A program made the translations under genes and the position numbers. A DNA stretch of 64,000 nucleotides, taken from the NCBI RefSeq assembly GCF_036013645.1, contig NZ_CP107869.1, forward strand, positions 2,294,001-2,358,000. Reading direction: 5' to 3'. A model generated the notes under the pieces. That model was not told the DNA's origin, made no database searches, and saw only the letters and a program-made list of their open reading frames with translations. Of this stretch, positions 1 to 64,000 are shown piece by piece; the stretch's first letter is position 1, and each line of letters opens with the position of its first letter. The stretch comes from Streptomyces sp. NBC_00490. GTDB taxonomy: Bacteria; Actinomycetota; Actinomycetes; Streptomycetales; Streptomycetaceae.

Positions 1-91
1 CGCCGACGCCGCGCAGGTCAAGCACGGTGTCGGCATAGCGCGCACCGGCGGGGCCGATGGAGTAGAGGCGGACCCGGGACAGCTCGTACAT
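1..91 (-). CDS. N-terminus of SMC/MukB-like ATPase (JetC-like), partial
   Basis: An ATG at 91-89 on the minus strand opens a frame that runs off the left edge. It encodes 30 residues beginning MYELSRVRLYSIGPAG. This start, a short beta-strand followed by a segment leading toward a P-loop, fits the large condensin-type ATPases that Streptomyces genomes carry downstream of two small subunits. The gene begins 36 bases after the stop of the winged-helix-like gene and shares its strand, so it is very likely in the same operon. Only the N-terminus is visible and no Walker motif is in view, so the assignment rests on gene order and on memory of the family. Confidence 0.5.
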   Translation of the reverse strand, partial: MYELSRVRLYSIGPAGARYADTVLDLRGVG

Positions 92-127
92 GGCGGACTC
101 TCGTAAGTCTTCGGCAGGTGGGGGAGT

Positions 128-1003
128 TCAGGAGTGGAACGGCAGTCCGGCGTCGGCCACCAGCTCGTCGTGGGTGTCCTCGGCGGGCAGCAGCGTCGGT
201 GTGCCGTCGGTGACCGGGACGACGCCCAGTTCCAGCAGTTCGGCCATGGCGGCGCTGCCGGCCATGTCCCGCACCTGGAGCTGGTAGCGGGCCGTCGTGC
301 GGTAGGTGCCGCCGTTGTCGTCGCCGGTGCGCTGGAGGAACCCGGAGTCGGTGAGGAAGGCGACGGCCTTGCCGACGATGCCGGTGGTGGAGCCCGCGAG
401 TCTGCGCGCGTCCTTGGTCGCACCGGTCGCGCTGCGTCTCACCCAGATCCGCCAGGCGGCCTCGAGCCCGGGCGCGTCGGTCGCGGGGTCGGTGTTCTCG
501 CCCAGTTCGTCGGCCCGCTCCTCCAGCCGCCGGCAGGCCTGCCGGACGAACGCGTCGACGCCGTTGACGCTCACCCGTCCGATGTACCCGTCGTCGGCGA
601 GGTCCTCGGGGCGCGGGAACGCCATGGCGGCCACGGCGAGATGGGCCAGCCCGTGCAGGAACCGGTCCGATCCGTCGGCGGACGTGCGTCGCGCGTAGTC
701 GCCCATCCGCACGGCGAACACGGAGTCCTCGGCGGCGGTCACGGCCATCCCCGCGCGCGGGGACACTTCGAGCACGACAAGACCGAGGCCGGTGGCCACG
801 GCATCTGCGAGCCGGGCGAACGGAGGGTCCTCGCGGTAGCGCCGCAGCAGCTCGCTGTACTCCTGATCGCGGGCGGGCTGCAGTTTCGGCTGTAGCCCAA
901 AGGCAACAAGCCGAGCGGCATCGGCGGCGTCGGCAGGCGTGACGGCGGCAGAAACGGGGGCGGGCCCGGCTTCCGGCTCACTCCACTCGACGTGCTCGGT
1001 CAC
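128..1003 (-). CDS. MukE/JetB-like small subunit of a condensin-type system (putative)
   Basis: A 291-residue protein starts at GTG with AAGGAG ten bases upstream. No transport signal or membrane segment is visible. The C-terminal third (about 190-270) looks like a winged helix: a run with GIVGKAVAFLTDSGFL followed by a wing-like GGTYRTTARYQLQVRDMA. The N-terminal half is helical. In MukBEF, MksBEF and Wadjet systems the gene between the kleisin and the ATPase encodes a winged-helix dimer (MukE/MksE/JetB) that binds the kleisin. Position, size and fold signature here agree. I infer the role from context; the sequence alone would be called hypothetical. Confidence 0.5.
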   Translation of the reverse strand: MTEHVEWSEPEAGPAPVSAAVTPADAADAARLVAFGLQPKLQPARDQEYSELLRRYREDPPFARLADAVATGLGLVVLEVSPRAGMAVTAAEDSVFAVRMGDYARRTSADGSDRFLHGLAHLAVAAMAFPRPEDLADDGYIGRVSVNGVDAFVRQACRRLEERADELGENTDPATDAPGLEAAWRIWVRRSATGATKDARRLAGSTTGIVGKAVAFLTDSGFLQRTGDDNGGTYRTTARYQLQVRDMAGSAAMAELLELGVVPVTDGTPTLLPAEDTHDELVADAGLPFHS

Positions 1004-1050
1004 AACGGCAACTCCTTGTGCTGGTAAACGGGCGTACGACTAGCCCACCT

Positions 1051-1096
1051 AGGGGCGCGGGGAACTGCGCGACCAGTCACAACGGACCCGCACCCG
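1051..1096 (+). repeat. Dispersed Streptomyces intergenic repeat, copy 1
   Basis: The segment begins AGGGGCGCGGGGAACTGCGC, continues GACCAGTCAC, and ends with a CCGCACCC-like tail. Closely related copies lie at 58772-58816 (same orientation) and 33211-33246 (inverted). Such short GC-rich elements are common between Streptomyces genes. This copy sits inside the condensin-like operon, between the first and second genes; the other two lie between convergent genes. Confidence 0.7.
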
Positions 1097-1106
1097 GCAA
1101 CGAACA

Positions 1107-2633
1107 TCACGCCGCCTCCGTCCGATCCGCAGCCATCCCCACGGCATCCAACAAGGCCATCCCGACAATGAGATCCGCCCCGCCGAACTCGGGATCTTCC
1201 AACTCGGTCCCGTCGTCCACGGCGAACAACAGCTTCTCCTCGCCCTGCCGATAGGCGGTCCCCACCGCCGGACTAGCCGCATGAACCGCCAACAGGGCCA
1301 CCAGATAAGGCAGCTCAGGATCCTGACGGCGAGCCTCCGCCAGTAGCCCCGACAACCGCCGCGGCGCATCCGCGGGCAGATCCAGCAGCTCCATCGCCGA
1401 GGCCAGCTGCTCCTCGCTGAACCGGCTGTCGTCCGGTGTGGCGATGAGGTCCGGCTCGGGCATCTCCGCGCCGAGGTGCTCGCGCTCCACCGGCGGCGTC
1501 AGCAGTATGTCGACGAGGTCACCGACCCGCACCGACACCGGCGTACGCAGCCCGGTCCCGTGTGCGAAGAACGCGTCGGTGACCCGGACCGCCTGCTCCA
1601 GGGGCAGCGGGAGCACGGGCGCGACCAGATGCCCGTAGAGGTCGATCCCCGACGTCGTCATGGGTGTGGCGAAGGCCTGCCGGTCCTGCTCGGCGCGGAA
1701 CAGCGGCCCCGCCTCCAGCAGCCTGGACTGGAGCTGCGTGTGGCGGCGGATGCAGTCCTTGACGATGTCGACCAGCTCGGCGGCCCGCCGCTTCTGCTCC
1801 GGGTCCTCGGACTCGTCCCGGGCCTTGCGGATGTTGGTGAGGATCGCGTTCTCGTGGCGGTAGCGGTCGGCGACGTGGTCGAGCGCCTCGGTGATCATGT
1901 CGGGCACGGCGTTGAGCCAGTCCACCGCGCGGACGTTGCGCCGGGTGGCGTCCAGGGCGCGGCGCAGCGTCTCCGAGTACTGCACGGTCCGGTACCGGGC
2001 CTGCTCGGCGGCGAGCTGGGCGTCGGCCAGGCGGCCGCGGCTGATCAGCACCTCCAGCTTGACCTCGGCGGCGATCTGGGCGCTGGTGACGTCGGTGTCG
2101 AGGGCGCCGACCAGGACGTTGACGGCCTCGTCCGTCGTGCGGAGGTACACCGAGCCGCCGGGGCCGGGCACCTCCTCGATCAGCTTGAAGTCGTAGTCCC
2201 GCCGGACATAGGTGCCGTCCGTCGCGAAAGTGCCGTAGACCGCCCGGAATCCACGGTCCACGCTGCCGACGTTGATCAGGTTCTCCAGGACCCAGCGGGC
2301 CACCCGCTCATGCTCGGCGACGGGCCGCTGCGGGGCCTGGGCGGCGATGCGCGGGATGAGGCGGGCGACTATCTGGTCGTGGTCGGCGCCGGTGTCGAAG
2401 TCCATGTTCAGGGTGACCAGGTCGATGGCCGAGAGGGCCACCTCCGCCATGCCGTACACCGAGTACTCGCCCGCGAGGTTGGCCTTGCGTGCGTCGAGGT
2501 CGTGGAGCGGCGCGGTGCAGGCGAGCGCGCGCAGCCGCCGCGCCAGCCCCTCGTCGGCGGCCGGGCCCGGTGCCGGGCGCGGCCCCGCGCTGAGCTGGGG
2601 CGGAACGCTGTCCGTCGTAGCAGGCGAAGTCAC
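1107..2633 (-). CDS. Kleisin-like subunit (JetA/MksF-like) of a condensin-type system, putative
   Basis: About 508 residues if started at the GTG at 2633; an in-frame GTG at 2678 would add 15. The protein is soluble and mostly helical. It has a winged-helix-like N-terminal region (residues about 30-110), a long charged helical middle with a KARDESEDPEQKRR stretch near residue 280, and an acidic C-terminal domain. This layout resembles JetA/MksF/MukF kleisins. It is the first gene of a minus-strand operon with a winged-helix-like subunit and an SMC-like ATPase, the jetA-jetB-jetC order. A TAGTCT element lies just upstream of the 2633 start, so a leaderless mRNA is possible. The family call is inferred from architecture and order. 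Confidence 0.5.
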   Translation of the reverse strand: MTSPATTDSVPPQLSAGPRPAPGPAADEGLARRLRALACTAPLHDLDARKANLAGEYSVYGMAEVALSAIDLVTLNMDFDTGADHDQIVARLIPRIAAQAPQRPVAEHERVARWVLENLINVGSVDRGFRAVYGTFATDGTYVRRDYDFKLIEEVPGPGGSVYLRTTDEAVNVLVGALDTDVTSAQIAAEVKLEVLISRGRLADAQLAAEQARYRTVQYSETLRRALDATRRNVRAVDWLNAVPDMITEALDHVADRYRHENAILTNIRKARDESEDPEQKRRAAELVDIVKDCIRRHTQLQSRLLEAGPLFRAEQDRQAFATPMTTSGIDLYGHLVAPVLPLPLEQAVRVTDAFFAHGTGLRTPVSVRVGDLVDILLTPPVEREHLGAEMPEPDLIATPDDSRFSEEQLASAMELLDLPADAPRRLSGLLAEARRQDPELPYLVALLAVHAASPAVGTAYRQGEEKLLFAVDDGTELEDPEFGGADLIVGMALLDAVGMAADRTEAA

Positions 2634-2710
2634 GGTGCACAGACTAGGCCCTCGGTCTGACAACGACCCAAACGTCACAGAAGCGACCCCGCGCCACCGC
2701 GACCGGGACG

Positions 2711-3406
2711 CTAGCCGTCCTCGCCGACCCGTCGCCGGTACACCTCGACCACCCGCTCCAGCGAGTCGTCCAGGTACACGGCGAGCAGCTTCTCGGCCTC
2801 CTCGCGGTCCCCGGCCTGGAGGGCCCCGAGGATCTGGCGGTTGCGGGCCAGGTAAGGCTCGTGGAGCGCCTTCGGGTCGTCCACCACGTGGAAGGCGAGC
2901 CGCAGTTCGGCGAAGACGCTGCGCATCAGCTCGTCGGTGCGCTCACTGCCCGCGAGCGCGACCAGCTCCCGGTGGAAGTGGATGTTGGCGGTGCCCAGCG
3001 CTTTCCAGTCACCTTCACGCACCGCCCGCTGTCCGGCGGCGACGGCCTCGGCGAGCCCGTCCTCGGCGTACGGCGGCTCACCCAGCCCGCGCACGACGGC
3101 GCATTCGACGAGGCGGCGGGTGCGGTAGATGTCCTCGACGTCCTCGACCGTCAGGACCCGCACGAAGACGCCCCGGTTCAGCTCGTGGACGAGCAGGCGT
3201 TCGTGGGTGAGCAGGCGGAACGCCTCCCGCAGGGTGTTGCGGGACACCCCGAGCGCGCCTCCGATGCTGTCCTCCGACAGCCGGGTCCCGGGCGGGAAGT
3301 AGCCCTCGGCGATACGGCTTCTGAGGATGTCCGAGACCCGCTCCGCCGTGCTGGTGCGGCCCAGGAGGGCACGGTCGTCGGCCAGGCCGGTCAGCTGCTC
3401 TGCCAT
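2711..3406 (-). CDS. GntR-family regulator with FCD domain (FadR type)
   Basis: A 231-residue regulator. Residues about 20-85 form a GntR winged helix, with RIAEGYFPPGTRLSED and GVSRNTLREAFRLL as the recognition region. Residues about 95-225 form an all-helical FCD ligand domain; the IYRTRRLVE and NIHFHREL segments carry the Asp/His positions that usually bind metal and ligand. It is divergent from the MFS-pxp operon, with a perfect FadR-type operator in the 130-base intergenic space. It probably represses that operon and itself, responding to a small acid such as 5-oxoproline or D-glutamate. The ligand is inference. Confidence 0.88.
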   Translation of the reverse strand: MAEQLTGLADDRALLGRTSTAERVSDILRSRIAEGYFPPGTRLSEDSIGGALGVSRNTLREAFRLLTHERLLVHELNRGVFVRVLTVEDVEDIYRTRRLVECAVVRGLGEPPYAEDGLAEAVAAGQRAVREGDWKALGTANIHFHRELVALAGSERTDELMRSVFAELRLAFHVVDDPKALHEPYLARNRQILGALQAGDREEAEKLLAVYLDDSLERVVEVYRRRVGEDG

Positions 3407-3455
3407 GCCCGGAATTCAACCGCAGACACGAGAACGAAACAACACGGGTATTGAA

Positions 3456-3472
3456 GGATCGTTGAACGATCC
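3456..3472. promoter_or_regulatory. Operator for the divergent FCD regulator
   Basis: GGATCGTTGAACGATCC is a perfect 8-1-8 inverted repeat. Its core TCGTTGAACGA fits the TNGTnnnACNA pattern known for FadR-type GntR proteins. It lies between a TTGAAG (3451-3456) and a TACGTT (3475-3480) spaced 18 bases apart, a plausible -35/-10 pair for the transporter-pxp operon, so occupancy should block transcription. Confidence 0.8.
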
Positions 3473-3536
3473 TCTACGTTACTGCTCACCGCACGGCTCA
3501 ATCCCGCACCCTCCGTCCTCCCACTGCGAGGTGCAC

Positions 3537-4832
3537 ATGAGCACGACTCCCCCGCCACAGGCCCTGACCGCTCAGTCCACGACGACCGAACACCCCGCCG
3601 ACGACGGTCCGTTGGGCTGGTTCCGCGCCCTCGGTCCGCGTGGCCGCCGCGCCTTCGCCGGCGCGTTCGGCGGCTATGCCCTCGACTCGTACGACTACTT
3701 CACGCTCCCGCTGAGCATGGTCGCGCTGGCCGCGTACTTCGGTCTGGACAGCGGCCAGACCGGCCTGTTCACCACCGTCACCCTGCTGGCCTCCGGGCTC
3801 GGCGGCGCCCTCGCGGGCGTCCTGGCCGACCGCGTCGGCCGGGTCAGGGCCCTGATGATCACGGTCATCACCTACGCCGTCTTCACCGTGGCCTGCGGCT
3901 TCGCGCCGAACTTCGAGTCACTGCTGGTCTTCCGCGCCCTCCAGGGGATCGGCTTCGGGGGCGAGTGGGCGGTCGGCGCGATCCTGGTCGCCGAGTACGC
4001 GAGCGCGAAACACCGGGGCCGCACGCTCGGCGCGATCCAGAGCTCGTGGGCCGTCGGCTGGGGCCTGGCCGTGATCGCGTACACGCTGGTCTTCTCGGTC
4101 TTCGACGACGACGTGGCCTGGCGCGTGATGTTCTGGACGGGCGCGCTGCCCGCCCTGCTCGTCGTCTGGATGCGCCGCCGGGTGCAGGACGCGCCCGAGG
4201 CCGTCGCGGTCCGCGAGAAGAGCGCCGGGCAGACCTCCTTCACGGCGATCTTCAAGCCTGACCTGCTGCGTACGACGATCTTCGCGGGCCTGCTGTCCAC
4301 CGGCGTCCAGGGCGGCTACTACACCCTCGCCACCTGGGTTCCGACGTATCTCAAGAGCGACCGCGGCCTGTCGGTCGTCGGCACCGGCGGATACCTCACG
4401 TTCCTGATCTCCGGCGCCTTCCTCGGCTATCTCACCGGCGGCTACCTCACCGACCGTCTCGGCCGCCGCCGCAACATCTGGCTCTTCGCGCTCCTGTCGG
4501 CCGTCTGCATCCTGGCGTACGGCAACATCCCGGAGGGCTCCAACACCCTGCTCCTCGTGCTCGGCTTCCCGCTCGGGTTCTGCATGTCGGCGATCTTCAG
4601 CGGCTTCGGGTCGTTCCTGGCCGAGCTGTACCCGACGGCGGTGCGCGGCACGGGACAGGGGTTCACGTACAACGCCGGGCGCGCGGTCGGCGCCGTCTTC
4701 CCGACCACGGTCGGCTTCCTGGCCGACAGCTGGGGTGTGGGCGGTGCGCTGGTCTTCGGCGCGATCGGCTACGGCATCGCCGCACTGGCACTCTTCGGCC
4801 TGCCGGAGACCCGCGGGAAGGAACTGCTGTGA
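3537..4832 (+). CDS. MFS transporter (metabolite:H+ symporter type)
   Basis: A 431-residue permease. I start at ATG 3537; the frame is open further upstream, but that region overlaps the operator and regulator gene. About 12 membrane segments are visible. The loop 2-3 signature [10 protein letters not shown], the [15 protein letters not shown] helix followed by HRGR, and the second-half TDRLGRRR repeat are typical of the sialic-acid/aromatic-acid/metabolite:H+ symporter branch. Its stop overlaps the next start by 4 bases (GTGA). As first gene of the pxp operon it probably imports the substrate, likely 5-oxoproline or a glutamate-related acid; that choice is inference. Confidence 0.85.
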
Positions 4833-5650
4833 ACCGCACGGAGGACCGCCCCCTGACCCTCGTCGACGAGCACGCGCACGCGTGGAGCCCGCAAAGCGCC
4901 CGGATGCGCTTTCGCGCGGGCCTGACCGGCCCCACCTCCGGGGTCGCGGCCGGCCACACCCAGGTCAACCTGATCTCGGTGCCCGCGGACTGGGCGTACG
5001 ACATGCTGCTGTTCTGCCAGCGCAATCCGAAGCCGTGTCCGGTGCTCGACGTCACGGACGCCGGTTCCGCCACCACCGTCCTGGCCGACGGCGCCGACCT
5101 GCGCACCGATCTGCCGCGCTACCGGGTGTGGCAGGACGGCAGGCTGGTGGACGAGCCGACCGACGTGCGCGCACACTGGCGTGAGGACCTGGTGTCGTTC
5201 CTGATCGGCTGCAGCTTCACCTTCGAGTGGGCCCTGACCGAGGCCGGCGTCCCGATCCGCCATCTGGAGCAGGGCCGCAACGTCCCGATGTACGAGACCA
5301 GCTGGCAGTGCCGGCCGGCGGGACGCCTGCACGGCCCGATGGTGGTGTCGATGCGTCCCGTCCCGCCGGAGCACCTGTCGGCGGCGATCCGGGAGAGCAG
5401 TCTGCTCCCGGCGGTGCACGGCGGCCCCGTACACTGCGGCGACCCGTCGACCCTCGGCATCGACGACCTCGATCGCCCCGACTTCGGGGACCCGGTGGAC
5501 GTCGAGCCGGACGACATCCCGGTGTTCTGGGCCTGTGGAGTGACCCCGCAGGCCGCGGTGATGGCCTCGCGCCCGCCGTTCGCCATCACCCACGCGCCCG
5601 GCCAGATGTTCCTCACGGACGCCCGCGACCAGCAGTACCGAGTGGCCTGA
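4829..5650 (+). CDS. DUF1445 protein, D-glutamate cyclase / putative hydro-lyase family
   Basis: A 273-residue soluble protein from a GTG overlapping the transporter stop. Family signs include [17 protein letters not shown] near residue 46, [13 protein letters not shown] near 128, [14 protein letters not shown] and VHCGDP. These match the DUF1445 family, often annotated as putative hydro-lyase. The mammalian relative DGLUCY converts D-glutamate to 5-oxo-D-proline. Placed directly upstream of pxpABC, whose product opens 5-oxoproline, the gene fits a route feeding oxoproline into glutamate. The stop lies 32 bases before pxpA. Activity of the bacterial members is less well established, so the reaction is an inference. 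Confidence 0.8.
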
Positions 5651-5682
5651 GCAGTGGCCTCGGAAGGAGACTCGGAAGTGCC

Positions 5683-6441
5683 ATGACCTCCATCGATCTG
5701 AACGCCGACCTCGGCGAGGGCTTCGGCCGCTGGCAGCTCACCGACGACGAACAGCTGCTGTCCGTCGTCACCAGCGCCAACGTGGCCTGCGGCTTCCACG
5801 CCGGGGACCCGGCGACCATGCGGCGGGTGTGCGAGCAGGCGGCCGAGCGCGGTGTACGGATCGGCGCCCAGGTCTCCTACCGGGACCTGGCCGGGTTCGG
5901 GCGGCGCGCGATGGATGTGCCGCCCGACGAACTGGCGGCCGAGGTGGCCTACCAGATCGGTGCCCTGGAGGTCTTCGCGCGCGCGGCGGGCACGCGCGTG
6001 TCGTACGTGAAACCGCACGGCGCGCTCTACAACCGCGTCGTGCACGACGACCAGCAGGCCGGCGCGGTCGTCGACGGTGTGCTCCTCGCGGACGCGACCC
6101 TGCCCGTCCTCGGCCTGCCGGGCTCGCGTCTGCTGGACCTGGCCGCGAAGGCGGGCCTGCCGACGGTCACGGAGGCGTTCGCGGACCGCGCGTACACCGA
6201 CGCCGGCACGCTCGTGCCGCGCGACCAGGAGGGCGCGGTCGTCACCGACCCGGACACCGTCGTGGAGCGCTCGCTGGGCCTGGCCCGGGACGGCACGGTC
6301 ACCGCGCACTCCGGCACCCGCATCGAGGTGCGGGCACGCTCGCTGTGCCTGCACGGGGACACCCCGGGCGCCGTGGAGCTCGCCCGCCGGGTCCGGGAGC
6401 GGCTGACCGCGTCCGGCATCCTCGTGGCGGCCTTCGCATGA
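5683..6441 (+). CDS. pxpA: 5-oxoprolinase subunit A (LamB/YcsF family)
   Basis: 252 residues from ATG 5683, with AAGGAG-like sequence upstream. The N-terminal LNADLGEGFGRW and the VACGFHAGDP segment are family hallmarks, followed by SYVKPHGALYN. PxpA works with PxpB and PxpC as the ATP-dependent bacterial 5-oxoprolinase, hydrolysing 5-oxo-L-proline to L-glutamate in the cytoplasm. The stop overlaps the pxpB start (ATGA), so the subunits are translationally coupled. Full length and intact. Confidence 0.95.
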   Translation: MTSIDLNADLGEGFGRWQLTDDEQLLSVVTSANVACGFHAGDPATMRRVCEQAAERGVRIGAQVSYRDLAGFGRRAMDVPPDELAAEVAYQIGALEVFARAAGTRVSYVKPHGALYNRVVHDDQQAGAVVDGVLLADATLPVLGLPGSRLLDLAAKAGLPTVTEAFADRAYTDAGTLVPRDQEGAVVTDPDTVVERSLGLARDGTVTAHSGTRIEVRARSLCLHGDTPGAVELARRVRERLTASGILVAAFA

Positions 6442-7055
6442 GGGCGCTGCCGGTCGGCGACGACGCGCTGCTCGTCGAGGTCTCCTCGGGCGAGGAGGCG
6501 CAGTCGCTGCACGCGGAGCTGCTGCGCCGCCGCGCGGAGGGCTCCCTGACCGTGGCCGAGATCGTCCCCGCGGCCCGCACGGTCCTCCTGGACGGCCTGG
6601 CCGACCCGGCCCGGCTGGCCTCCGAACTGACCGCCTCCGCCGTACCGCCGTCGCCCCCACGCGCGCGTGACGTCGTCGAACTCCCCGTGCGCTACGACGG
6701 TCCGGACCTGGCCGACGTGGCCGCGCACTGGGGCGTCGCACCGCACGAGGTGGCCCGCATCCACGCGGCCACCGAGTTCACCGTCGCGTTCTGCGGGTTC
6801 GCCCCCGGCTTCGGCTACCTCACCGGGCTCCCGCAGGAGTACGACGTCCCGCGCAGAGCGACCCCGCGCACGGCCGTCCCGTCCGGTTCGGTGGGTCTGG
6901 CGGGCCCGTACACGGGGGTGTACCCGCGCTCGTCGCCGGGTGGCTGGCAGCTGATCGGCACGACGGACACGGTTCTGTGGGACCACACGCGCGTGCCGGC
7001 GGCACTGCTGTCACCGGGCACGCGCGTGAGGTTCGTACCGGTGGGCGCGGCATGA
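6438..7055 (+). CDS. pxpB: 5-oxoprolinase subunit B (KipI-like)
   Basis: 205 residues from ATG 6438. The family motif FCGFAPGFGYLTGLP is present in the second half (near residue 120), followed by PRRATPRTAVPSGSVG and YPRSSPGGWQLIG. PxpB is a cyclophilin-like fold protein; the Bacillus relative KipI inhibits the KinA sensor kinase, but in a pxpABC operon the metabolic role is the expected one. It overlaps pxpA by 4 bases and pxpC by 4 bases. Confidence 0.95.
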   Translation: MRALPVGDDALLVEVSSGEEAQSLHAELLRRRAEGSLTVAEIVPAARTVLLDGLADPARLASELTASAVPPSPPRARDVVELPVRYDGPDLADVAAHWGVAPHEVARIHAATEFTVAFCGFAPGFGYLTGLPQEYDVPRRATPRTAVPSGSVGLAGPYTGVYPRSSPGGWQLIGTTDTVLWDHTRVPAALLSPGTRVRFVPVGAA

Positions 7056-7921
7056 CGGACCGCGCACTCGTCGTCGTACGGGCCGGGGCGCTGACCACCG
7101 TGCAGGACCTGGGCCGTCCGGGCCACGCCCACCTGGGCGTGCCCCGCTCGGGGGCCCTGGACGGCCCCGCCGCGGCCCTCGTCAACCGCCTGGTCGGCAA
7201 CGCGCGAGGCGCGGCCGTCCTGGAGACCACACTCAACGGCTGTGCCGTACGACCCCGTTCGGCGGCCCTCGTGGCCGTCGGCGGCGCCCCCTGCCCGGTG
7301 ACGGTGGACGGCCGCCCGGTCGCCTGGGGCGCCCCGGTACGGGTGCCCGCGGGCGCCCTCCTGGACGTCGGTACGGCCGTCGCCGGTCTGCGGACCTATG
7401 TGGCCGTCTCCGGCGGCATCACCGTCGAGCCGGTCCTCGGCAGCCGCTCCACGGACCTCCTGTCGGGTCTCGGCCCGCCCCCGCTCAGGGACGGCGCGGT
7501 CCTCCCCCTGGGCGCCCCGACCCACCTCCACGCACGCGTGGACGCCGCCCCGCAGCCGGCGCCTCCCGCGGAACTGGTCCTGCACGTGACGCGAGGCCCG
7601 CGCGACGACTGGAGCACACCGGAGGCGCTGCGCACCTTCACGTCCCGCACCTACCGGGTGTCCTCCGCGAGCAACCGCATCGGGCTACGGACCGAGGGCC
7701 CGGCGCTGGAGCGTGCCGTCCCGGGCGAACTCCCGAGTGAGGGCATGGTGCTGGGCGCCATCCAGGTCCCTCCGGACGGCCGCCCGGTGGTGTTCCTGGC
7801 GGACCATCCGACGACGGGTGGCTACCCGGTGATCGCGGTGGTCCGCACGGCAGATCTCCCGGCGGCCGCTCAAGCGGTACCAGGCACTGAGGTGCGCTTC
7901 CTGGAAGTACGCCGACGCTGA
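7052..7921 (+). CDS. pxpC: 5-oxoprolinase subunit C (KipA-like)
   Basis: 289 residues from an ATG overlapping the pxpB stop. Early VQDLGRPGHAHLGVPRSGALD and later RVSSASNRIGLR and DHPTTGGYPVIAVV are conserved in biotin-dependent-carboxylase-like KipA/PxpC proteins. It forms the ATP-using 5-oxoprolinase with PxpA and PxpB. It is the last gene of the operon; an 8-bp stem hairpin about 110 bases downstream may terminate transcription. Confidence 0.95.
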   Translation: MTDRALVVVRAGALTTVQDLGRPGHAHLGVPRSGALDGPAAALVNRLVGNARGAAVLETTLNGCAVRPRSAALVAVGGAPCPVTVDGRPVAWGAPVRVPAGALLDVGTAVAGLRTYVAVSGGITVEPVLGSRSTDLLSGLGPPPLRDGAVLPLGAPTHLHARVDAAPQPAPPAELVLHVTRGPRDDWSTPEALRTFTSRTYRVSSASNRIGLRTEGPALERAVPGELPSEGMVLGAIQVPPDGRPVVFLADHPTTGGYPVIAVVRTADLPAAAQAVPGTEVRFLEVRRR

Positions 7922-8031
7922 CCCGCTCAGGGGCGCGGTGCCGGGGGTCTGGCGGGCGCAGTGGGCCACGTCGTTCACGTCGGGGAACGGACAAGGGAAC
8001 GTCCCATGAGCGTTGCCTCGCACCCCGTGCA

Positions 8032-8060
8032 GGTCAGGCCGTGTCCATGCGCGCCTGACC
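8032..8060. terminator. Possible hairpin terminator between convergent genes
   Basis: GGTCAGGC and GCCTGACC pair perfectly across a 13-base loop. The hairpin lies between the convergent pxpC and HEAT-protein genes and could end either transcript. No U-tract follows. Confidence 0.45.
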
Positions 8061-8096
8061 CGCGGGTCACCCCGAGTTCACCCTGAGGGCAGGCCT

Positions 8097-9515
8097 TCAC
8101 ATCATGGTGGCGTCCGGTCCGATCCGGCTGCGTACGGCTGTCTGGACCTCGGCTTCCTCGGCCGGGTCGGCGGCGAGGCGGCGGAGCTGTTCGACGACCC
8201 GGGCGTCACCGGTCTCGGCGTGCCGGGCGGCGATCTCGCGGGTGGTCTCCTCGCAGTCCCAGAGGCATTCGACGGCGAAGCCGGTGGGGTAGGAGGGGTC
8301 GGTGGCGGCGAGGGCCCGTGCGGCCCGGCCGCGCAGATGGGAGGAGGCCGTCTCCCGGTAGATGTGGCGGAGCACGGGTGCGGCGCAGGCGATGCCGAGC
8401 CGTCCGGTGCCGTCGACGAGGGTCCACAGGGTCGGTGCGTCCGGCCCTTCGCCTCGTACGGCCTCGCGCAGGGCCGCGAGCACCAGGTCCGTGTCCTGCG
8501 TTCCGCCGCGGCAGGCGAGCATGCGCCCGGCGGCGGCGCCCAGCGGATCGGGCCGGTGGACCCAGCCGCGGGCCCGGTCGACGGCGGCGACACTGCGCAT
8601 CCGTTCGAAGGCGTCGACGGCGGCCTCCACGACCGGCGCCGATCCGGTGACCACGGCCGCCTCGATGAGATCGAGAGCCTCCGGATCACTGCTGTCGGCG
8701 AGGTAGCGCAGCGCGGTGCAGCGGGCGCCCTCGGTGCCGTCCACGGCGGCGGCGACGATCTCGGTCCGGTCCTCCGGGCCCGCGACGGCCATCAGGCAGC
8801 GGGCGGCGGGCACATGGCGGGCGGTGCCGCGTTCGATGCCCTGCTCGGCCCACTCGAAGACCGCCTGCACGCTCCACCCCGGGCGGGGCCCGCTGGGTCG
8901 CATCTGGCGTTGCCAGCGGTCGAAACAGCCGGTCTCCTGGGCGGCACGTACGCGTGTGGCGATGGATTCGCGCGGATCCTCCGCCCACAGCCGCCACGGC
9001 CGTGGTTCGAAGGCGTCCCGCACGGTGGCGGCCAGCTCGGCCTCGCCCTCGGCGTCGGTGCCGAAGCGGGCCAGCACGGGGGCGGCCAGGGCGCGCAGCC
9101 CGGCGTCGTCGTCCCTGAGGGCGAGCTCGTCCAGGGCCCAGGCCCAGTTGGAGCCCGAGGCGGCGTACCTGCGCAGCAGTTCGAGCGCGTCCCGCCTGCC
9201 GTAGGAGGCGAGGTGCCCGAGGACCGCCAGGGCGAGCCCGGTGCGGGACTCCTCGTCGTCGAAGTGGTCCTCGACGTCGAAGAGATGGGTCTCGATCTCG
9301 TCCAGCTCACCGTTCAGATCGAGGTAGAGACGGGCGTAGTAAAGGGAGCGGTTCTCCACCTGCCAGTCGTGGCGGGGGTCCCGCAGCACGCAGTGGTTAA
9401 GAGCCGCGAGCGCCTCGGCGCGCGGTGCGGTGAGCGCGTGCAGTGTTCCGTCGCCGCGGCCCCTCTGGAGGAGGCCGAGCAGCGTACCGCTGGGCGCTAT
9501 GACCGGTTCGAACAT
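8097..9515 (-). CDS. HEAT-repeat-like protein of unknown function
   Basis: About 472 residues if begun at ATG 9515, which has GTGAGG upstream; an in-frame GTG at 9530 would add 5. The protein is soluble, acidic and almost all helical. Several 30-40 residue units of the type ALDLIEAAVVTGSAPVVEAA resemble HEAT/armadillo repeats, mainly from residue 230 on. There is no catalytic motif, signal peptide or membrane segment. Such proteins usually serve as binding scaffolds. It stands alone, convergent with pxpC and about 300 bases from an ankyrin-repeat gene on the same strand. Function unknown. Confidence 0.75.
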   Translation of the reverse strand: MFEPVIAPSGTLLGLLQRGRGDGTLHALTAPRAEALAALNHCVLRDPRHDWQVENRSLYYARLYLDLNGELDEIETHLFDVEDHFDDEESRTGLALAVLGHLASYGRRDALELLRRYAASGSNWAWALDELALRDDDAGLRALAAPVLARFGTDAEGEAELAATVRDAFEPRPWRLWAEDPRESIATRVRAAQETGCFDRWQRQMRPSGPRPGWSVQAVFEWAEQGIERGTARHVPAARCLMAVAGPEDRTEIVAAAVDGTEGARCTALRYLADSSDPEALDLIEAAVVTGSAPVVEAAVDAFERMRSVAAVDRARGWVHRPDPLGAAAGRMLACRGGTQDTDLVLAALREAVRGEGPDAPTLWTLVDGTGRLGIACAAPVLRHIYRETASSHLRGRAARALAATDPSYPTGFAVECLWDCEETTREIAARHAETGDARVVEQLRRLAADPAEEAEVQTAVRSRIGPDATMM

Positions 9516-9815
9516 GGGAAACAGCCTCACATCAAGCGTCGACGCAACCGGGATCTTGCTTTACCTGGCCGCGTGACAACACGTCGGGGCGCCCGCCGTT
9601 TCCTGCTTGCTGTAGACCATCTTCCTCTGCCTCTCGTCGGTGGCCCATGCGGGCCGCATCACGGCCCGCGCGGTGCGGCAACACCTGCCCGGCCATCGCG
9701 TCCGTGAATCACGACGTCATGATGACTCGGCACTCGCAGCTGCCGCGACCGAAATTTCGGCGGCCCTGTACCGCCTCCCCCGTTTTCCGTGTTTTTACTG
9801 GTCAGAACATCCGGG
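9516..9815. other. Intergenic region, no gene seen
   Basis: This 300-base gap separates the HEAT and ankyrin genes. I see no credible coding frame. It holds a 12-base palindrome, CCGAAATTTCGG at 9749-9760, of unknown meaning, and a locally AT-richer stretch next to the ankyrin stop. Confidence 0.5.
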
Positions 9816-10208
9816 TCAGTGTGCGCCGAACAAGTCGAGCAGTTCCGTCTTGGCGAACATCCGAGCGGTGTCGAGCGCCGACGGGGTCCCCGCGGCCGGG
9901 TCGGCACCGCTCTCCAGAAGAGCCTTGATGACGTCCGTCTCACCCTTGAAGACGGCCCCCGCGAGCGGGGTCTGGCCTCGGTCGTTGATCCGGTCGGCCT
10001 CGGCACCCCGGGCGAGCAGCGCCCGGACCGCGTCGGCGTGGCCGTGATAGGCGGCGAGCATCACGAGGGAGTCGCCACGGTCGTTGGTGAGGTTGGCCGG
10101 AACACCCGCGTCGACGTACGCCACGAGCGCCTCGGTCTGACCCCGGCGGGCCAGATCGAAGATCTTGGTCGCCAGCTCCACGACCTCGGGGTCGGGGGCT
10201 TCAGTCAT
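9816..10208 (-). CDS. Small ankyrin-repeat protein
   Basis: 130 residues making about three ankyrin repeats. The repeating pattern GDSLVMLAAYHGHADAVRALLARGA, then GQTPLAGAVFKGETDVIKALLESGA, is unmistakable (broken here only for description: each unit has the TPL/SLV turn and the ALL-GA helix). A short helical cap (residues 1-25) precedes them. Soluble and cytoplasmic, with no enzyme motif. Ankyrin repeats mediate protein-protein binding; the partner is unknown. Many actinobacteria carry such single small proteins. Confidence 0.88.
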   Translation of the reverse strand: MTEAPDPEVVELATKIFDLARRGQTEALVAYVDAGVPANLTNDRGDSLVMLAAYHGHADAVRALLARGAEADRINDRGQTPLAGAVFKGETDVIKALLESGADPAAGTPSALDTARMFAKTELLDLFGAH

Positions 10209-10470
10209 CGGCCGGACCGCCTCTCATACAACCGTTCAGGTGAATCGCCAGGGTACTGGCTCGCGCGGCACATGACCCGATGTGCCGGAGGTAAAGATCA
10301 CCACTGACCCGGTCGGACGCAAGTCCCCTGCTCATCCGGCCGAAGCCGACCCCGCTGAGCGAGTGAAATCAATAGAAATTCACCCAGTTGCACCTTTTAT
10401 CGTATGGATACATGCTGTGAGCCTGGAAGTACTCATGGTGACTGTCCCCACCTGAACCAGGAGCACTCAC

Positions 10471-10665
10471 ATGATCTTCTCCATCTCGGGCGTCGTGCTG
10501 CTCGGCATCGTCGTCTTCATCTTCTTCCGCAAGGACGGCCTCAAGGCGTCGCACGCCCTGGTCGCCGCCCTGTTCGGCTTCTACCTGGCAAGCACGGCCA
10601 TCGCCCCCAGCATCAAGGCGGGCGGCGAGAGCCTCGCGAGCCTCCTCGGCGGCATCAAGTTCTGA
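10471..10665 (+). CDS. Small membrane protein
   Basis: 64 residues from ATG 10471, with AGGAG eight bases upstream. Residues 1-20 (MIFSISGVVLLGIVVFIFF) form one membrane helix. A second hydrophobic stretch (HALVAALFGFYLASTAIA) follows a short basic loop, and the C-terminus is Gly/Ser-rich. It lies 40 bases ahead of the FtsK-like gene and is probably cotranscribed with it, suggesting the two membrane proteins work together. This pairing recalls the small Spd-type membrane proteins next to TraB-type translocases, but I cannot show homology. Confidence 0.75.
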   Translation: MIFSISGVVLLGIVVFIFFRKDGLKASHALVAALFGFYLASTAIAPSIKAGGESLASLLGGIKF

Positions 10666-10705
10666 CGCCGTTCCTCCCGTCCGTACGCACCTCCAGGAGA
10701 CAGCA

Positions 10706-12268
10706 GTGGCCCGGCGCCCCCTCCCCCGCATCCTGAGCACAGGCAGCGCGCAGATCGCCCGGAGCCGGGAGCTGGCCCGGACGGCGGCCGACAGCGCCAC
10801 CGACGTCCTCCACCCGCTGATCACGATCACTCGCGGTCTGCGCCGGCTGGCTTCGGCCGGGCGGCGCAGGTGGGCCGACACCCCCAAGGACAAGCGCGGG
10901 CCACTGCTTTTCCTGGTGGCCTCGGTCGTCCTGGTCGTGGCGCTCGTGCCGTACGGGCCGCTGCTCGCCGTCATCACCCTGATGGCGGCGGCAGCCTGGC
11001 AGGGCCGGGACCGCACCCCAGCGGCCCCGGACGGCCCCGACGAGTCGCAGACACAGCGCCTGCGGTCTCTGTACGAGGCTCTGGTGCCGTACTTCTCGAC
11101 CGCCGAGGACCCGGATCCCCTCTTCACCCACGGCGGCGAGTGGGACAAGGCGTTCCCGGTGTACGAGTTCGACGAGACGGGGCGGATCACCCAGCTCGTG
11201 ATCCGCTACCCCGCGTACTTCACGGACGGCGAGGCCGACTCCCGCGCGCGGATCGAGCAATTGCTGCACGCCAAGTCGGGCCGCGGCCGGGAGTACCGCT
11301 TCGCATGGGACGAGGAGGGCAACCAGCTCTCCGTCACCGTCCTGCCGCCGCTGCCGACCGACATCGCCGCCCAGCGTTTCGTCACGTCCCCCGGCGAGAC
11401 GGTCCTCGGCTTCACCGATCCCACCGAGGTCCGGCGCACGCTCCCGCTCACCTACGGCGAGGAGCAGCGCGACGTCCCCCCGGTCGTCTGGCGCACCGGC
11501 GCCCGCTCCACCGAGCCGCACCTGCTGGTCATGGGCCAGCCGGGCAGCGGCACCTCGACCCTGCTGCGCTCCATCGCGCTCCAGGCGCTCCTCCACGGCG
11601 ACGTGGTGATCATCGAGGGCGGCGGCACCGGGGAGTACACCTGCCTCACCGGCCGGGACGGCGTCCTGGCGGTCGAGTGCGGACTGACCGGGGCGCTGGC
11701 GAGCCTGGAGTGGGCCGCCACCGAGACGGAGCGGCGCCTGATCGCCATGAACCGGGCGCGCCAGGCGGGCCACCAGCCACCGGACGACACGAAGCGTCCG
11801 CTGTGGATCCTCCTGGACCGCCCGAGCGCGTTCACCCACCTGGCCGCCGCCGACGGCCATCGCGACCCGCAGTCCCTCCTCCAGGTCCCCCTGCGGCACG
11901 GCCGGGCGGCGGGTGTCACCGTGGTCGTGGCCGACCAGTTCGACAGCGCGGACGCGCTGAGCGACGCGGTACGCCAGCACACACGCGCGCGGGTCGTCCT
12001 GGGCCCGGCGACTCCGGAGCAGCTGGCCGCGGTCCTGGGCGCTCCCCCGCGCACGACCCCGGCCGCGGACGTCCCGCCCGGCCGCGGCTACGCCCGCCTG
12101 GGCACGGGGCCCGTCCATCGCCTTCAGGTACCGGCGACACCCGACCCGCACGACGAGGAGACGAGCGAGACGGCCCGGCAGGCGGTGCTGGCGTTGCTGC
12201 CGCCGCTGACGACTCCGGCCGACGCGGAGACGGTCCCCGCGGAGGCGATGGCCGCCGACGCGCCGTAG
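10706..12268 (+). CDS. FtsK-like membrane ATPase homologue with degenerate P-loop
   Basis: 520 residues from GTG 10706, with AGGAG seven bases upstream. Residues about 66-97 are hydrophobic, enough for one or two membrane helices. An FtsK/SpoIIIE-like fold follows from about 255. The P-loop position reads GQPGSGTSTL (277-286): the invariant lysine is threonine (residue 283). The Walker B region reads LWILLDRPS, lacking the usual DE pair. Translocases of this family pump DNA or peptides, but this copy may bind nucleotide weakly or not at all. No integrase or replication gene lies nearby, so it does not look like part of an integrative element. Confidence 0.75.
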   Translation: MARRPLPRILSTGSAQIARSRELARTAADSATDVLHPLITITRGLRRLASAGRRRWADTPKDKRGPLLFLVASVVLVVALVPYGPLLAVITLMAAAAWQGRDRTPAAPDGPDESQTQRLRSLYEALVPYFSTAEDPDPLFTHGGEWDKAFPVYEFDETGRITQLVIRYPAYFTDGEADSRARIEQLLHAKSGRGREYRFAWDEEGNQLSVTVLPPLPTDIAAQRFVTSPGETVLGFTDPTEVRRTLPLTYGEEQRDVPPVVWRTGARSTEPHLLVMGQPGSGTSTLLRSIALQALLHGDVVIIEGGGTGEYTCLTGRDGVLAVECGLTGALASLEWAATETERRLIAMNRARQAGHQPPDDTKRPLWILLDRPSAFTHLAAADGHRDPQSLLQVPLRHGRAAGVTVVVADQFDSADALSDAVRQHTRARVVLGPATPEQLAAVLGAPPRTTPAADVPPGRGYARLGTGPVHRLQVPATPDPHDEETSETARQAVLALLPPLTTPADAETVPAEAMAADAP

Positions 12269-12369
12269 GAGGTTGCGGCAGTCGTGCGGCTACGGGGGCG
12301 TGTGTGGCCGGTCACGCCCACGCGGCGTCAGCCGCACAGCCCCGCGCCCCCAGGTGGATCCCGTCGCCG

Positions 12370-13869
12370 TCACGCCACAAATGTGCGCGGCACTTCGCCG
12401 CCTCCGGTACCGCCGCTCTCCACGACCCGAGCCGCGGCGGCCAACCTCGCCGCCGCCTCCTCCGCCACCGCGCCCCCCACGGTGAACGGCAGCCGTACAT
12501 ACCCCTCGAAGGCGCCGTCCACCCCGAACCGGGGCCCGGAGGGCACCCGGACTCCCACCCGCTCGCCGGCCTCGGCGATCCGGGACCCGGACAGACCCCC
12601 GGCGCGCACCCACAACGTCAGCCCACCCCTGGGCACCTCGAACTCCCACGTCGGCAGCTCCCGGCGGACCGCCGCGACCAGGGCGTCCCGGTTCTCCCGC
12701 GCCTGTCCACGCCGGATGTCCACGGCCTGCTCCCAGCCCCCCGTGCTGAACAGCCAGTTCACGGCCAGCTGCTCGACCACGGGCGTCCCGAGATCGGCGT
12801 ACGCGCGTGCCGCGACCAGGCTGCGGATGATGTCCGGGGCCGCGCGTACCCATCCGATGCGCATGCCCGCCCAGAAGGCCTTGCTGGCCGAGCCGACCGT
12901 GATCACCGTGGACCCGGCGGGATCGAACCCGCACACGGGCCGCGGCATCTCGACCCCCTCGTCCAGCCACAGCTCGCTCATCGTCTCGTCGGCGACCAGC
13001 ACCGTCCCCGCCGACCGGGCCGCGTCCACCAGCCGGCGCCGCTGGTCGTCGTCGGCCAGGGCGCCGGTCGGGTTGTGGAAGTCGGCGACGATGTACGCGA
13101 TCCGAGGCGCCGCGTCCCGCAGCACCTGCCGCCAGCGGTCCATGTCCCAGCCGGTCAGGCCCTCGGCCATCGCGACGGGCACGAGCCGCGCGCCGGCCTC
13201 ACGCATCAGCTGGAGGATGTTGGCGTACGACGGCGACTCGACGGCGATGCGCTCGCCGCGGCCTCCGAAGAGATGGCAGATCGCGTCGATGGCACCCATC
13301 GCCCCGGTGGTCACCATGATCTGCTCGGGCATCGTCGGGATCCCGCGCGCGGTGTACCGGTCGGCGATCATCGAGCGCAGCGCGGGCAGCCCCGCCGGGT
13401 AGTCGCCATGGGTGTGGGCGTACGGCGGCAGCTCCTCCAGGGCGCCCTGGACGGCACGGGTCAGCCACGGCTCGGGCGCCGGAAGCGCCGCACAGCCCAG
13501 ATCGATCACCGAGCCCAGTGCCTCGGGCGGCAGCGGCTCCAGGCCCCGCGCCGGCAGCGGGTTGCCCGCCGGAACGGCGGTCCAGCTGCCGGCCCCGCGC
13601 CGCGACTCCAGGAAGCCCTCGGCGCGCAGTGCCTCGTACGCCGCCGCCACCGTCGTCCGGCTGACGGACAGCGACAGGGCCAGCTCGCGTTCGGCGGGCA
13701 GTCGGGCGGCCACCGGGACACGGCCCTCCAGTACCAGCAGCCGGATGCCGTCGGCGAGCGCCCGGTAGGCGGGCGGTCGGCGCGTGCCGGGGCCCGCGGG
13801 ACGGTCCTGCTGGGAGTTGAGCAGCCGGGCGAGCTGCGCCGCTCCCACCGCCGAGGTCCACTGCGCCAT
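12370..13869 (-). CDS. MocR-type regulator, GntR domain fused to aminotransferase fold (YczR-like)
   Basis: 499 residues from ATG 13869. An N-terminal GntR winged helix (about 25-95, with RLPAERELALSLSVSRTTV) is linked to a fold-type I aminotransferase domain. The PLP lysine lies in the TVGSASKAFWAGMRIGW stretch, and YIVADFHNPTG holds the cofactor-binding Asn-Pro-Thr-Gly. MocR proteins use PLP as sensor rather than for catalysis. It is divergent from a YczE/YitT-type membrane protein gene, the arrangement known for the YczR subgroup, which is predicted to control yczE. No linked PLP-biosynthesis gene is visible. Confidence 0.9.
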   Translation of the reverse strand: MAQWTSAVGAAQLARLLNSQQDRPAGPGTRRPPAYRALADGIRLLVLEGRVPVAARLPAERELALSLSVSRTTVAAAYEALRAEGFLESRRGAGSWTAVPAGNPLPARGLEPLPPEALGSVIDLGCAALPAPEPWLTRAVQGALEELPPYAHTHGDYPAGLPALRSMIADRYTARGIPTMPEQIMVTTGAMGAIDAICHLFGGRGERIAVESPSYANILQLMREAGARLVPVAMAEGLTGWDMDRWRQVLRDAAPRIAYIVADFHNPTGALADDDQRRRLVDAARSAGTVLVADETMSELWLDEGVEMPRPVCGFDPAGSTVITVGSASKAFWAGMRIGWVRAAPDIIRSLVAARAYADLGTPVVEQLAVNWLFSTGGWEQAVDIRRGQARENRDALVAAVRRELPTWEFEVPRGGLTLWVRAGGLSGSRIAEAGERVGVRVPSGPRFGVDGAFEGYVRLPFTVGGAVAEEAAARLAAAARVVESGGTGGGEVPRTFVA

Positions 13870-13968
13870 GAAAATCAGTCCACCTTCCCCGAATTGGCCA
13901 TGGATGATCCTTCCACCCAAGCCACAGGGTGTCATGCACCAGGCCACCACGACCACAGGGGGCACCAC

Positions 13969-14622
13969 TTGTCCGCACAGAGCCGGCTCGGGCGCCGGCT
14001 GATCCAGCTGTACGCCGGTCTCGCCCTCTACGGAGCGAGTTCCGCGCTGCTCGTCGAGGCGGGCCTGGGGCTGGAGCCCTGGAACGTGCTGCACCAGGGC
14101 CTCGCCGAACTGACGGGCCTCACGATCGGCGTCGTGTCGATCTTCGTCGGCGCGGCGGTGCTCCTGCTGTGGATCCCGTTGCGCCAGCGCCCGGGCCTCG
14201 GCACGGTCTCCAACGTCTTCGTGGTCGGCATCGCCATGGACGGAACGCTCGCCGCGATGCCCGAGGCCCGCACCCTGGCCGTGCGGATCCCCCTTCTCCT
14301 GGCGGGCATCCTCCTCAACGGAGCGGCCACCGGTCTCTACATCGCCGCCCGCTTCGGGCCGGGGCCCCGCGACGGTCTGATGACCGGCCTGCACCAGCGC
14401 ACCGGCCGCTCGATCCGTCTGATGCGGACGGCCGTCGAGATCGCGGTCGTCGCCACCGGCTTCGCCCTTGGCGGCACCATCGGCATCGGCACGGTGCTCT
14501 ACGCGGTGTCCATCGGCCCGCTCGCCCAGCTCTTCCTGCGGATGTTCGATATCCCCTCGGCATCGGACAGCAGCACGGTCGTTGCCACCGGGCAACCCCG
14601 GCGCGCCATACTGCGTCGGTGA
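13969..14622 (+). CDS. YczE/YyaS/YitT-family membrane protein
   Basis: About 217 residues from a TTG at 13969, with a G-rich sequence upstream. An in-frame ATG at 13900 would add 23 polar residues but leave only 30 bases to the divergent regulator. Five or six membrane segments are visible, starting LYAGLALYGASSALLVEAGL; GPRDGLMTGLHQRTG is a family loop. YczE-type proteins are poorly characterised and the Bacillus member affects lipopeptide production. Its stop overlaps the next start by 4 bases (GTGA), coupling it to the phosphodiesterase. The MocR protein next door is the likely regulator. Confidence 0.8.
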   Translation: MSAQSRLGRRLIQLYAGLALYGASSALLVEAGLGLEPWNVLHQGLAELTGLTIGVVSIFVGAAVLLLWIPLRQRPGLGTVSNVFVVGIAMDGTLAAMPEARTLAVRIPLLLAGILLNGAATGLYIAARFGPGPRDGLMTGLHQRTGRSIRLMRTAVEIAVVATGFALGGTIGIGTVLYAVSIGPLAQLFLRMFDIPSASDSSTVVATGQPRRAILRR

Positions 14623-15386
14623 GCACCCGGATACGCCACCCCTACCTCGACCATCCCGGCCCGATCCCCTTCGCCCACCGGGGCGGCGCGGCGGACGGTC
14701 TGGAGAACACCCAGCTGCAGTTCCGGCGGGCGGTCGAGACCGGCTACCGGTATCTGGAGACCGACGTCCACGCCACGGCGGACGGTAAGCTCGTCGCCTT
14801 CCACGACAGCACCCTGGACCGGATGACCGACGGGGCGGGCCTGATCGCGGACCTGCCCTGGGCGGACGTGCGGCACGCGCGCGTGGCGGGCAAGGAGCCG
14901 GTGCCGCTCTTCGAGGATCTCCTGGAGACGTTTCCCGAGGCCCGCTGGAACATCGACCTCAAGGCCGAGTCGGCGCTCCATCCGCTCCTGGAGCTGATCG
15001 GGCGCACCGGCGCCTGGGACCGGATCTGCGTCGGCTCCTTCTCCGAGGCCCGGGTCGTACGCGCCCAGCGCCTGGCCGGCCCGCGCCTGGCGACCTCGTA
15101 CGGCACCCGGGGCGTCCTCAATCTGCGGCTGCGCTCCTGGGGTGTGCCGGCCGCGCTGCGTGTTTCCGCGGTCGCCGCCCAGGTGCCCGAGGCCCAGAAC
15201 GGCATCCAGGTCGTCGACCACCGCTTCGTGCGGACCGCCCACGCGCGCGGGCTGCAGGTGCACGTGTGGACCATCAATGATCCCGACGCCATGCACCGGC
15301 TCCTGGACCTGGGAGTGGATGGCATCATGACCGATCACATCGACACGTTGCGCAAGGTCATGGAGGACCGGGGCGTCTGGGTCTGA
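14619..15386 (+). CDS. Glycerophosphodiester phosphodiesterase
   Basis: 255 residues from GTG 14619, coupled to the preceding gene. The GDPD signature is complete: FAHRGGAADGLENTQ (catalytic His-Arg and the metal-binding Glu), LETDVHATADG, VAFHDSTLDRMTDG, and a C-terminal VWTINDPDAM. These enzymes split glycerophosphodiesters into sn-glycerol-3-phosphate and an alcohol using a divalent metal. There is no signal peptide, so it acts in the cytoplasm, probably in phospholipid turnover. Full length for the short bacterial type. Confidence 0.93.
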   Translation: MSTRIRHPYLDHPGPIPFAHRGGAADGLENTQLQFRRAVETGYRYLETDVHATADGKLVAFHDSTLDRMTDGAGLIADLPWADVRHARVAGKEPVPLFEDLLETFPEARWNIDLKAESALHPLLELIGRTGAWDRICVGSFSEARVVRAQRLAGPRLATSYGTRGVLNLRLRSWGVPAALRVSAVAAQVPEAQNGIQVVDHRFVRTAHARGLQVHVWTINDPDAMHRLLDLGVDGIMTDHIDTLRKVMEDRGVWV

Positions 15387-15442
15387 CGGCCCTCGCTCCC
15401 CTGGAACCGCGGACTGGGCGCGGGACCAGCGAGGGGGCCGGG

Positions 15443-16789
15443 TTGGGCATCGACGCCATACGGACGACGGGCGCCGACGAGGCCGCCGGGCGACGGCGCG
15501 AACAGCGCGGCTGGTACTTCTACGACTGGGCGTGCTCCGTCTACTCGACGAGCGTGCTCACCGTGTTCCTCGGCCCGTATCTGACCTCGGTGGCGGAGAA
15601 GGCCGCCGACGCGGACGGATACGTCCACCCCCTGGGCATTCCGGTGCGGGCCGGTGCCTTCTTCGCGTACTCGGTGTCCCTGTCCGTGATCGTGGCCGTG
15701 CTGGTGATGCCCCTGGTCGGCGTGGCGGCCGATCGCACGGGCCGCAAGAAGCCGCTGCTGGCGGCCGCCGCGTACACCGGGGCCACGGCGACGGCGGCCA
15801 TGTTCTTCCTCGGCGGCGACCGCTATCTGCTGGGCGGCGTCCTGCTCATCGTCGCGAACGCCGCGTCGGCCGTCGGGACGATGCTCTACAACTCCTACCT
15901 CCCGCAGATCGCCCCGCCCGAGGAACGCGACGCGGTCTCCTCCCGAGGCTGGGCCTTCGGCTACGCGGCGGGCTCGCTGGTGCTGGTGGTGAACCTGGTC
16001 CTCTACACCGCCCACGACTCCTTCGGCCTCTCGGAGGGCATGGCCGTCCGGATCTGTCTGGCGTCGGCGGGGCTGTGGTGGGGCGCCTTCACCCTCGTAC
16101 CGCTGCGGAGGCTGCACGACCGCCGGATGCCGCGGCAGGAGGCGACCGCGCCCGGCTTCCGCCAATTGGCGGCCACCGTCCGCGACATGCGCCGCCATCC
16201 CCTGACGCTCTCCTTCCTCCTGGCGTACCTCGTCTACAACGACGGCATCCAGACCGTGATCTCCCAGGCGTCCGTCTACGGTTCCGAGGAGCTCGGCCTC
16301 GGCCAGTCGACGCTCATCGGTGCCGTCCTGCTCGTCCAGGTGCTGGCGGTGGCGGGCGCGCTGGGCATGGGCCGGCTGGCCCGGGTGTACGGCGCGAAGC
16401 GCACGATCCTCGGTTCACTGGTGGCCTGGACGCTGACCCTGGGGGCGGGCTATTTCCTGCCCGCCGGGGCGCCTGCGTGGTTCTTCGTACTGGCCGCCGG
16501 GATCGGTCTGGTCCTCGGCGGCAGCCAGGCCCTGTCCCGCTCCCTGTTCTCCCACCTCGTCCCGCCGGGCAAGGAGGCCGAGTACTTCTCGGCGTACGAG
16601 ATGAGCGACCGCGGCATGAGCTGGCTGGGCCCGCTTCTGTTCGGGCTCACCTACCAGCTGACCGGAAGTTATCGGGACGCGATCATCTCGCTGGTGATCT
16701 TCTTCATCCTGGGGTTCTGCCTGCTCGCACGGGTGCCGGTGCGCCAGGCGATCGGCGACGCGGGAAACCCCGTTCCGGAGAAGATTTAG
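15443..16789 (+). CDS. MFS transporter of the UMF1 (Atg22-like) family
   Basis: 448 residues from a TTG at 15443, with GAGGGGG upstream. The RGWYFYDWACSVYSTSVLTVFL start is typical of UMF1 proteins, as are the ADRTGRKKPLL loop and the Ser-rich LVLGGSQALSRSLFSHL helix. About 12 membrane segments. Family substrates are uncertain; Atg22 exports vacuolar amino acids in yeast. CCCTCGCT at 15390-15397 can pair with AGCGAGGG at 15428-15435, which covers the ribosome-binding site, so the leader may fold back and limit translation. The gene follows the phosphodiesterase by 56 bases. Confidence 0.85.
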   Translation: MGIDAIRTTGADEAAGRRREQRGWYFYDWACSVYSTSVLTVFLGPYLTSVAEKAADADGYVHPLGIPVRAGAFFAYSVSLSVIVAVLVMPLVGVAADRTGRKKPLLAAAAYTGATATAAMFFLGGDRYLLGGVLLIVANAASAVGTMLYNSYLPQIAPPEERDAVSSRGWAFGYAAGSLVLVVNLVLYTAHDSFGLSEGMAVRICLASAGLWWGAFTLVPLRRLHDRRMPRQEATAPGFRQLAATVRDMRRHPLTLSFLLAYLVYNDGIQTVISQASVYGSEELGLGQSTLIGAVLLVQVLAVAGALGMGRLARVYGAKRTILGSLVAWTLTLGAGYFLPAGAPAWFFVLAAGIGLVLGGSQALSRSLFSHLVPPGKEAEYFSAYEMSDRGMSWLGPLLFGLTYQLTGSYRDAIISLVIFFILGFCLLARVPVRQAIGDAGNPVPEKI

Positions 16790-16813
16790 CGTTCAGCGGC
16801 AAAGGGCGGTAGT

Positions 16814-16839
16814 GTACGCGTTTGGCCTGCCAGGCGTAC
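16814..16839. terminator. Interrupted hairpin after the UMF1 gene
   Basis: GTACGC pairs with GCGTAC and, inside it, TGGC pairs with GCCA. It begins 25 bases after the MFS stop and probably ends that transcript ahead of the rbpA promoter region. Confidence 0.5.
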
Positions 16840-16875
16840 CGTTACTGCGCGTCAAAGATGCCGAAACGCTGGGTG

Positions 16876-16893
16876 ACATCTGCTAGCAGATGT
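16876..16893. promoter_or_regulatory. 18-base perfect palindrome upstream of rbpA
   Basis: ACATCTGCTAGCAGATGT is perfectly self-complementary. It lies about 80 bases upstream of the sigma-R-type promoter of rbpA and 87 bases after the preceding gene. It could be an operator for a dimeric regulator; I do not recognise the binding protein. Confidence 0.55.
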
Positions 16894-16956
16894 GACAAAG
16901 CGGGCGTAGGTGGGTACAACAAGGGGCGGCTACGACGGCGACGCATGACCCGGAAC

Positions 16957-16984
16957 GGGAATCTTTACCGCCGACCGGACGTTG
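16957..16984 (+). promoter_or_regulatory. Sigma-R-type promoter of rbpA
   Basis: GGGAAT (16957-16962) and GTTG (16981-16984) are separated by exactly 18 bases, matching the GGAAT-N18-GTT consensus of the thiol-stress sigma factor SigR. rbpA is an established SigR target in Streptomyces. The predicted start is about 55 bases upstream of the rbpA ATG. Confidence 0.85.
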
Positions 16985-17044
16985 ACCGGATGACGACGAC
17001 AGCGACACCTGTCCTGTGGGCGACAAGCCCGGGAGGCACGATTC

Positions 17045-17419
17045 ATGAGTGAGCGAGCTCTTCGCGGCACGCGCCTCGTGGTGACCAGCTACGAGACGGA
17101 CCGCGGCATCGACCTGGCCCCGCGCCAGGCCGTGGAGTACGCATGCGAGAAGGGACATCGCTTTGAGATGCCCTTCTCGGTCGAGGCGGAGATCCCGCCG
17201 GAGTGGGAGTGCAAGGTCTGCGGGGCCCAAGCACTCCTCGTGGACGGCGACGGCCCTGAAGAAAAGAAGGCCAAGCCCGCGCGTACGCATTGGGACATGC
17301 TGATGGAGCGGCGCACCCGCGAGGAACTCGAAGAGGTCCTCGAGGAGCGCCTGGCCGTTCTGCGCTCAGGGGCGATGAACATCGCGATTCACCCCAGGGA
17401 CAGCCGCAAGTCCGCGTAG
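17045..17419 (+). CDS. rbpA: RNA polymerase-binding protein RbpA
   Basis: 124 residues. The N-terminal tail, the core with VEYACEKGHRFEMPF and the EWECKVCG zinc-like site, and the C-terminal sigma-interaction domain (THWDMLMERRTREELEEVL) are all clear. RbpA binds the principal sigma factor and RNA polymerase, stabilises the open complex and influences rifampicin sensitivity in actinobacteria. A SigR-type promoter lies upstream and a strong bidirectional terminator downstream, so the gene is a single unit. Length is normal. Confidence 0.98.
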   Translation: MSERALRGTRLVVTSYETDRGIDLAPRQAVEYACEKGHRFEMPFSVEAEIPPEWECKVCGAQALLVDGDGPEEKKAKPARTHWDMLMERRTREELEEVLEERLAVLRSGAMNIAIHPRDSRKSA

Positions 17420-17453
17420 TCCCGCCACGGTTTGGCGGAACACAACGCAATAT

Positions 17454-17498
17454 CGAGACCGCGGGCGCCGTACTTCCTGTACGGCGCCCGCGGTCTCG
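17454..17498. terminator. Strong bidirectional terminator between rbpA and fxsA
   Basis: A perfect 20-bp stem, 17454-17473 pairing with 17479-17498, closes a five-base loop (TTCCT). It starts 35 bases after the rbpA stop and ends 26 bases from the fxsA stop, so it can serve both convergent genes. Confidence 0.88.
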
Positions 17499-17524
17499 TG
17501 CGTTCGGCGCGAGCCGAGCGGGGC

Positions 17525-18079
17525 TCAGCCCATCAGCGGAGGACGCGGCCCCTGACGCGCGTCCCCGGGCTCGTCCCGGATGACCTCGCCCTGGACGACC
17601 TTGCCGTCGGGGCGTTGCATACGGGCCTGCTGGAAGGCGTCGCCCAGGGTGCCCGGGGCGGCTTCGCGGAGCTTGCGCTCGAAGGTGCGCTCCGCACGGC
17701 GGGCGATGACCTTCTGGACCGGCGGGATCAGCAGGGCCAGGCCCACCGCGTCCGAGATCAGACCGGGGAGCATGAGAAGCAGCCCGCCCAGCATCAGCAG
17801 ACCGTTGCCACCCCCGCCGGAGGGGGCCGTGCCGCGCTGCAGGGCCTCGTTGAGGTTCTGGAAGGCCCGCCGGCCGGCCCGCTTGATGACCACGGCGCCG
17901 AGCACGAGACCGGCGAGCAGCAGCAGGAACACCAGGAACCCGCTCGTGGCGCCCGCCACCATGGTCAGCAGCCAGATCTCCAGCACCAGCCACGCGGCGA
18001 TCCCCAGCGGCAGGAAGGTGCGCAGCCGGGAGCGCGGGGGCCGGGCGGGGTACGTCGGGGTCGGAGCGCCAGTCGTCAT
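17525..18079 (-). CDS. fxsA: FxsA-family membrane protein
   Basis: About 184 residues from ATG 18079; an ATG 21 bases upstream is possible. The N-terminal two-helix FxsA core, LPLGIAAWLVLEIWLLTMVAG and a second segment ending LAGLVLGAVVIKRAGRRAFQ, is followed by a third hydrophobic segment (LLMLGGLLLMLPGLISDAVGLALL) and a long charged cytoplasmic tail. E. coli FxsA relieves phage T7 exclusion by F plasmid; the native role is unknown. The gene sits between rbpA and ppm, as in other Streptomyces. Confidence 0.85.
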   Translation of the reverse strand: MTTGAPTPTYPARPPRSRLRTFLPLGIAAWLVLEIWLLTMVAGATSGFLVFLLLLAGLVLGAVVIKRAGRRAFQNLNEALQRGTAPSGGGGNGLLMLGGLLLMLPGLISDAVGLALLIPPVQKVIARRAERTFERKLREAAPGTLGDAFQQARMQRPDGKVVQGEVIRDEPGDARQGPRPPLMG

Positions 18080-18157
18080 GCGTCCAGTGTGCCTGGGCAC
18101 GGCTCAACGCGGGATAAGGGGACGATCAGCGGGGCCTGTGCGGCCGTAGGGCCGCTG

Positions 18158-18952
18158 TCAGGCCTTCTTGTCGCGGCCCAGCACCTTGCCGACCCGCTCC
18201 CCCACGCCCCACGTGGTGACCCGCCACAGGGCCTCCACGAGGATGTCGCGGCTCATCTTGGAGTCGCCGTGCTCGCGCTCGACGAAGGTGATGGGGACCT
18301 CGACGACGTGGTAGCCGGCCCTGACCGCGCGGCGAGCGAGGTCGACCTGGAAGCAGTAGCCCTGCGAGGCGACCTCGGCGAGGCCGAGGCCCTCGAGGGT
18401 CTCGCGGCGGAAGGCGCGGTAGCCGCCGGTGACGTCGCGGATCGGGACGTCGAGCAGGACGCGCGAGTAGAGGCTGCCGCCGCGGGAGATGAACTCGCGG
18501 GACTTCGGCCAGTTCACGACCCGGCCGCCGGGCACCCAGCGGGAGCCGAGGACCAGGTCCGCGCCCTTGAGGGCGGTGAGCAGGCGGGGCAGTTCCTCGG
18601 GCTGGTGGGAGCCGTCGGCGTCCATCTCGACCAGGACGCCGTAACCGTGCTCCAGGCCCCAGGCGAAGCCCGCGAGGTAGGCGGCGCCGAGGCCCTCCTT
18701 GCCCTTGCGGTGCAGGATCTGGACATGATCGTCGGTGGCTGCCAGCTCGTCGGCGAGCTTGCCGGTGCCGTCGGGGCTGTTGTCGTCGGCGACGAGGACG
18801 TGCGCCTCGGGCACGGCCTTGCGCACCCGGCCGACGATCGACTTGATGTTCTCGGCCTCGTTGTAGGTCGGAATGATCACCAAGGCGGTGCCGAGCGGGC
18901 CGAACTGCCTCCCGTGGCCCTGTGCCGCGAGGGTCCCGTCGCCGTCGTTCAC
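18158..18952 (-). CDS. ppm: Polyprenol monophosphomannose synthase (GT2)
   Basis: 264 residues from GTG 18952, with GAAGGGG upstream. A GT-A glycosyltransferase 2: ALVIIPTYNEAENI at the N-terminus, VADDNSPDGTG, the metal-binding EMDADGSHQPEE, and the C-terminal IRDVTGGYRAFRRE and VEREHGDSKM. It moves mannose from GDP-mannose to polyprenol phosphate, the lipid donor for protein O-mannosylation and lipoglycans at the membrane. There are no transmembrane helices and no fused apolipoprotein N-acyltransferase, as expected for Streptomyces. Confidence 0.93.
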   Translation of the reverse strand: MNDGDGTLAAQGHGRQFGPLGTALVIIPTYNEAENIKSIVGRVRKAVPEAHVLVADDNSPDGTGKLADELAATDDHVQILHRKGKEGLGAAYLAGFAWGLEHGYGVLVEMDADGSHQPEELPRLLTALKGADLVLGSRWVPGGRVVNWPKSREFISRGGSLYSRVLLDVPIRDVTGGYRAFRRETLEGLGLAEVASQGYCFQVDLARRAVRAGYHVVEVPITFVEREHGDSKMSRDILVEALWRVTTWGVGERVGKVLGRDKKA

Positions 18953-19488
18953 TGCTGCCCCTTCAGGTTCGTACGCAGGCGTCCACCATAGTGGGCGCCG
19001 CCTGGGCCGACGTGACAGGACGTTCGTATGGTGGTGTCGTTTTAACAAAAGCCGGGTAAGAACGCGCTTCTCGGCAGCTGCGCGTGCTGCGGATGGGGGC
19101 CCGGCGCCCTTCGGGCCGACCTGGGACCCGCTGGCTGCGGATCGACCGAAAGCCGTTGTCTACTGAGCGCCCGGGCCCCACCCGGGTCACACCTCCCCGA
19201 CCGGCCGGAACGTTCCCTCGCGGCGGCGCGGGCGCTGAGCCTGGCTGCCAGTGGCGGTGCCCGGTGCGGCACACCGTCCCTGACCCAGCGGCGCGGCGAC
19301 GAGTTGACGGACGTTCCCCGGTCGGGCGTCCGGTGGTGGACTGGGCCGAACCTACCGGCCCCCTGCCGTCAGCTGTCAACAGCCGTTTGAGCTGCGCATC
19401 TTCACTCAAAGCCCTGGTCAGCGGGGAGGATACGCAGGTCGCGAGACGGGGCCGCTGCGCCCGTTCGGAGCCGCGCCACCCCGGGAGA
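18953..19488. other. Long intergenic region, no gene supported
   Basis: This 536-base gap lies between the ppm start and the amidohydrolase stop on the same strand. Open frames exist but are Arg/Pro-rich without homology signs or a good ribosome-binding site. It should contain the ppm promoter. A GGCCCG/CGGGCC hairpin lies near 19100. I see no RNA gene. Confidence 0.5.
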
Positions 19489-21087
19489 TCACTCGCCCGG
19501 CCCTACGAACACGGTCCGGCCGCCCACCACGGTGCGCAGGCACACCGGGAGGTCGGCGCCCGGCGACAGATCGGGCAGGCCGGGGGTGCCGGAGCGGGGG
19601 TCGGTCGACCAGCGGGCGACGCGGTCGTCGGGAGCCTGGACGACGAGCTCGTCCGTGCGCCACACCGCGTAGTCGGCGGGCGCTCCTGGCACCAGGACAC
19701 CCGCGTCGTCCCGGCCGATCGCCCGCCAGCCGCCCCGCGTGTGGGCGGTGAACGCGGCGCGCACGGAGACGCGGTGCCCGGGCGTGCGGTGGAAGGCGGC
19801 GGCCCGGACCGTGCCCCACGGGTCGAGCGGGGTGACGGGGCTGTCGGAGCCGAAGGCGAGCGGCACGCCGGCCTTCAGGAGGGCCGCGAAGGGGTTCAGG
19901 GCGCGCGCCCGCTCCCCGCCCAGGCGCTGGGCGTACATGCCGTCCTCGCCGCCCCACAGCGCGTCGAAGGCGGGCTGCACGGAGGCGGTCAGGCCGAGGT
20001 CGGCGAAGGCGGCGATGGTCTCGGGGGTGAGCATCTCGGCGTGCTCGACGCGGTGCCGGGCGGCGCGGACACGGGCCAGGCCGACCTTCTCGGCGGCGGC
20101 GCGCATGCCCTCGACCACGGAGGTCACCGCGGCGTCGCCGATCGCGTGGAAGCCCGCCTGGAGGCCCGCCTCGGTACAGGCGACGACGTGCGCGGCCACG
20201 GCGGCCGCGTCCAGGTAGGCGGCGCCGGTGTGCCCGGCGTCGGTGTACGGCTGGTGCAGACAGGCGGTGTGGGAGCCGAGGGCGCCGTCGACGAACAGGT
20301 CACCGGCCGCGCCCAGAGCGCCGAGCTCCCGCGCCTTGTCGACGTCCTGCTCCGCCCAGTAGCCCACGACCCGCGGTCCGGCCTCCTCGGCGGCGAGCCG
20401 CAGCAGGCCGGTGAAGTCGTCCTCGGAGGAGATCTCGGGGCCGGCACACTCGTGGACCGAGCCGATGCCGAGGGAGGCGGCCCGGGCCAGCGCGGTGCGC
20501 TGCGCCTCGACACGCTGGGCCGGGGTGATCGCGGCCAGGGCGGTGGCGCGCACGGCGTGGTGGGCGTCGGCGGTCAGCGGGCCGTCGGGGCGCCCCAGGG
20601 ACGTCATGTCGAGCAGGGCGGTGGTCACGACCGCCGAGTGGACGTCGATACGGGACAGATAGAGCGGGCGGCCTCCGGTGGCCTCGTCCAGCTCCGCGCG
20701 CGTGGGCGGCCGTCCGCCGGGCCAGCGGGCCGCGTCCCAGCCGTGCCCCAGCAGGACGCGGTCGTCCGGGCGGGAGCCGACGAAGTCCCGCACGCGCGCG
20801 AGGGCCGACTCCAGGGAGGGCGCGTCGGACAGGTCCAGGCCGGTCAGGGCGAGCCCGGTGGAGGTGGTGTGCACATGTGCGTCGGTGAACGCGGGCGTGA
20901 CCAGGGCACCGTCCAGATCGACGACCTCGTCGACCCCGTCCGTGAAGGCGTCGGCGGCACCTTCCGAGCCGACCCAGGCGACTTGGCCACGCTCGACGAC
21001 CATCGCGGTGGCGAAGGGATCGGCGGGGCTGTGGACCTCTCCTCGACGGAGCAGGACAGTCTTGGGCGCGGGGCTGGACTCACTCAT
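19489..21087 (-). CDS. Amidohydrolase family 3 protein (YtcJ/NfdA-like)
   Basis: 532 residues from ATG 21087. The early LVTPAFTDAHVHTT holds the first metal-binding His-X-His. GIGSVHECAG, then AGLQAGFHAIGDAA and RHRVEHAEMLTPE, and LAFGSDSPVTPLDPWGTVRAA supply the later metal and catalytic positions, so the site looks intact. Members hydrolyse N-formyl or other amide bonds in imidazolone-like and amino-acid substrates; the exact substrate cannot be read here. It is the downstream neighbour of an Lrp-family regulator, transcribed in the same direction with a 47-base gap. Confidence 0.88.
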   Translation of the reverse strand: MSESSPAPKTVLLRRGEVHSPADPFATAMVVERGQVAWVGSEGAADAFTDGVDEVVDLDGALVTPAFTDAHVHTTSTGLALTGLDLSDAPSLESALARVRDFVGSRPDDRVLLGHGWDAARWPGGRPPTRAELDEATGGRPLYLSRIDVHSAVVTTALLDMTSLGRPDGPLTADAHHAVRATALAAITPAQRVEAQRTALARAASLGIGSVHECAGPEISSEDDFTGLLRLAAEEAGPRVVGYWAEQDVDKARELGALGAAGDLFVDGALGSHTACLHQPYTDAGHTGAAYLDAAAVAAHVVACTEAGLQAGFHAIGDAAVTSVVEGMRAAAEKVGLARVRAARHRVEHAEMLTPETIAAFADLGLTASVQPAFDALWGGEDGMYAQRLGGERARALNPFAALLKAGVPLAFGSDSPVTPLDPWGTVRAAAFHRTPGHRVSVRAAFTAHTRGGWRAIGRDDAGVLVPGAPADYAVWRTDELVVQAPDDRVARWSTDPRSGTPGLPDLSPGADLPVCLRTVVGGRTVFVGPGE

Positions 21088-21134
21088 GGGGAACAGTCTC
21101 GCGTGTCGTCCGGACGGTCCGGGACCGGGGGCGC

Positions 21135-21575
21135 TCAGATCCTCGGTGGGCGAGCCTCGTACGGCGTCGACAGCACGACAGTCGTCCGCGTCGACACCCC
21201 TGCCAGCGACCGCAGCCGGGCCAGCAGCTCCTCCAGCTCGTGCGGCGTGGCCACCCGTACCTTGAGGATGTAGTTCTCGTCGCCCGCGACGCTGTGGCAG
21301 GCCTCGATCTCCGGCACCCCCGCGAGGCGCTCGGCGATGTCGTCCGGCGCACTGGGATCGAACGGTTTCACCGAGATGAACGCGGTCATGGGCAGCCCGA
21401 CGGCCTCGGGGTCGACGACGGCGGCGTACCCACGGATGACGCCACGCTGCTCGAGCCGGCGCACCCGCTGGTGCACGGCCGACGTGGACAGGCCCGTGGC
21501 CTTGCCGAGGTCTGTGTAGCTCATCCGCCCGTCCTTGACGAGCAGCTGCACGATCTGACGGTCCAGCTCCTCCAT
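21135..21575 (-). CDS. Lrp/AsnC-family regulator
   Basis: 146 residues from ATG 21575. The N-terminal helix-turn-helix reads LDRQIVQLLVKDGRMSYTDLG then STSAVHQRVRRLEQRGVI. A RAM ligand domain follows, containing GDENYILKVRVATPHELEELL. Such proteins sense amino acids and form octamers. It is just upstream of the amidohydrolase on the same strand and probably forms an operon with it, suggesting control of amino-acid or amide breakdown. Confidence 0.92.
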   Translation of the reverse strand: MEELDRQIVQLLVKDGRMSYTDLGKATGLSTSAVHQRVRRLEQRGVIRGYAAVVDPEAVGLPMTAFISVKPFDPSAPDDIAERLAGVPEIEACHSVAGDENYILKVRVATPHELEELLARLRSLAGVSTRTTVVLSTPYEARPPRI

Positions 21576-21843
21576 GGCGCAAGAACCTACAGTGCCGTTG
21601 ATCTCCTCGGATACCTGAGCGGCGCAGGTCATACCCGGTTCGTGATGTGGCCGAGAGCTACCTGTGAGCCATCTGAGGGACAAAGCGGCCGCCCCGGGCA
21701 TCTGCAAGCGGCATGTGACGAACGCCACAGCGCCCGAACAGTCTCCGTGATGGTCTCGTGATTACCGCCGAGACGGGGCGGGAAGTGCTTGCTGTGGTCG
21801 AGGCCGCAGTGCCTTCACGGCCCAGCCCGAGGGGGAGAACCCA

Positions 21844-22278
21844 ATGCAGAGTCTTAAGCGCCCTGGTCGTACCGCACCCAAGCGACTCCAGGCGGTAGTC
21901 GAGCCCGAGCCGGAGGGCGTCGAACCCGACGCCCTCGACGACGAACTCGACGCGTACGACACCTACGAGATGTTCCGGGTGGTCTGCCCGGACTGCGCGC
22001 AGCCCATCGCGCTGCTGGCGGACGAAGAGGTCCTGCCGGAGCACGCGCTGTGCGCCTCGCCCTGGAACCCGTTCGGGCTCACGGTCTGCGCCGGCACCGG
22101 CCGCCGCGCCTCCGACGCGCGGGCCGCGGACGAGGACCTGGAGCCCCAGGAGCAGGACACCGCCCTGCTGTTGACGCTCCCTCAGGGCCTCGACTGGAGG
22201 ACCCAGCCCTTCTCGCACGTCGGCGGACCGGGCTCGCGCCCCATCAGGGTCCCCGTGATGCGGCGCGACGCCGCCTGA
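21844..22278 (+). CDS. Conserved hypothetical protein with CPDC motif
   Basis: 144 residues from ATG 21844, with GGGGGAG upstream. The start is basic, followed by an acidic stretch (DALDDELDAYDTYEMF). Then come VVCPDCAQPIALLADEE and, about 40 residues later, further cysteines in HALCASPWNPFGLTVC. Four cysteines arranged as C-x2-C...C-x11-C could bind zinc. No membrane segment or signal peptide. I do not recognise a named family. It stands between the Lrp regulator (divergent) and the phosphotransferase gene (convergent). Confidence 0.75.
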   Translation: MQSLKRPGRTAPKRLQAVVEPEPEGVEPDALDDELDAYDTYEMFRVVCPDCAQPIALLADEEVLPEHALCASPWNPFGLTVCAGTGRRASDARAADEDLEPQEQDTALLLTLPQGLDWRTQPFSHVGGPGSRPIRVPVMRRDAA

Positions 22279-22307
22279 GCGCATCCCGGTAGCGGACACC
22301 CCGTCGC

Positions 22308-23402
22308 TCAATCCCAGTAGCTGCCCTGCACCATGGCTCGCAGGCTGCCATGGTGCAGGATCAGTGTGTCCGGGTCCGCCGGGACGACGGCCTCACCGAA
22401 ATGCACCTGCCGATAGGCGACACGCAGCATGACGACGGCGTGCCGCAGGGCGGCGTACAGCGTGTGGAAGTCCATGTCCCGGGGTGTGTGGCCGGTCAGT
22501 CGGGCGTAGCGCGTCTCGACCCGGTCGCGGCGGAAGAAGTCCGGCAGGCCGCGCTGTCCGAAGCCGACCGTCAGGTCCTGGAAGAAGCGGTGCAGGTAGA
22601 TCGTCCAGCCGAGGTCCACCTCGCGCGGGGCGAGTGCCGCCATCTCCCAGTCGAGGACGGCCGCGGGCTCGAATCCGTCGTAGACGACGTTTCCGATGCG
22701 CGCGTCACCCCAGTTGAGGACGGTCGGGCCCGGATCGGCGGGCCAGAGGTGCTCCAGCCGGTCGAAGGCGTCCTCGATGAGCGGTGAGCGGGCGAGGCCG
22801 TCAACGACCCATGCGTAGTAGGCGCGTTGGGCTGCCACGTGGCGGCGCAGCGCGTCGCCCTCGCCGGGCAGCTCGAGGAAATGGGCCTCTCTCAGGGGAA
22901 CTTGGTCGTGGAGCCGGGCCAACAGGCCTACCGAGGACGCCTCCAAGAGCTCGCGCTCCGCGTCGCCGGCCGCGTGCAGCCAGTTGCCCTCGTACGTGTA
23001 CGGCATGACGTCCGGCGGCACCCGCCCCTCGACGCGCTCCATGACGAAGAACGGTGCGCCGAGCGGGCCCGGGTCCTCCTCCAGCCACAGCACCTTCGGC
23101 ACGGGCAGATCCGAGTGCTCCCCCACGACGCGCATCGTGCGGTACTGGCGGACCATGTCGTACACCGGGAAGACCGTGTACGCCGCCGGGTCCGCCGCGA
23201 GCCGCAACGCGCAGGCGCGCAGCGGGGGTTCGGGGTGCTCGATGTCGAAGAGCAGGGTCTCGCTGGACATGCCGTTGGAGGCGGGGACGGTGACGCCGAC
23301 GGCCTTGGCGCCGGGCAGGCGGGTGCCGAGCCAGGCGGTGAGGCGGCGGGCGATGTCCTCCGGGTCGCGGGTGCTGGTGCGCGGGCGAGGCGCCGTCGTC
23401 AT
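22308..23402 (-). CDS. APH/ACAD10-like phosphotransferase family protein
   Basis: 364 residues from ATG 23402. A kinase-like fold: an N-lobe with NGMSSETLLFDIEH, the hinge segment PFFVMERVEGR, and the catalytic region VLNWGDARIGNVVYDG, where the family HGD is WGD but the Asp base and Asn remain. AAVLDWEMAALAPREVDLGW supplies the metal-binding Asp. These proteins phosphorylate small hydroxylated molecules or acyl-CoA derivatives. It follows the partner gene at 23432 by 29 bases in one operon, a pairing that suggests a shared substrate. Substrate unknown. Confidence 0.82.
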   Translation of the reverse strand: MTTAPRPRTSTRDPEDIARRLTAWLGTRLPGAKAVGVTVPASNGMSSETLLFDIEHPEPPLRACALRLAADPAAYTVFPVYDMVRQYRTMRVVGEHSDLPVPKVLWLEEDPGPLGAPFFVMERVEGRVPPDVMPYTYEGNWLHAAGDAERELLEASSVGLLARLHDQVPLREAHFLELPGEGDALRRHVAAQRAYYAWVVDGLARSPLIEDAFDRLEHLWPADPGPTVLNWGDARIGNVVYDGFEPAAVLDWEMAALAPREVDLGWTIYLHRFFQDLTVGFGQRGLPDFFRRDRVETRYARLTGHTPRDMDFHTLYAALRHAVVMLRVAYRQVHFGEAVVPADPDTLILHHGSLRAMVQGSYWD

Positions 23403-23431
23403 GTGGTCAACCCCCTTGTGGCGCAACCGGC

Positions 23432-24532
23432 TCACGGTGCGACCGAGTCGAAGCCGGTGAACCCGCTCGGGTCGTGCCGTCCGAACGAGCCGTGCTCGAA
23501 GATGCCGTGGCCGGTCCGGCCGTCGAGGCGGAAGCGGGCGGCATGGTCGGTGACCCCGTACGCGGCCAGGGCGTGCGGCTGCGCGAGGTCGTAGGTGCGC
23601 CGGTCGGTCCAGCCGTGGCCGCGCCAGGTGCCGTGCTGCCAGTCGTCGGCGGGCGGGTAGCCGGCGCCGATCGCCAGCGGGGAGGAGGTGAGGATCTCGA
23701 TCTCCAGCTCCTGTGGTTTGCGCACGTCGCCGAGGTGGACGAGGGCGCGTTCGGGGTGGCGGGTGCCGGAGCGGTAGGTGATCTCGGGCTGGGGCCAGCC
23801 GAGTTGGCGGTCGGGGTGGCCGGGGCGGACGAGGGTGGCGTCGTTGAGGACGCGGTAGCCGTCGGCGTCCTCCTGGACGATCACCATCAGGAAGCGGTCC
23901 TCGAAGCGGACGGGGCACCAGAGCCAGTGGAAGCCCTCGGTGGGGTGCTCCTCGGCGAGACGGCCGCCTTCCTCGCCGGGGACGGGGCGCACACCCCAGC
24001 TGCGGTCGCGGGTGCCGGTCCACTCCGTGGCGGTGACGCGGAACTCCTCGCCTCCGGCGCGCACAGTGCCCGTCACGCCGCCCGCCTGGACGAAGCGACG
24101 CCCTTCCAGGGTGAGCCGGGCGCCCCGGCGCTGCACGTGGTGGGGTTCCCACAGGGCGGGGAAGGCGGCGGTCCAGGTCAGGTCGTACGACAGCGAGTCG
24201 TCGTCACAGACCAGGCGCAGCCGGTGCAGCGGCTGCTCGACCTCGATCCTCAGCGGCCCCACCGCGAGCCGCATCCGGTCCTCGCCGAGGGCGTCCGAGG
24301 CCCGCACCGCATGCAGGGTGTCCCCCACCCGCAGCGTCGCGTACGCGTCGATCACCCCCAGGTTCGGGTACACCCCGAGCCCCGTGATCAGCAGCGCCCG
24401 CCCCTCGTGGTCCAGGACATGGAAGATGCACCGGTCGTAGGCGTTCCGGTCCCCCGTCGCCACGTGCTTCATGGAGAGCGGCACCTGGTGCACCGGGTAC
24501 TCGTCGAGCGGTACGGGACGGTCGTCGGCCAC
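23432..24532 (-). CDS. Uncharacterised protein paired with the phosphotransferase
   Basis: 366 residues from GTG 24532, with GGGAGG eleven bases upstream. Soluble, beta-rich, with many Trp and His: SMKHVATGDRNAYDRCIFHVLD, WTGTRDRSWGVRP, GFHWLWCPVRFEDRFLMVIVQE. The two-barrel lipocalin-like look recalls CrtC/AttH-type proteins that act on lipophilic substrates, but I cannot confirm this. It is the first gene of a two-gene operon with the phosphotransferase. The product may bind or modify the compound the kinase handles. Confidence 0.7.
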   Translation of the reverse strand: MADDRPVPLDEYPVHQVPLSMKHVATGDRNAYDRCIFHVLDHEGRALLITGLGVYPNLGVIDAYATLRVGDTLHAVRASDALGEDRMRLAVGPLRIEVEQPLHRLRLVCDDDSLSYDLTWTAAFPALWEPHHVQRRGARLTLEGRRFVQAGGVTGTVRAGGEEFRVTATEWTGTRDRSWGVRPVPGEEGGRLAEEHPTEGFHWLWCPVRFEDRFLMVIVQEDADGYRVLNDATLVRPGHPDRQLGWPQPEITYRSGTRHPERALVHLGDVRKPQELEIEILTSSPLAIGAGYPPADDWQHGTWRGHGWTDRRTYDLAQPHALAAYGVTDHAARFRLDGRTGHGIFEHGSFGRHDPSGFTGFDSVAP

Positions 24533-24674
24533 GGCGGACCTCCCTGGAGGCGGCTGCGCTGACGGTACGTCAGACCGCCGTAGGTGGCCAGGTATCGGGC
24601 CGCGCGACGTCCGCGAACTCACAGTCGATTCCGTCGGCGGGTGACCTGTCCGGCCGTCACCGCGTTGCCCTGGT

Positions 24675-24911
24675 ATGACCCCCACATATACAGCGACCGG
24701 GCGTCAACGCCGGGTGTTCGTGCCGCCGCCCGCAGAATCGGTTCCGCCGCCGCAGGACCCGCCCATCTACCGGGATCTGCTGCGCACCTGGGCCGACCGG
24801 GGCCGGACCCTGCCGGGACGCCACGACCCGGAGTGGGTCCGGCTCGCGGCGCCGCAGGTCAGGCCGGGTCAGTTCAGCGCGTCTCCGGACCCGCTAGGTG
24901 ACGGGCGATGA
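24675..24911 (+). CDS. Small conserved hypothetical protein
   Basis: 78 residues from ATG 24675. Proline-rich start (VFVPPPAESVPPPQDPP), then YRDLLRTWADRGRTLPGR and DPEWVRLAAP. It resembles small Streptomyces proteins I have seen with the same YRDLLRTWADRGRTLPG core. The 3' end overlaps the convergent acyl-CoA dehydrogenase gene by 38 bases. No function can be assigned, and a chance open frame is not excluded. Confidence 0.55.
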   Translation: MTPTYTATGRQRRVFVPPPAESVPPPQDPPIYRDLLRTWADRGRTLPGRHDPEWVRLAAPQVRPGQFSASPDPLGDGR

Positions 24912-26046
24912 CCATCCGCTGGATCTGATTGGTGCCCTCGACGATCTGGAGGACCTTGGCCTCGCGCATGTAGCGCTCGACCGGGAAGTCCGCGGTGTAG
25001 CCGTAACCGCCGAGGACCTGCACGGCGTCGACGGCGACCTTCATCGCGGTGTCGGTGCAGTGCAGCTTGGCCATCGCGGCCTGCTTGGCGAAGGGCCGGC
25101 CTGCGTCCCGCAGCCGCGCCGCCGCCAGGTACAGCGCGCGGCCCGCCTCGATCTGGGTCGCCATGTCGGCGAGCATGAAGCGCAGCCCCTGGAAGTCGGC
25201 GATCGGCTTGCCGAACTGCCGTCGCTCGGTCGCGTACGCCACCGCGTGGTCCAGCGCCGCCTGCGCCACACCGATCGCACAGGCCGCGATGCCGAGCCGC
25301 CCGGAGTCGAGCGCGGCCAGGGCGATCGCGAAGCCCTGCCCCTCCTCGCCGATGCGCCGGCCGTCGGGGACGCGGACGCCGTCGAGGTGGACCTGAGCGG
25401 TGGGCGAGCCCTTCATGCCCATCTTCTTCTCCGGCACCGCCCCGCTCAGCCCCTCGGCGTCACCGGGCACGAGGAAGGCGGTGATCCCGCGGGCGCCCTC
25501 CTCGCCGGTGCGCGCCATGACGGTGTAGAAGTCGGCGATTCCGCCATGCGTGATCCAGGCCTTGGTACCCGTGATCACCCAGTCGTCACCGTCCCGCACG
25601 GCCTTGGTGCGCAGGCTCGCGGCGTCCGAGCCGGAGGAGGCCTCGGAGAGGCAGTACGCGCCGAGGAGTCCGCCGCCGAGCATCGCGGGCAGATGCTCGG
25701 TCCGCTGTTCCTTGGTGCCGTAGGCGGCGAGCGCGTAGGAGGCGAGCGTGTGCACGCTGACGCCGAGACCGACGGTCAGGCGGGCCGCGGCGAGTTCCTC
25801 GAGGACCTGGAGGTAGACCTCGTAGGGCTGGTCGCCGCCGCCGTACTCCGAGTCGTAGGGCAGTCCGAGCAGTCCGGACCGCGACAGGAGGGTGAACACC
25901 TCACGCGGGAAGCGTCCGGCGTCCTCCTCCTCGGCCGCCTTCGGGGCGATCTCCCCCTGCGCGATGTCGCGGACGAGCGAGATCAGCTCCCGGGCCTCGT
26001 CCGTGGGCAGTTGACGATCCACCGGCTGCGGGGCGCGGTCGGGCAT
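24874..26046 (-). CDS. Acyl-CoA dehydrogenase
   Basis: 390 residues from ATG 26046. The FAD signatures are intact: GAYCLSEASSGSDAASLRT, WVITGTKAWITHGG, and the C-terminal QVLGGYGYTADFPVERYMREAKV followed by IVEGTNQIQR, where the Glu is the likely catalytic base. The size is normal for short/medium-chain or branched-chain dehydrogenases. It oxidises an acyl-CoA to the 2-enoyl-CoA, passing electrons to ETF. No beta-oxidation partner lies next to it, so the chain length is unknown. Confidence 0.93.
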   Translation of the reverse strand: MPDRAPQPVDRQLPTDEARELISLVRDIAQGEIAPKAAEEEDAGRFPREVFTLLSRSGLLGLPYDSEYGGGDQPYEVYLQVLEELAAARLTVGLGVSVHTLASYALAAYGTKEQRTEHLPAMLGGGLLGAYCLSEASSGSDAASLRTKAVRDGDDWVITGTKAWITHGGIADFYTVMARTGEEGARGITAFLVPGDAEGLSGAVPEKKMGMKGSPTAQVHLDGVRVPDGRRIGEEGQGFAIALAALDSGRLGIAACAIGVAQAALDHAVAYATERRQFGKPIADFQGLRFMLADMATQIEAGRALYLAAARLRDAGRPFAKQAAMAKLHCTDTAMKVAVDAVQVLGGYGYTADFPVERYMREAKVLQIVEGTNQIQRMVIARHLAGPETR

Positions 26047-26270
26047 GAGGACGCTCTCCTCCCTGTGTAGGGCACATCGGCGTGCGCCTTTGGATGGGGG
26101 CGCGGCTCCGCCGGGTCTTGCCGAGGGCTTGGCCGATGGTCGCACTTTCGGGTCTCGGAAGCTGTTGACCAGCGGCTCTGCGCTGTGAGTATGCCCGATC
26201 GGAGGCATCGCGTCACCAGTTAACGACCGCTTACTTCAGGAAACCTACCCGGAATCCACCGGTCCTCGAA

Positions 26271-26286
26271 ATTGGTCCGAACCATT
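26271..26286. promoter_or_regulatory. DasR-like box 1 upstream of the chitinase
   Basis: ATTGGTCCGAACCATT is nearly palindromic and close to the DasR operator core TGGTCTAGACCA. DasR is the GlcNAc-responsive GntR regulator that controls Streptomyces chitinase genes. The box lies 97 bases upstream of the chitinase start. Confidence 0.75.
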
Positions 26287-26291
26287 GACGG

Positions 26292-26307
26292 ACTGGTCTA
26301 GTCCTCC
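26292..26307. promoter_or_regulatory. DasR-like box 2 upstream of the chitinase
   Basis: ACTGGTCTAGTCCTCC matches the left half of the DasR consensus perfectly and the right half partly. It starts 21 bases after box 1, two helical turns, so both boxes face the same side. Paired repeats of this kind are known in Streptomyces chitinase promoters. Confidence 0.75.
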
Positions 26308-26383
26308 TACTGTTCCGAACCACCGCTTTACCGCGTCCATGCCAATCGACGCACGTTCCCTCACCCCCACGAGGAGACACTCG

Positions 26384-27622
<1,239 letters not shown>

Positions 27623-27641
27623 CCGGGCCCGAGCGGGACTT

Positions 27642-27671
27642 GGGGCGGGGGGACCACGAGCCCTCCGCCCC
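27642..27671. terminator. GC-rich hairpin after the chitinase
   Basis: GGGGCGGGGGG pairs with CCCTCCGCCCC (one G-U) across an eight-base loop, 20 bases after the chitinase stop. It sits between convergent genes and can serve both. Confidence 0.7.
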
Positions 27672-27687
27672 TCTCCGCCGTCCGGCG

Positions 27688-28350
27688 TCAGGTGTCCCGG
27701 CGGGCCGGGGCGGGGGCCGGGTAGTCGGGGTCCAGTTCCTCGATCGCGCGCATGGTGGCGCCGAGCGTCTTCACCAGGAGTTCGCGCATGGTGTCGCGGG
27801 TGAGCTGGGCCGGGCGGTCGATCCAGTCGAGCGTGGCGCCCTCGACGCTGCACACCCAGGCGAACAGGCCCATGCGGGCCAGCGGTGAGATGTCGGTCCG
27901 TCCGTACGCCCCGTCGGCGATGGTGGCGACGATCGCCTCACGCACGCTGTCCCGGATGGCGTGCACCTCGGCGTCGAAGCCGACCCCGCCGCTGACGACG
28001 GTGCGGTACGCGGCCTGGTTGTGCTCGGCGAAGCGCAGATAGCTGTCGATCGTGCGCTGGACCCGGTCCACCTGGGGCAGCTGGAGGCCGCTCGCCGCGA
28101 AGGTGACCAGGTCGGCGACGGAGTCCTGGATGATGGCCAGGTAGTAGCCGCGCTTGGACTGGAAGTAGTAGTAGATCAGCCCTTTGGCGACATGCGCCTG
28201 GCGGGCGATGTCGTCCATCGAGAGCGCGTCGTAGGACGTGTCGGCGAACAACCTCCGCCCGATCGCGATGAGTTCGGCTCGGCGGGCAACCGAACGATCA
28301 GTACCGCGCGCCTTGGGACGAGCGCCGTCACGCTGCTGGCTGATATTCAA
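27688..28350 (-). CDS. TetR-family regulator
   Basis: About 220 residues from a TTG at 28350 (MNISQQ...), preceded by an AGGG; a TTG six codons earlier is also possible. TetR helix-turn-helix at about 25-70: RRAELIAIGRRLFADTSYDALSMDDIARQA and the recognition helix HVAKGLIYYYFQSKRGYY. The ligand domain includes WVCSVEGATLDWIDRP near residue 170. It is a repressor of unknown target; neighbours are a small membrane protein on the same strand and the chitinase (convergent). Confidence 0.88.
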   Translation of the reverse strand: MNISQQRDGARPKARGTDRSVARRAELIAIGRRLFADTSYDALSMDDIARQAHVAKGLIYYYFQSKRGYYLAIIQDSVADLVTFAASGLQLPQVDRVQRTIDSYLRFAEHNQAAYRTVVSGGVGFDAEVHAIRDSVREAIVATIADGAYGRTDISPLARMGLFAWVCSVEGATLDWIDRPAQLTRDTMRELLVKTLGATMRAIEELDPDYPAPAPARRDT

Positions 28351-28412
28351 TTTCGACCCTGGTCTCAACGGGGCGGGACACCCGCAGTATGTCAGGTCAA
28401 CTATGGATCAGG

Positions 28413-28553
28413 TCACAGCAGACCGAGCTGGGCCACGAGCATCGCGACCACCACGACGAGGGTCCAGCCCATGACGTGCTCGAGGGCCTTCGGGCCGTCT
28501 TCCTTGGGCCCGCCGGTGCGGACACGGGTGGCGGTGGCTGAGTTCGCAGTCAT
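28413..28553 (-). CDS. 46-residue single-helix membrane protein
   Basis: ATG 28553 with AAGGTGG eleven bases upstream encodes 46 residues. A polar N-terminus (ATATRVRTGGPKEDG) precedes one membrane helix (HVMGWTLVVVVAMLVAQLGLL) that ends the protein. It is too short for most gene finders, but I recall a similar small gene at this place in other Streptomyces. It lies upstream of the TetR gene on the same strand. Role unknown; a one-helix partner of a larger membrane complex is possible. Confidence 0.7.
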   Translation of the reverse strand: MTANSATATRVRTGGPKEDGPKALEHVMGWTLVVVVAMLVAQLGLL

Positions 28554-28652
28554 GTGTCCACCTTGCCACCCACCAGGGCTTTTGCGGCAGAGACGTCGGT
28601 CACAGCCGAAAGGCCCCGGTTTCCCGGGGCCTCGGTCCGCTCACCGCGTGAC

Positions 28653-30017
28653 TCAGCGCACACCCACCGCCGCGAGGGCCTTGCACTGCCGTGCGGTCGG
28701 CTTCGCCGGGAAGTAGAGGTAGCAGACACCACCCGTGCCGGAGACGACCTTGCCGCTGGCGTTGTACCGCTTGGTACGCAGCCAGATGTTCTCCCACTCG
28801 CGCCGCTTGTAGACCCGTCGCACGGCCTCGTCACTGGGTGAGGCCGGGTCGTTGGCGATCACGTCGCCGTCGGCGGTGAAGCCGATCACGGTCATCAGAT
28901 GGCCGGAGGTGCCGTAACCCGCGCCCGTCAGCTCCTCCTTGAGGAAGGACTGGGACGTTATGGCCGGGATACCGGCCGCGATCAGCGTCTCCAGGTCGGT
29001 GAGGGAGCCGAGCCGGGTGACCACGCCCTGGAGGTCCTTGAAGGTCGCCGCGTAGGCCGCGTTGAACGGCCAGTTCCCGCAGCCCACGTACTGATAGTCG
29101 AACGTGTACCGGGCCGCGTGGCACACCTGCGGATCGACGTAGGTCGGATCGACCCAGGCGAGCTGCTCCCGGGTGAGCCGGCCGCCCCAGTACTCGATGA
29201 TCATCTGCGAGGAGGTGGGGCTGCACCAGGCCTCGCCGCCGTTGTCGTACTCCGGGTACTGGCCTGCGTGGATCTCCTGCGAGTAGCGCGGGACGATCAG
29301 CTCCTGGGCCAGGCCGGGCGTGGAGGCCGGGACGGTGAAGCGGTCCGGGATGTCGGAGCCCATCGCGCCGAGCCGCCACACCGTGGGGGTCTTCTTGGTG
29401 CCCGGCTTGCGGTAGAGGGTCAGCCGCAGGCGGTACGACGTGAGGCGCAGGCCCGTCGCCGGGTCGTCGACGGCGAAGGTGTCCGTCCAGATGCTGCTCT
29501 TGTCGTCGGTCTGGTCGTCGACCGAGGTCCGCCGGATGTCCTGGTCGCCGGCGGCCCAGCGGCCCATGACGTACCAGGGGGTGTCCGTGCCGTCGGAGTA
29601 GGTCCCCTTCAGCTCGACCTGGAGCCAGGTGCCGTCCGGGGTGTGCGCGTTCCAGGACGCGATCGCCTCGGTGGCGGGGACGGCGAGCCGGTGGACGGGG
29701 GACGTCCAGGTGGCGTACTCCCAGGCGGCCGTCTTCCCGGTGTGCGGGTCCGTGTAGTCGACGCTGCCCGCGGCGGCGCCGATCACCACCCCCGGCCGGG
29801 GACCGGCGACGGCACGGGCGCCCTTCGCGCTGCCGCCGCGCCAGTCGGTGTACGTGGTCCAGAAACGGTTGTCGACGGGGCGGGGTTGCGCGCGGTCGGT
29901 GTCCGCTGCGACGGTCGTGCCGTCGGCGGCGGTCGCCGGGCTCGCCGCGCCGGCCACCGCTGCGGCGACCGCTGCGGCCAGGACGGTTCTGCGGGACGGC
30001 TGTTCGGCTCTGCTCAT
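28653..30017 (-). CDS. Tat-exported C39-like peptidase family protein
   Basis: 454 residues from ATG 30017. The N-terminus SRAEQPSRRTVLAAAV with cleavage near ATA is a twin-arginine signal. An N-terminal beta-rich region (about 50-270) precedes a papain-like C39 domain (PF13529 type): GEAWCSPTSSQMIIEYW with the likely catalytic Cys, GTSGHLMTVIGF with the His, and ANDPASP with the Asn/Asp. The protein is therefore predicted to be folded before export and active outside the cell, perhaps as a peptidase or deacylase. Substrate unknown. Confidence 0.85.
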   Translation of the reverse strand: MSRAEQPSRRTVLAAAVAAAVAGAASPATAADGTTVAADTDRAQPRPVDNRFWTTYTDWRGGSAKGARAVAGPRPGVVIGAAAGSVDYTDPHTGKTAAWEYATWTSPVHRLAVPATEAIASWNAHTPDGTWLQVELKGTYSDGTDTPWYVMGRWAAGDQDIRRTSVDDQTDDKSSIWTDTFAVDDPATGLRLTSYRLRLTLYRKPGTKKTPTVWRLGAMGSDIPDRFTVPASTPGLAQELIVPRYSQEIHAGQYPEYDNGGEAWCSPTSSQMIIEYWGGRLTREQLAWVDPTYVDPQVCHAARYTFDYQYVGCGNWPFNAAYAATFKDLQGVVTRLGSLTDLETLIAAGIPAITSQSFLKEELTGAGYGTSGHLMTVIGFTADGDVIANDPASPSDEAVRRVYKRREWENIWLRTKRYNASGKVVSGTGGVCYLYFPAKPTARQCKALAAVGVR

Positions 30018-30238
30018 GGGCGGAATGACCCCCAAGTGGTCCGAGTCTGGGCAGGTCCACTGCACGGTTGTGCGCCAACTATGGCCAAAGCAGCACGGTC
30101 CTGCCAGCACTTCGGGCCATGCCACGCCCACGAATATGGGACTGGACCACTGGCATGACCTGCGACGGTGTGTGCCGGCGCCGCCGATAGAGTGCTGATC
30201 GCTCCCCGTCGGACTCGTGAAAGCTCCAGGACTCGGCC

Positions 30239-30859
30239 ATGCGCGCCCTCGCCGACCACCTCCGCGGCCTCCCGCCGTCCTGCGGCCCGGTCCGCCTGAT
30301 CGCCGTCGACGGTCACGCCGGTTCCGGAAAGTCCACGTTCGCCGGACGGCTGGCGGCCGCGCTGGGCGGCGCGCCGGTGCTGCACCTCGACGACATCGCG
30401 AGCCACGACGAGCTGTTCGGCTGGACCGGCCGACTGCTGACCCAGGTGATCGAGCCGCTCCGCCACGGCGAGACCGCGCACTACACCCCCTACGACTGGC
30501 ACACCCGCCGCTTCGGCCCGCCCCGCGCCCTCCCGGCGGCGCCCGTGGTCCTCGTCGAGGGCGTCGGAGCGGGCCGCCGCGCGGTGCGCCCGCATCTGGC
30601 GCGGCTGCTGTGGATGGAGTTGCCCCGCGAGGAGTCCTGGACGCGTGGCAGGTCGCGGGACGGGGAGGAGCAGCGGGAGTTCTGGGCCGGGTGGGTCCGG
30701 GCCGAGGCCGAACACTTCGCCAAGGACCCTTCGCGCCCCTGTGCCGACCTTCTGGTTCGGCAGGGAAAGCAGGGGTACGAGGTACTCCCGGGGCCTTCCG
30801 GGACGGTTGGACCGGACCGCAAAATCACTCTGGGTGACGGACCATCCGCTGTGTGCTGA
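30239..30859 (+). CDS. Uridine kinase-like P-loop protein
   Basis: 206 residues. The Walker A VDGHAGSGKSTFAGRL begins at residue 24, with LHLDDIASHDELFGW (the acceptor-binding Asp-Asp) and VVLVEGVGAGRRAVR for the Walker B strand. The fold is that of uridine kinase/AAA_18-type nucleoside kinases. The lid region carries LPREESWTRGRSRDGEE. It probably phosphorylates a small hydroxyl substrate. It is preceded by a divergent gene and followed by a candidate small RNA, so it seems monocistronic. Confidence 0.82.
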   Translation: MRALADHLRGLPPSCGPVRLIAVDGHAGSGKSTFAGRLAAALGGAPVLHLDDIASHDELFGWTGRLLTQVIEPLRHGETAHYTPYDWHTRRFGPPRALPAAPVVLVEGVGAGRRAVRPHLARLLWMELPREESWTRGRSRDGEEQREFWAGWVRAEAEHFAKDPSRPCADLLVRQGKQGYEVLPGPSGTVGPDRKITLGDGPSAVC

Positions 30860-30908
30860 ACTTGTGAAGGCCCTTGCTTCTGAACTTCCCGGAGTGCTTC
30901 AACTCGGC

Positions 30909-30938
30909 TTGACCGGGGGGCCGTACAGGACTTACGTT
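30909..30938 (+). promoter_or_regulatory. Candidate promoter of a small RNA
   Basis: TTGACC (30909-30914) and TACGTT (30933-30938) are 18 bases apart, close to the principal sigma factor consensus. The sequence lies 50 bases after the uridine-kinase gene and about 350 bases before the next start, ahead of a strong terminator hairpin. Confidence 0.6.
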
Positions 30939-30943
30939 CTGAA

Positions 30944-31012
30944 TGTGCGGCCTTCAGCAGCCGCCCTCAGACGCGAAGCCCCCGGTTGTTCCCCCGTGAT
31001 CGGGGGCTTCGT
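30944..31012 (+). ncRNA. Candidate small RNA of about 70 nt
   Basis: A consensus-like promoter is followed within 70 bases by a perfect 11-bp terminator stem, with no coding frame between them. This is the layout of an independent small RNA. The 5' part (GTGCGGCCTTCAGCAGCCGC) can form its own short hairpin. A short leader or a read-through barrier for the next gene is the alternative. I do not recognise a known RNA family. Confidence 0.45.
30974..31011 (+). terminator. Rho-independent-type terminator
   Basis: CGAAGCCCCCG (30974-30984) pairs perfectly with CGGGGGCTTCG (31001-31011). The bases after it are moderately T-rich. It ends either the uridine-kinase transcript or the proposed small RNA. 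Confidence 0.8.
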
Positions 31013-31292
31013 TCTGCCCTCAACTCCTTTTCCGGGCGCTGCGAGCCCTCATTCGCTCACCCTCGGTCACCATCGCGTGTGCGCCCCGTCTGCTCCCACC
31101 TCGCCAAACGGCCTGTACGGCACCCTTCGGTGGGCCATACCTCCGCAGGTACGATGCCCTCGGTGCGACCTACGGACGGGCAGCTCTGCGCACCGTTGCA
31201 ACTCCGGTCCGCAGCAAGGCGGTTCGATCAAGGAGGTCGGCGGGCGACGGCCCGGTGACTCACCAACGGGGGCACGGTTTGTGGGGGACGTG

Positions 31293-33158
31293 ATGGACTT
31301 CGGCACGCAGGGCCCGCAGGCCCCGGCCGACCTCGCCTGGCTGCGAGGTGTGGATGCCTACACGATGGGCGCCTATCCGCAGGCGGAGGAGGAGTTCCGC
31401 GCCGCGGTGCGGATGGACCCGGGAATGGCCGACGGCTGGCTCGGACTGCACGCGTTGCGCGTCGACACGACGACCGCGCTGCTGCGGATGTTCCGGCACC
31501 GGGAGCGCTTCGGGGAACAGCGGGCCCGGCACCGTCGCACCCTCAACTCCTGGTACTGGCTGGGCTGGTGGGTGCAGCCCGTGCTGGAGAGCCCGCGCGA
31601 CCTGCTGCTCGCGCACGCCTCGCACTGGCTGGACGGACGCCATGTCCCGGAGCTCGACCGGGCCCTCGCCAGCCTGCCGCCCGTGGACACCGACGCCCAG
31701 GTGCGTTTCCTGCACGCCTGTCGCGCCTATCTGGTCAAGGACTGGGACCAGCTCGTCCGGCACACCGACCCGCTGATCGACGATTCCCTGCTGGGCATCG
31801 AGGCGGGTCTGTTCGGCGGCATGGCCCGGGTGCGCCTGGAGATGTTCGGACAGGCCGAGCCGCTTCTGTCGGCGGCCCTGATGCGCTGTCGCAGCGAACA
31901 GCCCCAGCGCAAGGAGCTGCGCTACTGGCTCGCCCGCGCGCACGAGGGCACCGGCCGCTCCGCCGCCGCCCTCCCCCTCTACCGTGCCGTGCACCGCGTC
32001 GACCCGGCGTTCATGGACACCTCGGCCCGGCTCGCCGCGATCTCCGAGGGCGACGGCTACGACGACGCCGCGGCCGACCTCGCCTCGATCGCCCTCTCCG
32101 GCGCCCAGGACGTGCTGGAGGGACCGGACGGCCTCGACCCGCTCTTCGGCGGCACCGACGGACGCGACCTCAAGTTCTCCGACCCCGACCTGCCGCCCGC
32201 CGGCCCGCTGCCCGCGGTGACCGACCCTTCGGTGCGCGAGAAGATCATCCCGACGCAGGCGCTGCCCGCCGGCCCCACCGACCCCGTCTTACTGGAGGAG
32301 GCGCTCACCGAACTCGAGCGCATGGTGGGCCTTGAACCCGTGAAACGCCAGGTCAAGGCGTTGTCCGCCCAGCTGAACATGGCGCGGCTGCGCGCCGGGC
32401 AGGGTCTGCCGGTCCAGCCGCCCAAGCGGCACTTCGTCTTCTCCGGCCCCTCGGGCACCGGCAAGACCACGGTCGCCCGCATCCTGGGCCGCGTCTTCTA
32501 CGCCCTCGGGCTGCTCGGCGGCGACCACCTCGTGGAGGCGCAGCGCGCCGACCTCGTCGGCGAGTACCTCGGACAGACCGCCGTGAAGGCCAACGAGCTC
32601 ATCGACTCCGCGATCGGCGGGGTGCTCTTCGTGGACGAGGCGTACTCGCTCTCCAACTCCGGTTACGGCAAGGGCGACGCGTACGGCGACGAAGCCTTGC
32701 AGGTGCTGCTGAAGCGGGCCGAGGACAACCGCGACCACCTGGTCGTCATCCTCGCCGGTTACCCCGAGGGCATGGACCGGCTCCTCGCCGCCAACCCCGG
32801 ACTGTCCTCCCGCTTCACCACCCGGGTGGACTTCCCCTCGTACCGGCCCCTCGAGCTCACCTCCATCGGCGAGGTGCTGGCCCAGGAGAACGGTGACGTG
32901 TGGGACGAGGAGGCCCTCGACGAGCTGCGGTCGATCGCCGGGCACGTGGTGGACCAGGGATGGATCGACGAGCTGGGGAACGGGCGGTTCCTGCGGACGC
33001 TGTACGAGAAGAGCTGCGCGTACCGGGATCTGCGGTTGTCGACGTATCCCGGGATGCTGACGCGGGACGACTTGTCGACACTGCGGCTGCCGGATCTTAT
33101 GCAGGCGTACGGGGAAGTGCTGTCCGGGCGTGGGCCGCAGGACCCGTCAGCGATGTGA
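31293..33158 (+). CDS. EccA-like AAA ATPase (TPR plus CbxX/CfqX domain), orphan
   Basis: 621 residues from ATG 31293 (GTG 31290 also possible), after GGGGGA. Residues 1-330 are helical tetratricopeptide-like units, including the start AWLRGVDAYTMGAYPQAEEE. A CbxX/CfqX AAA+ domain follows, with Walker A GPSGTGKT at 385-392, Walker B FVDEAYS around 446-452, and the SRFTTRVDFPSY arginine-finger region. This is the EccA architecture of type VII secretion, where EccA helps release substrate chaperones. No esx, eccB-E or mycP gene is nearby. A TTA leucine codon at 32289-32291 makes translation depend on the bldA tRNA. Confidence 0.88.
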   Translation: MDFGTQGPQAPADLAWLRGVDAYTMGAYPQAEEEFRAAVRMDPGMADGWLGLHALRVDTTTALLRMFRHRERFGEQRARHRRTLNSWYWLGWWVQPVLESPRDLLLAHASHWLDGRHVPELDRALASLPPVDTDAQVRFLHACRAYLVKDWDQLVRHTDPLIDDSLLGIEAGLFGGMARVRLEMFGQAEPLLSAALMRCRSEQPQRKELRYWLARAHEGTGRSAAALPLYRAVHRVDPAFMDTSARLAAISEGDGYDDAAADLASIALSGAQDVLEGPDGLDPLFGGTDGRDLKFSDPDLPPAGPLPAVTDPSVREKIIPTQALPAGPTDPVLLEEALTELERMVGLEPVKRQVKALSAQLNMARLRAGQGLPVQPPKRHFVFSGPSGTGKTTVARILGRVFYALGLLGGDHLVEAQRADLVGEYLGQTAVKANELIDSAIGGVLFVDEAYSLSNSGYGKGDAYGDEALQVLLKRAEDNRDHLVVILAGYPEGMDRLLAANPGLSSRFTTRVDFPSYRPLELTSIGEVLAQENGDVWDEEALDELRSIAGHVVDQGWIDELGNGRFLRTLYEKSCAYRDLRLSTYPGMLTRDDLSTLRLPDLMQAYGEVLSGRGPQDPSAM

Positions 33159-33162
33159 GGGG

Positions 33163-33196
33163 CGCCGACGAACCGGGAGCTCCCGGTTCGTCGGCG
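33163..33196. terminator. Perfect 34-base palindrome after the AAA ATPase gene
   Basis: The sequence from 33163 to 33196 is fully self-complementary about a centre at 33179/33180 (core GGGAGCTCCC) and begins four bases after the stop. It folds into a stem of up to 17 bp and is a strong candidate terminator for both convergent genes. Confidence 0.85.
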
Positions 33197-33210
33197 GGTG
33201 CGAGTAATGC

Positions 33211-33246
33211 GTGGTTGCTCGCGCAGTTCCCCGCGACCCTGAGGGG
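33211..33246 (-). repeat. Dispersed Streptomyces intergenic repeat, copy 3 (inverted)
   Basis: Read on the minus strand it contains GCGGGGAACTGCGCGAGCAA followed by CCAC, matching copies at 1051-1096 and 58772-58816 with a few changes. It lies between convergent genes just after the palindromic terminator. Confidence 0.65.
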
Positions 33247-33265
33247 GCGCGGGGTGCGGCCTGCG

Positions 33266-34336
33266 TCAGCTCGCCACCGCTTCCTTCCGCTCGGACATCC
33301 TCGGCTGCGGCGGTGTCTCCCGGTGGGCCGGGTCGGTCACCTCGCCCACCAGGAGTTCCAGTACGTCCTCCAGCGCCGCCAGGCCCAGGACCCGGCCCGC
33401 CGCGTCCGTCACCTGGGCCAGGTGCGTCGCCGCCCTGCGCATGACCGTCAGGGCGTCGTCCAGGGGGAGCTCGGAGCGCAGGGTCGTCATCTTGCGCCAG
33501 AGGTGCTGGGGCACCGCGCGCTCCGACTCCTCCAGGTCCAGTACGTCCTTCACATGCAGGTAGCCCATGAAGGCGCCGTTGTCGGCCACGACCGGGAAGC
33601 GGGAGTAGCCGGTGCGGGCCGTGAGCTGCACGACCTGGCCCGGGGTGACCGAGGGCCCCACCGTCACCAGTGACTCGCGCTTCAGCAGGACGTCCGTGAC
33701 CGGGCGGGAGCCCAGTTCCAGGGCGTCCTCGAGGCGTTCCTGCTCCTCGGGGTCCAGGAGGCCCGCCTGGCCCGCGTCCTCCACGAGCCGGTTGAGCTGC
33801 TCGCTGGTGAAGACCGCCTCGACCTCGTCCTTGGGCTCGACGCGGAAGAGGCGCAGGATGCCCTGGGCGCAGGCGCCGAGGGCGATGGTGATCGGCCGGC
33901 AGACGCGGGCGAAGGCGACCAGACCGGGGCTCAGCCACAGCGCGGCCTTCTCCGGGGCGGCCATCGCGAGGTTCTTCGGGACCATCTCGCCGATGACGAG
34001 GTGGAAGAAGACCACCGCGGCGAGGGCGATGACATAGCCGAGCGGGTGGATCATGCCGTGCGGCATGTGGATCCACTCGAAGACCGGCTCCAGCAGCTTG
34101 GCGACGGTCGGCTCGGCGACCGCGCCCAGCGTCAGCGAGCAGATGGTGATGCCGAACTGGGCCGCGGCCATCATCTGCGGCAGCCGTTCCAGGCCGTACA
34201 GCACCTGGCGGGCCCGGGTCGTGCCGAGCGGCTCGATCTGGCTGCGCCGGACGGACACGAGGGCGAACTCGGCGCCGACGAAGAAGCCGTTGGCGAGCAC
34301 GAGCAGGGCGGCGAACAGGAGTTGGAGCACGCTCAT
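33266..34336 (-). CDS. CNNM/CBS-domain membrane protein (hemolysin C family)
   Basis: 356 residues. The N-terminal CNNM (DUF21) domain of about 190 residues has three to four membrane segments, beginning LFAALLVLANGFFVGAEFALVSVR and later FFHLVIGEMVPKNLA. A pair of CBS modules follows (about 205-330, with VTDVLLKRESLV and ALEDVLELLVGEV). No CorC_HlyC tail is present. The family is linked to magnesium or other divalent cation efflux. Its start overlaps the stop of a longer paralogue by 4 bases (ATGA), so the two are made together and may form a heteromer. Confidence 0.88.
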   Translation of the reverse strand: MSVLQLLFAALLVLANGFFVGAEFALVSVRRSQIEPLGTTRARQVLYGLERLPQMMAAAQFGITICSLTLGAVAEPTVAKLLEPVFEWIHMPHGMIHPLGYVIALAAVVFFHLVIGEMVPKNLAMAAPEKAALWLSPGLVAFARVCRPITIALGACAQGILRLFRVEPKDEVEAVFTSEQLNRLVEDAGQAGLLDPEEQERLEDALELGSRPVTDVLLKRESLVTVGPSVTPGQVVQLTARTGYSRFPVVADNGAFMGYLHVKDVLDLEESERAVPQHLWRKMTTLRSELPLDDALTVMRRAATHLAQVTDAAGRVLGLAALEDVLELLVGEVTDPAHRETPPQPRMSERKEAVAS

Positions 34337-35661
34337 CGGGCGGCCTCCACAACCGCGGGGGCCGTTCTGACCAGTCGTACGCGCTCGGCGCGGTAGTGCC
34401 CGACCTGGCGTACCGAGAGCCGCCAGCCGGGAAGTTCGGCCCGGTCGCCCACGGCCGGGATCCGGCCGAGCAGGTCGGCGACGAGCCCGGCGACCGTCTC
34501 GTACGGCCCCTCGGGCACGTCGAGGCCTACGCGCTGGAGGATGTCGACACGGCAGCTGCCGTCGGCGTCCCAGGCGGGCTTGCCGTCCTCCGACGGGGCG
34601 GCGGCGAGTTCGGGGACGTCGAGGCCGTCGTGCTCGTCGCGGACCTCGCCGACGATCTCCTCGACGATGTCCTCCAGGGTGACCACACCGGCCGTGCCGC
34701 CGTACTCGTCGACGACGACGGCGATGGGCTGCTCGCTGCGCAGCCGGGCCAGCAGCGGCTGGACCGGAAGGGTCTCCGGGACGAGCAGGGCCGGGCGGGC
34801 GATCCTGGCGACCGGGGTGCGCAGCCGGTCGTGGGCCGCGACGGCCAGCGCGTCCTTGAGGTGGACCATGCCGACGATTTCGTCGATCTTCTCCCGGTAG
34901 ACGGGGAAGCGGGACAGGCCGGTGGCGCGGGTCAGGTTGACCACGTCCTCGGCGGTCGCGGACACCTGGAGCGAACTGACCTTCACGCGCGGGGTCATCA
35001 CGTGCTGTGCGGTCAGCTCGGCCAGCGACAGGGTCCGTACGAAGAGGTCGGCCGTGTCCTGTTCCAGGGCGCCGGCCCGCGCCGAGTGCCGGGCCAGGGA
35101 GACGAGCTCACCGGGGGTGCGGGCGGAGGCCAGCTCGTCGGTGGGCTCGACGCCCAGGGCGCGGACGAGCCGGTTGGCGACGGCGTTCAGCGCGGCGATG
35201 ACCGGGCGGAACAGACGGGCGAAGGCGTGCTGCGGGCCGGCCACGAACCGTGCGACCTGCAGGGGCTTGGACACGGCCCAGTTCTTGGGCACGAGTTCGC
35301 CGATCACCATCTGCACGGCGGAGGCCAGCAGCATGCCGACGACCACGGTGACACCGGAGACGGCGCCCTCGGGGACACCGATCGCGGTGAACGGGCCGTG
35401 CAGCAGCTCCGCGAGCGCCGGTTCGGCGAGCATGCCGACGACCAGGGAGGTGATGGTGATGCCGAGCTGGGTGCCGGAGAGCTGGAAGGAGAGCTCCTTG
35501 AGCGACTCCACGACCGTACGGGCTCGCTTGTCGCCCTCGGCCGCGGCCCTCTCGGCGTCCGGTCGCTCGACCGTCACGAGGCCGAACTCGGCGGCCACGA
35601 AGAAGCCGTTGGCGAGAATCAGCAGGAAGGCAGCCGCCAGGAGCAGCAGGGGGATGGTCAT
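34333..35661 (-). CDS. CNNM/CBS/CorC_HlyC membrane protein
   Basis: 442 residues from ATG 35661. CNNM domain first (LLLAAAFLLILANGFFVAAEFGLVTVER, and VQMVIGELVPKNWAVSKPL), then a CBS pair (HVMTPRVKVSSLQ; IAVVVDEYGGTAGVVTLEDIVEE), then a C-terminal CorC_HlyC domain (about 355-430). The same layout as MpfA/YfjD-type cation transporters. It is the upstream member of a tandem pair with the shorter 356-residue protein. No magnesium-sensing leader is evident; the upstream space holds only the terminators of the rib-his operon. Confidence 0.9.
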   Translation of the reverse strand: MTIPLLLLAAAFLLILANGFFVAAEFGLVTVERPDAERAAAEGDKRARTVVESLKELSFQLSGTQLGITITSLVVGMLAEPALAELLHGPFTAIGVPEGAVSGVTVVVGMLLASAVQMVIGELVPKNWAVSKPLQVARFVAGPQHAFARLFRPVIAALNAVANRLVRALGVEPTDELASARTPGELVSLARHSARAGALEQDTADLFVRTLSLAELTAQHVMTPRVKVSSLQVSATAEDVVNLTRATGLSRFPVYREKIDEIVGMVHLKDALAVAAHDRLRTPVARIARPALLVPETLPVQPLLARLRSEQPIAVVVDEYGGTAGVVTLEDIVEEIVGEVRDEHDGLDVPELAAAPSEDGKPAWDADGSCRVDILQRVGLDVPEGPYETVAGLVADLLGRIPAVGDRAELPGWRLSVRQVGHYRAERVRLVRTAPAVVEAAR

Positions 35662-35757
35662 GCCGCCGCCTCGGTGTGCCGGGAGGGGGCGGCGCAGGTA
35701 CTACAGGACGATCCGTCCATCGCTGGAGGGAATCACTCCTCGGATAGCAGTGGGCCT

Positions 35758-35810
35758 CTGAGGACCGGGGGGAACCTCAGCGGCGGAGGCGCCAACGAAA
35801 ACGCCTCCGC
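35758..35810 (-). terminator. Double hairpin ending the rib-his-PH operon
   Basis: GCGGAGGCG pairs with CGCCTCCGC across ten bases (35783-35810). A second stem, CTGAGG with CCTCAG, follows at 35758-35780. They come 27 bases after the PH-domain gene stop, reading on the minus strand. Confidence 0.75.
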
Positions 35811-35836
35811 CAACAGATTAATCAAGACATGGCCCT

Positions 35837-36280
35837 CTACGGCAGATCCCCCGGGCCGCGGGACTCCACGAGCGCGCGCAGTGCGCGGGCGTCGGCGATG
35901 GCCTGCTGCTTGGCGATACCGGGCTGGATGCCGAGGGCGGGCAGGCTGGTGCCGTCGGTGAGGTTGAGGAACACCCAGGGGTCGCCGGGCCGGAGATTGA
36001 CCTGGACGATCTCGGCCCAGTCGAGATGCCGCTTGCCGGCGATGTTCACGACGGTGACGCCGGACTCCTCGGCGACCACCTTCACCCGGGCGAGCAGGGC
36101 CAGCACACCGGCCAGGAGCGCGGCGGTGAAGATGAAGCTCAGCCGCTCGCCCGGGCCGAGCTTCTCCAGCAGCAGCGCGATCGCCGTGATGACCACGAAG
36201 AGCGCGACGGCGGCGGTGAGCAGGACGGCCCTGGTGCGGCCCGGCCGGAAGGTGACGGGGAGGGCGGGAACGTCGGACAT
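35837..36280 (-). CDS. PH-domain membrane protein
   Basis: 147 residues from ATG 36280. Two membrane helices near the N-terminus (AVLLTAAVALFVVITAIALLL and FIFTAALLAGVLALLARV) lead into a small beta-rich domain with WAEIVQVNLRPGDPWVFLNL, typical of bacterial PH-like (bPH) domains. It begins 14 bases after the hisG stop and is the last gene of the riboflavin-histidine operon. Function unknown; conserved position suggests a housekeeping role at the membrane. Confidence 0.82.
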   Translation of the reverse strand: MSDVPALPVTFRPGRTRAVLLTAAVALFVVITAIALLLEKLGPGERLSFIFTAALLAGVLALLARVKVVAEESGVTVVNIAGKRHLDWAEIVQVNLRPGDPWVFLNLTDGTSLPALGIQPGIAKQQAIADARALRALVESRGPGDLP

Positions 36281-36294
36281 GGCTGCGCGGCCCC

Positions 36295-37152
36295 TCAGAG
36301 ACGGCAGGCGTGGATGGACGTCGTCAGGATCGCCCGTGCGCCGATGTCGTACAGGTCGTCCATGATCCGCTGCGCCTCCTTGGCCGGGACCATCGCGCGG
36401 ACGGCGACCCAGCCCTCGTTGTGCAGCGGGGAGACGGTCGGGGACTCCAGGCCCGGCGTCAGCGCCACGGCCTTCTCGAGCTGCTCGACCCGGCAGTCGT
36501 AGTCCATCATCACGTACGTCCGGGCCACGAGGACGCCCTGGAGGCGGCGCAGGAACTGCTGGACCTTGGGCTCGCTCTCGGCGGAGGTGTCGGCGTCCAC
36601 CCGGCGGATCACGACCGCCTCGGACTTCATGATCGGCTCGCCGAAGACCTCCAGGCCCGCGTTGCGCAGCGAGGTGCCGGTCTCGACGACGTCCGCGATG
36701 ACCTCGGCGACACCGAGTTCGATGGCGGTCTCGACGGCGCCGTCGAGGTGGACGACGGAGGCGTCGACGCCGCTGTCGGCGAGGTGGCCCTCGACGATGC
36801 CCTCGTAGGAGGTGGCGACCGTCTTGCCCTTGAGATCCTCGACGCCTTCTGCCGTGCCCGGCTTGGCGGCGAAGCGGAACGTGGAGCGGGCGAAGCCGAG
36901 CGGGAGGATCTCCTCGGCCTTGGCGCCGGAGTCGATCAGCAGGTCACGGCCGGTGATGCCGATGTCGAGGCGGCCGGAGGAGACGTAGATCGCGATGTCG
37001 CGGGGGCGGAGGTAGAAGAACTCGACCTCGTTCACCGGGTCGACGATCCGCAGTTCCTTGGACTCCCGGCGCTGCTGGTAGCCGGCCTCATGCAGCATCT
37101 CCGCCGCAGGGCCTGACAGGGAACCCTTGTTGGGGACGGCGATGCGCAGCAT
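36295..37152 (-). CDS. hisG: ATP phosphoribosyltransferase (long form)
   Basis: 285 residues from ATG 37152. Typical start LRIAVPNKGSLSGPA; the PRPP site DVVETGTSLRNAGLEV and SRWhere-equivalent ARSTFRFAAKPG are present. The C-terminal ACT-like regulatory domain (about 210-285, ending ILTTSIHACRL) marks the long, histidine-feedback form. It catalyses the first step of histidine synthesis, ATP plus PRPP to phosphoribosyl-ATP. hisE lies 47 bases upstream; both follow the riboflavin genes. Confidence 0.97.
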   Translation of the reverse strand: MLRIAVPNKGSLSGPAAEMLHEAGYQQRRESKELRIVDPVNEVEFFYLRPRDIAIYVSSGRLDIGITGRDLLIDSGAKAEEILPLGFARSTFRFAAKPGTAEGVEDLKGKTVATSYEGIVEGHLADSGVDASVVHLDGAVETAIELGVAEVIADVVETGTSLRNAGLEVFGEPIMKSEAVVIRRVDADTSAESEPKVQQFLRRLQGVLVARTYVMMDYDCRVEQLEKAVALTPGLESPTVSPLHNEGWVAVRAMVPAKEAQRIMDDLYDIGARAILTTSIHACRL

Positions 37153-37199
37153 GAGGTCGGCTTCCTTCGCGTGACGGGGTGGGTGCGGAACGGACGGGT

Positions 37200-37472
37200 T
37201 CACAGGTGGGCGTAGACGTCGTCCAGGGAGATGCCGCGGGCGACCATCATCACCTGGACGTGGTACAGCAGCTGCGAGATCTCCTCGGCGGCCGCCTCCT
37301 TGCCCTCGTACTCGGCGGCCATCCAGACCTCTGCGGCCTCTTCGACGACCTTCTTGCCGATGGCATGGACGCCCTTGCCGACCAGCTCTGCGGTGCGGGA
37401 AGTGGCGGGGTCGCCGGTGGCGGCCTTCTGCTGGAGCTCGGAGAAGAGCTCCTCGAACGTCTTATTGGACAT
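37200..37472 (-). CDS. hisE: Phosphoribosyl-ATP pyrophosphatase
   Basis: 90 residues from ATG 37472 (start [10 protein letters not shown]). The all-alpha MazG-like site is intact: [15 protein letters not shown] and [13 protein letters not shown] supply the metal-binding Glu/Asp residues. It hydrolyses phosphoribosyl-ATP to phosphoribosyl-AMP, the second step of histidine synthesis. It is separate from HisI, as is usual in actinobacteria, and sits between ribH and hisG. Confidence 0.97.
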
Positions 37473-37506
37473 GGTGACGCTCAGCCTATGCCACACCCGG
37501 GTTCCG

Positions 37507-37992
37507 TCAGCGCCACGGTTCAGATACTGAGCGGAGGGTGGCCGCCGTCGCCACGGCCGCCGTCACCGCCTCGTGTCCCTTGTCCTCGTTGGAGCCCTCG
37601 ATGCCCGCCCGGTCCAGGGCCTGCTCCTCGGTGTCGCAGGTCAGCACGCCCATGCCGACGGGGACCCCGGTGTCGACGGAGACCTGGGTGAGGCCCTGGG
37701 TCACGCCCTGGCACACGTACTCGAAGTGGGGGGTGCCGCCGCGGATCACGACGCCGAGGGCGACGATCGCGTCGTAGCCGCGGCCCGCGAGGACCTTGGC
37801 GACGACCGGGAGCTCCCAGCTGCCGGGGACCCGGAGCAGGGTCGGCTCGTCGATCCCCAGGTCGTGCAGGGCGCGCAGGGCGCCGTCCACCAGACCGTCC
37901 ATCACCTTCTCGTGCCACTGCGCCGCGATGACGGCGACCCGCAGGTCACCCACGTTGCGTACGGACAGCTCCGGTGCACCCTTGCCGCTCAC
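37507..37992 (-). CDS. ribH: 6,7-dimethyl-8-ribityllumazine synthase
   Basis: 161 residues from GTG 37992, with AGGAG eleven bases upstream. Lumazine synthase features: [19 protein letters not shown], the [16 protein letters not shown] substrate loop and [17 protein letters not shown] with the catalytic His. It joins DHBP and the ribitylamino-pyrimidine. The enzyme normally forms a pentamer or a 60-mer shell. It is the fourth gene downstream of the FMN riboswitch, 17 bases after ribBA. Confidence 0.97.
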
Positions 37993-38009
37993 GTTCTCTG
38001 ATCTCCTCG

Positions 38010-39308
38010 TTACTGGTTGCTGCAGGTGGACGTCGACGCCGTCGCGGGCGTCTCCAGCCAGGGCAGGTCGTGTCCCATCCGGTCCCGCTTGGTACGCAGG
38101 TAGGTGAGGTTGTGCTCGCCCGCCTGTACCGGCATCGGCTCCCGTCCGTTGACCTTGAGGCCGTGGCGCAGAAGGGCGTCGGACTTGTCGGGGTTGTTGG
38201 TCATCAGGCGCACACTGCGCACCCCGAGATCCTCGAGGATCTGGGCGCCCGCGCCGTAGTCCCGGGCGTCGGCGGGCAGGCCGAGTTCCAGGTTGGCGTC
38301 GAGGGTGTCGCGGCCGCGCTCCTGGAGCTCGTACGCGCGCAGCTTGGAGACCAGTCCGATGCCGCGCCCCTCATGACCGCGCAGATAGACCACCACTCCC
38401 CTGCCCTCGTCCTGTATGCGGGCCAGGGAGGCGTCCAGCTGGGGTCCGCAGTCGCAGCGCGCGGAGCCGAAGATGTCGCCGGTCAGGCACTCGGAGTGGA
38501 CGCGCACCAGGACGTCCTCGCCGTCGCCGATCTCGCCGTGGACGAGGGCGACGTGCTCGACGCCGTCGACGGTGGAGCGGTAGCCGTACGCCGTGAACTC
38601 GCCGTGGGAGGTGGGCAGGTGGACCTCGGCCTCGCGGCGGACGGTGGGCTCGGCGGCCTGTCGGTAGGTGATCAGGTCCTCGATGGAGATGATCGTCAGG
38701 CCGTGCTTGCGGGCGAACGGGATCAGCTCGGGCAGCCGCAGCATCCGGCCGTCCTCGCCGGCGATCTCGACGATGGCGCCGGCCGGGCGCAGGCCCGCGA
38801 GCCGGGCGAGGTCGACGGCGGCCTCGGTGTGGCCGTTGCGCGTGAGGACCCCGCCGGCCTTGGCGCGGAGCGGGAAGACATGGCCGGGGCGCACGAAGTC
38901 GGTGGGCTCGGCGACGCCGCCCGCCAGCAGCCGGAGCGTGGTCGCGCGGTCGGCGGCCGAGATGCCGGTGCTCACCCCGTGGGCGGCGGAGGCGTCCACG
39001 GAGACGGTGAACGCGGTCTTCATCGACTCGGTGTTGTCCGCGACCATCTGCGGCAGTTCGAGCCGCTCCAGCTCCTCGCTCTCCATGGGGGCGCAGATCA
39101 GGCCGCGGCACTCGCTCATCATGAAGGCGACGATCTCGGGGGTCGCCTTCTCGGCGGCGATGACGAGGTCGCCCTCGTTCTCCCGGTCCTCGTCGTCGAC
39201 CACGACGATCGGGCGGCCGGCGGCGATGTCGGCGATGGCCTGCTCGATCGGGTCGAGCGTGAGGTCTTCCACGCCGTCGGTGCTGTACAGGATCGGTGCC
39301 GTGCTCAT
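38010..39308 (-). CDS. ribBA: Bifunctional DHBP synthase / GTP cyclohydrolase II
   Basis: 432 residues from ATG 39308, which overlaps the ribM stop. The N-terminal RibB domain (1-205) shows [15 protein letters not shown] and RPGHVFPL; the C-terminal RibA domain shows [24 protein letters not shown] (zinc cysteines) and [13 protein letters not shown]. The two activities make the two substrates of lumazine synthase from ribulose-5-phosphate and GTP. The stop is TAA. An extra Ser/Thr-rich tail of about ten residues ([10 protein letters not shown]) follows the usual end. Confidence 0.97.
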
Positions 39309-39946
39309 GCCGGCGCTCCTTCCAGAGCGGGCCGCGTGCCCTGGCGGGAGCGCAGCCACCAGTCGCGCATGCCCCACAGGACGAGCGCGCCGTAGATGAC
39401 GTAGACGAAGCCGGAGAAGGCGTAGCCGTTGGCGAAGTTGAGGGGGACGCCGACCAGGTCGACCAGGAGCCAGGCGAACCAGAACTCGACCATGCCGCGT
39501 GCCTGGGCGTACATGGCGACGACGGTGCCGACGAAGATGTAGGCGTCCGGCCAAGGGTCCCAGGACAGGCTCGGGTACGCCTTGAAGAGCAGGGCGACCG
39601 CGACGGTGCCGGCGGCGGCCGCGCCCACCATCACCGCGCGCTCGGTCCAGGTGGCGAACCGCGGGGCGATGTGTCCGTCGCCGCCGCGGCCCTTGTCGCG
39701 GTTCCACTGCCACCAGCCGTACAGGGCGACGACCATGACGATCGCCTGCTTGCCCGCGCTGCCGGTCAGATGGCCGTAGAACGCGCCGAAGAGGATGAGG
39801 CCGGCCAGGAACTGCACGGGCCAGCTCCAGATGGAGCGCCGCCAGCCGAGGGCGAGGGCGGCCAGGCCGGTGATGTTGCCGATCATGTCCGACCAGAGGA
39901 TGTGCTGGTCGAAGGCGGTGAACGCCTCGGAGTTCAGCCAGTTCAC
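39305..39946 (-). CDS. ribM: PnuC-family riboflavin transporter
   Basis: 213 residues from ATG 39946, overlapping neighbours by 4 bases on both sides. About seven membrane helices, with the family features [37 protein letters not shown] and the late [17 protein letters not shown]. PnuC proteins carry vitamins by facilitated diffusion; members inside rib operons of Corynebacterium and Streptomyces (RibM/PnuX) import riboflavin. Control by the same FMN riboswitch supports a flavin substrate over nicotinamide riboside. Confidence 0.92.
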
Positions 39947-40548
39947 CGGCCCGCTCCCTGGGTGCTCGCGAGGAGTCGCTCGACGTACTTGGCGACGATG
40001 TCGACCTCGAGGTTGACCGGGTCGCCGGGCTGCTTGTGGCCGAGCGTGGTCAGGTCGAGGGTGGTGGGGATGAGGCTGACGGTGAAGTAGTCGGGGCCGG
40101 CGTCGACGACGGTGAGGCTGATGCCGTCGACGGTGATGGAGCCCTTCTCCACGACGTAGCGCGAGAGGTCCGCGGGGAGGGAGACCTTGACGATCTCCCA
40201 GTTCTCGGACGGCTTGCGCTCCAGGACCTGGCCGGTGCCGTCGACATGGCCCTGCACGATGTGGCCGCCGAGACGGGCGCCCACGGCGGTGGGGCGTTCG
40301 AGGTTGACGCGGGAGCCGACGGCGAGGGCGCCGAGGCTGGAGCGGTCGAGGGTTTCCGCCATGACGTCCGCGGTGAACTCGTCGCCCTCGTGCTCGACGA
40401 CGGTGAGGCAGACGCCGTTGACGGCGATCGAGTCACCGTGCTTCGCGCCCTCGGTGACGACGGGGCCTCGCAGGCGGAAGCGACACGCATCGCCGAGGTT
40501 CTCGACGGCGGTGATCTCGCCCAGCTCTTCGACGATTCCGGTGAACAC
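39943..40548 (-). CDS. ribE: Riboflavin synthase alpha chain
   Basis: 201 residues from GTG 40548, preceded by GGAGG nine bases upstream. The start [12 protein letters not shown] and the two tandem lumazine-binding barrels, each with the pattern [14 protein letters not shown] and [17 protein letters not shown], are diagnostic. It dismutates two lumazine molecules to riboflavin. First gene of the operon, about 150 bases after the FMN riboswitch; its stop overlaps ribM (ATGA). Confidence 0.97.
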
Positions 40549-40696
40549 TTCCCGGGTCCTCCTGCCACATCGGGGCACGGACTCCGGGGCTGTCGATGAC
40601 GACAGAATGAACGAGCAGGAGCACTGGGGGCGGCGCCGGACAGACCCGCCCGCATGGACGAGTGGATACGGCGACGCGCACGAATGCCCGCCCGCC

Positions 40697-40822
40697 GCGC
40701 ACTGCCTCCCATCCGGACTTTAACCGTCGGTCCAGGAATTTCACCTGGTCAACCGGTCACTGGAAGTGACCGGGTCGCGGACTGTAACCGCCGGTTCGGA
40801 CTTTCACCGACCCCGGAGTGCG
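40697..40822 (-). promoter_or_regulatory. FMN riboswitch (RFN element)
   Basis: Read on the minus strand it contains the conserved blocks GGGGTCGGTGAAAGTCCGAA, CCGGCGGTTACAGTCCGCGA, a variable stem (CCGGTCACTTCCAGTGACCGG region), AATTCCTGGACCGACGGTTA and AAGTCCGGATGGGAGGCAGT. This is a complete six-stem FMN aptamer. It lies 150 bases upstream of ribE; the space between would hold the expression platform that limits ribE-to-PH expression when FMN is abundant. Confidence 0.97.
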
Positions 40823-40941
40823 CTGCTTTGAGTTACAGAGTCAGTGTGCCACGGCTGATCGAGGTCCATACGGGTGAGTGATGTGGAGTGGCTCACAGGT
40901 GGTGCCGCTGGACTTCTCAACGCGCCCGACCTGGTGGACTC

Positions 40942-40957
40942 TTTGGTCTAGTCCTTT
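40942..40957. promoter_or_regulatory. DasR-like box upstream of the ECF41 sigma gene
   Basis: TTTGGTCTAGTCCTTT shares TGGTCTAGTCCT with box 2 of the chitinase promoter and resembles the DasR consensus. It lies about 90 bases before the sigma factor start. Weaker evidence than at the chitinase because only one box is present. Confidence 0.45.
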
Positions 40958-41047
40958 TTGGATCTCCGCAGACGGCCCGGCGGCGGTGACGACGGCCCTT
41001 GCCCGCCGCCGGGTCCCTCACCGCCTGGGCATGGCAGGGTGACAGGC

Positions 41048-41935
41048 ATGACGAGTGCCATCGCCGACGAGTTCGAGAGCCACCGTCCGCGACTGTTCGG
41101 CCTGGCCTATCGCCTGCTGGGCTCGGCGGAGGAGGCCGAGGACACCGTCCAGGACGCCTATCTGCGCTTCAGCGGCGCCGACCGGGCCGGCATCGAGCAC
41201 CTCGGGGCCTGGCTGGCGAAGGTCGTCACCAATCTCTGCCTGACCCGGCTGACCTCGGCCAGGGCGCGGCGCGAGACCTACGTCGGGAGCTGGCTGCCGG
41301 AGCCCGTCGTCACCTCGGACGGCACGCTCGGCCCTCTGGAGTCCGCCGAGCAGCGCGACGCGGTGTCGATGGCGCTCCTGGTCCTGCTGGAGCGGCTCAC
41401 GCCGACCGAGCGGGCGGTGTACGTGCTGCGGGAGGCGTTCGCCTACGGATACCGGGCGATCGCCGACGTCCTCGATCTGAGCGAGGCCAACTGCCGCCAG
41501 TTGCACCGCAGGGCGGTACAGCGGGTGGGCGAACCGCGGTCGCGGTTCGAGGCCGCGCCCGAGCGGCAGGAGGCTCTGGTCGCGACGTTCGTCACGGCGG
41601 CCCGGGAGGGCGATCTCGCCGGTCTGGAGAAGCTGCTCGCCGCCGATGTGACCTGGTGGAGCGACGGCGGCGGCAAGGTGTCCGCGGCCCGGCGGCCGGT
41701 CGAGGGCCGCGAGAAGGTGGTCCGCTTCACGCTGGGTTCGTTCCGGAAGTGGGGCGCCGACCTGCGGCTCACGACAGCGGAGGTCAACGGCGGGACCGGG
41801 GTCGCCATGTGGACGGGCGAGGTGCTCGCCGCCCTGGTCACCTTCGACCTGCGGGACGGGCTGATCGGCGAGGTGCGGGCCGTGTTGAACCCGGACAAGC
41901 TGGAATTCGTCCGCGGTCAGCTCGCCCACCCGTAG
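41048..41935 (+). CDS. ECF41-family sigma factor (SigJ-like)
   Basis: 295 residues from ATG 41048. Region 2 (FGLAYRLLGSAEEAEDTVQDAYLRF) and region 4 (LTPTERAVYVLREAFAYGYRAIADVL) are followed by a SnoaL-like C-terminal extension. WLPEP (82-86) and DGGGK (206-210) are the hallmarks of ECF41, where the extension acts as a built-in anti-sigma/regulatory domain in place of a separate anti-sigma factor. The gene next to it encodes an NmrA/SDR epimerase-like protein, the typical ECF41 partner class. Confidence 0.95.
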   Translation: MTSAIADEFESHRPRLFGLAYRLLGSAEEAEDTVQDAYLRFSGADRAGIEHLGAWLAKVVTNLCLTRLTSARARRETYVGSWLPEPVVTSDGTLGPLESAEQRDAVSMALLVLLERLTPTERAVYVLREAFAYGYRAIADVLDLSEANCRQLHRRAVQRVGEPRSRFEAAPERQEALVATFVTAAREGDLAGLEKLLAADVTWWSDGGGKVSAARRPVEGREKVVRFTLGSFRKWGADLRLTTAEVNGGTGVAMWTGEVLAALVTFDLRDGLIGEVRAVLNPDKLEFVRGQLAHP

Positions 41936-41940
41936 AGGCC

Positions 41941-41965
41941 TGTCACATTTCGCCGGGGGTACGTG
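41941..41965 (+). promoter_or_regulatory. ECF41-type promoter of the epimerase gene
   Basis: TGTCACA (41941-41947) is the known ECF41 -35 motif; CGTG follows at 41962-41965 after 14 bases, close to the CGTC -10. It lies right after the sigma-factor stop and about 60 bases before the epimerase start, the expected place for the sigma factor's main target. Confidence 0.7.
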
Positions 41966-42026
41966 GTCTCAGTCGGCGAGGGGCGCTCCGCCCGGGAGCG
42001 TCCGGCGTCCGAAGGGACTGAACAGC

Positions 42027-42776
42027 ATGACCACGATCCTGGTGACCGGCGGTACCGGAACGCTCGGCCGGCTCGTCGCCGAGCGGCTGCGGGCGGACGG
42101 GCACGAGGTGCGGGTGCTCAGCCGGCACGCCCAGCCGTACGCCGTCGACCTGCGCGAGGGGGGTGCGGCGCTGGACGCGGCGGTCGAGGGCGTGGACACC
42201 GTCGTGCACTGTGCGACCACACCGACCGGCGGGGACGAGAAGGCGGCGGCAAACCTGATCGCCGCGGCACGGCGCGCCGGGGTGGGACATCTGGTCTACA
42301 TCTCGATCGTCGGCATCGACCGGGTGCCGTTCCCGTACTACCGGATCAAGCTCGCCGTGGAGAAGCAGGTCGAGGAGTCGGGGCTGGGGTGGACCGTGCT
42401 GCGGGCGACCCAGTTCCACGACCTGCTGGTGCGGGTGTTCCGGGCGATGGCCAAGTCGCCGGTCATGATGCTTCCCGCGGGCGTGAGCGACCAGCCGGTC
42501 GAGGTGGCCGAAGTCGCTGACCGGCTGGCCGAGTTGGCGGCCGGGCCACCCGCGGGGCGGGTGGCGGACCTGGGTGGGCCCGAGGTGCGGTCGTTCGAGT
42601 CGCTGGCCCGGGCTTATGTGAAGGCGACGGGGCGCCGCCGGGCCGTGGTGAACGTGCCGTTGGCGGGGAAGGCGTACCGGGGCTTCCGGGCGGGTGGGCA
42701 TCTGGCGCCGGAACAGGCGGTGGGGAAGGGGACGTTCGAGGAGTATCTGGCGGGGAGGACCGGCAGCAGGGGCTGA
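42027..42776 (+). CDS. NmrA/SDR-type NAD(P)-dependent epimerase-like protein
   Basis: 249 residues. The Rossmann start TILVTGGTGTLGRLVAERL is clear, followed by VEGVDTVVHCATTP and a YISIVGIDRVPFPYYRIK stretch in the active-site region. The atypical short-chain type lacks the full YxxxK in its classic place (YYRIKLAVEK). Such proteins reduce quinones, act on sugars or sense NADPH. It is the likely target of the adjacent ECF41 sigma factor. Confidence 0.88.
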   Translation: MTTILVTGGTGTLGRLVAERLRADGHEVRVLSRHAQPYAVDLREGGAALDAAVEGVDTVVHCATTPTGGDEKAAANLIAAARRAGVGHLVYISIVGIDRVPFPYYRIKLAVEKQVEESGLGWTVLRATQFHDLLVRVFRAMAKSPVMMLPAGVSDQPVEVAEVADRLAELAAGPPAGRVADLGGPEVRSFESLARAYVKATGRRRAVVNVPLAGKAYRGFRAGGHLAPEQAVGKGTFEEYLAGRTGSRG

Positions 42777-42801
42777 GGACGGCCGGCGCAGCCAAGCGTC
42801 C

Positions 42802-43974
42802 CTATCGGGGAGCGAACAGGTCGTCCTGCGCCCGGTCCCGTGCCGTCAGCAGGGCACCGCGCAGGACGGCCCCACCGCCGAGAACGCCGGGACGCACCTC
42901 GGTCGGCAGGGGTGACATCCGGCGGACTCGCCGCTCCACGCGCGCGGCGAGTTCCTCCCCGCCCGCCTGCCCGACCTCGCCACCGAGAACCACGCACCCG
43001 GGGTCCAGGACGGCCACGACGGAGGAGACACCGACTGCGAGCCGGTCCGCCAGCGCGCCCAGGAATCCGTCCGCCCCCTCCGCCACCGCTCTGGCCACCA
43101 GCGCGGCCGCCACCGGCTCGGCCCCGGACGCGGCGCCCACCACTCCGTACTCCGCGGCCAGCTCCGCGATCGCCGCCGACCCCGCCAGCGAGTGGAATCC
43201 GCCGTCGCACCCCGTCGCGGAGGGCAGCCCCCGCGTCCCGGGCACCGGCAGGAACCCGATCTCCCCCGTCCCCCCGGAGGCGCCCCTGCGCAACGACCCG
43301 TCCAGCACGACCGCCGCCCCCGTCCCGTGTCCCAGCCACAGCAGCACGAACGTGTCCCGGTCCCGCGCCGCCCCCTCCCGCTGTTCCGCCAGCGCCGCGA
43401 GGTTGGTCTCGTTCTCGACGTGGACACGGGCCTCGGGGAGGCGTTCCTGGAGGGCGGCGACCAGGCGGCGGTGCCATTCGGGCAGGCCGGTGGAGTCGCG
43501 GAGTTCGCCCGTGGCCGGGTCGACCAGGCCGGGCGCGCCGATACCCACGGTGTGGAGCCGGTCCGCGCCCGCCTCCTTGGCCGTGCGCTCGACCAGCGTC
43601 ACCGCCTGCTCGACCGCGGGGCCCGTCCCCGTGTCGTCGCCGATCGGCACGGACGCCTCGGCCAGCACCCGCCCCAGCAGGTCGGAGACGAGGACGGAGA
43701 CGCCTTCCGTGCGAACGTCGAGCGCCGCCAGATGGGCGAGGTCCGCCACGATGCCGTACAGCTTCGCGTTCGGTCCGCGGCGCTGCTCGCCCGACTCCCC
43801 GACCACCTCGATCAGATCGCCGGCGATGAGGCGTTCCACCAGGTCGGCGACGGTGGGGCGGGACAGACCGGTCAGCTGCTTCAGCTGTCCTGCCGTCAAC
43901 GGGCCCTCCTGCTGGAGCAGTCGCAGGGCGAGCCGGTCGTTGATGGCCCGGGCGGTGCTGGGGGATGCGGGCAT
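42802..43974 (-). CDS. ROK-family transcriptional regulator
   Basis: 390 residues from ATG 43974. An N-terminal winged helix (about 10-75: LLQQEGPLTAGQLKQLTGLSRPTVADLVERL) is joined to a ROK domain. VGIGAPGLVDPATGELRDS, VENETNLAALAEQ and GTGEIGFLPV are present. The zinc motif CxCGxxGCxE is degenerate; only the GCDGGFHS portion remains. The protein is likely a sugar-responsive repressor without kinase activity. It is divergent from an MFS gene and shares a palindromic operator with it. Confidence 0.9.
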   Translation of the reverse strand: MPASPSTARAINDRLALRLLQQEGPLTAGQLKQLTGLSRPTVADLVERLIAGDLIEVVGESGEQRRGPNAKLYGIVADLAHLAALDVRTEGVSVLVSDLLGRVLAEASVPIGDDTGTGPAVEQAVTLVERTAKEAGADRLHTVGIGAPGLVDPATGELRDSTGLPEWHRRLVAALQERLPEARVHVENETNLAALAEQREGAARDRDTFVLLWLGHGTGAAVVLDGSLRRGASGGTGEIGFLPVPGTRGLPSATGCDGGFHSLAGSAAIAELAAEYGVVGAASGAEPVAAALVARAVAEGADGFLGALADRLAVGVSSVVAVLDPGCVVLGGEVGQAGGEELAARVERRVRRMSPLPTEVRPGVLGGGAVLRGALLTARDRAQDDLFAPR

Positions 43975-44038
43975 GCCGGGATCCTTCCAGATCGGCCGGG
44001 CCCTCAGGTCGGTGCGAGGGCGGCCTTCCATCGACTAT

Positions 44039-44061
44039 CTATCAGGCAGGGACCCTGATAG
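44039..44061. promoter_or_regulatory. Operator between ROK regulator and MFS gene
   Basis: CTATCAGG and CCTGATAG form a perfect 8-7-8 inverted repeat in the 131-base divergent space, 45 bases before the MFS start. It is the likely binding site of the ROK regulator. Confidence 0.75.
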
Positions 44062-44105
44062 TTTACGTCGCCGATGGGGACCGGAGACCGCGAAGGGGCG
44101 GGAGA

Positions 44106-45317
44106 ATGAGCGCAGTGGAGTACGACCAGGGCCAGGTGAAGCGCGCCCGATACGCCGTGGCCGCGGTCTTCGCCGTGCACGGCGCCGTGACCGGTTCGTT
44201 CGCCACCCGGGTGCCGTGGATCCAGGACCACGCCTCGGTGAGCGCGGGCCAGTTGGGCCTCGCCCTCGCGTTCCCCGCGCTCGGCGCGTCCGTGGCCATG
44301 CCGCTGGCGGGGAGTATCAGCCACCGCTTCGGTGCGCGGAACGCGCTGCGCGGCCTCATCTCCCTGTGGACGCTGGCCCTGGTGCTGCCGGCCCTGTCCC
44401 CGAACCTGCTGACCCTGTGCCTGTCCCTCTTCGTCTACGGTGCCACCGCCGGCATGGCGGACGTGGCGATGAACGCGCTCGGTGTCGAGGTCGAGAACCG
44501 GCTCAACCGGTCGATCATGTCCGGCCTGCACGGCATGTGGAGCGCGGGCGCCCTGGTCGGCTCGGCGGCGGGCACACTCGCCGCGCATCTGGGCTCGGAC
44601 GCGCGTCTGCACCACGCGCTGGCCGCGGCCGTGCTCACCTTCCTCGGCCTGCTGGCCTGCCGTTGGGTGCTGGACCTCCAGCCCACCGAGGACGAGGAGC
44701 CGCCGCCGCGGTTCGCGCTGCCCCCGAAGTCGGCCCTGCTCATCGGTGCCGTCGGCTTCTGCGCGGTGTTCGCGGAGGGCGCCAGCCTGGACTGGTCGGC
44801 GGTGTATCTGCGGGACCAGTTGGAGACCTCGGCGGGGCTGGCGGCCGCCTGCACGACGGGCTTCACGTTCACCATGGCCGTCGCGCGGCTCGCCGGTGAC
44901 CGGATCGTGGACCGGTTCGGCTCCGTGCGCACGGTCCGGGCCAGTGGTGTCCTCGCCGTGCTCGGCGGGCTGCTCATCGTCGTGGCGAACCATCCGGCGC
45001 TGGCGATGGCCGGGTTCGCGCTGATGGGGCTGGGGATCGCGGTGGTCGTGCCGCTGTGCTTCGCCGCCGCGGGCCGCAGCGGGTCCAACCCCAGTCTGGC
45101 CATCGCGGGCGTCGCGACCATCACGTACACCTCCGGTCTGATCGCCCCCAGCGCCATCGGCACCATCGCCCAGGCGACCAGCCTGCTGGTGTCGTTCGTC
45201 CTGGTGACCGTGCTGGCGGGCGGGCTCGTGGCCTTCGCCGGGGTGCTGCGCGCCGGGGACCGCGACCGTCCGAAGGTCAGCCGGCCGGCCGCGGCGGTTC
45301 CCGACCGGCGGCCGTGA
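44106..45317 (+). CDS. MFS transporter (FucP/YfkF-like)
   Basis: 403 residues from ATG 44106. About 12 membrane helices. The first half includes FFAVHG-like FAVHGAVTGSFATRVPWIQDH and GSISHRFGARNALRG; the second half includes DRIVDRFGSVRTVRAS. The short loops and HGMWSAGALVGSAAG helix recall sugar-efflux-like MFS proteins. Divergence from a ROK regulator suggests a sugar or sugar-derivative substrate; that is inference. Confidence 0.85.
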   Translation: MSAVEYDQGQVKRARYAVAAVFAVHGAVTGSFATRVPWIQDHASVSAGQLGLALAFPALGASVAMPLAGSISHRFGARNALRGLISLWTLALVLPALSPNLLTLCLSLFVYGATAGMADVAMNALGVEVENRLNRSIMSGLHGMWSAGALVGSAAGTLAAHLGSDARLHHALAAAVLTFLGLLACRWVLDLQPTEDEEPPPRFALPPKSALLIGAVGFCAVFAEGASLDWSAVYLRDQLETSAGLAAACTTGFTFTMAVARLAGDRIVDRFGSVRTVRASGVLAVLGGLLIVVANHPALAMAGFALMGLGIAVVVPLCFAAAGRSGSNPSLAIAGVATITYTSGLIAPSAIGTIAQATSLLVSFVLVTVLAGGLVAFAGVLRAGDRDRPKVSRPAAAVPDRRP

Positions 45318-45327
45318 ACCCGGTCGC

Positions 45328-46521
45328 TCAGCGCGCCAAGTCGTAGGCGTACGACGGTGTGAACGTGCCGGGCGAGCCCTTGCAGCCGTCCGACTCCCCC
45401 GGCAGCTTCACCCACAGATAGCCGTCGATGCGGGCCTCGCCGGTGTTCAGGGTCGGGGCCCGGCCGAGCTTGCGGCCGTCGGGGTCGCACCACTCGCCGT
45501 CCGGCGGGGCGCCGTTGCCGTTGCGGCTGGTGTCGACGACGGCGCCGAGGCTCGCCGGGCCGCCGAGGGCGTCGAGGACCCGTCGGTCGTAGGCGATCTC
45601 GTCGGCGGTGCGGTGGAAGTTGGAGACGTTGCTGAAGACGCCGTCCGAGGAGGCGGCCGAGCCGGCGCCCGCCTGTCGCAGCAGATCGGCCTGTTTGGCC
45701 GCCGGGTGCCAGCCGGAGTGGCCGGCGTCGAAGTAGACCCGGGCCCTCGGGTTCGCGTCCTTGAAGGTCCGCCCGGCGCGGGCCAACGAGGCGAAACGGT
45801 CGGCCCGTTGACCGGCGGAGAGACAGTCGGTCTGCGCTATCGCGTCGGGCTCCAGGATCACGACGACCTCGCCGGAGCCGAGCCCGGCGGCGAACCTGTC
45901 GATCCAGGCGTCGTACGCGTCGAGGTCCGGCGCCCCGCCCTGGGAGGCCCCGCCGCAGTCGCGGTCCGGGATCCCGTACGCCACGACCACCGGTACCCGG
46001 CCCTGCGCCACGCCCCCGGAGGTGACCGCGCGCACGCGTGCCGTGATGGTGGCCGGCGTGTAGTCGGCGAACCAGACGGCCGCCGGCTGGTCGGCGATAC
46101 GGGACCGAATGACGTCCTGGCGTGCGTCGCCGGGGTTGTCGCGGACCCAGTCGAGTACCTGGGACTCGGAGTGACGGTAGAGGCGGGTGGAGACGGCCGC
46201 GGTCCGCTGCCTCTTCTCGGTCCTCGTCGGCGAGGGCGTCGGGCTCGCCGCCTTCTTCTTCGGAGAGACGGACGGGGACGGCGACTCGGTGACCGAGGGG
46301 GACGGCGAGGGTGCGGGAGGCCGCAGATCCAGGGTCGGGGAGTCCGTCACCTCGGGGCGGGCCTCGTCGGAGCCCCGCCCGTCGTCGAGCGCGGACATCA
46401 TCCCGGTCGCGGTGCCCACGGCCACCACGACGGAGGCCGCCGCGACCATGCCGCTCCGCCGGGCGGCACGGCGGCGCTCGGCCCTGCGTTCGGCCAGGCG
46501 ATGGGCACGTTGGCCTGGCAC
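45328..46521 (-). CDS. Membrane-anchored GH6 endoglucanase/cellobiohydrolase
   Basis: 397 residues from GTG 46521. A basic start (RRAERRRAARR) and one hydrophobic helix (GMVAAASVVVAVGTATGM) give an uncleaved-looking signal anchor. A Pro/Ser/Thr linker (about 60-105) follows, then a GH6 domain of about 285 residues. YGIPDRDCGG carries the proton-donor Asp and VVILEPDAIAQTDC the second acidic site; GYLWVKLPGESDGC is the C-terminal loop. No cellulose-binding module is present. It probably cuts beta-1,4-glucan at the cell surface. Confidence 0.92.
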   Translation of the reverse strand: MPGQRAHRLAERRAERRRAARRSGMVAAASVVVAVGTATGMMSALDDGRGSDEARPEVTDSPTLDLRPPAPSPSPSVTESPSPSVSPKKKAASPTPSPTRTEKRQRTAAVSTRLYRHSESQVLDWVRDNPGDARQDVIRSRIADQPAAVWFADYTPATITARVRAVTSGGVAQGRVPVVVAYGIPDRDCGGASQGGAPDLDAYDAWIDRFAAGLGSGEVVVILEPDAIAQTDCLSAGQRADRFASLARAGRTFKDANPRARVYFDAGHSGWHPAAKQADLLRQAGAGSAASSDGVFSNVSNFHRTADEIAYDRRVLDALGGPASLGAVVDTSRNGNGAPPDGEWCDPDGRKLGRAPTLNTGEARIDGYLWVKLPGESDGCKGSPGTFTPSYAYDLAR

Positions 46522-46621
46522 CCGCTGATCCCCTCCCCCTTCGGCGGCGGCGTTCCCCCGTTCTGGGGAAGCACCGGGCCCGCCGACCCTTCGGCCAGCC
46601 TAGGCCTGGGACCCTGCCTCC

Positions 46622-47308
46622 ATGCCGCAGTTGGAACAGTTCGTCACTCCCGTCGACGCCGTCGTCTCACGGATGCGCGCCCTGGACGAGGCGCTTCCGG
46701 AACGGGACGGGATCGCGGTCTTCAACCGTGTCTACCTCGCCGTCACGGAGGCCGTTGACCGGGGCATCGACGCGGGCCGGTTCACGGACACGCGCGCCGC
46801 GATCACGCTGGACGTGCGGTTCGCCGAGCGGTACCTGCGGGCGGTCGAGACGGTGACCGACGAGCGCCGGCCACCCGCGTGCTGGCGGCCCCTGTTCCAG
46901 TACCGCCGCCATCCCGGCGTACGCCCCCTGCAGTTCGCGCTCGCGGGCATCAACGCGCACATCGGGCACGATCTGGCGCTGGCCGTCGTGGACACCTGTC
47001 GTACGCTCGGCTGCGAACCCGTCGACGTGGAGGACGAGTTCGACCGCGTGGGCGATCTCCTCGTCTCGCTGGAGGAGCGCATCCGCGAGGAGCTGATGCC
47101 GGGCCCCGACCTCCTCCAGATCGCCGACCCGCTGACCCATCTGCTCGGCGCGTGGAGTCTGGAGCGGGCCCGGGACGCCACCTGGACGGCGGCTCGCGCC
47201 CTGTGGGCGCTGCGCGGACTGCCCGATGTCGCCGGGGAGTTCCGGGAACGCCTCGACACGGCGGTCGGGTTCGCGGGAAGGATGCTGCTCACACCGCTGC
47301 CGGACTGA
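46622..47308 (+). CDS. DUF5995 family protein
   Basis: 228 residues from ATG 46622. Helical and soluble; LPERDGIAVFNRVYLAVTEAV and LQFALAGINAHIGHDLALAVVDT are typical of the DUF5995 family, in which the NAHINHDL-like segment (here NAHIGHDL) carries conserved His residues that could bind metal. No function is known for the family. It is divergent from the GH6 gene by 100 bases. Confidence 0.82.
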   Translation: MPQLEQFVTPVDAVVSRMRALDEALPERDGIAVFNRVYLAVTEAVDRGIDAGRFTDTRAAITLDVRFAERYLRAVETVTDERRPPACWRPLFQYRRHPGVRPLQFALAGINAHIGHDLALAVVDTCRTLGCEPVDVEDEFDRVGDLLVSLEERIREELMPGPDLLQIADPLTHLLGAWSLERARDATWTAARALWALRGLPDVAGEFRERLDTAVGFAGRMLLTPLPD

Positions 47309-47369
47309 TCCGGCCGGCCTCCCCCGACAGCTGAGGAACCGAACGTCCCCTGAGTCTGTCTGGACACAC

Positions 47370-47843
47370 GTGGCGGTCCTACTCCTCCTTGCCCTGACCC
47401 TCGCACCGCTCATGACGCCGTTCGTGGTCGCGGGCGCCGCCCTGGCGCTGGCCAAGCGAGCCTACGACCAAGGACTCGGCAGCGGGCTGCGCCTGCCCGA
47501 TGCGACGTCGTGCGCCCTGGTGACGCTGCTCGCCGGCGCGGCCGCCTTCGGCGCGTACGCGTACGGCGTGACGCGCGGCTTCTACATCCTGGACCCGGAC
47601 CAGATGTGCGCGGCCGCCGGTGCGCGCGGCGACCACGTGATCACACGGCCGACCCTGCCGGTCAGCGTGCAGTGCGTCACCTGGAAGGGCGAGGGAACCG
47701 AACTGGTGCCGGGCTGGGTGAACCCGGTCGTGTACGGCGGCCTCGCGCTCTGCCTACTGGCCCTCGGGACGGCGATCGCCTCGGGCCTGCGCCGTCGAAC
47801 GTCTCAGTCCTCCGGCAGTTCCACCGGCGCGATCTCGTCGTAG
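47370..47843 (+). CDS. Membrane protein of unknown function
   Basis: About 157 residues from GTG 47370. Three hydrophobic segments (VAVLLLLALTLAPLMTPFVV; ALVTLLAGAAAFGAYAYGV; VVYGGLALCLLALGTAIASGL) flank an extracytoplasmic loop with two cysteines (DQMCAAAG and VQCVTWKG) that could form a disulfide. The 3' end overlaps the convergent amine oxidase gene by 40 bases. No family recognised. Confidence 0.65.
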   Translation: MAVLLLLALTLAPLMTPFVVAGAALALAKRAYDQGLGSGLRLPDATSCALVTLLAGAAAFGAYAYGVTRGFYILDPDQMCAAAGARGDHVITRPTLPVSVQCVTWKGEGTELVPGWVNPVVYGGLALCLLALGTAIASGLRRRTSQSSGSSTGAISS

Positions 47844-49504
47844 ACGTCCCCCGGGCCCGGGTTCGTCGCGTCGGTCGCCCCGCCGAAGTGGTGCATGACC
47901 CCCCACACCGCGTTCAGCGCGGTCTGGACCGCGCCCTCGGCCCAGCCGGCCGTCCAGGAGATGTCGTCGCCCGCGAGGAAGATGCCCCGCTTGTCCGCGG
48001 GCAGCCGGTCCTGCATGAAGTGCGTGAACAGGCGCCGCTGGTAGCGGTAGTGGCCGGGCAGGTTGGCCTTGAACGCGCCCATGAAATAGGGCTCGTTCTC
48101 CCAGGACACCGTCACCGGGTTGCCGATGATGTGCTTCCTGATGTCGACCTTCGGGTAGATCTCGCCGAGCGACTTCAGCATGACCTCCATCCGCTCGTTC
48201 GCGGACAGCGGCAGCCACTTCAGGCTGTCGTCGCACCAGGTGTACGAGAGGCAGATGACGGCCGGTTTGTCGGGACCGTCGTCGAGGAGGTAAGTGCCGC
48301 GCGTCATACGGTCGGTGAGGGTCATCGACATGACGTCCCGGCCGGTCTCCTCGTCCTTGTCCAGCCAGAACGGCCGGTCCACGGGCACGAAGAGCTTCGA
48401 GGACTCCATGTAGTGGGTGCGCTCGATCGCCGTCCAGTGGTCGATCGGGAAGAGCGAGTCGTCGCAGGCGATCTTGGAGAGCAGCATCCAGGACTGGGCG
48501 GTGAAGATCGCCGCCCGGTAGGTGCGGATGTCGCCGTCGGCGTCGGTCACCGTGATCCGGTTGCCGGCGGTGCGGTGCAGACGGGTGACCGCGGGACGCG
48601 GCTCGCCGTTCACGTGCAGCTGCGCCAGGGAGGTGCCGTAGGGCCAGTGGACGATCTTCTCGGGCGCCCGGTCCCAGAGCCTGAGCGGCAGCTGCTGGGA
48701 GCCGCCGACGATGCCGCGGTGGTGGTCGTCGGCCTCGGTGTAGACGACCCGCAGGATCTCCAGGATGGAGTTGGGGAAGTCGGTGTCCCAGCCGCCGGTG
48801 CCGAAGCCGACCTGGCCGAAGATCTCGCGGTGCCGGAAGGACCTGAAGGACTCGGAGTCGCAGAGGAAGCCGTAGAAGGTCTGGTTGTCGAGCTTCTCGA
48901 CGAGCTTCGCCCAGATCTCGCGGATGCGCGGCACGTCCCGCTCCCGCATGGCCTGGTTCATGTCGGAGAAATCGGCGCCCTCTTCGAGGCACTTGTTCCA
49001 GGCCGCGGCGACATCACGGTAGACCTGGGGCAGGTCGTCGATCGTCTCGGCGTAGTGCGACTCGCCCTTGAGGTCGACGACCGTCGAAGGGGTCGCCTCC
49101 GCGAGGGGGTTGGGGAAGGGCTGCGTCTTCAGGCCCACCAGGTCGATGTAGTGCTGGAGCGCCGTGGAGGACGGCGGGAAACGCATCGCGCCCATCTCGG
49201 CGGTGAGGCCGTCGGTACCCGGGCCGTCGAAGCCCACCGTCCGCAGCCGTCCGCCGATCTGGTCGGCCTCGTACACGACCGGCTTGAGGCCCATCTTCAT
49301 CAGCTCGTACGCGGCCACGAGGCCGGACAGCCCGCCGCCGATCACCGCGACCTCGGCACCGTGCTCGGTCGCCGGTATCTGGCCGAGGCCCGCCGGGTGG
49401 GCGAGGAAGTCGTCGTACGCGTACGGGAAGTCCGGGCCGAACATGGTGATCGGCGGCTGCTGCTCGTCGGCGTGCTGGACGGCGTTGGGCACCGTGGACG
49501 TCAT
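47804..49504 (-). CDS. Flavin monoamine oxidase family protein
   Basis: 566 residues from ATG 49504. The FAD-binding AVIGGGLSGLVAAYELMKMG and YEADQIGGRLRTV are clear near residue 50-90; GIFLAGDDISWTAGWAEGAVQTAL near 520 is the C-terminal FAD motif of amine oxidases. No signal peptide. It oxidises an amine or amino acid with release of ammonia and peroxide. A nitrilase-type amidase gene lies 43 bases upstream in the same direction, suggesting a two-step breakdown of an amine- or amino-acid-derived amide. Confidence 0.92.
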   Translation of the reverse strand: MTSTVPNAVQHADEQQPPITMFGPDFPYAYDDFLAHPAGLGQIPATEHGAEVAVIGGGLSGLVAAYELMKMGLKPVVYEADQIGGRLRTVGFDGPGTDGLTAEMGAMRFPPSSTALQHYIDLVGLKTQPFPNPLAEATPSTVVDLKGESHYAETIDDLPQVYRDVAAAWNKCLEEGADFSDMNQAMRERDVPRIREIWAKLVEKLDNQTFYGFLCDSESFRSFRHREIFGQVGFGTGGWDTDFPNSILEILRVVYTEADDHHRGIVGGSQQLPLRLWDRAPEKIVHWPYGTSLAQLHVNGEPRPAVTRLHRTAGNRITVTDADGDIRTYRAAIFTAQSWMLLSKIACDDSLFPIDHWTAIERTHYMESSKLFVPVDRPFWLDKDEETGRDVMSMTLTDRMTRGTYLLDDGPDKPAVICLSYTWCDDSLKWLPLSANERMEVMLKSLGEIYPKVDIRKHIIGNPVTVSWENEPYFMGAFKANLPGHYRYQRRLFTHFMQDRLPADKRGIFLAGDDISWTAGWAEGAVQTALNAVWGVMHHFGGATDATNPGPGDVYDEIAPVELPED

Positions 49505-49547
49505 GGGGTACGGACTCCTAGCGACTGCGAAAGAAAGAGGGGGAGGC

Positions 49548-50336
49548 TCAGACCAGGGACCCGTAGAGCCCGGGGCGGCGGTCGTGCAGATACGGGTTCG
49601 CCTCGCGGGAGGCGGCGAGGGAGACCGGGTCGGCGTCCGCGAGGACCAGCTCCTCGCCGCGTCCGGCGCGGGTGCGGGCGACCCCGTCGGGACCGGCGAG
49701 GGTGGAGAGTCCGACGAACTCGAACTCCCCTTCCTGGCCGACCCTGTTGACGTAGGCGACGTACATCTGGTTCTCGAAGGCCCGCACCGGGATCATCGAC
49801 TCGGCGACGAACTGGAAGGGGTGCATCTGCGCGGTCGGCACGACCAGGAGGTCGGTGCCGGCGAGGGCGTGGGCGCGGACGTTCTCCGGGAACTCGACGT
49901 CGTAGCAGATCATGAGGCCGACGGTCAGTCCGCCGAGCTCGGCCTGGACGACCGGCTGCTCCCCCGGGGTGAAGTGGTCGCGCTCGAAGCAGCCGAAGAG
50001 GTGGGTCTTGCGGTAGTTGGCCCGGCGGTCGCCCGTGGCGGAGATCAGCTGGGCGGAGTTGAAGACCGCGTCCCCGGAGCGTTCCGGATAGCCGTACGCG
50101 ATGGCGAGGGAGTGCCTCGACGCTATCTCCGCGACCGCGTCCGCGCTGTCCCCGTCGGCCGGCTCCGCGAGGCGGGCGATGTCGTCGCCGATCGCGTACC
50201 CGGTGAGGAACATCTCCGGCGCGGCCAGCAGCCCGGCGCCCGCGGCGGCGGCACGGCCCGCGGCCTCGTCGAGGACCTTGAGGTTCTCGACGACCGAGCC
50301 GGGGCGACCGGAGCTCTGGAGCAGGGCGGTACGCAT
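49548..50336 (-). CDS. Carbon-nitrogen hydrolase (nitrilase superfamily)
   Basis: 262 residues from ATG 50336, with GTGAGGA upstream. The Glu-Lys-Cys triad is visible: LLAAPEMFLTG (Glu near 41), NYRKTHLFG (Lys) and GLMICYDVEFPE (Cys). This is the amidase branch (N-carbamoylputrescine amidase, omega-amidase or similar), not a true nitrilase. Upstream neighbour of a flavin amine oxidase on the same strand, so the two probably share a pathway. Confidence 0.9.
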   Translation of the reverse strand: MRTALLQSSGRPGSVVENLKVLDEAAGRAAAAGAGLLAAPEMFLTGYAIGDDIARLAEPADGDSADAVAEIASRHSLAIAYGYPERSGDAVFNSAQLISATGDRRANYRKTHLFGCFERDHFTPGEQPVVQAELGGLTVGLMICYDVEFPENVRAHALAGTDLLVVPTAQMHPFQFVAESMIPVRAFENQMYVAYVNRVGQEGEFEFVGLSTLAGPDGVARTRAGRGEELVLADADPVSLAASREANPYLHDRRPGLYGSLV

Positions 50337-50622
50337 GCGTGTCCTCACCGGGGCGAAAGGGTGGATGTGGGCCATGTAGACGGTACGGCGGGCTGACCAG
50401 GGCGGACAAGAAGGAGCCGTTGCGTGCCGGTAAGCGATTTGTTGCGTCCGTGCGGGGCGGGGCGGCGATTCGTTGCGCACCCTTCCGTCCACCTGGAGGC
50501 GTACGCGGTGCGGGGCGGACCAGTCTGGCGGCGTAGCGGGGATGCCGACCCTGGCGCGACGCGGCGGGAGCGGGGCCTCGGGACAGTGGTGACCGTCCCG
50601 TTCGCCCGCGGAAAGGACCGTC

Positions 50623-51162
50623 ATGAACCGTAGTACGAAGATCGGCGTGCTCGGCGCCACGCTCCTCCTCACCGCCGGACTCACCGGAGCCGCGGCCTCC
50701 GCTCCCGCCTCCCCTCCGAAACCCCGCGAGGGCGCCGCCCTCACCGGCACCGCCAAGCTGCACCGCACCGCCGGCGACGACATCACCTTCTCCTTCGACG
50801 CGCACCTCGCCGCCGAGGACAGGGCCGACCCGATGAGGGCGACCGGCACCTTCGAGTGGAGCCACTACCTGAAGGGCGAGGGCGCCTGGGCGAAGGCGAA
50901 GGTCGACTGTCTGGTCACCGGCGGCAAGGTGGCCGTCGTCTCCGGCATCGTCACCGACTCGGACCTGCCGGGCGCGAAGGGCACCCGGGTCGGCGTCACG
51001 GTGCACGACCTCGGCCGCCGCGACCGGCTCGGGTACAGCTGGGCGACGACCGAGGACCTGGGCCCCGAGGACCTGCCGAAGTGCGTCAGCTCCGCCCCGT
51101 TCGAGAAGGTCGAGAAGGGGACGGGGGACTTCACGGTCGTGCCGTGGCGGCCCGACTTCTAG
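50623..51162 (+). CDS. Secreted protein of unknown function
   Basis: 179 residues from ATG 50623, with AAAGGA upstream. A clear Sec signal peptide (KIGVLGATLLLTAGLTGAAA, cut near ASA) is followed by a soluble beta-rich domain: DITFSFDAHLAAEDRADP, GTFEWSHYLKGEG and VGVTVHDLGRRDRLGYSW. Two Cys (DCLVTGG and PKCVSSAP) may pair. Similar small secreted proteins are common in Streptomyces; role unknown. The 3' end overlaps the convergent MFS gene by 32 bases. Confidence 0.75.
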   Translation: MNRSTKIGVLGATLLLTAGLTGAAASAPASPPKPREGAALTGTAKLHRTAGDDITFSFDAHLAAEDRADPMRATGTFEWSHYLKGEGAWAKAKVDCLVTGGKVAVVSGIVTDSDLPGAKGTRVGVTVHDLGRRDRLGYSWATTEDLGPEDLPKCVSSAPFEKVEKGTGDFTVVPWRPDF

Positions 51163-52327
51163 CCAGCACCAGCGCCGTCACCAGGTACGGCACCGCCAGC
51201 ACCGCGAAGACCGTGCCGTGGGCCGCGGTCGTGCCCAGCAGCGCGTACGCACCGAAGGTGGCGACCGTGACCAGCTCCGTGCCCAGGCTCGCGACGGAGG
51301 TGAGGGTGGCCCGGCGGGACTCGTCGATACGGTGCTGGAGGCGGACGTCGGCGAGCACCTCGGCCAGCTGGAACCCGCCGAAGGCGAGACCGACGAGCGC
51401 GATGCCGGCCGGGGTCCCGGACGCGGCACCGGCGGCCATCGCGAGCGCGGAGCCCGCCAGCAGCCATGCCGTCCCGGTGGTGCCGAGGCGTTCGGCCGGC
51501 CCGGTCAGCAGGCTCGCCGCCGTGACGAGCGTCCACACGAGAAGGATCAGGTAGGGCACCGTCGTCTCCGCCACACCGGTGTCGCGGGCCAGCAGAGGCG
51601 TGTACTCGTCGAGCGCGCCCCACACCGCGGCGACGGCGGGGACCAGCAGCAGGGCGCCGCGTACGGAACGGTCCTCGCGGACCACGGCGAGTCCGGTCCG
51701 CAGGGTCGTCCACCAGCCGTCGCCCCCGGTCTCCGGCCGCGTCCGGTGCTCCGGCAGCCGGGCCGCCACCGCGGCGGCCAGCAGACAGGCCAGCACACTG
51801 CCCGCGCCCACCAGCGGGTAGCCGCCCAGCGCGAACACCGGCCCGGCGAGACCGATCGCCGCCATGGTGGCCGCCAGCCGCGCCGCGCGCACCCGTCCCA
51901 TCACGCGCGCGTACCGGTCGGCGGCGCCGAGCCGGTCCAGCTCGTCGTAGGCCAGCGCCTCGAAGGAACCGGAGCACAGTGCTCCGCCGATGCCCCACAG
52001 GACGAACCCGAGCGCGAAGGCCCAGTACGCGGGGACGATCACCCACAGGGCGAAGCCGGCCGCGTTGAACAGCGGGCCGGTCCACAGCAGCAGCCGTCGG
52101 GAGACCGCGTCGGCCAGGGCGCCGGAGGGGACCTCCAGCACGACGGCGGTGACCGACCACAGGGCGAACAGGGAGGAGATCTGCCACAGCGACATCCCGG
52201 TGTCGGCGAAGAGCAGCGCGTACACCGGGTAGAGCAGGACGAAGTCGTCGAGGAACGCGTAGCCGTACAGCGTGGTCGTCAGCCGGCGGATGCCGGTCGT
52301 GGACACACGTGTGGGTGAGAGTGTCAT
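51131..52327 (-). CDS. MFS transporter
   Basis: 398 residues from ATG 52327. The frame is open to 52408, but ATG 52327 fits the start of helix 1 (TTTLYGYAFLDDFVLLYPVYALLF). About 12 helices; the loop 2-3 signature is SGALADAVSRRLLLWTG. Resembles small-molecule efflux MFS proteins of unknown substrate. The stop overlaps the convergent secreted-protein gene by 32 bases. Confidence 0.8.
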   Translation of the reverse strand: MTLSPTRVSTTGIRRLTTTLYGYAFLDDFVLLYPVYALLFADTGMSLWQISSLFALWSVTAVVLEVPSGALADAVSRRLLLWTGPLFNAAGFALWVIVPAYWAFALGFVLWGIGGALCSGSFEALAYDELDRLGAADRYARVMGRVRAARLAATMAAIGLAGPVFALGGYPLVGAGSVLACLLAAAVAARLPEHRTRPETGGDGWWTTLRTGLAVVREDRSVRGALLLVPAVAAVWGALDEYTPLLARDTGVAETTVPYLILLVWTLVTAASLLTGPAERLGTTGTAWLLAGSALAMAAGAASGTPAGIALVGLAFGGFQLAEVLADVRLQHRIDESRRATLTSVASLGTELVTVATFGAYALLGTTAAHGTVFAVLAVPYLVTALVLARSRAATARP

Positions 52328-52432
52328 GAGGCCTTCCCGGAAGGGCGGTTCGGACGTCGTGGGTACGGCGTCCGAGGCGGCCCTCGGGAGGCGCGGCTGG
52401 TGGATCAATGTCGCCAGGTCATGACACCGATG

Positions 52433-53839
52433 CTAGACAGTCCCGGCCCCGCTGCCCAGCGAAAATGTGGTGATCACCGCCGCGTGGTCGGACGGCCAGT
52501 CGTTGTCCTGGACATCCGGCCAGGTCCGGGGGGTGCCGCTGACGTAGGTCCGGGAGTCGAGCACCCGCAGCCCCCGGTGCAGAACGAAGTCGATCCGGTC
52601 CTGCGGCTCCGGCGCGGCCTGGACCGGCGACCAGGTGTGACCGGGGTCGGCCACGGGGTCGGGATGGGCCTGACGGTAGGAGTCGGCGAAGCCCGCTTCC
52701 TCGGCCGCCTTCGTGACCGGCCACTCGATGTCCGGCCAGTCCAGGTGCGAGGGCGTGTTGAAGTCACCGACGAGGGCGACGGGCACGGTCTCGTCGATCC
52801 TGCTCAGCGCGTCCCTCATCTGTGCGAGCCGCACCCCCTCGTGGGCGGCCGACGGCACGTAGGGCCCGTACGACTCGTAGTCCAGGTGGACCGTCCACAC
52901 GTCCGCCTCGGCACCCTCGGCGACGCGGACCCGGACACCCGCCGCGCCGTAGAAGCCGACCTCCGGGTCCCCGAAGGTGTCCGTGATCGGGTGGCGGCTG
53001 ATGATGCCGAGGTTCACCCCGGCCCGGTGGTGGTACCAGCCGAGGGCCTCGGCGAGCTCCTGCGCGGCGGTGCCGTACGTCTCCTGGAGACCGACCACAT
53101 CCACCTCGGTCTCGGCGATGACCTTGAGCTGTTTGGCCCGATGGTCGTGGACCTCGGTGCCGCCGTACCAGAGGTTCCAGGTCATGACGCGGAGCCGGTA
53201 CGGCAGCAGGGAGCGGAGCCGGTCGACGGTGACCCCCTCCAGGCCGGCCAGGACGGTCCGGCCCGGCGCGGCCCCGATCGGCGCGAGGGAGGGCACCGCG
53301 AGCACCGCGCACCCGGCGGCCTCGGCGGAGGCGACCCCGGTCTCCGTGTCCTCGACGGCCACACAGGCGGCGGGGTCGACTCCCAGGGCCCGGCAGGCGG
53401 CGAGGTAGGGATCGGGCGCCGGCTTGGTGCGGGGTGTGTCGTCGGCGGTCACGGAGACGGCGAAACGCTCGGCGCCCAGCGCTTCGAGCACCGTGTCGGC
53501 GACCGCCCTCGGGGACGCGGTCACCAGGGCCGTGGGCACCCCCTCGCGGGCCAGGGCACCCAGCAGGTCGAGCGCGCCGGGGCGGGGCACTATGCCGGTG
53601 CGGACGCGGTCGGCGAACTCCCGGTGGAGCGCGTCGGCCAGATCGGCGGCCGGGGTGCCCGTGGCCGCGGACAGCCAGGCGGCGGTGTCCTCGACCGCGC
53701 GGCCGAGCACCTCCGGCTGGTCCGCCTCGGTCAGGGTCCGCCCTGCCACCTCCTCCACCGCCTCCCACCACAGCCGCTCGGTGTCGACGAGCGTGCCGTC
53801 CATGTCGAACAGGACGGCCTGGAGCGGGAGTCGGCTCAC
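52433..53839 (-). CDS. Fusion: HAD phosphatase plus endonuclease/exonuclease/phosphatase (EEP) domain
   Basis: 468 residues from GTG 53839. Residues 1-210 are a HAD hydrolase of the beta-phosphoglucomutase type: LFDMDGTLVD (Asp12, Asp14), VTASPRAVAD, RTKPAPDPYL and VAVEDTETGVASA. Residues 216-468 are an EEP domain: MTWNLWYGG (219-227), LQETYG, ALVGDFNTPSHLDW and the terminal SDHAAV. Both active sites look intact. A phosphodiesterase joined to a phosphatase could strip a phosphodiester completely. It overlaps the ABC ATPase stop (GTGA) and ends the importer operon, so it probably processes the imported compound. Confidence 0.88.
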   Translation of the reverse strand: MSRLPLQAVLFDMDGTLVDTERLWWEAVEEVAGRTLTEADQPEVLGRAVEDTAAWLSAATGTPAADLADALHREFADRVRTGIVPRPGALDLLGALAREGVPTALVTASPRAVADTVLEALGAERFAVSVTADDTPRTKPAPDPYLAACRALGVDPAACVAVEDTETGVASAEAAGCAVLAVPSLAPIGAAPGRTVLAGLEGVTVDRLRSLLPYRLRVMTWNLWYGGTEVHDHRAKQLKVIAETEVDVVGLQETYGTAAQELAEALGWYHHRAGVNLGIISRHPITDTFGDPEVGFYGAAGVRVRVAEGAEADVWTVHLDYESYGPYVPSAAHEGVRLAQMRDALSRIDETVPVALVGDFNTPSHLDWPDIEWPVTKAAEEAGFADSYRQAHPDPVADPGHTWSPVQAAPEPQDRIDFVLHRGLRVLDSRTYVSGTPRTWPDVQDNDWPSDHAAVITTFSLGSGAGTV

Positions 53840-54900
53840 GGCGCGCTCCGCTCGGCGACGAGCACCGGCCGCTGCGGCAAGGTCACGCTCACCGCGGCCC
53901 CCGCCCCGAGCCCGGCGGCCTCGTGGGCGGGCAGGTCGGCCTTCACGTCGGTGCCGTCGGCGAGCCGGACGGTGACACGGACGGCGGCGCCCAGGAAGGA
54001 GGTGGCGACGACGCTCGCCTTTCCCTCGTCGTCGGCCCGCACGCGTACGGCCTCGGGCCGCACCAGCACGTCCACCTCGGTCGCCGGGGGCACCGGGCCG
54101 TCCACGGGCAGCCGCTGCCCGAGCACATCGACGGATCCGTCGGCCAGCCGTCCCGGTATCCGGCTCATCGTCCCGACGAACTCGGCGACGAAGGCGGTGG
54201 CCGGACGGCCGTACAACTCGGCCGGGGCCGCGCACTGTTCGAGCCGCCCGGCGTGCATCACCGCGACCCGGTCCGCCATCGACAGGGCCTCCTCCTGGTC
54301 GTGGGTCACGAAGAGCGTGGTGATCCCGAGCTCCTGCTGGAGCCGCCGGATCTCCTCGCGCAGGGAGAGGCGCACCTTGGCGTCGAGTGCCGACAGCGGC
54401 TCGTCGAGGAGGAGCACCCGTGGCCGCAGGGCGAGCGCCCGGGCCAGGGCGACGCGCTGCTGCTGGCCGCCGGAGAGCTCGTGCGGGTAGCGCCCGCCCT
54501 TGTCGGCGAGACCGACCAGTTCCAGCAACTCCGTCGCACGCGACCGTCGTTCGGCCGGACGCACCTTCCGCATCCGCAGCCCGAAGGCCACGTTGTCGAC
54601 CGCGTCGAGATGCGGGAAGAGGCTGTACGACTGGAAGACCATCCCCGCGTCACGGCGGTGGGCCGGCACCCGGGTGACGTCCTCGCCGTCCACCAGCACC
54701 TCGCCGGAGTCGGGGTGTTCGAAGCCCGCGAGCATGCGCAGAGCGGTGGTCTTGCCGCAGCCGGACGGGCCGAGCAGGGCCAGGAGCTCACCGGGCCGGA
54801 CGGTCAGGTCGAGTCCGTCGAGGGCGACGGTGGGACCGAACTCCCTGCGCAGGCCCCGGAATTCGACGGTGGCCGCTTTCTCGAGCGTCTTCATGGTCAT
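53836..54900 (-). CDS. ABC importer ATPase (PotA/PhnT-like)
   Basis: 354 residues from ATG 54900. Walker A LLGPSGCGKTTALRML, Q-loop MVFQSYSLFPHL, signature LSGGQQQRVALARAL, Walker B VLLLDEPLSALD and H-loop FVTHDQEEAL are all canonical. A C-terminal TOBE-type regulatory domain (about 235-354) is present. It energises import through the two permeases encoded upstream. The gene overlaps both neighbours by 4 bases. Confidence 0.95.
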   Translation of the reverse strand: MTMKTLEKAATVEFRGLRREFGPTVALDGLDLTVRPGELLALLGPSGCGKTTALRMLAGFEHPDSGEVLVDGEDVTRVPAHRRDAGMVFQSYSLFPHLDAVDNVAFGLRMRKVRPAERRSRATELLELVGLADKGGRYPHELSGGQQQRVALARALALRPRVLLLDEPLSALDAKVRLSLREEIRRLQQELGITTLFVTHDQEEALSMADRVAVMHAGRLEQCAAPAELYGRPATAFVAEFVGTMSRIPGRLADGSVDVLGQRLPVDGPVPPATEVDVLVRPEAVRVRADDEGKASVVATSFLGAAVRVTVRLADGTDVKADLPAHEAAGLGAGAAVSVTLPQRPVLVAERSAP

Positions 54901-55709
54901 CCCCGGGAAGTAGTACGGGCGCGTCCGCCGAAGCCGGCCAGGACGAGGAGCAGCACCCACGTCACGAGCAGACTGAGCACGGACACGGCGACGGAGAGCT
55001 GGGCCTGCGAGCCGCTGACGTTCACGATCCACACGGCGAAGGGCTGGAAGCCGAGCAGCTGGGCGACCGTGAACTCACCGAGCACCAACGCCAGCGTGAG
55101 GAAGGAGGAGTTGAGGAGGGCGCCCCGCAGATTGGGCAGTACGGCCCGGACCAGCGCCTGCGGCCAGCTCGCCCCGCAGCTGCGGGCGGCCTCGACGAGG
55201 GTGCGGACGTCGACCGCGCGCAGCCCGGCGTCCAGGGCGCGATGCACGAACGGCAGGGCCATCACGACGTACGCGAGGACCAGGATGACGGGGAAGTCGG
55301 GGTTCTGGATCGCCACGAACGTCTGGAACAGCGGGGTGCGGGAGAGGTGTTCGGGCCCCCACTTCAGGACCGTGATGATGCCGGCGACGAGCGCGATCGG
55401 CGGTACCACCAGCGGCAGTTGGCACACCACCTCGACAACCGGCCGCAGCCGGGGCGACCCCAGCCGCAGGGCCACCGTCGCGGGCACCATCAGGAGCAGC
55501 ACGATGACGATCGTCGCGAGGGCCAGTTCCAGCGAGAGCAGCAGGCTGGTGACGAAGCCGTCGGTGGAGAAGATCCGGGTGTAGGCGTCGAAGGTGAGGC
55601 CCTGCCCGGGCACGTCGACGGTGAAGACGATCGACGCGGCGAGCGGCACCAGGAAGTACAGCCCGGCGAGGCCGTAGACGCCCCACCGCCACAGGTTCAG
55701 GCGAGCCAT
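54897..55709 (-). CDS. ABC importer permease, second subunit
   Basis: 270 residues from ATG 55709. Six membrane helices, starting GVYGLAGLYFLVPLAASIVFTV. The EAA loop reads TLVEAARSCGASWPQALVRAVLPNL, the site that docks the ATPase. Similar to PhnV/PotC-type permeases. It overlaps the first permease gene by 13 bases and the ATPase by 4, so the operon is tightly packed. Confidence 0.92.
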   Translation of the reverse strand: MARLNLWRWGVYGLAGLYFLVPLAASIVFTVDVPGQGLTFDAYTRIFSTDGFVTSLLLSLELALATIVIVLLLMVPATVALRLGSPRLRPVVEVVCQLPLVVPPIALVAGIITVLKWGPEHLSRTPLFQTFVAIQNPDFPVILVLAYVVMALPFVHRALDAGLRAVDVRTLVEAARSCGASWPQALVRAVLPNLRGALLNSSFLTLALVLGEFTVAQLLGFQPFAVWIVNVSGSQAQLSVAVSVLSLLVTWVLLLVLAGFGGRARTTSRG

Positions 55710-56581
55710 CGCGCGCTCCGTCGTTGCAGGGGCAGGTACACGGCCATGACCAGGCCCGCGATGAGGACCATGTCGAGGCTGAGGGCGAGCGCCACGTTCT
55801 CCTGGCCCACGAGCACGTTGCCGGAGAGCGCGTCGGCTATCTGCAGGGTGATCAGCGGAATGGAGCTGCCCACGATCGCGGCGGCGGTGGCGTACGCCGC
55901 GAAGGCGGTGCCGAAGAGCAGCACGAGCCCGCCGAGCAGTGAGGGCGCGAGGACGGGCAGGGCGACATGGAGCCAGTACTGCGTGGTCGTGGCCCCGTTG
56001 TTCTGCGCGGCCTCGCGCCACTGGACGCGCAGCCCCTCCAGGGCGGGGGTGATGGTGAGGATCATCAGCGGGATCAGGAAGTACAGGTAGACGATCACCA
56101 GTCCCCAGAAGCTGTAGAGGTCCCAGCCCTTGTCCGTGAGGCCCAGGTGCCGGGTCAGGACACCGGCGTTGCCGAGGGTGGCGACGAAGGCGAAGGCCAG
56201 CGGGACGCCGCCGAAGTTCGCGAGGACGCCGGAGGCGGTGAGGACGGCTTCGCGCAGCGCCCGGTGCCGGGATGTCACCACGGCCTGCGCGAGCGGCAGC
56301 CCGAACAGGGCCGCCAGCACGGCCGACACCGCGGACAGTTTGACGCTGCCGACGAGAGCGGTGAGGTAGGCGCCCTGCAGCGAGGCGGTCAGGTTGGCCG
56401 TGCCGAACCCGCCGGTCGTCTTCACCGTGAACGCCCCGTCCAGGATGGCCCAGGCCGGCAGGCCGAAGGCCACCGCGGTGAAGGCGAGCAGCGGGACCAC
56501 GGCGAGCCAGCCGAGGGACCGGCGCCGCCGCTTCACCGCGACGGCCGACGCCGGGTCCACTCGTACGGCGGTGGCCGTCAT
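55697..56581 (-). CDS. ABC importer permease, first subunit
   Basis: 294 residues from ATG 56581, overlapping the binding-protein stop. Six helices; the EAA-like loop is QWREAAQNNGATTTQYWLHVALPVL. PotB/PhnU-type permease. With the second permease it forms the membrane channel of the importer. Confidence 0.92.
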   Translation of the reverse strand: MTATAVRVDPASAVAVKRRRRSLGWLAVVPLLAFTAVAFGLPAWAILDGAFTVKTTGGFGTANLTASLQGAYLTALVGSVKLSAVSAVLAALFGLPLAQAVVTSRHRALREAVLTASGVLANFGGVPLAFAFVATLGNAGVLTRHLGLTDKGWDLYSFWGLVIVYLYFLIPLMILTITPALEGLRVQWREAAQNNGATTTQYWLHVALPVLAPSLLGGLVLLFGTAFAAYATAAAIVGSSIPLITLQIADALSGNVLVGQENVALALSLDMVLIAGLVMAVYLPLQRRSARWLA

Positions 56582-57723
56582 CCGGAGACGGCCTTCGCCC
56601 AGCCCTGTCCGAGCACCGTCTTGGCCTTGTTCTGCTGGGCCTCGGTCGGGAAGCTCGGCGTGCCGGAGACCTCGGGCAGCTTGGCCGCGGCGGTCTTGTC
56701 GAGGGTGCCGGCCTTCTCCATGGCGGTCATCAGGGCCGGGCGGGCGTATCCCTTGAGCCACAGGTTCTGGCCCTCGGCGCTGTAGAGGTACTCCTGCCAC
56801 AGGCGGGCGGTCGCCGGGTGCGGGGCGTCCTTGTTGATCGCCTGGGAGTAGTACTGCGAGAACTTGCCGTCGCCGGGGACCGACACCGTCCAGTCGACGC
56901 CCTTGGACTTGAACTCCTCGGCGTACCCGGCGTTCAGGTAGTCCCAGTCGATGCTGATGGGCGTCTCGCCCTTCTCGACGGTGGCCGGGGTCGACTCGAC
57001 GGGCGTGTAGTTCCCGTTGCTCTTCAGCTTCTTGAAGAAGTCGAGGCCGGGCTGGATGTCGTCGAAGGAGCCGCCGCTCGCGAGCGAGGCCGCCCAGACG
57101 CCGCCGAAGGCCGAACCGGACTTGGTGGGGTTGCCGTTGAGGGCGACCTGGCCCTTGTACTGGGGCTTGAGGAGATCGGCGAAGGTGGTCGGGCAGGTCT
57201 TGACGCGCTTGGCGTCGCAGCCGATGGAGATGTAGCCGCCGTAGTCGTTGTACCAGCGTGCCTGTGCGTCCTTCTGCTCGCCGGGGATGTCGGCGAAGGA
57301 CGCCACCTTGTACGGGGCGAGCAGCCCCTGCTCGGCCGCGCTGATGGCGAAGGAGCTGCCGAGGTCGAGCACGTCGGGGGCCCGGTTCTGGCCCTTGCGG
57401 GAGGTGACGGCGTTGATCTCGTCCTGGCTGGCGCCGTCGGGGTTCTCGACGGCGACCTTGATGCCGTACTTCTTCTCGAAGCCGTCGATGAGGGCGCCAT
57501 AGTTGGCCCAGTCGCGGGGCAGCGCGATGGCGTTGAGCGTGCCCTCCTTCTTGGCCGCCTTCACCAGGGCGTCGATTCCGCCGAAGTCGGCGGCGGAGGT
57601 GGCGGTGGCGGCGTTCTTGCCGTCGGCGGTGGTCGAGGAGTTCTCGGGGGCGGCGCCACAGGCGCTCAGGGCGAGGGCGGCGAGGACGCCGAGGGCGGCG
57701 GTTCTCGGCAGGGACACGGTCAC
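56578..57723 (-). CDS. ABC importer substrate-binding lipoprotein
   Basis: 381 residues from GTG 57723. The lipobox LALSAC places the lipid on Cys22. The mature part is a type 2 periplasmic-binding fold of the Fe3+/polyamine/2-aminoethylphosphonate group: DALVKAAKKEGTLNAIALP, then NYGALIDGFEKKYGIKV and APDVLDLGSSFA. It captures the substrate outside the cell and passes it to the permeases. The family includes phosphonate, spermidine and thiamine binders; the linked phosphatase/phosphodiesterase favours a phosphorus-containing substrate, which is inference. Confidence 0.93.
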   Translation of the reverse strand: MTVSLPRTAALGVLAALALSACGAAPENSSTTADGKNAATATSAADFGGIDALVKAAKKEGTLNAIALPRDWANYGALIDGFEKKYGIKVAVENPDGASQDEINAVTSRKGQNRAPDVLDLGSSFAISAAEQGLLAPYKVASFADIPGEQKDAQARWYNDYGGYISIGCDAKRVKTCPTTFADLLKPQYKGQVALNGNPTKSGSAFGGVWAASLASGGSFDDIQPGLDFFKKLKSNGNYTPVESTPATVEKGETPISIDWDYLNAGYAEEFKSKGVDWTVSVPGDGKFSQYYSQAINKDAPHPATARLWQEYLYSAEGQNLWLKGYARPALMTAMEKAGTLDKTAAAKLPEVSGTPSFPTEAQQNKAKTVLGQGWAKAVSG

Positions 57724-57805
57724 GGCTTCTCCAGGGGACGCGCGAGGGTGCAGGAGTCGAACGGAGAGAAGAAGACAGAGCAGCGAAGGAGCGAAGGAGC
57801 GAGAG

Positions 57806-57837
57806 AACTTGTGTCAGATAACTTGTCTGAACAAGTT
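57806..57837. promoter_or_regulatory. Operator between the ABC operon and the GntR-UTRA gene
   Basis: AACTTGTCTGAACAAGTT (57820-57837) is a perfect 7-4-7 inverted repeat. A third half-site AACTTGT lies 14 bases away at 57806-57812. The TTGTnnnnACAA form is typical of HutC-type GntR operators. It sits about 100 bases before the substrate-binding protein gene and 150 before the regulator. Confidence 0.8.
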
Positions 57838-57989
57838 GGCCTCAGTAAGGCTGCTGGCGGTATCGATTCCGTAAACACTGGCGAAACAGTGACCCCTGCG
57901 TTCCCTGACGATCACGCGCCCCTCGGATCCCCGCCGGATGTCGTCTAGGCTGGTCACGCTGTGCACAGCCGTCGACTCGGAGGGGAAGC

Positions 57990-58730
57990 ATGCCGGCGCG
58001 ACACGAGGAGATCGCCGACGCACTGCGCCGGGCGATCGACCGCGAGGAGTACACAGTCGGCAGTCGGCTCCCCGCCGAGACGGACCTCGCGGCCCAGTAC
58101 GACGTCTCGCGCGGCACGGTCCGCCAGGCGGTCGCCGCCCTGACCGCCGAGGGCCTCATCGGCTCCCGCCAGGGCGCCCGCCGCGTGGTCCTCGCCAGCC
58201 GTCGCAGCCAGAGCTTCGCGGAACTGCGCAGCTTCGCGCAGTGGGCCCGGGCGATGGGCCGCGAGGCGACAGGGCGGGTGGTCGCACAGGAGTACCGGCC
58301 GGCGACCCAGGAGGACGCGATACGTCTCCAACTGCGCGCCGGGACAAAGGTGTTGCACGTCCTGCGGGTGCGCGGCCTGGACGGCGAGCCGGTGTTGCTG
58401 GAGCGGACCGTGTACGCCGACTGGATCTCCCCCGCCGTCGAGCCCATCGAGCCGGACTGTCCGTCGGTGACCCAACGCCTGTACGACGACAGGGGGTTGG
58501 TCTTCGCTTACGGCGAGCACGTCATCGACGCGGTCGCGGCGGGCGCGCAGGACGCGGAGCTGCTGCTCGTGCGCCGCACCAGTCCGCTGCTGCGCGTGCG
58601 CCGGGTGACGACGACCCGCGAAGGGCGCCCGGTGGAATGGTCGGACGACCGCTACCGCTCGGACGCGGTGAGCTTCAGCGTGCACAACTCGATGGACAAC
58701 AACGCGCTGGCCCGGAAGACGGCGGAGTAA
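57990..58730 (+). CDS. GntR-family regulator with UTRA domain (HutC type)
   Basis: 246 residues from ATG 57990, with GGAGGGG upstream. Winged helix at about 5-70 (EYTVGSRLPAETDLAAQYDVSRGTVRQAV); UTRA ligand domain from about 90, with LRVRGLDGEPVLLERTVY and RVTTTREGRPVEWSDDRYR. It is divergent from the ABC importer operon, with a shared palindrome between. The likely role is repression of import until the ligand appears. Confidence 0.93.
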   Translation: MPARHEEIADALRRAIDREEYTVGSRLPAETDLAAQYDVSRGTVRQAVAALTAEGLIGSRQGARRVVLASRRSQSFAELRSFAQWARAMGREATGRVVAQEYRPATQEDAIRLQLRAGTKVLHVLRVRGLDGEPVLLERTVYADWISPAVEPIEPDCPSVTQRLYDDRGLVFAYGEHVIDAVAAGAQDAELLLVRRTSPLLRVRRVTTTREGRPVEWSDDRYRSDAVSFSVHNSMDNNALARKTAE

Positions 58731-58771
58731 GTTCCGCGCCCCCTGGAGGTGGGACCAGGTGAGGTGCCTTT

Positions 58772-58816
58772 AGGGGCGCGGGGAACTGCGCGACAAGCCA
58801 CGACGCATCCGCACCG
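58772..58816 (+). repeat. Dispersed Streptomyces intergenic repeat, copy 2
   Basis: AGGGGCGCGGGGAACTGCGC followed by GACAAGCCACGACGCATCCG. The first 23 bases equal those at 1051. It lies between convergent regulator genes. Confidence 0.7.
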
Positions 58817-58820
58817 CCCC

Positions 58821-59273
58821 TCACCCTGGCGCCCCCGAAGAAAACCTCCGCAGCAGCGGCGACAGCACCAGCACCGACTTGGTGCGCTCCACGAACGGCT
58901 CCCCCGCGATCCGCTCCAGGACCCGTTCGAAGTGCCGCATGTCGGAGGCGAAGACCTGGACGACCGCGTCCGCGTCCCCCGTGACGGTGGACGCGGCGAC
59001 GACCTCCTGGTAGCGCTCCAGGCCCCGCCGGATGGTGTCCGGCGAGGTGTTGTGGCGGCAGTAGATCTCGACGAACCCCTCGGTCTCCCAGCCGAGTGCC
59101 GACGGGTCGACCCGTACCGTGAAGCCGGTGATGGCTCCGGTCGCGCGGAGCCGGTCCACGCGCCGTTTCACGGCGGGCGCGGAGAGGCCGACGATCTGCC
59201 CGATGTCCGCGTAGGAGCGGCGGGCGTCCTCGGCGAGGGCGTGGACGATGCGTTCGTCGAGATCGTTGAGCAC
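58821..59273 (-). CDS. Lrp/AsnC-family regulator of the permease operon
   Basis: 150 residues from GTG 59273. The helix-turn-helix reads LDERIVHALAEDARRSYADIG and SAPAVKRRVDRLRATGAI; the RAM domain includes GDADAVVQVFASDMRHFERVL. It starts 10 bases after the amino-acid permease stop, so it is the second gene of that operon. It probably controls the permease through the inverted repeat upstream of the operon. Confidence 0.92.
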   Translation of the reverse strand: MLNDLDERIVHALAEDARRSYADIGQIVGLSAPAVKRRVDRLRATGAITGFTVRVDPSALGWETEGFVEIYCRHNTSPDTIRRGLERYQEVVAASTVTGDADAVVQVFASDMRHFERVLERIAGEPFVERTKSVLVLSPLLRRFSSGAPG

Positions 59274-59283
59274 GGTGGGCGGA

Positions 59284-60741
59284 TCAGCTCTCAGGTGTTG
59301 CGAGTCGGGAGCGGCGATAGCCGTATACGAAGTAGAACACGAGCCCGGCGGCCATCCAGACCCCGAAGACCACCCAGGTGACGGCGGACAGGCTGCCCAT
59401 CATCCACAGACAGAATCCGAGCCCCAGCGCGGGCAGCACCGGGGACAGCGGCACCCGGAAGGTGCGCGGCATGTCCGGACGGGTCCGGCGCAGCAGCACG
59501 ACGGCGATGTTGACCAGCGCGAAGGCGAAGAGCGTGCCGATGCTGGTGGCGTCGGCGAGCTGGCCCAGGGGGATGGCGGCGGCGAGGACACCGCAGAACA
59601 GGGACACGATGACCGTGTTGGCGCGGGGCGCGCCGGTTTTGGGGTGCACGCGCGAGAACACCTTCGGCACGAGTCCGTCCCGGGACATGGCGAAGAGGAT
59701 GCGCGTCTGGCCGTAGAGCACGGTCAGCACGACGCTGGCGATGGCGATGACGGCACAGGCGGCCAGCAGGGTCCCCCAGAAGGTCTGTCCGGTCACCTCG
59801 CGCATGATCTGGGCCAGCGCCGCCTCCGAGTCACCGAAGCGCTCCCAGGGCTTCGCGCCGACGGCGACGGCCGCGACGAGGACGTACAGGGCCGTCACGA
59901 TGACCAGCGACAGCATGATCGCGCGCGGCAGGTCACGCTGTGCGTTCTTGGCCTCCTCACCGGCGGTGGAGGCGGCGTCGAAGCCGATGTACGAGAAGAA
60001 CAGCGTCGCCCCGGCCGCGCTCACACCCGCCATTCCGAGCGGCATGAAGTTCTCGTAGTTGCCGGAGCGGAAGCCCTGGACCCCGATGGCGCAGAACAGC
60101 ACCAGCGCGGCGATCTTCACGACGACCATGACGGTGTTGGCGCGCGCAGACTCCTTCGCGCCGCCGAGCAGGAAGGCCATGGCCAGGAGGACGACGATCA
60201 GCGCCGGCAGGTTGAAGATGCCGCCGTCGCCGGGCGGGGCGGACAGGGCGTCCGGGATGGTGACGCCGATGGTCCCGTCGAGCAGTTCGTTGAGGTACTC
60301 GCCCCAGCCGACGGCGACGGCCGCGACCGAGACGCCGTACTCCAGGATCAGACACCAGCCGCAGACCCAGGCGACCAGCTCGCCCATCGTCGCGTACGCA
60401 TACGAGTACGAGGACCCGGCGACCGGGATCGTGCCCGCGAGTTCGGCGTAGGACAGGGCCGAGAACAGTGCCGTCAGGCCCGCGATCACGAAGGACAGGG
60501 TGACGGCCGGACCGGCCTTGGGCACGGCCTCGCCGAGGACGACGAAGATGCCGGTGCCGAGCGTGGCACCGATGCTGATCATGGTCAGCTGCCAGAGCCC
60601 GAGGGAGCGCCGAAGACTGCCGCCCTCCCCCTGGCCTCCCTCGGCGACCAGGCGTTCCACCGGCTTGCGCCGCACAAGACGCGCACCGACTCCCGGGGAC
60701 CGTGATGTGCGCTGTTGCGGGGGTGCGCCTTGGTCGAGCAC
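59284..60741 (-). CDS. APC-family amino-acid permease (cationic amino-acid transporter type)
   Basis: 485 residues from GTG 60741. The N-terminal 40 residues are polar; then LTMISIGATLGTGIFVVLGEA (helix 1 with the GTGIF-type unwound motif) begins about 12-14 membrane helices. FFSYIGFDAASTAGEEAKN and GALRANT-like APRANTVIVSLF are typical of CAT-type transporters. It imports an amino acid by proton- or facilitated transport; the linked Lrp regulator suggests response to that amino acid. Confidence 0.9.
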   Translation of the reverse strand: MLDQGAPPQQRTSRSPGVGARLVRRKPVERLVAEGGQGEGGSLRRSLGLWQLTMISIGATLGTGIFVVLGEAVPKAGPAVTLSFVIAGLTALFSALSYAELAGTIPVAGSSYSYAYATMGELVAWVCGWCLILEYGVSVAAVAVGWGEYLNELLDGTIGVTIPDALSAPPGDGGIFNLPALIVVLLAMAFLLGGAKESARANTVMVVVKIAALVLFCAIGVQGFRSGNYENFMPLGMAGVSAAGATLFFSYIGFDAASTAGEEAKNAQRDLPRAIMLSLVIVTALYVLVAAVAVGAKPWERFGDSEAALAQIMREVTGQTFWGTLLAACAVIAIASVVLTVLYGQTRILFAMSRDGLVPKVFSRVHPKTGAPRANTVIVSLFCGVLAAAIPLGQLADATSIGTLFAFALVNIAVVLLRRTRPDMPRTFRVPLSPVLPALGLGFCLWMMGSLSAVTWVVFGVWMAAGLVFYFVYGYRRSRLATPES

Positions 60742-61060
60742 GCGCTGACTCCTTCGTCGCTGTCTCTCGACGCGGCGGGGACCGGCGGCGCACCTGCGCG
60801 AACAGGAACCCACCGAGCGGGGTCCCCGCCACGCCACGTACAGCGCATGACCCTACGAGCAGGGCCATAGCACTCGTAATGCTGCAATCTTGCGCATACA
60901 CGCAAGATCCTTGCGTTCATCGAACGAGGGCGCGCATTCGTTGCAGGGCGGCCGGCCGCGCCCCCGAAGGGGCGCGGGGCTGTGTCGAACATGCGGCTCC
61001 GACGGACCCGCACCCGGCACGGCGACGAGCACGGCCCGCCCCACCGCGCGACCGGCGGAG
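60742..61060. other. Intergenic region with the permease control site
   Basis: A 319-base gap between the guaB1 stop and the permease start. No gene is seen. It holds the Lrp-type inverted repeat at 60887-60908 and, near 60955-61010, a GC-rich segment partly resembling the dispersed repeat. Confidence 0.5.
60887..60908. promoter_or_regulatory. Inverted repeat, likely Lrp operator of the permease operon
   Basis: ATCTTGCG and CGCAAGAT form a perfect 8-6-8 inverted repeat 146 bases upstream of the permease start; a third CTTGCG follows at 60910-60915. Repeated half-sites with a short A/T-containing spacer suit Lrp/AsnC proteins. Confidence 0.65.
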
Positions 61061-62620
<1,560 letters not shown>

Positions 62621-62631
62621 TCAGAGGCGCG

Positions 62632-62931
62632 TTAGGAGGATCCTCCGAGCGCGAGCGCCACGGTGAGCGCGGACGCCTGCGCGAACACCTCGCGGGCGGT
62701 CGCCCACTCGTCCGGCCGCGCCTCGGCGTACCGCTCCCAGTTGCGTACGACGAGAATTCTGTCCCCGACGGTGTCCTCGGGCCACAGTTCCGGGTCGGAG
62801 AGGACGTCGGCCAGCGCGTCCCAGTTGCGCCCGAAGTAGTCCGGCAGCCGCAGGTCCCGGGCACAGCGCTCCATCAGGCTCGCCTTGTCCGTGACCCCGT
62901 CGAGGTCCAGCGTGGCCACGACCGCCGTCAT
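62632..62931 (-). CDS. Barstar-family ribonuclease inhibitor
   Basis: 99 residues from ATG 62931, overlapping the ribonuclease stop by 4 bases (ATGA). The barstar fold signs are DLDGVTDKASLMERCARDL and LPDYFGRNWDALADVLSDP, then RILVVRNWERYAEARP. Barstar plugs the active site of barnase-type RNases. No signal peptide, so it stays in the cytoplasm. The coupling to the RNase gene marks it as the cognate immunity protein. Confidence 0.93.
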   Translation of the reverse strand: MTAVVATLDLDGVTDKASLMERCARDLRLPDYFGRNWDALADVLSDPELWPEDTVGDRILVVRNWERYAEARPDEWATAREVFAQASALTVALALGGSS

Positions 62932-63320
62932 CTCAGTACCGCCCTGAACGAGTCGTAGTGATCATCGGTGTAGTAGATCTCGTCGTCCTGCCCGGTGACA
63001 ATGCGCCGGGCCCCGCGATCGCGCGAGCCCGGCGTGGGGACGGTGTATTCGTGGTAGTAACCGCGCGTGTGGGCGGGCAGCCGCCGCTCGAAGTTCCCGA
63101 AGACACTGCCGTCCTTCTCGTACGGGAAGGGGCCACCGGCGTCGATGAGGTCGAGCGTCTCGCGGGCCTGGGCGGGCAGCCGCGACTCCTGGACGGTGGC
63201 CATGCCCGCGGCCCAGGACGGAGTGGCCTCATCGGCATCGCTCGACGTGCACCCCGCCAGCAGGACGACGAGAAGACAGGCCAGCACCCGGGGGACGAAC
63301 CGCAGCAGCATGCTGTCCAC
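62928..63320 (-). CDS. RNase Sa/barnase-type ribonuclease with lipobox
   Basis: 130 residues from GTG 63320 (ATG 63311 also possible). The N-terminus ends in LLAGC, a lipobox, so the enzyme is predicted to be a surface lipoprotein. The catalytic domain matches RNase Sa: PAQARETLDLIDAGGPFPY, GYYHEYTVPTPGSR (catalytic Glu), ARRIVTG (Arg) and DDHYDSFRAV (His). The two cysteines that form the disulfide of secreted RNase Sa are absent. It cleaves RNA after guanosine. The downstream overlapping gene encodes a barstar-type inhibitor. Confidence 0.93.
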   Translation of the reverse strand: MDSMLLRFVPRVLACLLVVLLAGCTSSDADEATPSWAAGMATVQESRLPAQARETLDLIDAGGPFPYEKDGSVFGNFERRLPAHTRGYYHEYTVPTPGSRDRGARRIVTGQDDEIYYTDDHYDSFRAVLR

Positions 63321-63351
63321 GCTGCCACGGCCGCCCCCTCATGACCTTCGG

Positions 63352-64000
63352 TCAGGGGCCGTCCGGGTCGGATCGGTTCAGCGCCGGCTTCGGCGTCTGA
63401 CCTGCCGTCAGCAGCACGTCCGCCGCCGAGGTGTCCGTCACCAGGCTGGTGACGAGTCCGGACCGCAGCACGGCGTCGATGGCCATCGCCTTGCGTGCCC
63501 CGCCCGCGATCGCGACGACCTCGGGGATACGGCGGAGCTGGTCCGCCTTGACCGTGATGCACCGCTCGCCCAGGTCCCGGCCCACGCGGCGCCCGTCGGC
63601 GTCGAAGAGGTGCGCGGAGGTCTCCGCGGCGACGCCGAGGGTGGAGTAGTGCGCCCGCTCCTCGTCGCTGAGCATGTCGTACACCGTGGAGACACCCGGC
63701 CCCCAGGAGCCGATGGAGACACACGCGACCGTGACCTTGTCGAAGTACTCGAAGGCCCGGGCGATCCCCGTCTGGTTGCGCAGCGCCGCCGCGGTGGCCG
63801 CGTCCGGCAGCAGCATCGGGGCGTAGATCGGGTGGGCGTCGCCGCCCGAGACCTGCGCGGCCCGCCGTACCGCCTCCACCGAACCGCGCTCGGCGGTCCC
63901 GGCGTCGTACACCCCCGTCAGCTGCACCACCGTGCACGGCGGCAGCCGGTCGAGGGCCGCCGCCATGTGAATCGTGGACCGGCCCCAGGCCAGGCCCAGG
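63352..64000 (-). CDS. SorC/DeoR-type sugar-binding regulator, partial
   Basis: The C-terminal 216 or so residues are present; the gene runs off the right edge, so the helix-turn-helix is not seen. LGLAWGRSTIHMAAALDRLPP and VVQLTGVYDAG, then FEYFDKVTVACVSIGSWGPG and VVAIAGGARKAMAIDAVLRSGL, are typical of the SorC sugar-phosphate-sensing domain. It regulates sugar or nucleoside use; its target is not in view. Confidence 0.88.
   Translation of the reverse strand, partial: LGLAWGRSTIHMAAALDRLPPCTVVQLTGVYDAGTAERGSVEAVRRAAQVSGGDAHPIYAPMLLPDAATAAALRNQTGIARAFEYFDKVTVACVSIGSWGPGVSTVYDMLSDEERAHYSTLGVAAETSAHLFDADGRRVGRDLGERCITVKADQLRRIPEVVAIAGGARKAMAIDAVLRSGLVTSLVTDTSAADVLLTAGQTPKPALNRSDPDGP

Follow-up and report, generated by a model that had tools for sequence, protein, structure and literature searches.

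In the anti-plasmid Wadjet systems, JetABC is regarded as the sensor, thought to extrude loops, and JetD as the cutter, and the complete JetABCD spares linear DNA, while Smc5/6 may compact circles, as proposed for viral circles (PMC10586767, in its accessible portion). According to the same portion of this source, MukBEF apparently took over from Smc-ScpAB in its hosts and MksBEF of Pseudomonas aeruginosa, which likely originated by loss of JetD, contributes to chromosome organisation; for both, the conversion of a defence motor into a chromosome organiser by nuclease loss has been argued. Among actinobacteria, the SMC-like complexes MksBEFG and EptABCD of Corynebacterium and Mycobacterium keep a fourth subunit, the nuclease MksG/EptD (available parts of PMC10123090 and PMC10586767). 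In Streptomyces, Wadjet systems have been described as enriched towards the chromosome ends in a survey that probably counted complete systems (PMC10482375, accessible part). Here, we describe an operon of Streptomyces sp. NBC_00490 that is best read as a full type III Wadjet motor without JetD, kept probably as a second condensin, a function that we infer from conservation and relationship.

The genome of Streptomyces sp. NBC_00490 comprises 10.8 Mb in two contigs, and the window, that is the whole stretch of 64,000 nucleotides analysed (G000:C1:2294001-2358000), carries the operon at its left edge (Table 1). The three minus-strand genes of a preliminary description, with products of 508 and 291 residues and a third product starting MYELSRVRLYS, were all confirmed exactly. 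An in-frame GTG at 2678 would provide an alternative start for jetA, with a protein of 523 aa. Of jetC, the 30 initial codons occupy window positions 91-2 and the remainder, ending at G000:C1:2289436, lies outside the window; the full gene (L010:5436-10091, minus strand) encodes 1551 aa, and leftward extension of the sequence thus delivered the SMC-type ATPase of more than 1000 residues that had been anticipated. The short repeat in the gap between jetA and jetB has at least 46 more matching places in the same genome, 84-98% identical and on both strands; a structured RNA in this gap was ruled out, as no Rfam match was obtained and folding was not better than that of shuffled sequences. The GntR/FCD gene is a conserved flank outside the complex and, on the other side, the small membrane-type gene is followed by the gene of a CvnA-like kinase with a NIT domain.

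Table 1. Features of the jetABC locus and its immediate surroundings (window positions unless L010 is indicated).
Feature	Position	Strand	Remark
jetA (JetA-III; kleisin, MukF-like by predicted fold; P0003)	1107-2633	minus	508 aa, GTG start
jetB (JetB-III; KITE by homology and predicted fold, two winged-helix domains; P0002)	128-1003	minus	291 aa
jetC (JetC-III; SMC ATPase; P0001), 5' end	1-91	minus	begins MYELSRVRLYS
Dispersed short repeat in the jetA/jetB gap	1044-1105		not a functional part of the complex
GntR/FCD regulator gene, 5' neighbour of jetA	2711-3406	minus	Pfam GntR and FCD
Small membrane-type protein gene, 3' of jetC, convergent	L010 4818-5402	plus	no Pfam match

The assignment to Wadjet type III is carried by two of the three proteins, with the 508-aa protein matching JetA3 (PADLOC PDLC00567, E=5.4e-186) and the 1551-aa protein matching JetC3 (PADLOC PDLC00588, E=0, 1411 bits), the latter displaying the P-loop LENGGGKS, an SGGQ signature and a Walker B-like LFLDN motif. 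The PADLOC JetB3 models did not match the 291-aa JetB at E<=10. These profiles seem to be narrow, since among three JetB proteins from JetD-bearing loci two were equally missed and the third, from locus L031 of S. ferrugineus, was recognised weakly (E=7.6e-4); to this last protein, JetB is 50% identical. Pfam and NCBIfam contain Muk/Mks models, and neither collection assigned a family, MukB/MksB-type included, to JetA, JetB or JetC at E<=0.001; also at E<=1 nothing convincing appeared, the two Pfam entries obtained for JetB having E-values of 0.28 and 0.55. Equally, sequence searches of the PDB with the proteins of the trio gave nothing useful and matched no MukBEF chain. For the 120 best-matching JetB relatives listed, identity amounts to 87-96%; those that are named are nearly all Streptomyces 'hypothetical proteins', the annotation that had been foreseen.

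Predicted folds extend this picture. The JetB model (pLDDT 78) is nearest to MukE and to the JetB of solved MukBEF/JetABC, and the JetA model is nearest to MukF, with modest scores in both cases; unrelated families were not found nearest. Predicted fold and homology together identify JetB as the KITE subunit and support the proposed order of kleisin, small winged-helix KITE-like subunit and SMC protein. With Wadjet type III the operon thus shares gene order, the JetA3 and JetC3 families, the ATPase motifs and the KITE-like and kleisin-like predicted folds. The nuclease-free composition of kleisin, KITE and SMC protein resembles MksBEF of P. aeruginosa, although by sequence the Streptomyces trio belongs to Wadjet type III. 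The MukF-like JetA and MukE-like JetB recall MukBEF on the level of predicted folds, but not by any PDB sequence match and in a host that keeps its canonical SMC, encoded in the same genome at C1:7136126-7139698 (930 bits). As an actinobacterial SMC-like complex, the trio can also be placed beside MksBEFG/EptABCD.

What distinguishes the operon from a complete type III system is the nuclease. No JetD gene is found 3' of jetC, and the 10.8 Mb genome gave no match at E<=0.001 to JetD3 (PDLC00594) or to a JetD_C (PF09983) domain of any type. The Wadjet/MksBEF anti-plasmid system of the preliminary description is consequently retained as far as the motor JetA/JetB/JetC is concerned and not with respect to JetD; next to jetC, where a JetD/Toprim gene had been expected, lie the small convergent gene and the kinase gene. 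That the operon nevertheless belongs to a complete Wadjet whose effector has escaped recognition, with either the small convergent membrane-type protein or a diverged JetD encoded elsewhere as the nuclease, appears improbable. Among 15 orthologous Streptomyces loci examined, the small gene is matched in the surrounding stretches of 11, in 10 of them near jetC, which would suit such a partner; on the other hand, it is convergent to the operon, lacks a Pfam match and has no match in 15 Frankiaceae loci, the gene after JetC varies from family to family, and the genome searches for JetD3 and JetD_C were empty.

Within the genus, the trio has the distribution of a core locus and not of a patchy defence locus. 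A JetA match was obtained for 60 of the 61 Streptomyces genomes compared, that of NBC_00490 among them, the best copies being 80-96% identical, and in 59/59 of those at least 90% complete; the sole miss is an assembly of 82% completeness in 1770 contigs. JetB is found in 60/61 and JetC in 61/61 genomes, JetC only partially in some fragmented assemblies (positions 1-411 in G002, for example), and all 59 near-complete genomes match all three proteins. An order-level sample of 197 genomes, which partly coincides with the same-genus sample, contains JetA in 184: in all 181 Streptomyces, in the only other genome of the family and in 2/15 genomes of other families. Additional Streptomyces genomes of this sample carry a second JetA match. 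The three genes stand together in 14 of the 15 orthologous loci, JetD in none; in the surrounding stretches, the CvnA-like kinase is matched in 10/15 and GntR in 9/15. In the exception, G012, a single contig contains JetA, JetB and JetC, the last in two pieces, at widely separated places; an interpretation as natural loss was rejected, as the scattered pieces are most likely an assembly fault.

The genes are under purifying selection, with pairwise Nei-Gojobori dN/dS values against 12 relatives each of 0.04-0.22 for JetA, 0.05-0.22 for JetB and 0.11-0.33 for JetC. That the operon is a defence system in decay, for which the missing JetD could speak, is hardly credible in view of dN/dS values far below 1, the match of all three genes in every near-complete genome and the P-loop GKS and SGGQ signature, which are intact in all 48 JetD-less JetC rows as in most JetD-bearing ones (in L068, a JetD-bearing row, the P-loop reads GKG). 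Chance open reading frames were discarded along with a decayed system on the same grounds of dN/dS, motifs and conservation. Furthermore, LDN in place of LDE in Walker B is present in all 60 JetC rows, JetD-bearing rows included, and is therefore a trait of the family and not a sign of decay; loss of ATPase activity deduced from this exchange was rejected accordingly.

JetD does occur in the genus, in association with other, divergent copies of the trio. The JetD3 model matches 11 of the 61 same-genus genomes, and the five with a near-full-length match (>=79% of the model; G007, G022, G032, G057 and G058) are exactly the five that possess a second JetA, 25-53% identical. The remaining six matches are short and weak (E 2e-7 to 7e-4) and fall on genes that fit JetD_C better, a domain found above cut-off in 9/61 genomes and in the control Corynebacterium glutamicum. 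In the five second-copy loci the JetD gene immediately follows JetC, as it does in the further divergent loci L067, L068 and L069, such that JetD is located directly 3' of JetC in 8/8 divergent loci from Streptomyces and Frankiaceae with a visible end; L066 ends at a contig edge and L070 is a remnant consisting of JetC and JetD. Equally, JetC is immediately followed by JetD in each of the five plasmid records that encode a JetA relative (24-52% identical), and all plasmid matches are less than 60% identical. Both kinds of relatives can coexist in one genome, as S. ferrugineus carries a JetD-bearing (L031) and a JetD-less (L036) locus. The operon is thereby set apart from Wadjet type III in two respects, JetD3 being neither in the operon nor detected in the genome, and the locus being core versus patchy or plasmid-borne.

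This distribution bears on a further alternative, control of plasmids without a nuclease, in which JetABC would sense small circular DNA by total loop extrusion and the compaction would silence or exclude the circle, or an unrelated nuclease would receive it. The motor motifs of JetC are intact, the proteins are homologous to an anti-plasmid sensor, and a sensor of DNA shape would spare the Streptomyces chromosomes, which are linear. Yet the operon is core, mostly syntenic and slowly evolving as opposed to the patchy JetD-bearing copies, and the copies of Pseudonocardiaceae reside within a housekeeping cluster (see below), and we consider plasmid control unlikely. Of the two roles initially put forward, chromosome organisation in hyphae is thus the stronger suggestion and the anti-plasmid role the weaker one, since the locus is core in the genus and not patchy.

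Neither JetA of this group nor the JetD-less trio is restricted to Streptomyces. Protein matches place JetA of the Streptomyces group also in Kitasatospora, Peterkaempfera, Actinacidiphila, Allostreptomyces and other Streptomycetaceae. A class-level sample contained JetA in 43/296 genomes, 28 of Streptomyces and 15 of Frankiaceae (60-63% identical), which corresponds to 5 of 114 genera; no Pseudonocardiaceae could be recognised among them. JetD is absent beyond JetC in all 10 of the 15 Frankiaceae loci examined that show at least 1 kb there. The 15 genomes were assigned to Frankiaceae by protein names, and some genomes of the same family, G077 for example, gave no JetA match. JetD3 was matched in 19/296 genomes of this sample, strongly in three Streptomyces (G170, G240, G301) and three Frankiaceae (G210, G300, G309), over half of the model in G230 and by short and weak matches in 12 more. 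Four of the six genomes with a strong match (G170, G301, G300 and G309) also have a second, divergent JetA, G240 has a JetC remnant and G210 no JetA match.

Despite the lack of Pseudonocardiaceae among the class-level matches, named JetA proteins of this family are 57-63% identical to the query, and a scan of named genomes with a JetB alignment recovered at least 79 loci, at least 72 of them Pseudonocardiaceae by title. Among the matches listed, JetD is adjacent in only two of the 71 Pseudonocardiaceae loci that reach the end of JetC, those of Tamaricihabitans halophyticus and Amycolatopsis rifamycinica. Whole genomes were searched for 40 chosen of the 79 listed loci, covering 38 Pseudonocardiaceae genomes; 31 of these had no JetD3 match at E<=0.001, and the other seven comprise the two with adjacent JetD, four with a strong and one with a weak match elsewhere. 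The trio of this family is situated downstream of whiA and upstream of gapA in the whiA/gapA-pgk cluster, with uvrC, rapZ, yvcK-like, whiA, gapA and pgk checked by Pfam in A. marina. The upstream gene order holds in 4/4 loci listed, not each gene being called everywhere, and a co-oriented gapA is part of the flank in 59/71 loci among the matches listed, often with intervening genes. The same scan also brought up five JetD-bearing trios, two from Streptomyces and one each from Actinoplanes, an Aeromicrobium MAG and Frankia (two of the five, L032 and L067, belong to the loci already considered), and a trio without JetD in Cellulomonas timonensis.

The history of the JetD state was followed in two trees of the joined JetA, JetB and JetC heads, built by a quick method both times with 60 and 48 rows. 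The first tree used a chosen 60 of the loci; for the second, the long-branch rows L034, L035 and L069, Frankia L060 and nine near-copies were dropped and the plasmid row L150 was added. L033, with a split JetC, and cut or partial loci were omitted from both. The JetD state changes at least five times in both trees, also when starred branches alone are counted. Streptomyces and Frankia constitute a single clade, with SH-aLRT values of 100 and 82 in the two trees, which makes a single JetD loss likely for this clade. As the deep rows of the tree all bear JetD, loss is the simplest reading for Streptomycetaceae and Frankiaceae as well as for Cellulomonas. For Pseudonocardiaceae, one loss with two later gains and a series of numerous losses are both possible. 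Here, the closest neighbours surrounding the JetD-bearing A. rifamycinica in the tree are sisters that are nearly identical to it and lack JetD, such that at one Amycolatopsis locus (L099) JetD-bearing and JetD-less relatives are found in sister species. Relics of JetD were not detectable by tblastn in the JetD-less loci of these sisters; short matches behind JetC of Pseudonocardiaceae (E<=1e-3) were rejected as relics, as they fall in the part of L099 that overlaps JetC, before the JetD domain.

On the basis of these relationships, a mechanism for the second condensin can be proposed. JetC would dimerise via its hinge and JetA, with JetB bound, would close the ring at the JetC heads; driven by ATP, the trio would then extrude loops on the host chromosome beside SMC-ScpAB. 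JetD would have been lost in the Streptomyces lineage, and similar JetD-less trios may have arisen in Pseudonocardiaceae and in one Cellulomonas. Tentatively, and with perhaps not quite an even chance of being correct, hyphal actinomycetes may repeatedly have made an anti-plasmid machine a core second condensin by dropping the nuclease; one such event would fall in Streptomycetaceae and Frankiaceae or earlier, and a separate one in Pseudonocardiaceae, with the motor integrated into the whiA-gapA core cluster. In contrast to MksBEF of P. aeruginosa, the trio is carried by all sampled Streptomyces genomes, the one incomplete assembly apart, and by many Frankiaceae and Pseudonocardiaceae, and its role is deduced.

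Searches of the open-licence literature listed no paper with a title or abstract opening on this operon and, within their accessible parts, PMC13121528 (2026), PMC4255302 (2013) and PMC4255298 (2013) name no second Streptomyces condensin. Chromosome folding in Streptomyces has been studied with SMC as the condensin, and a core JetABC would add a second candidate for loop extrusion, which, if true, Hi-C and segregation studies in Streptomyces would have missed. A second extruder might also help to account for the viability of S. coelicolor smc mutants, as reported in the available part of PMC4255302. Furthermore, the proposed conversion of defence motors would become testable with the pairs of JetD-bearing and JetD-less loci in S. 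ferrugineus (L031, L036) and Amycolatopsis (L099). The conserved Streptomyces operon suggests that a defence motor has been turned into an extra chromosome organiser in hyphal bacteria.

The Walker B motif of SMC proteins usually ends in Asp-Glu; it ends in Asp-Asn (LDN) in all 60 type III JetC proteins compared, including that encoded at the locus under study (L010:5436-10091). The JetC stretch matched by the profile spans mostly 1525-1731 aa in the Streptomyces and Frankiaceae rows (L010-L064), with outliers of 2035 aa (L048) and 1150 aa (L060), and is in this matched part mostly longer than in Pseudonocardiaceae (1470-1508 aa) or in the rows bearing the nuclease JetD (1425-1493 aa).

Beside jetC lies a gene for a small membrane-type protein (coordinates of this and other features are tabulated below), which was matched in 11 of the 15 Streptomyces loci within the fetched stretch and for which a Pfam search gave no matches. 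The gap between jetA and jetB carries a short repeat that is matched at no fewer than 46 other sites of the same genome, 84-98% identical and on both strands; an Rfam search with it gave no matches.

Features of the type III loci discussed
Feature	Position	Orientation	Basis
Small membrane-type protein gene	L010:4818-5402	convergent	
Dispersed short repeat, jetA-jetB gap	window 1044-1105	matches on both strands	own-genome matches
JetC in two overlapping frames, JetD-bearing extra locus of G057	L033:3688-8219		
Type III locus remnant, G240	L070:10902-12424		
JetD adjoining JetC, Amycolatopsis rifamycinica	L099:15061-16278		locus + tree

Among the Streptomyces genomes, the extra system of G057 may be broken, because its JetC is divided between two frames, and the C-terminal part of JetC together with one JetD are all that was found at the remnant locus of G240. 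In genome G012 (L043), JetA, JetB and JetC, the last in two pieces, are widely separated along a single contig, a scatter that looks like a scrambled assembly.

The JetC of A. rifamycinica is nested in the tree among near-identical sister species devoid of JetD. The JetD adjoining it could be either a recent re-arming or a lone survivor.
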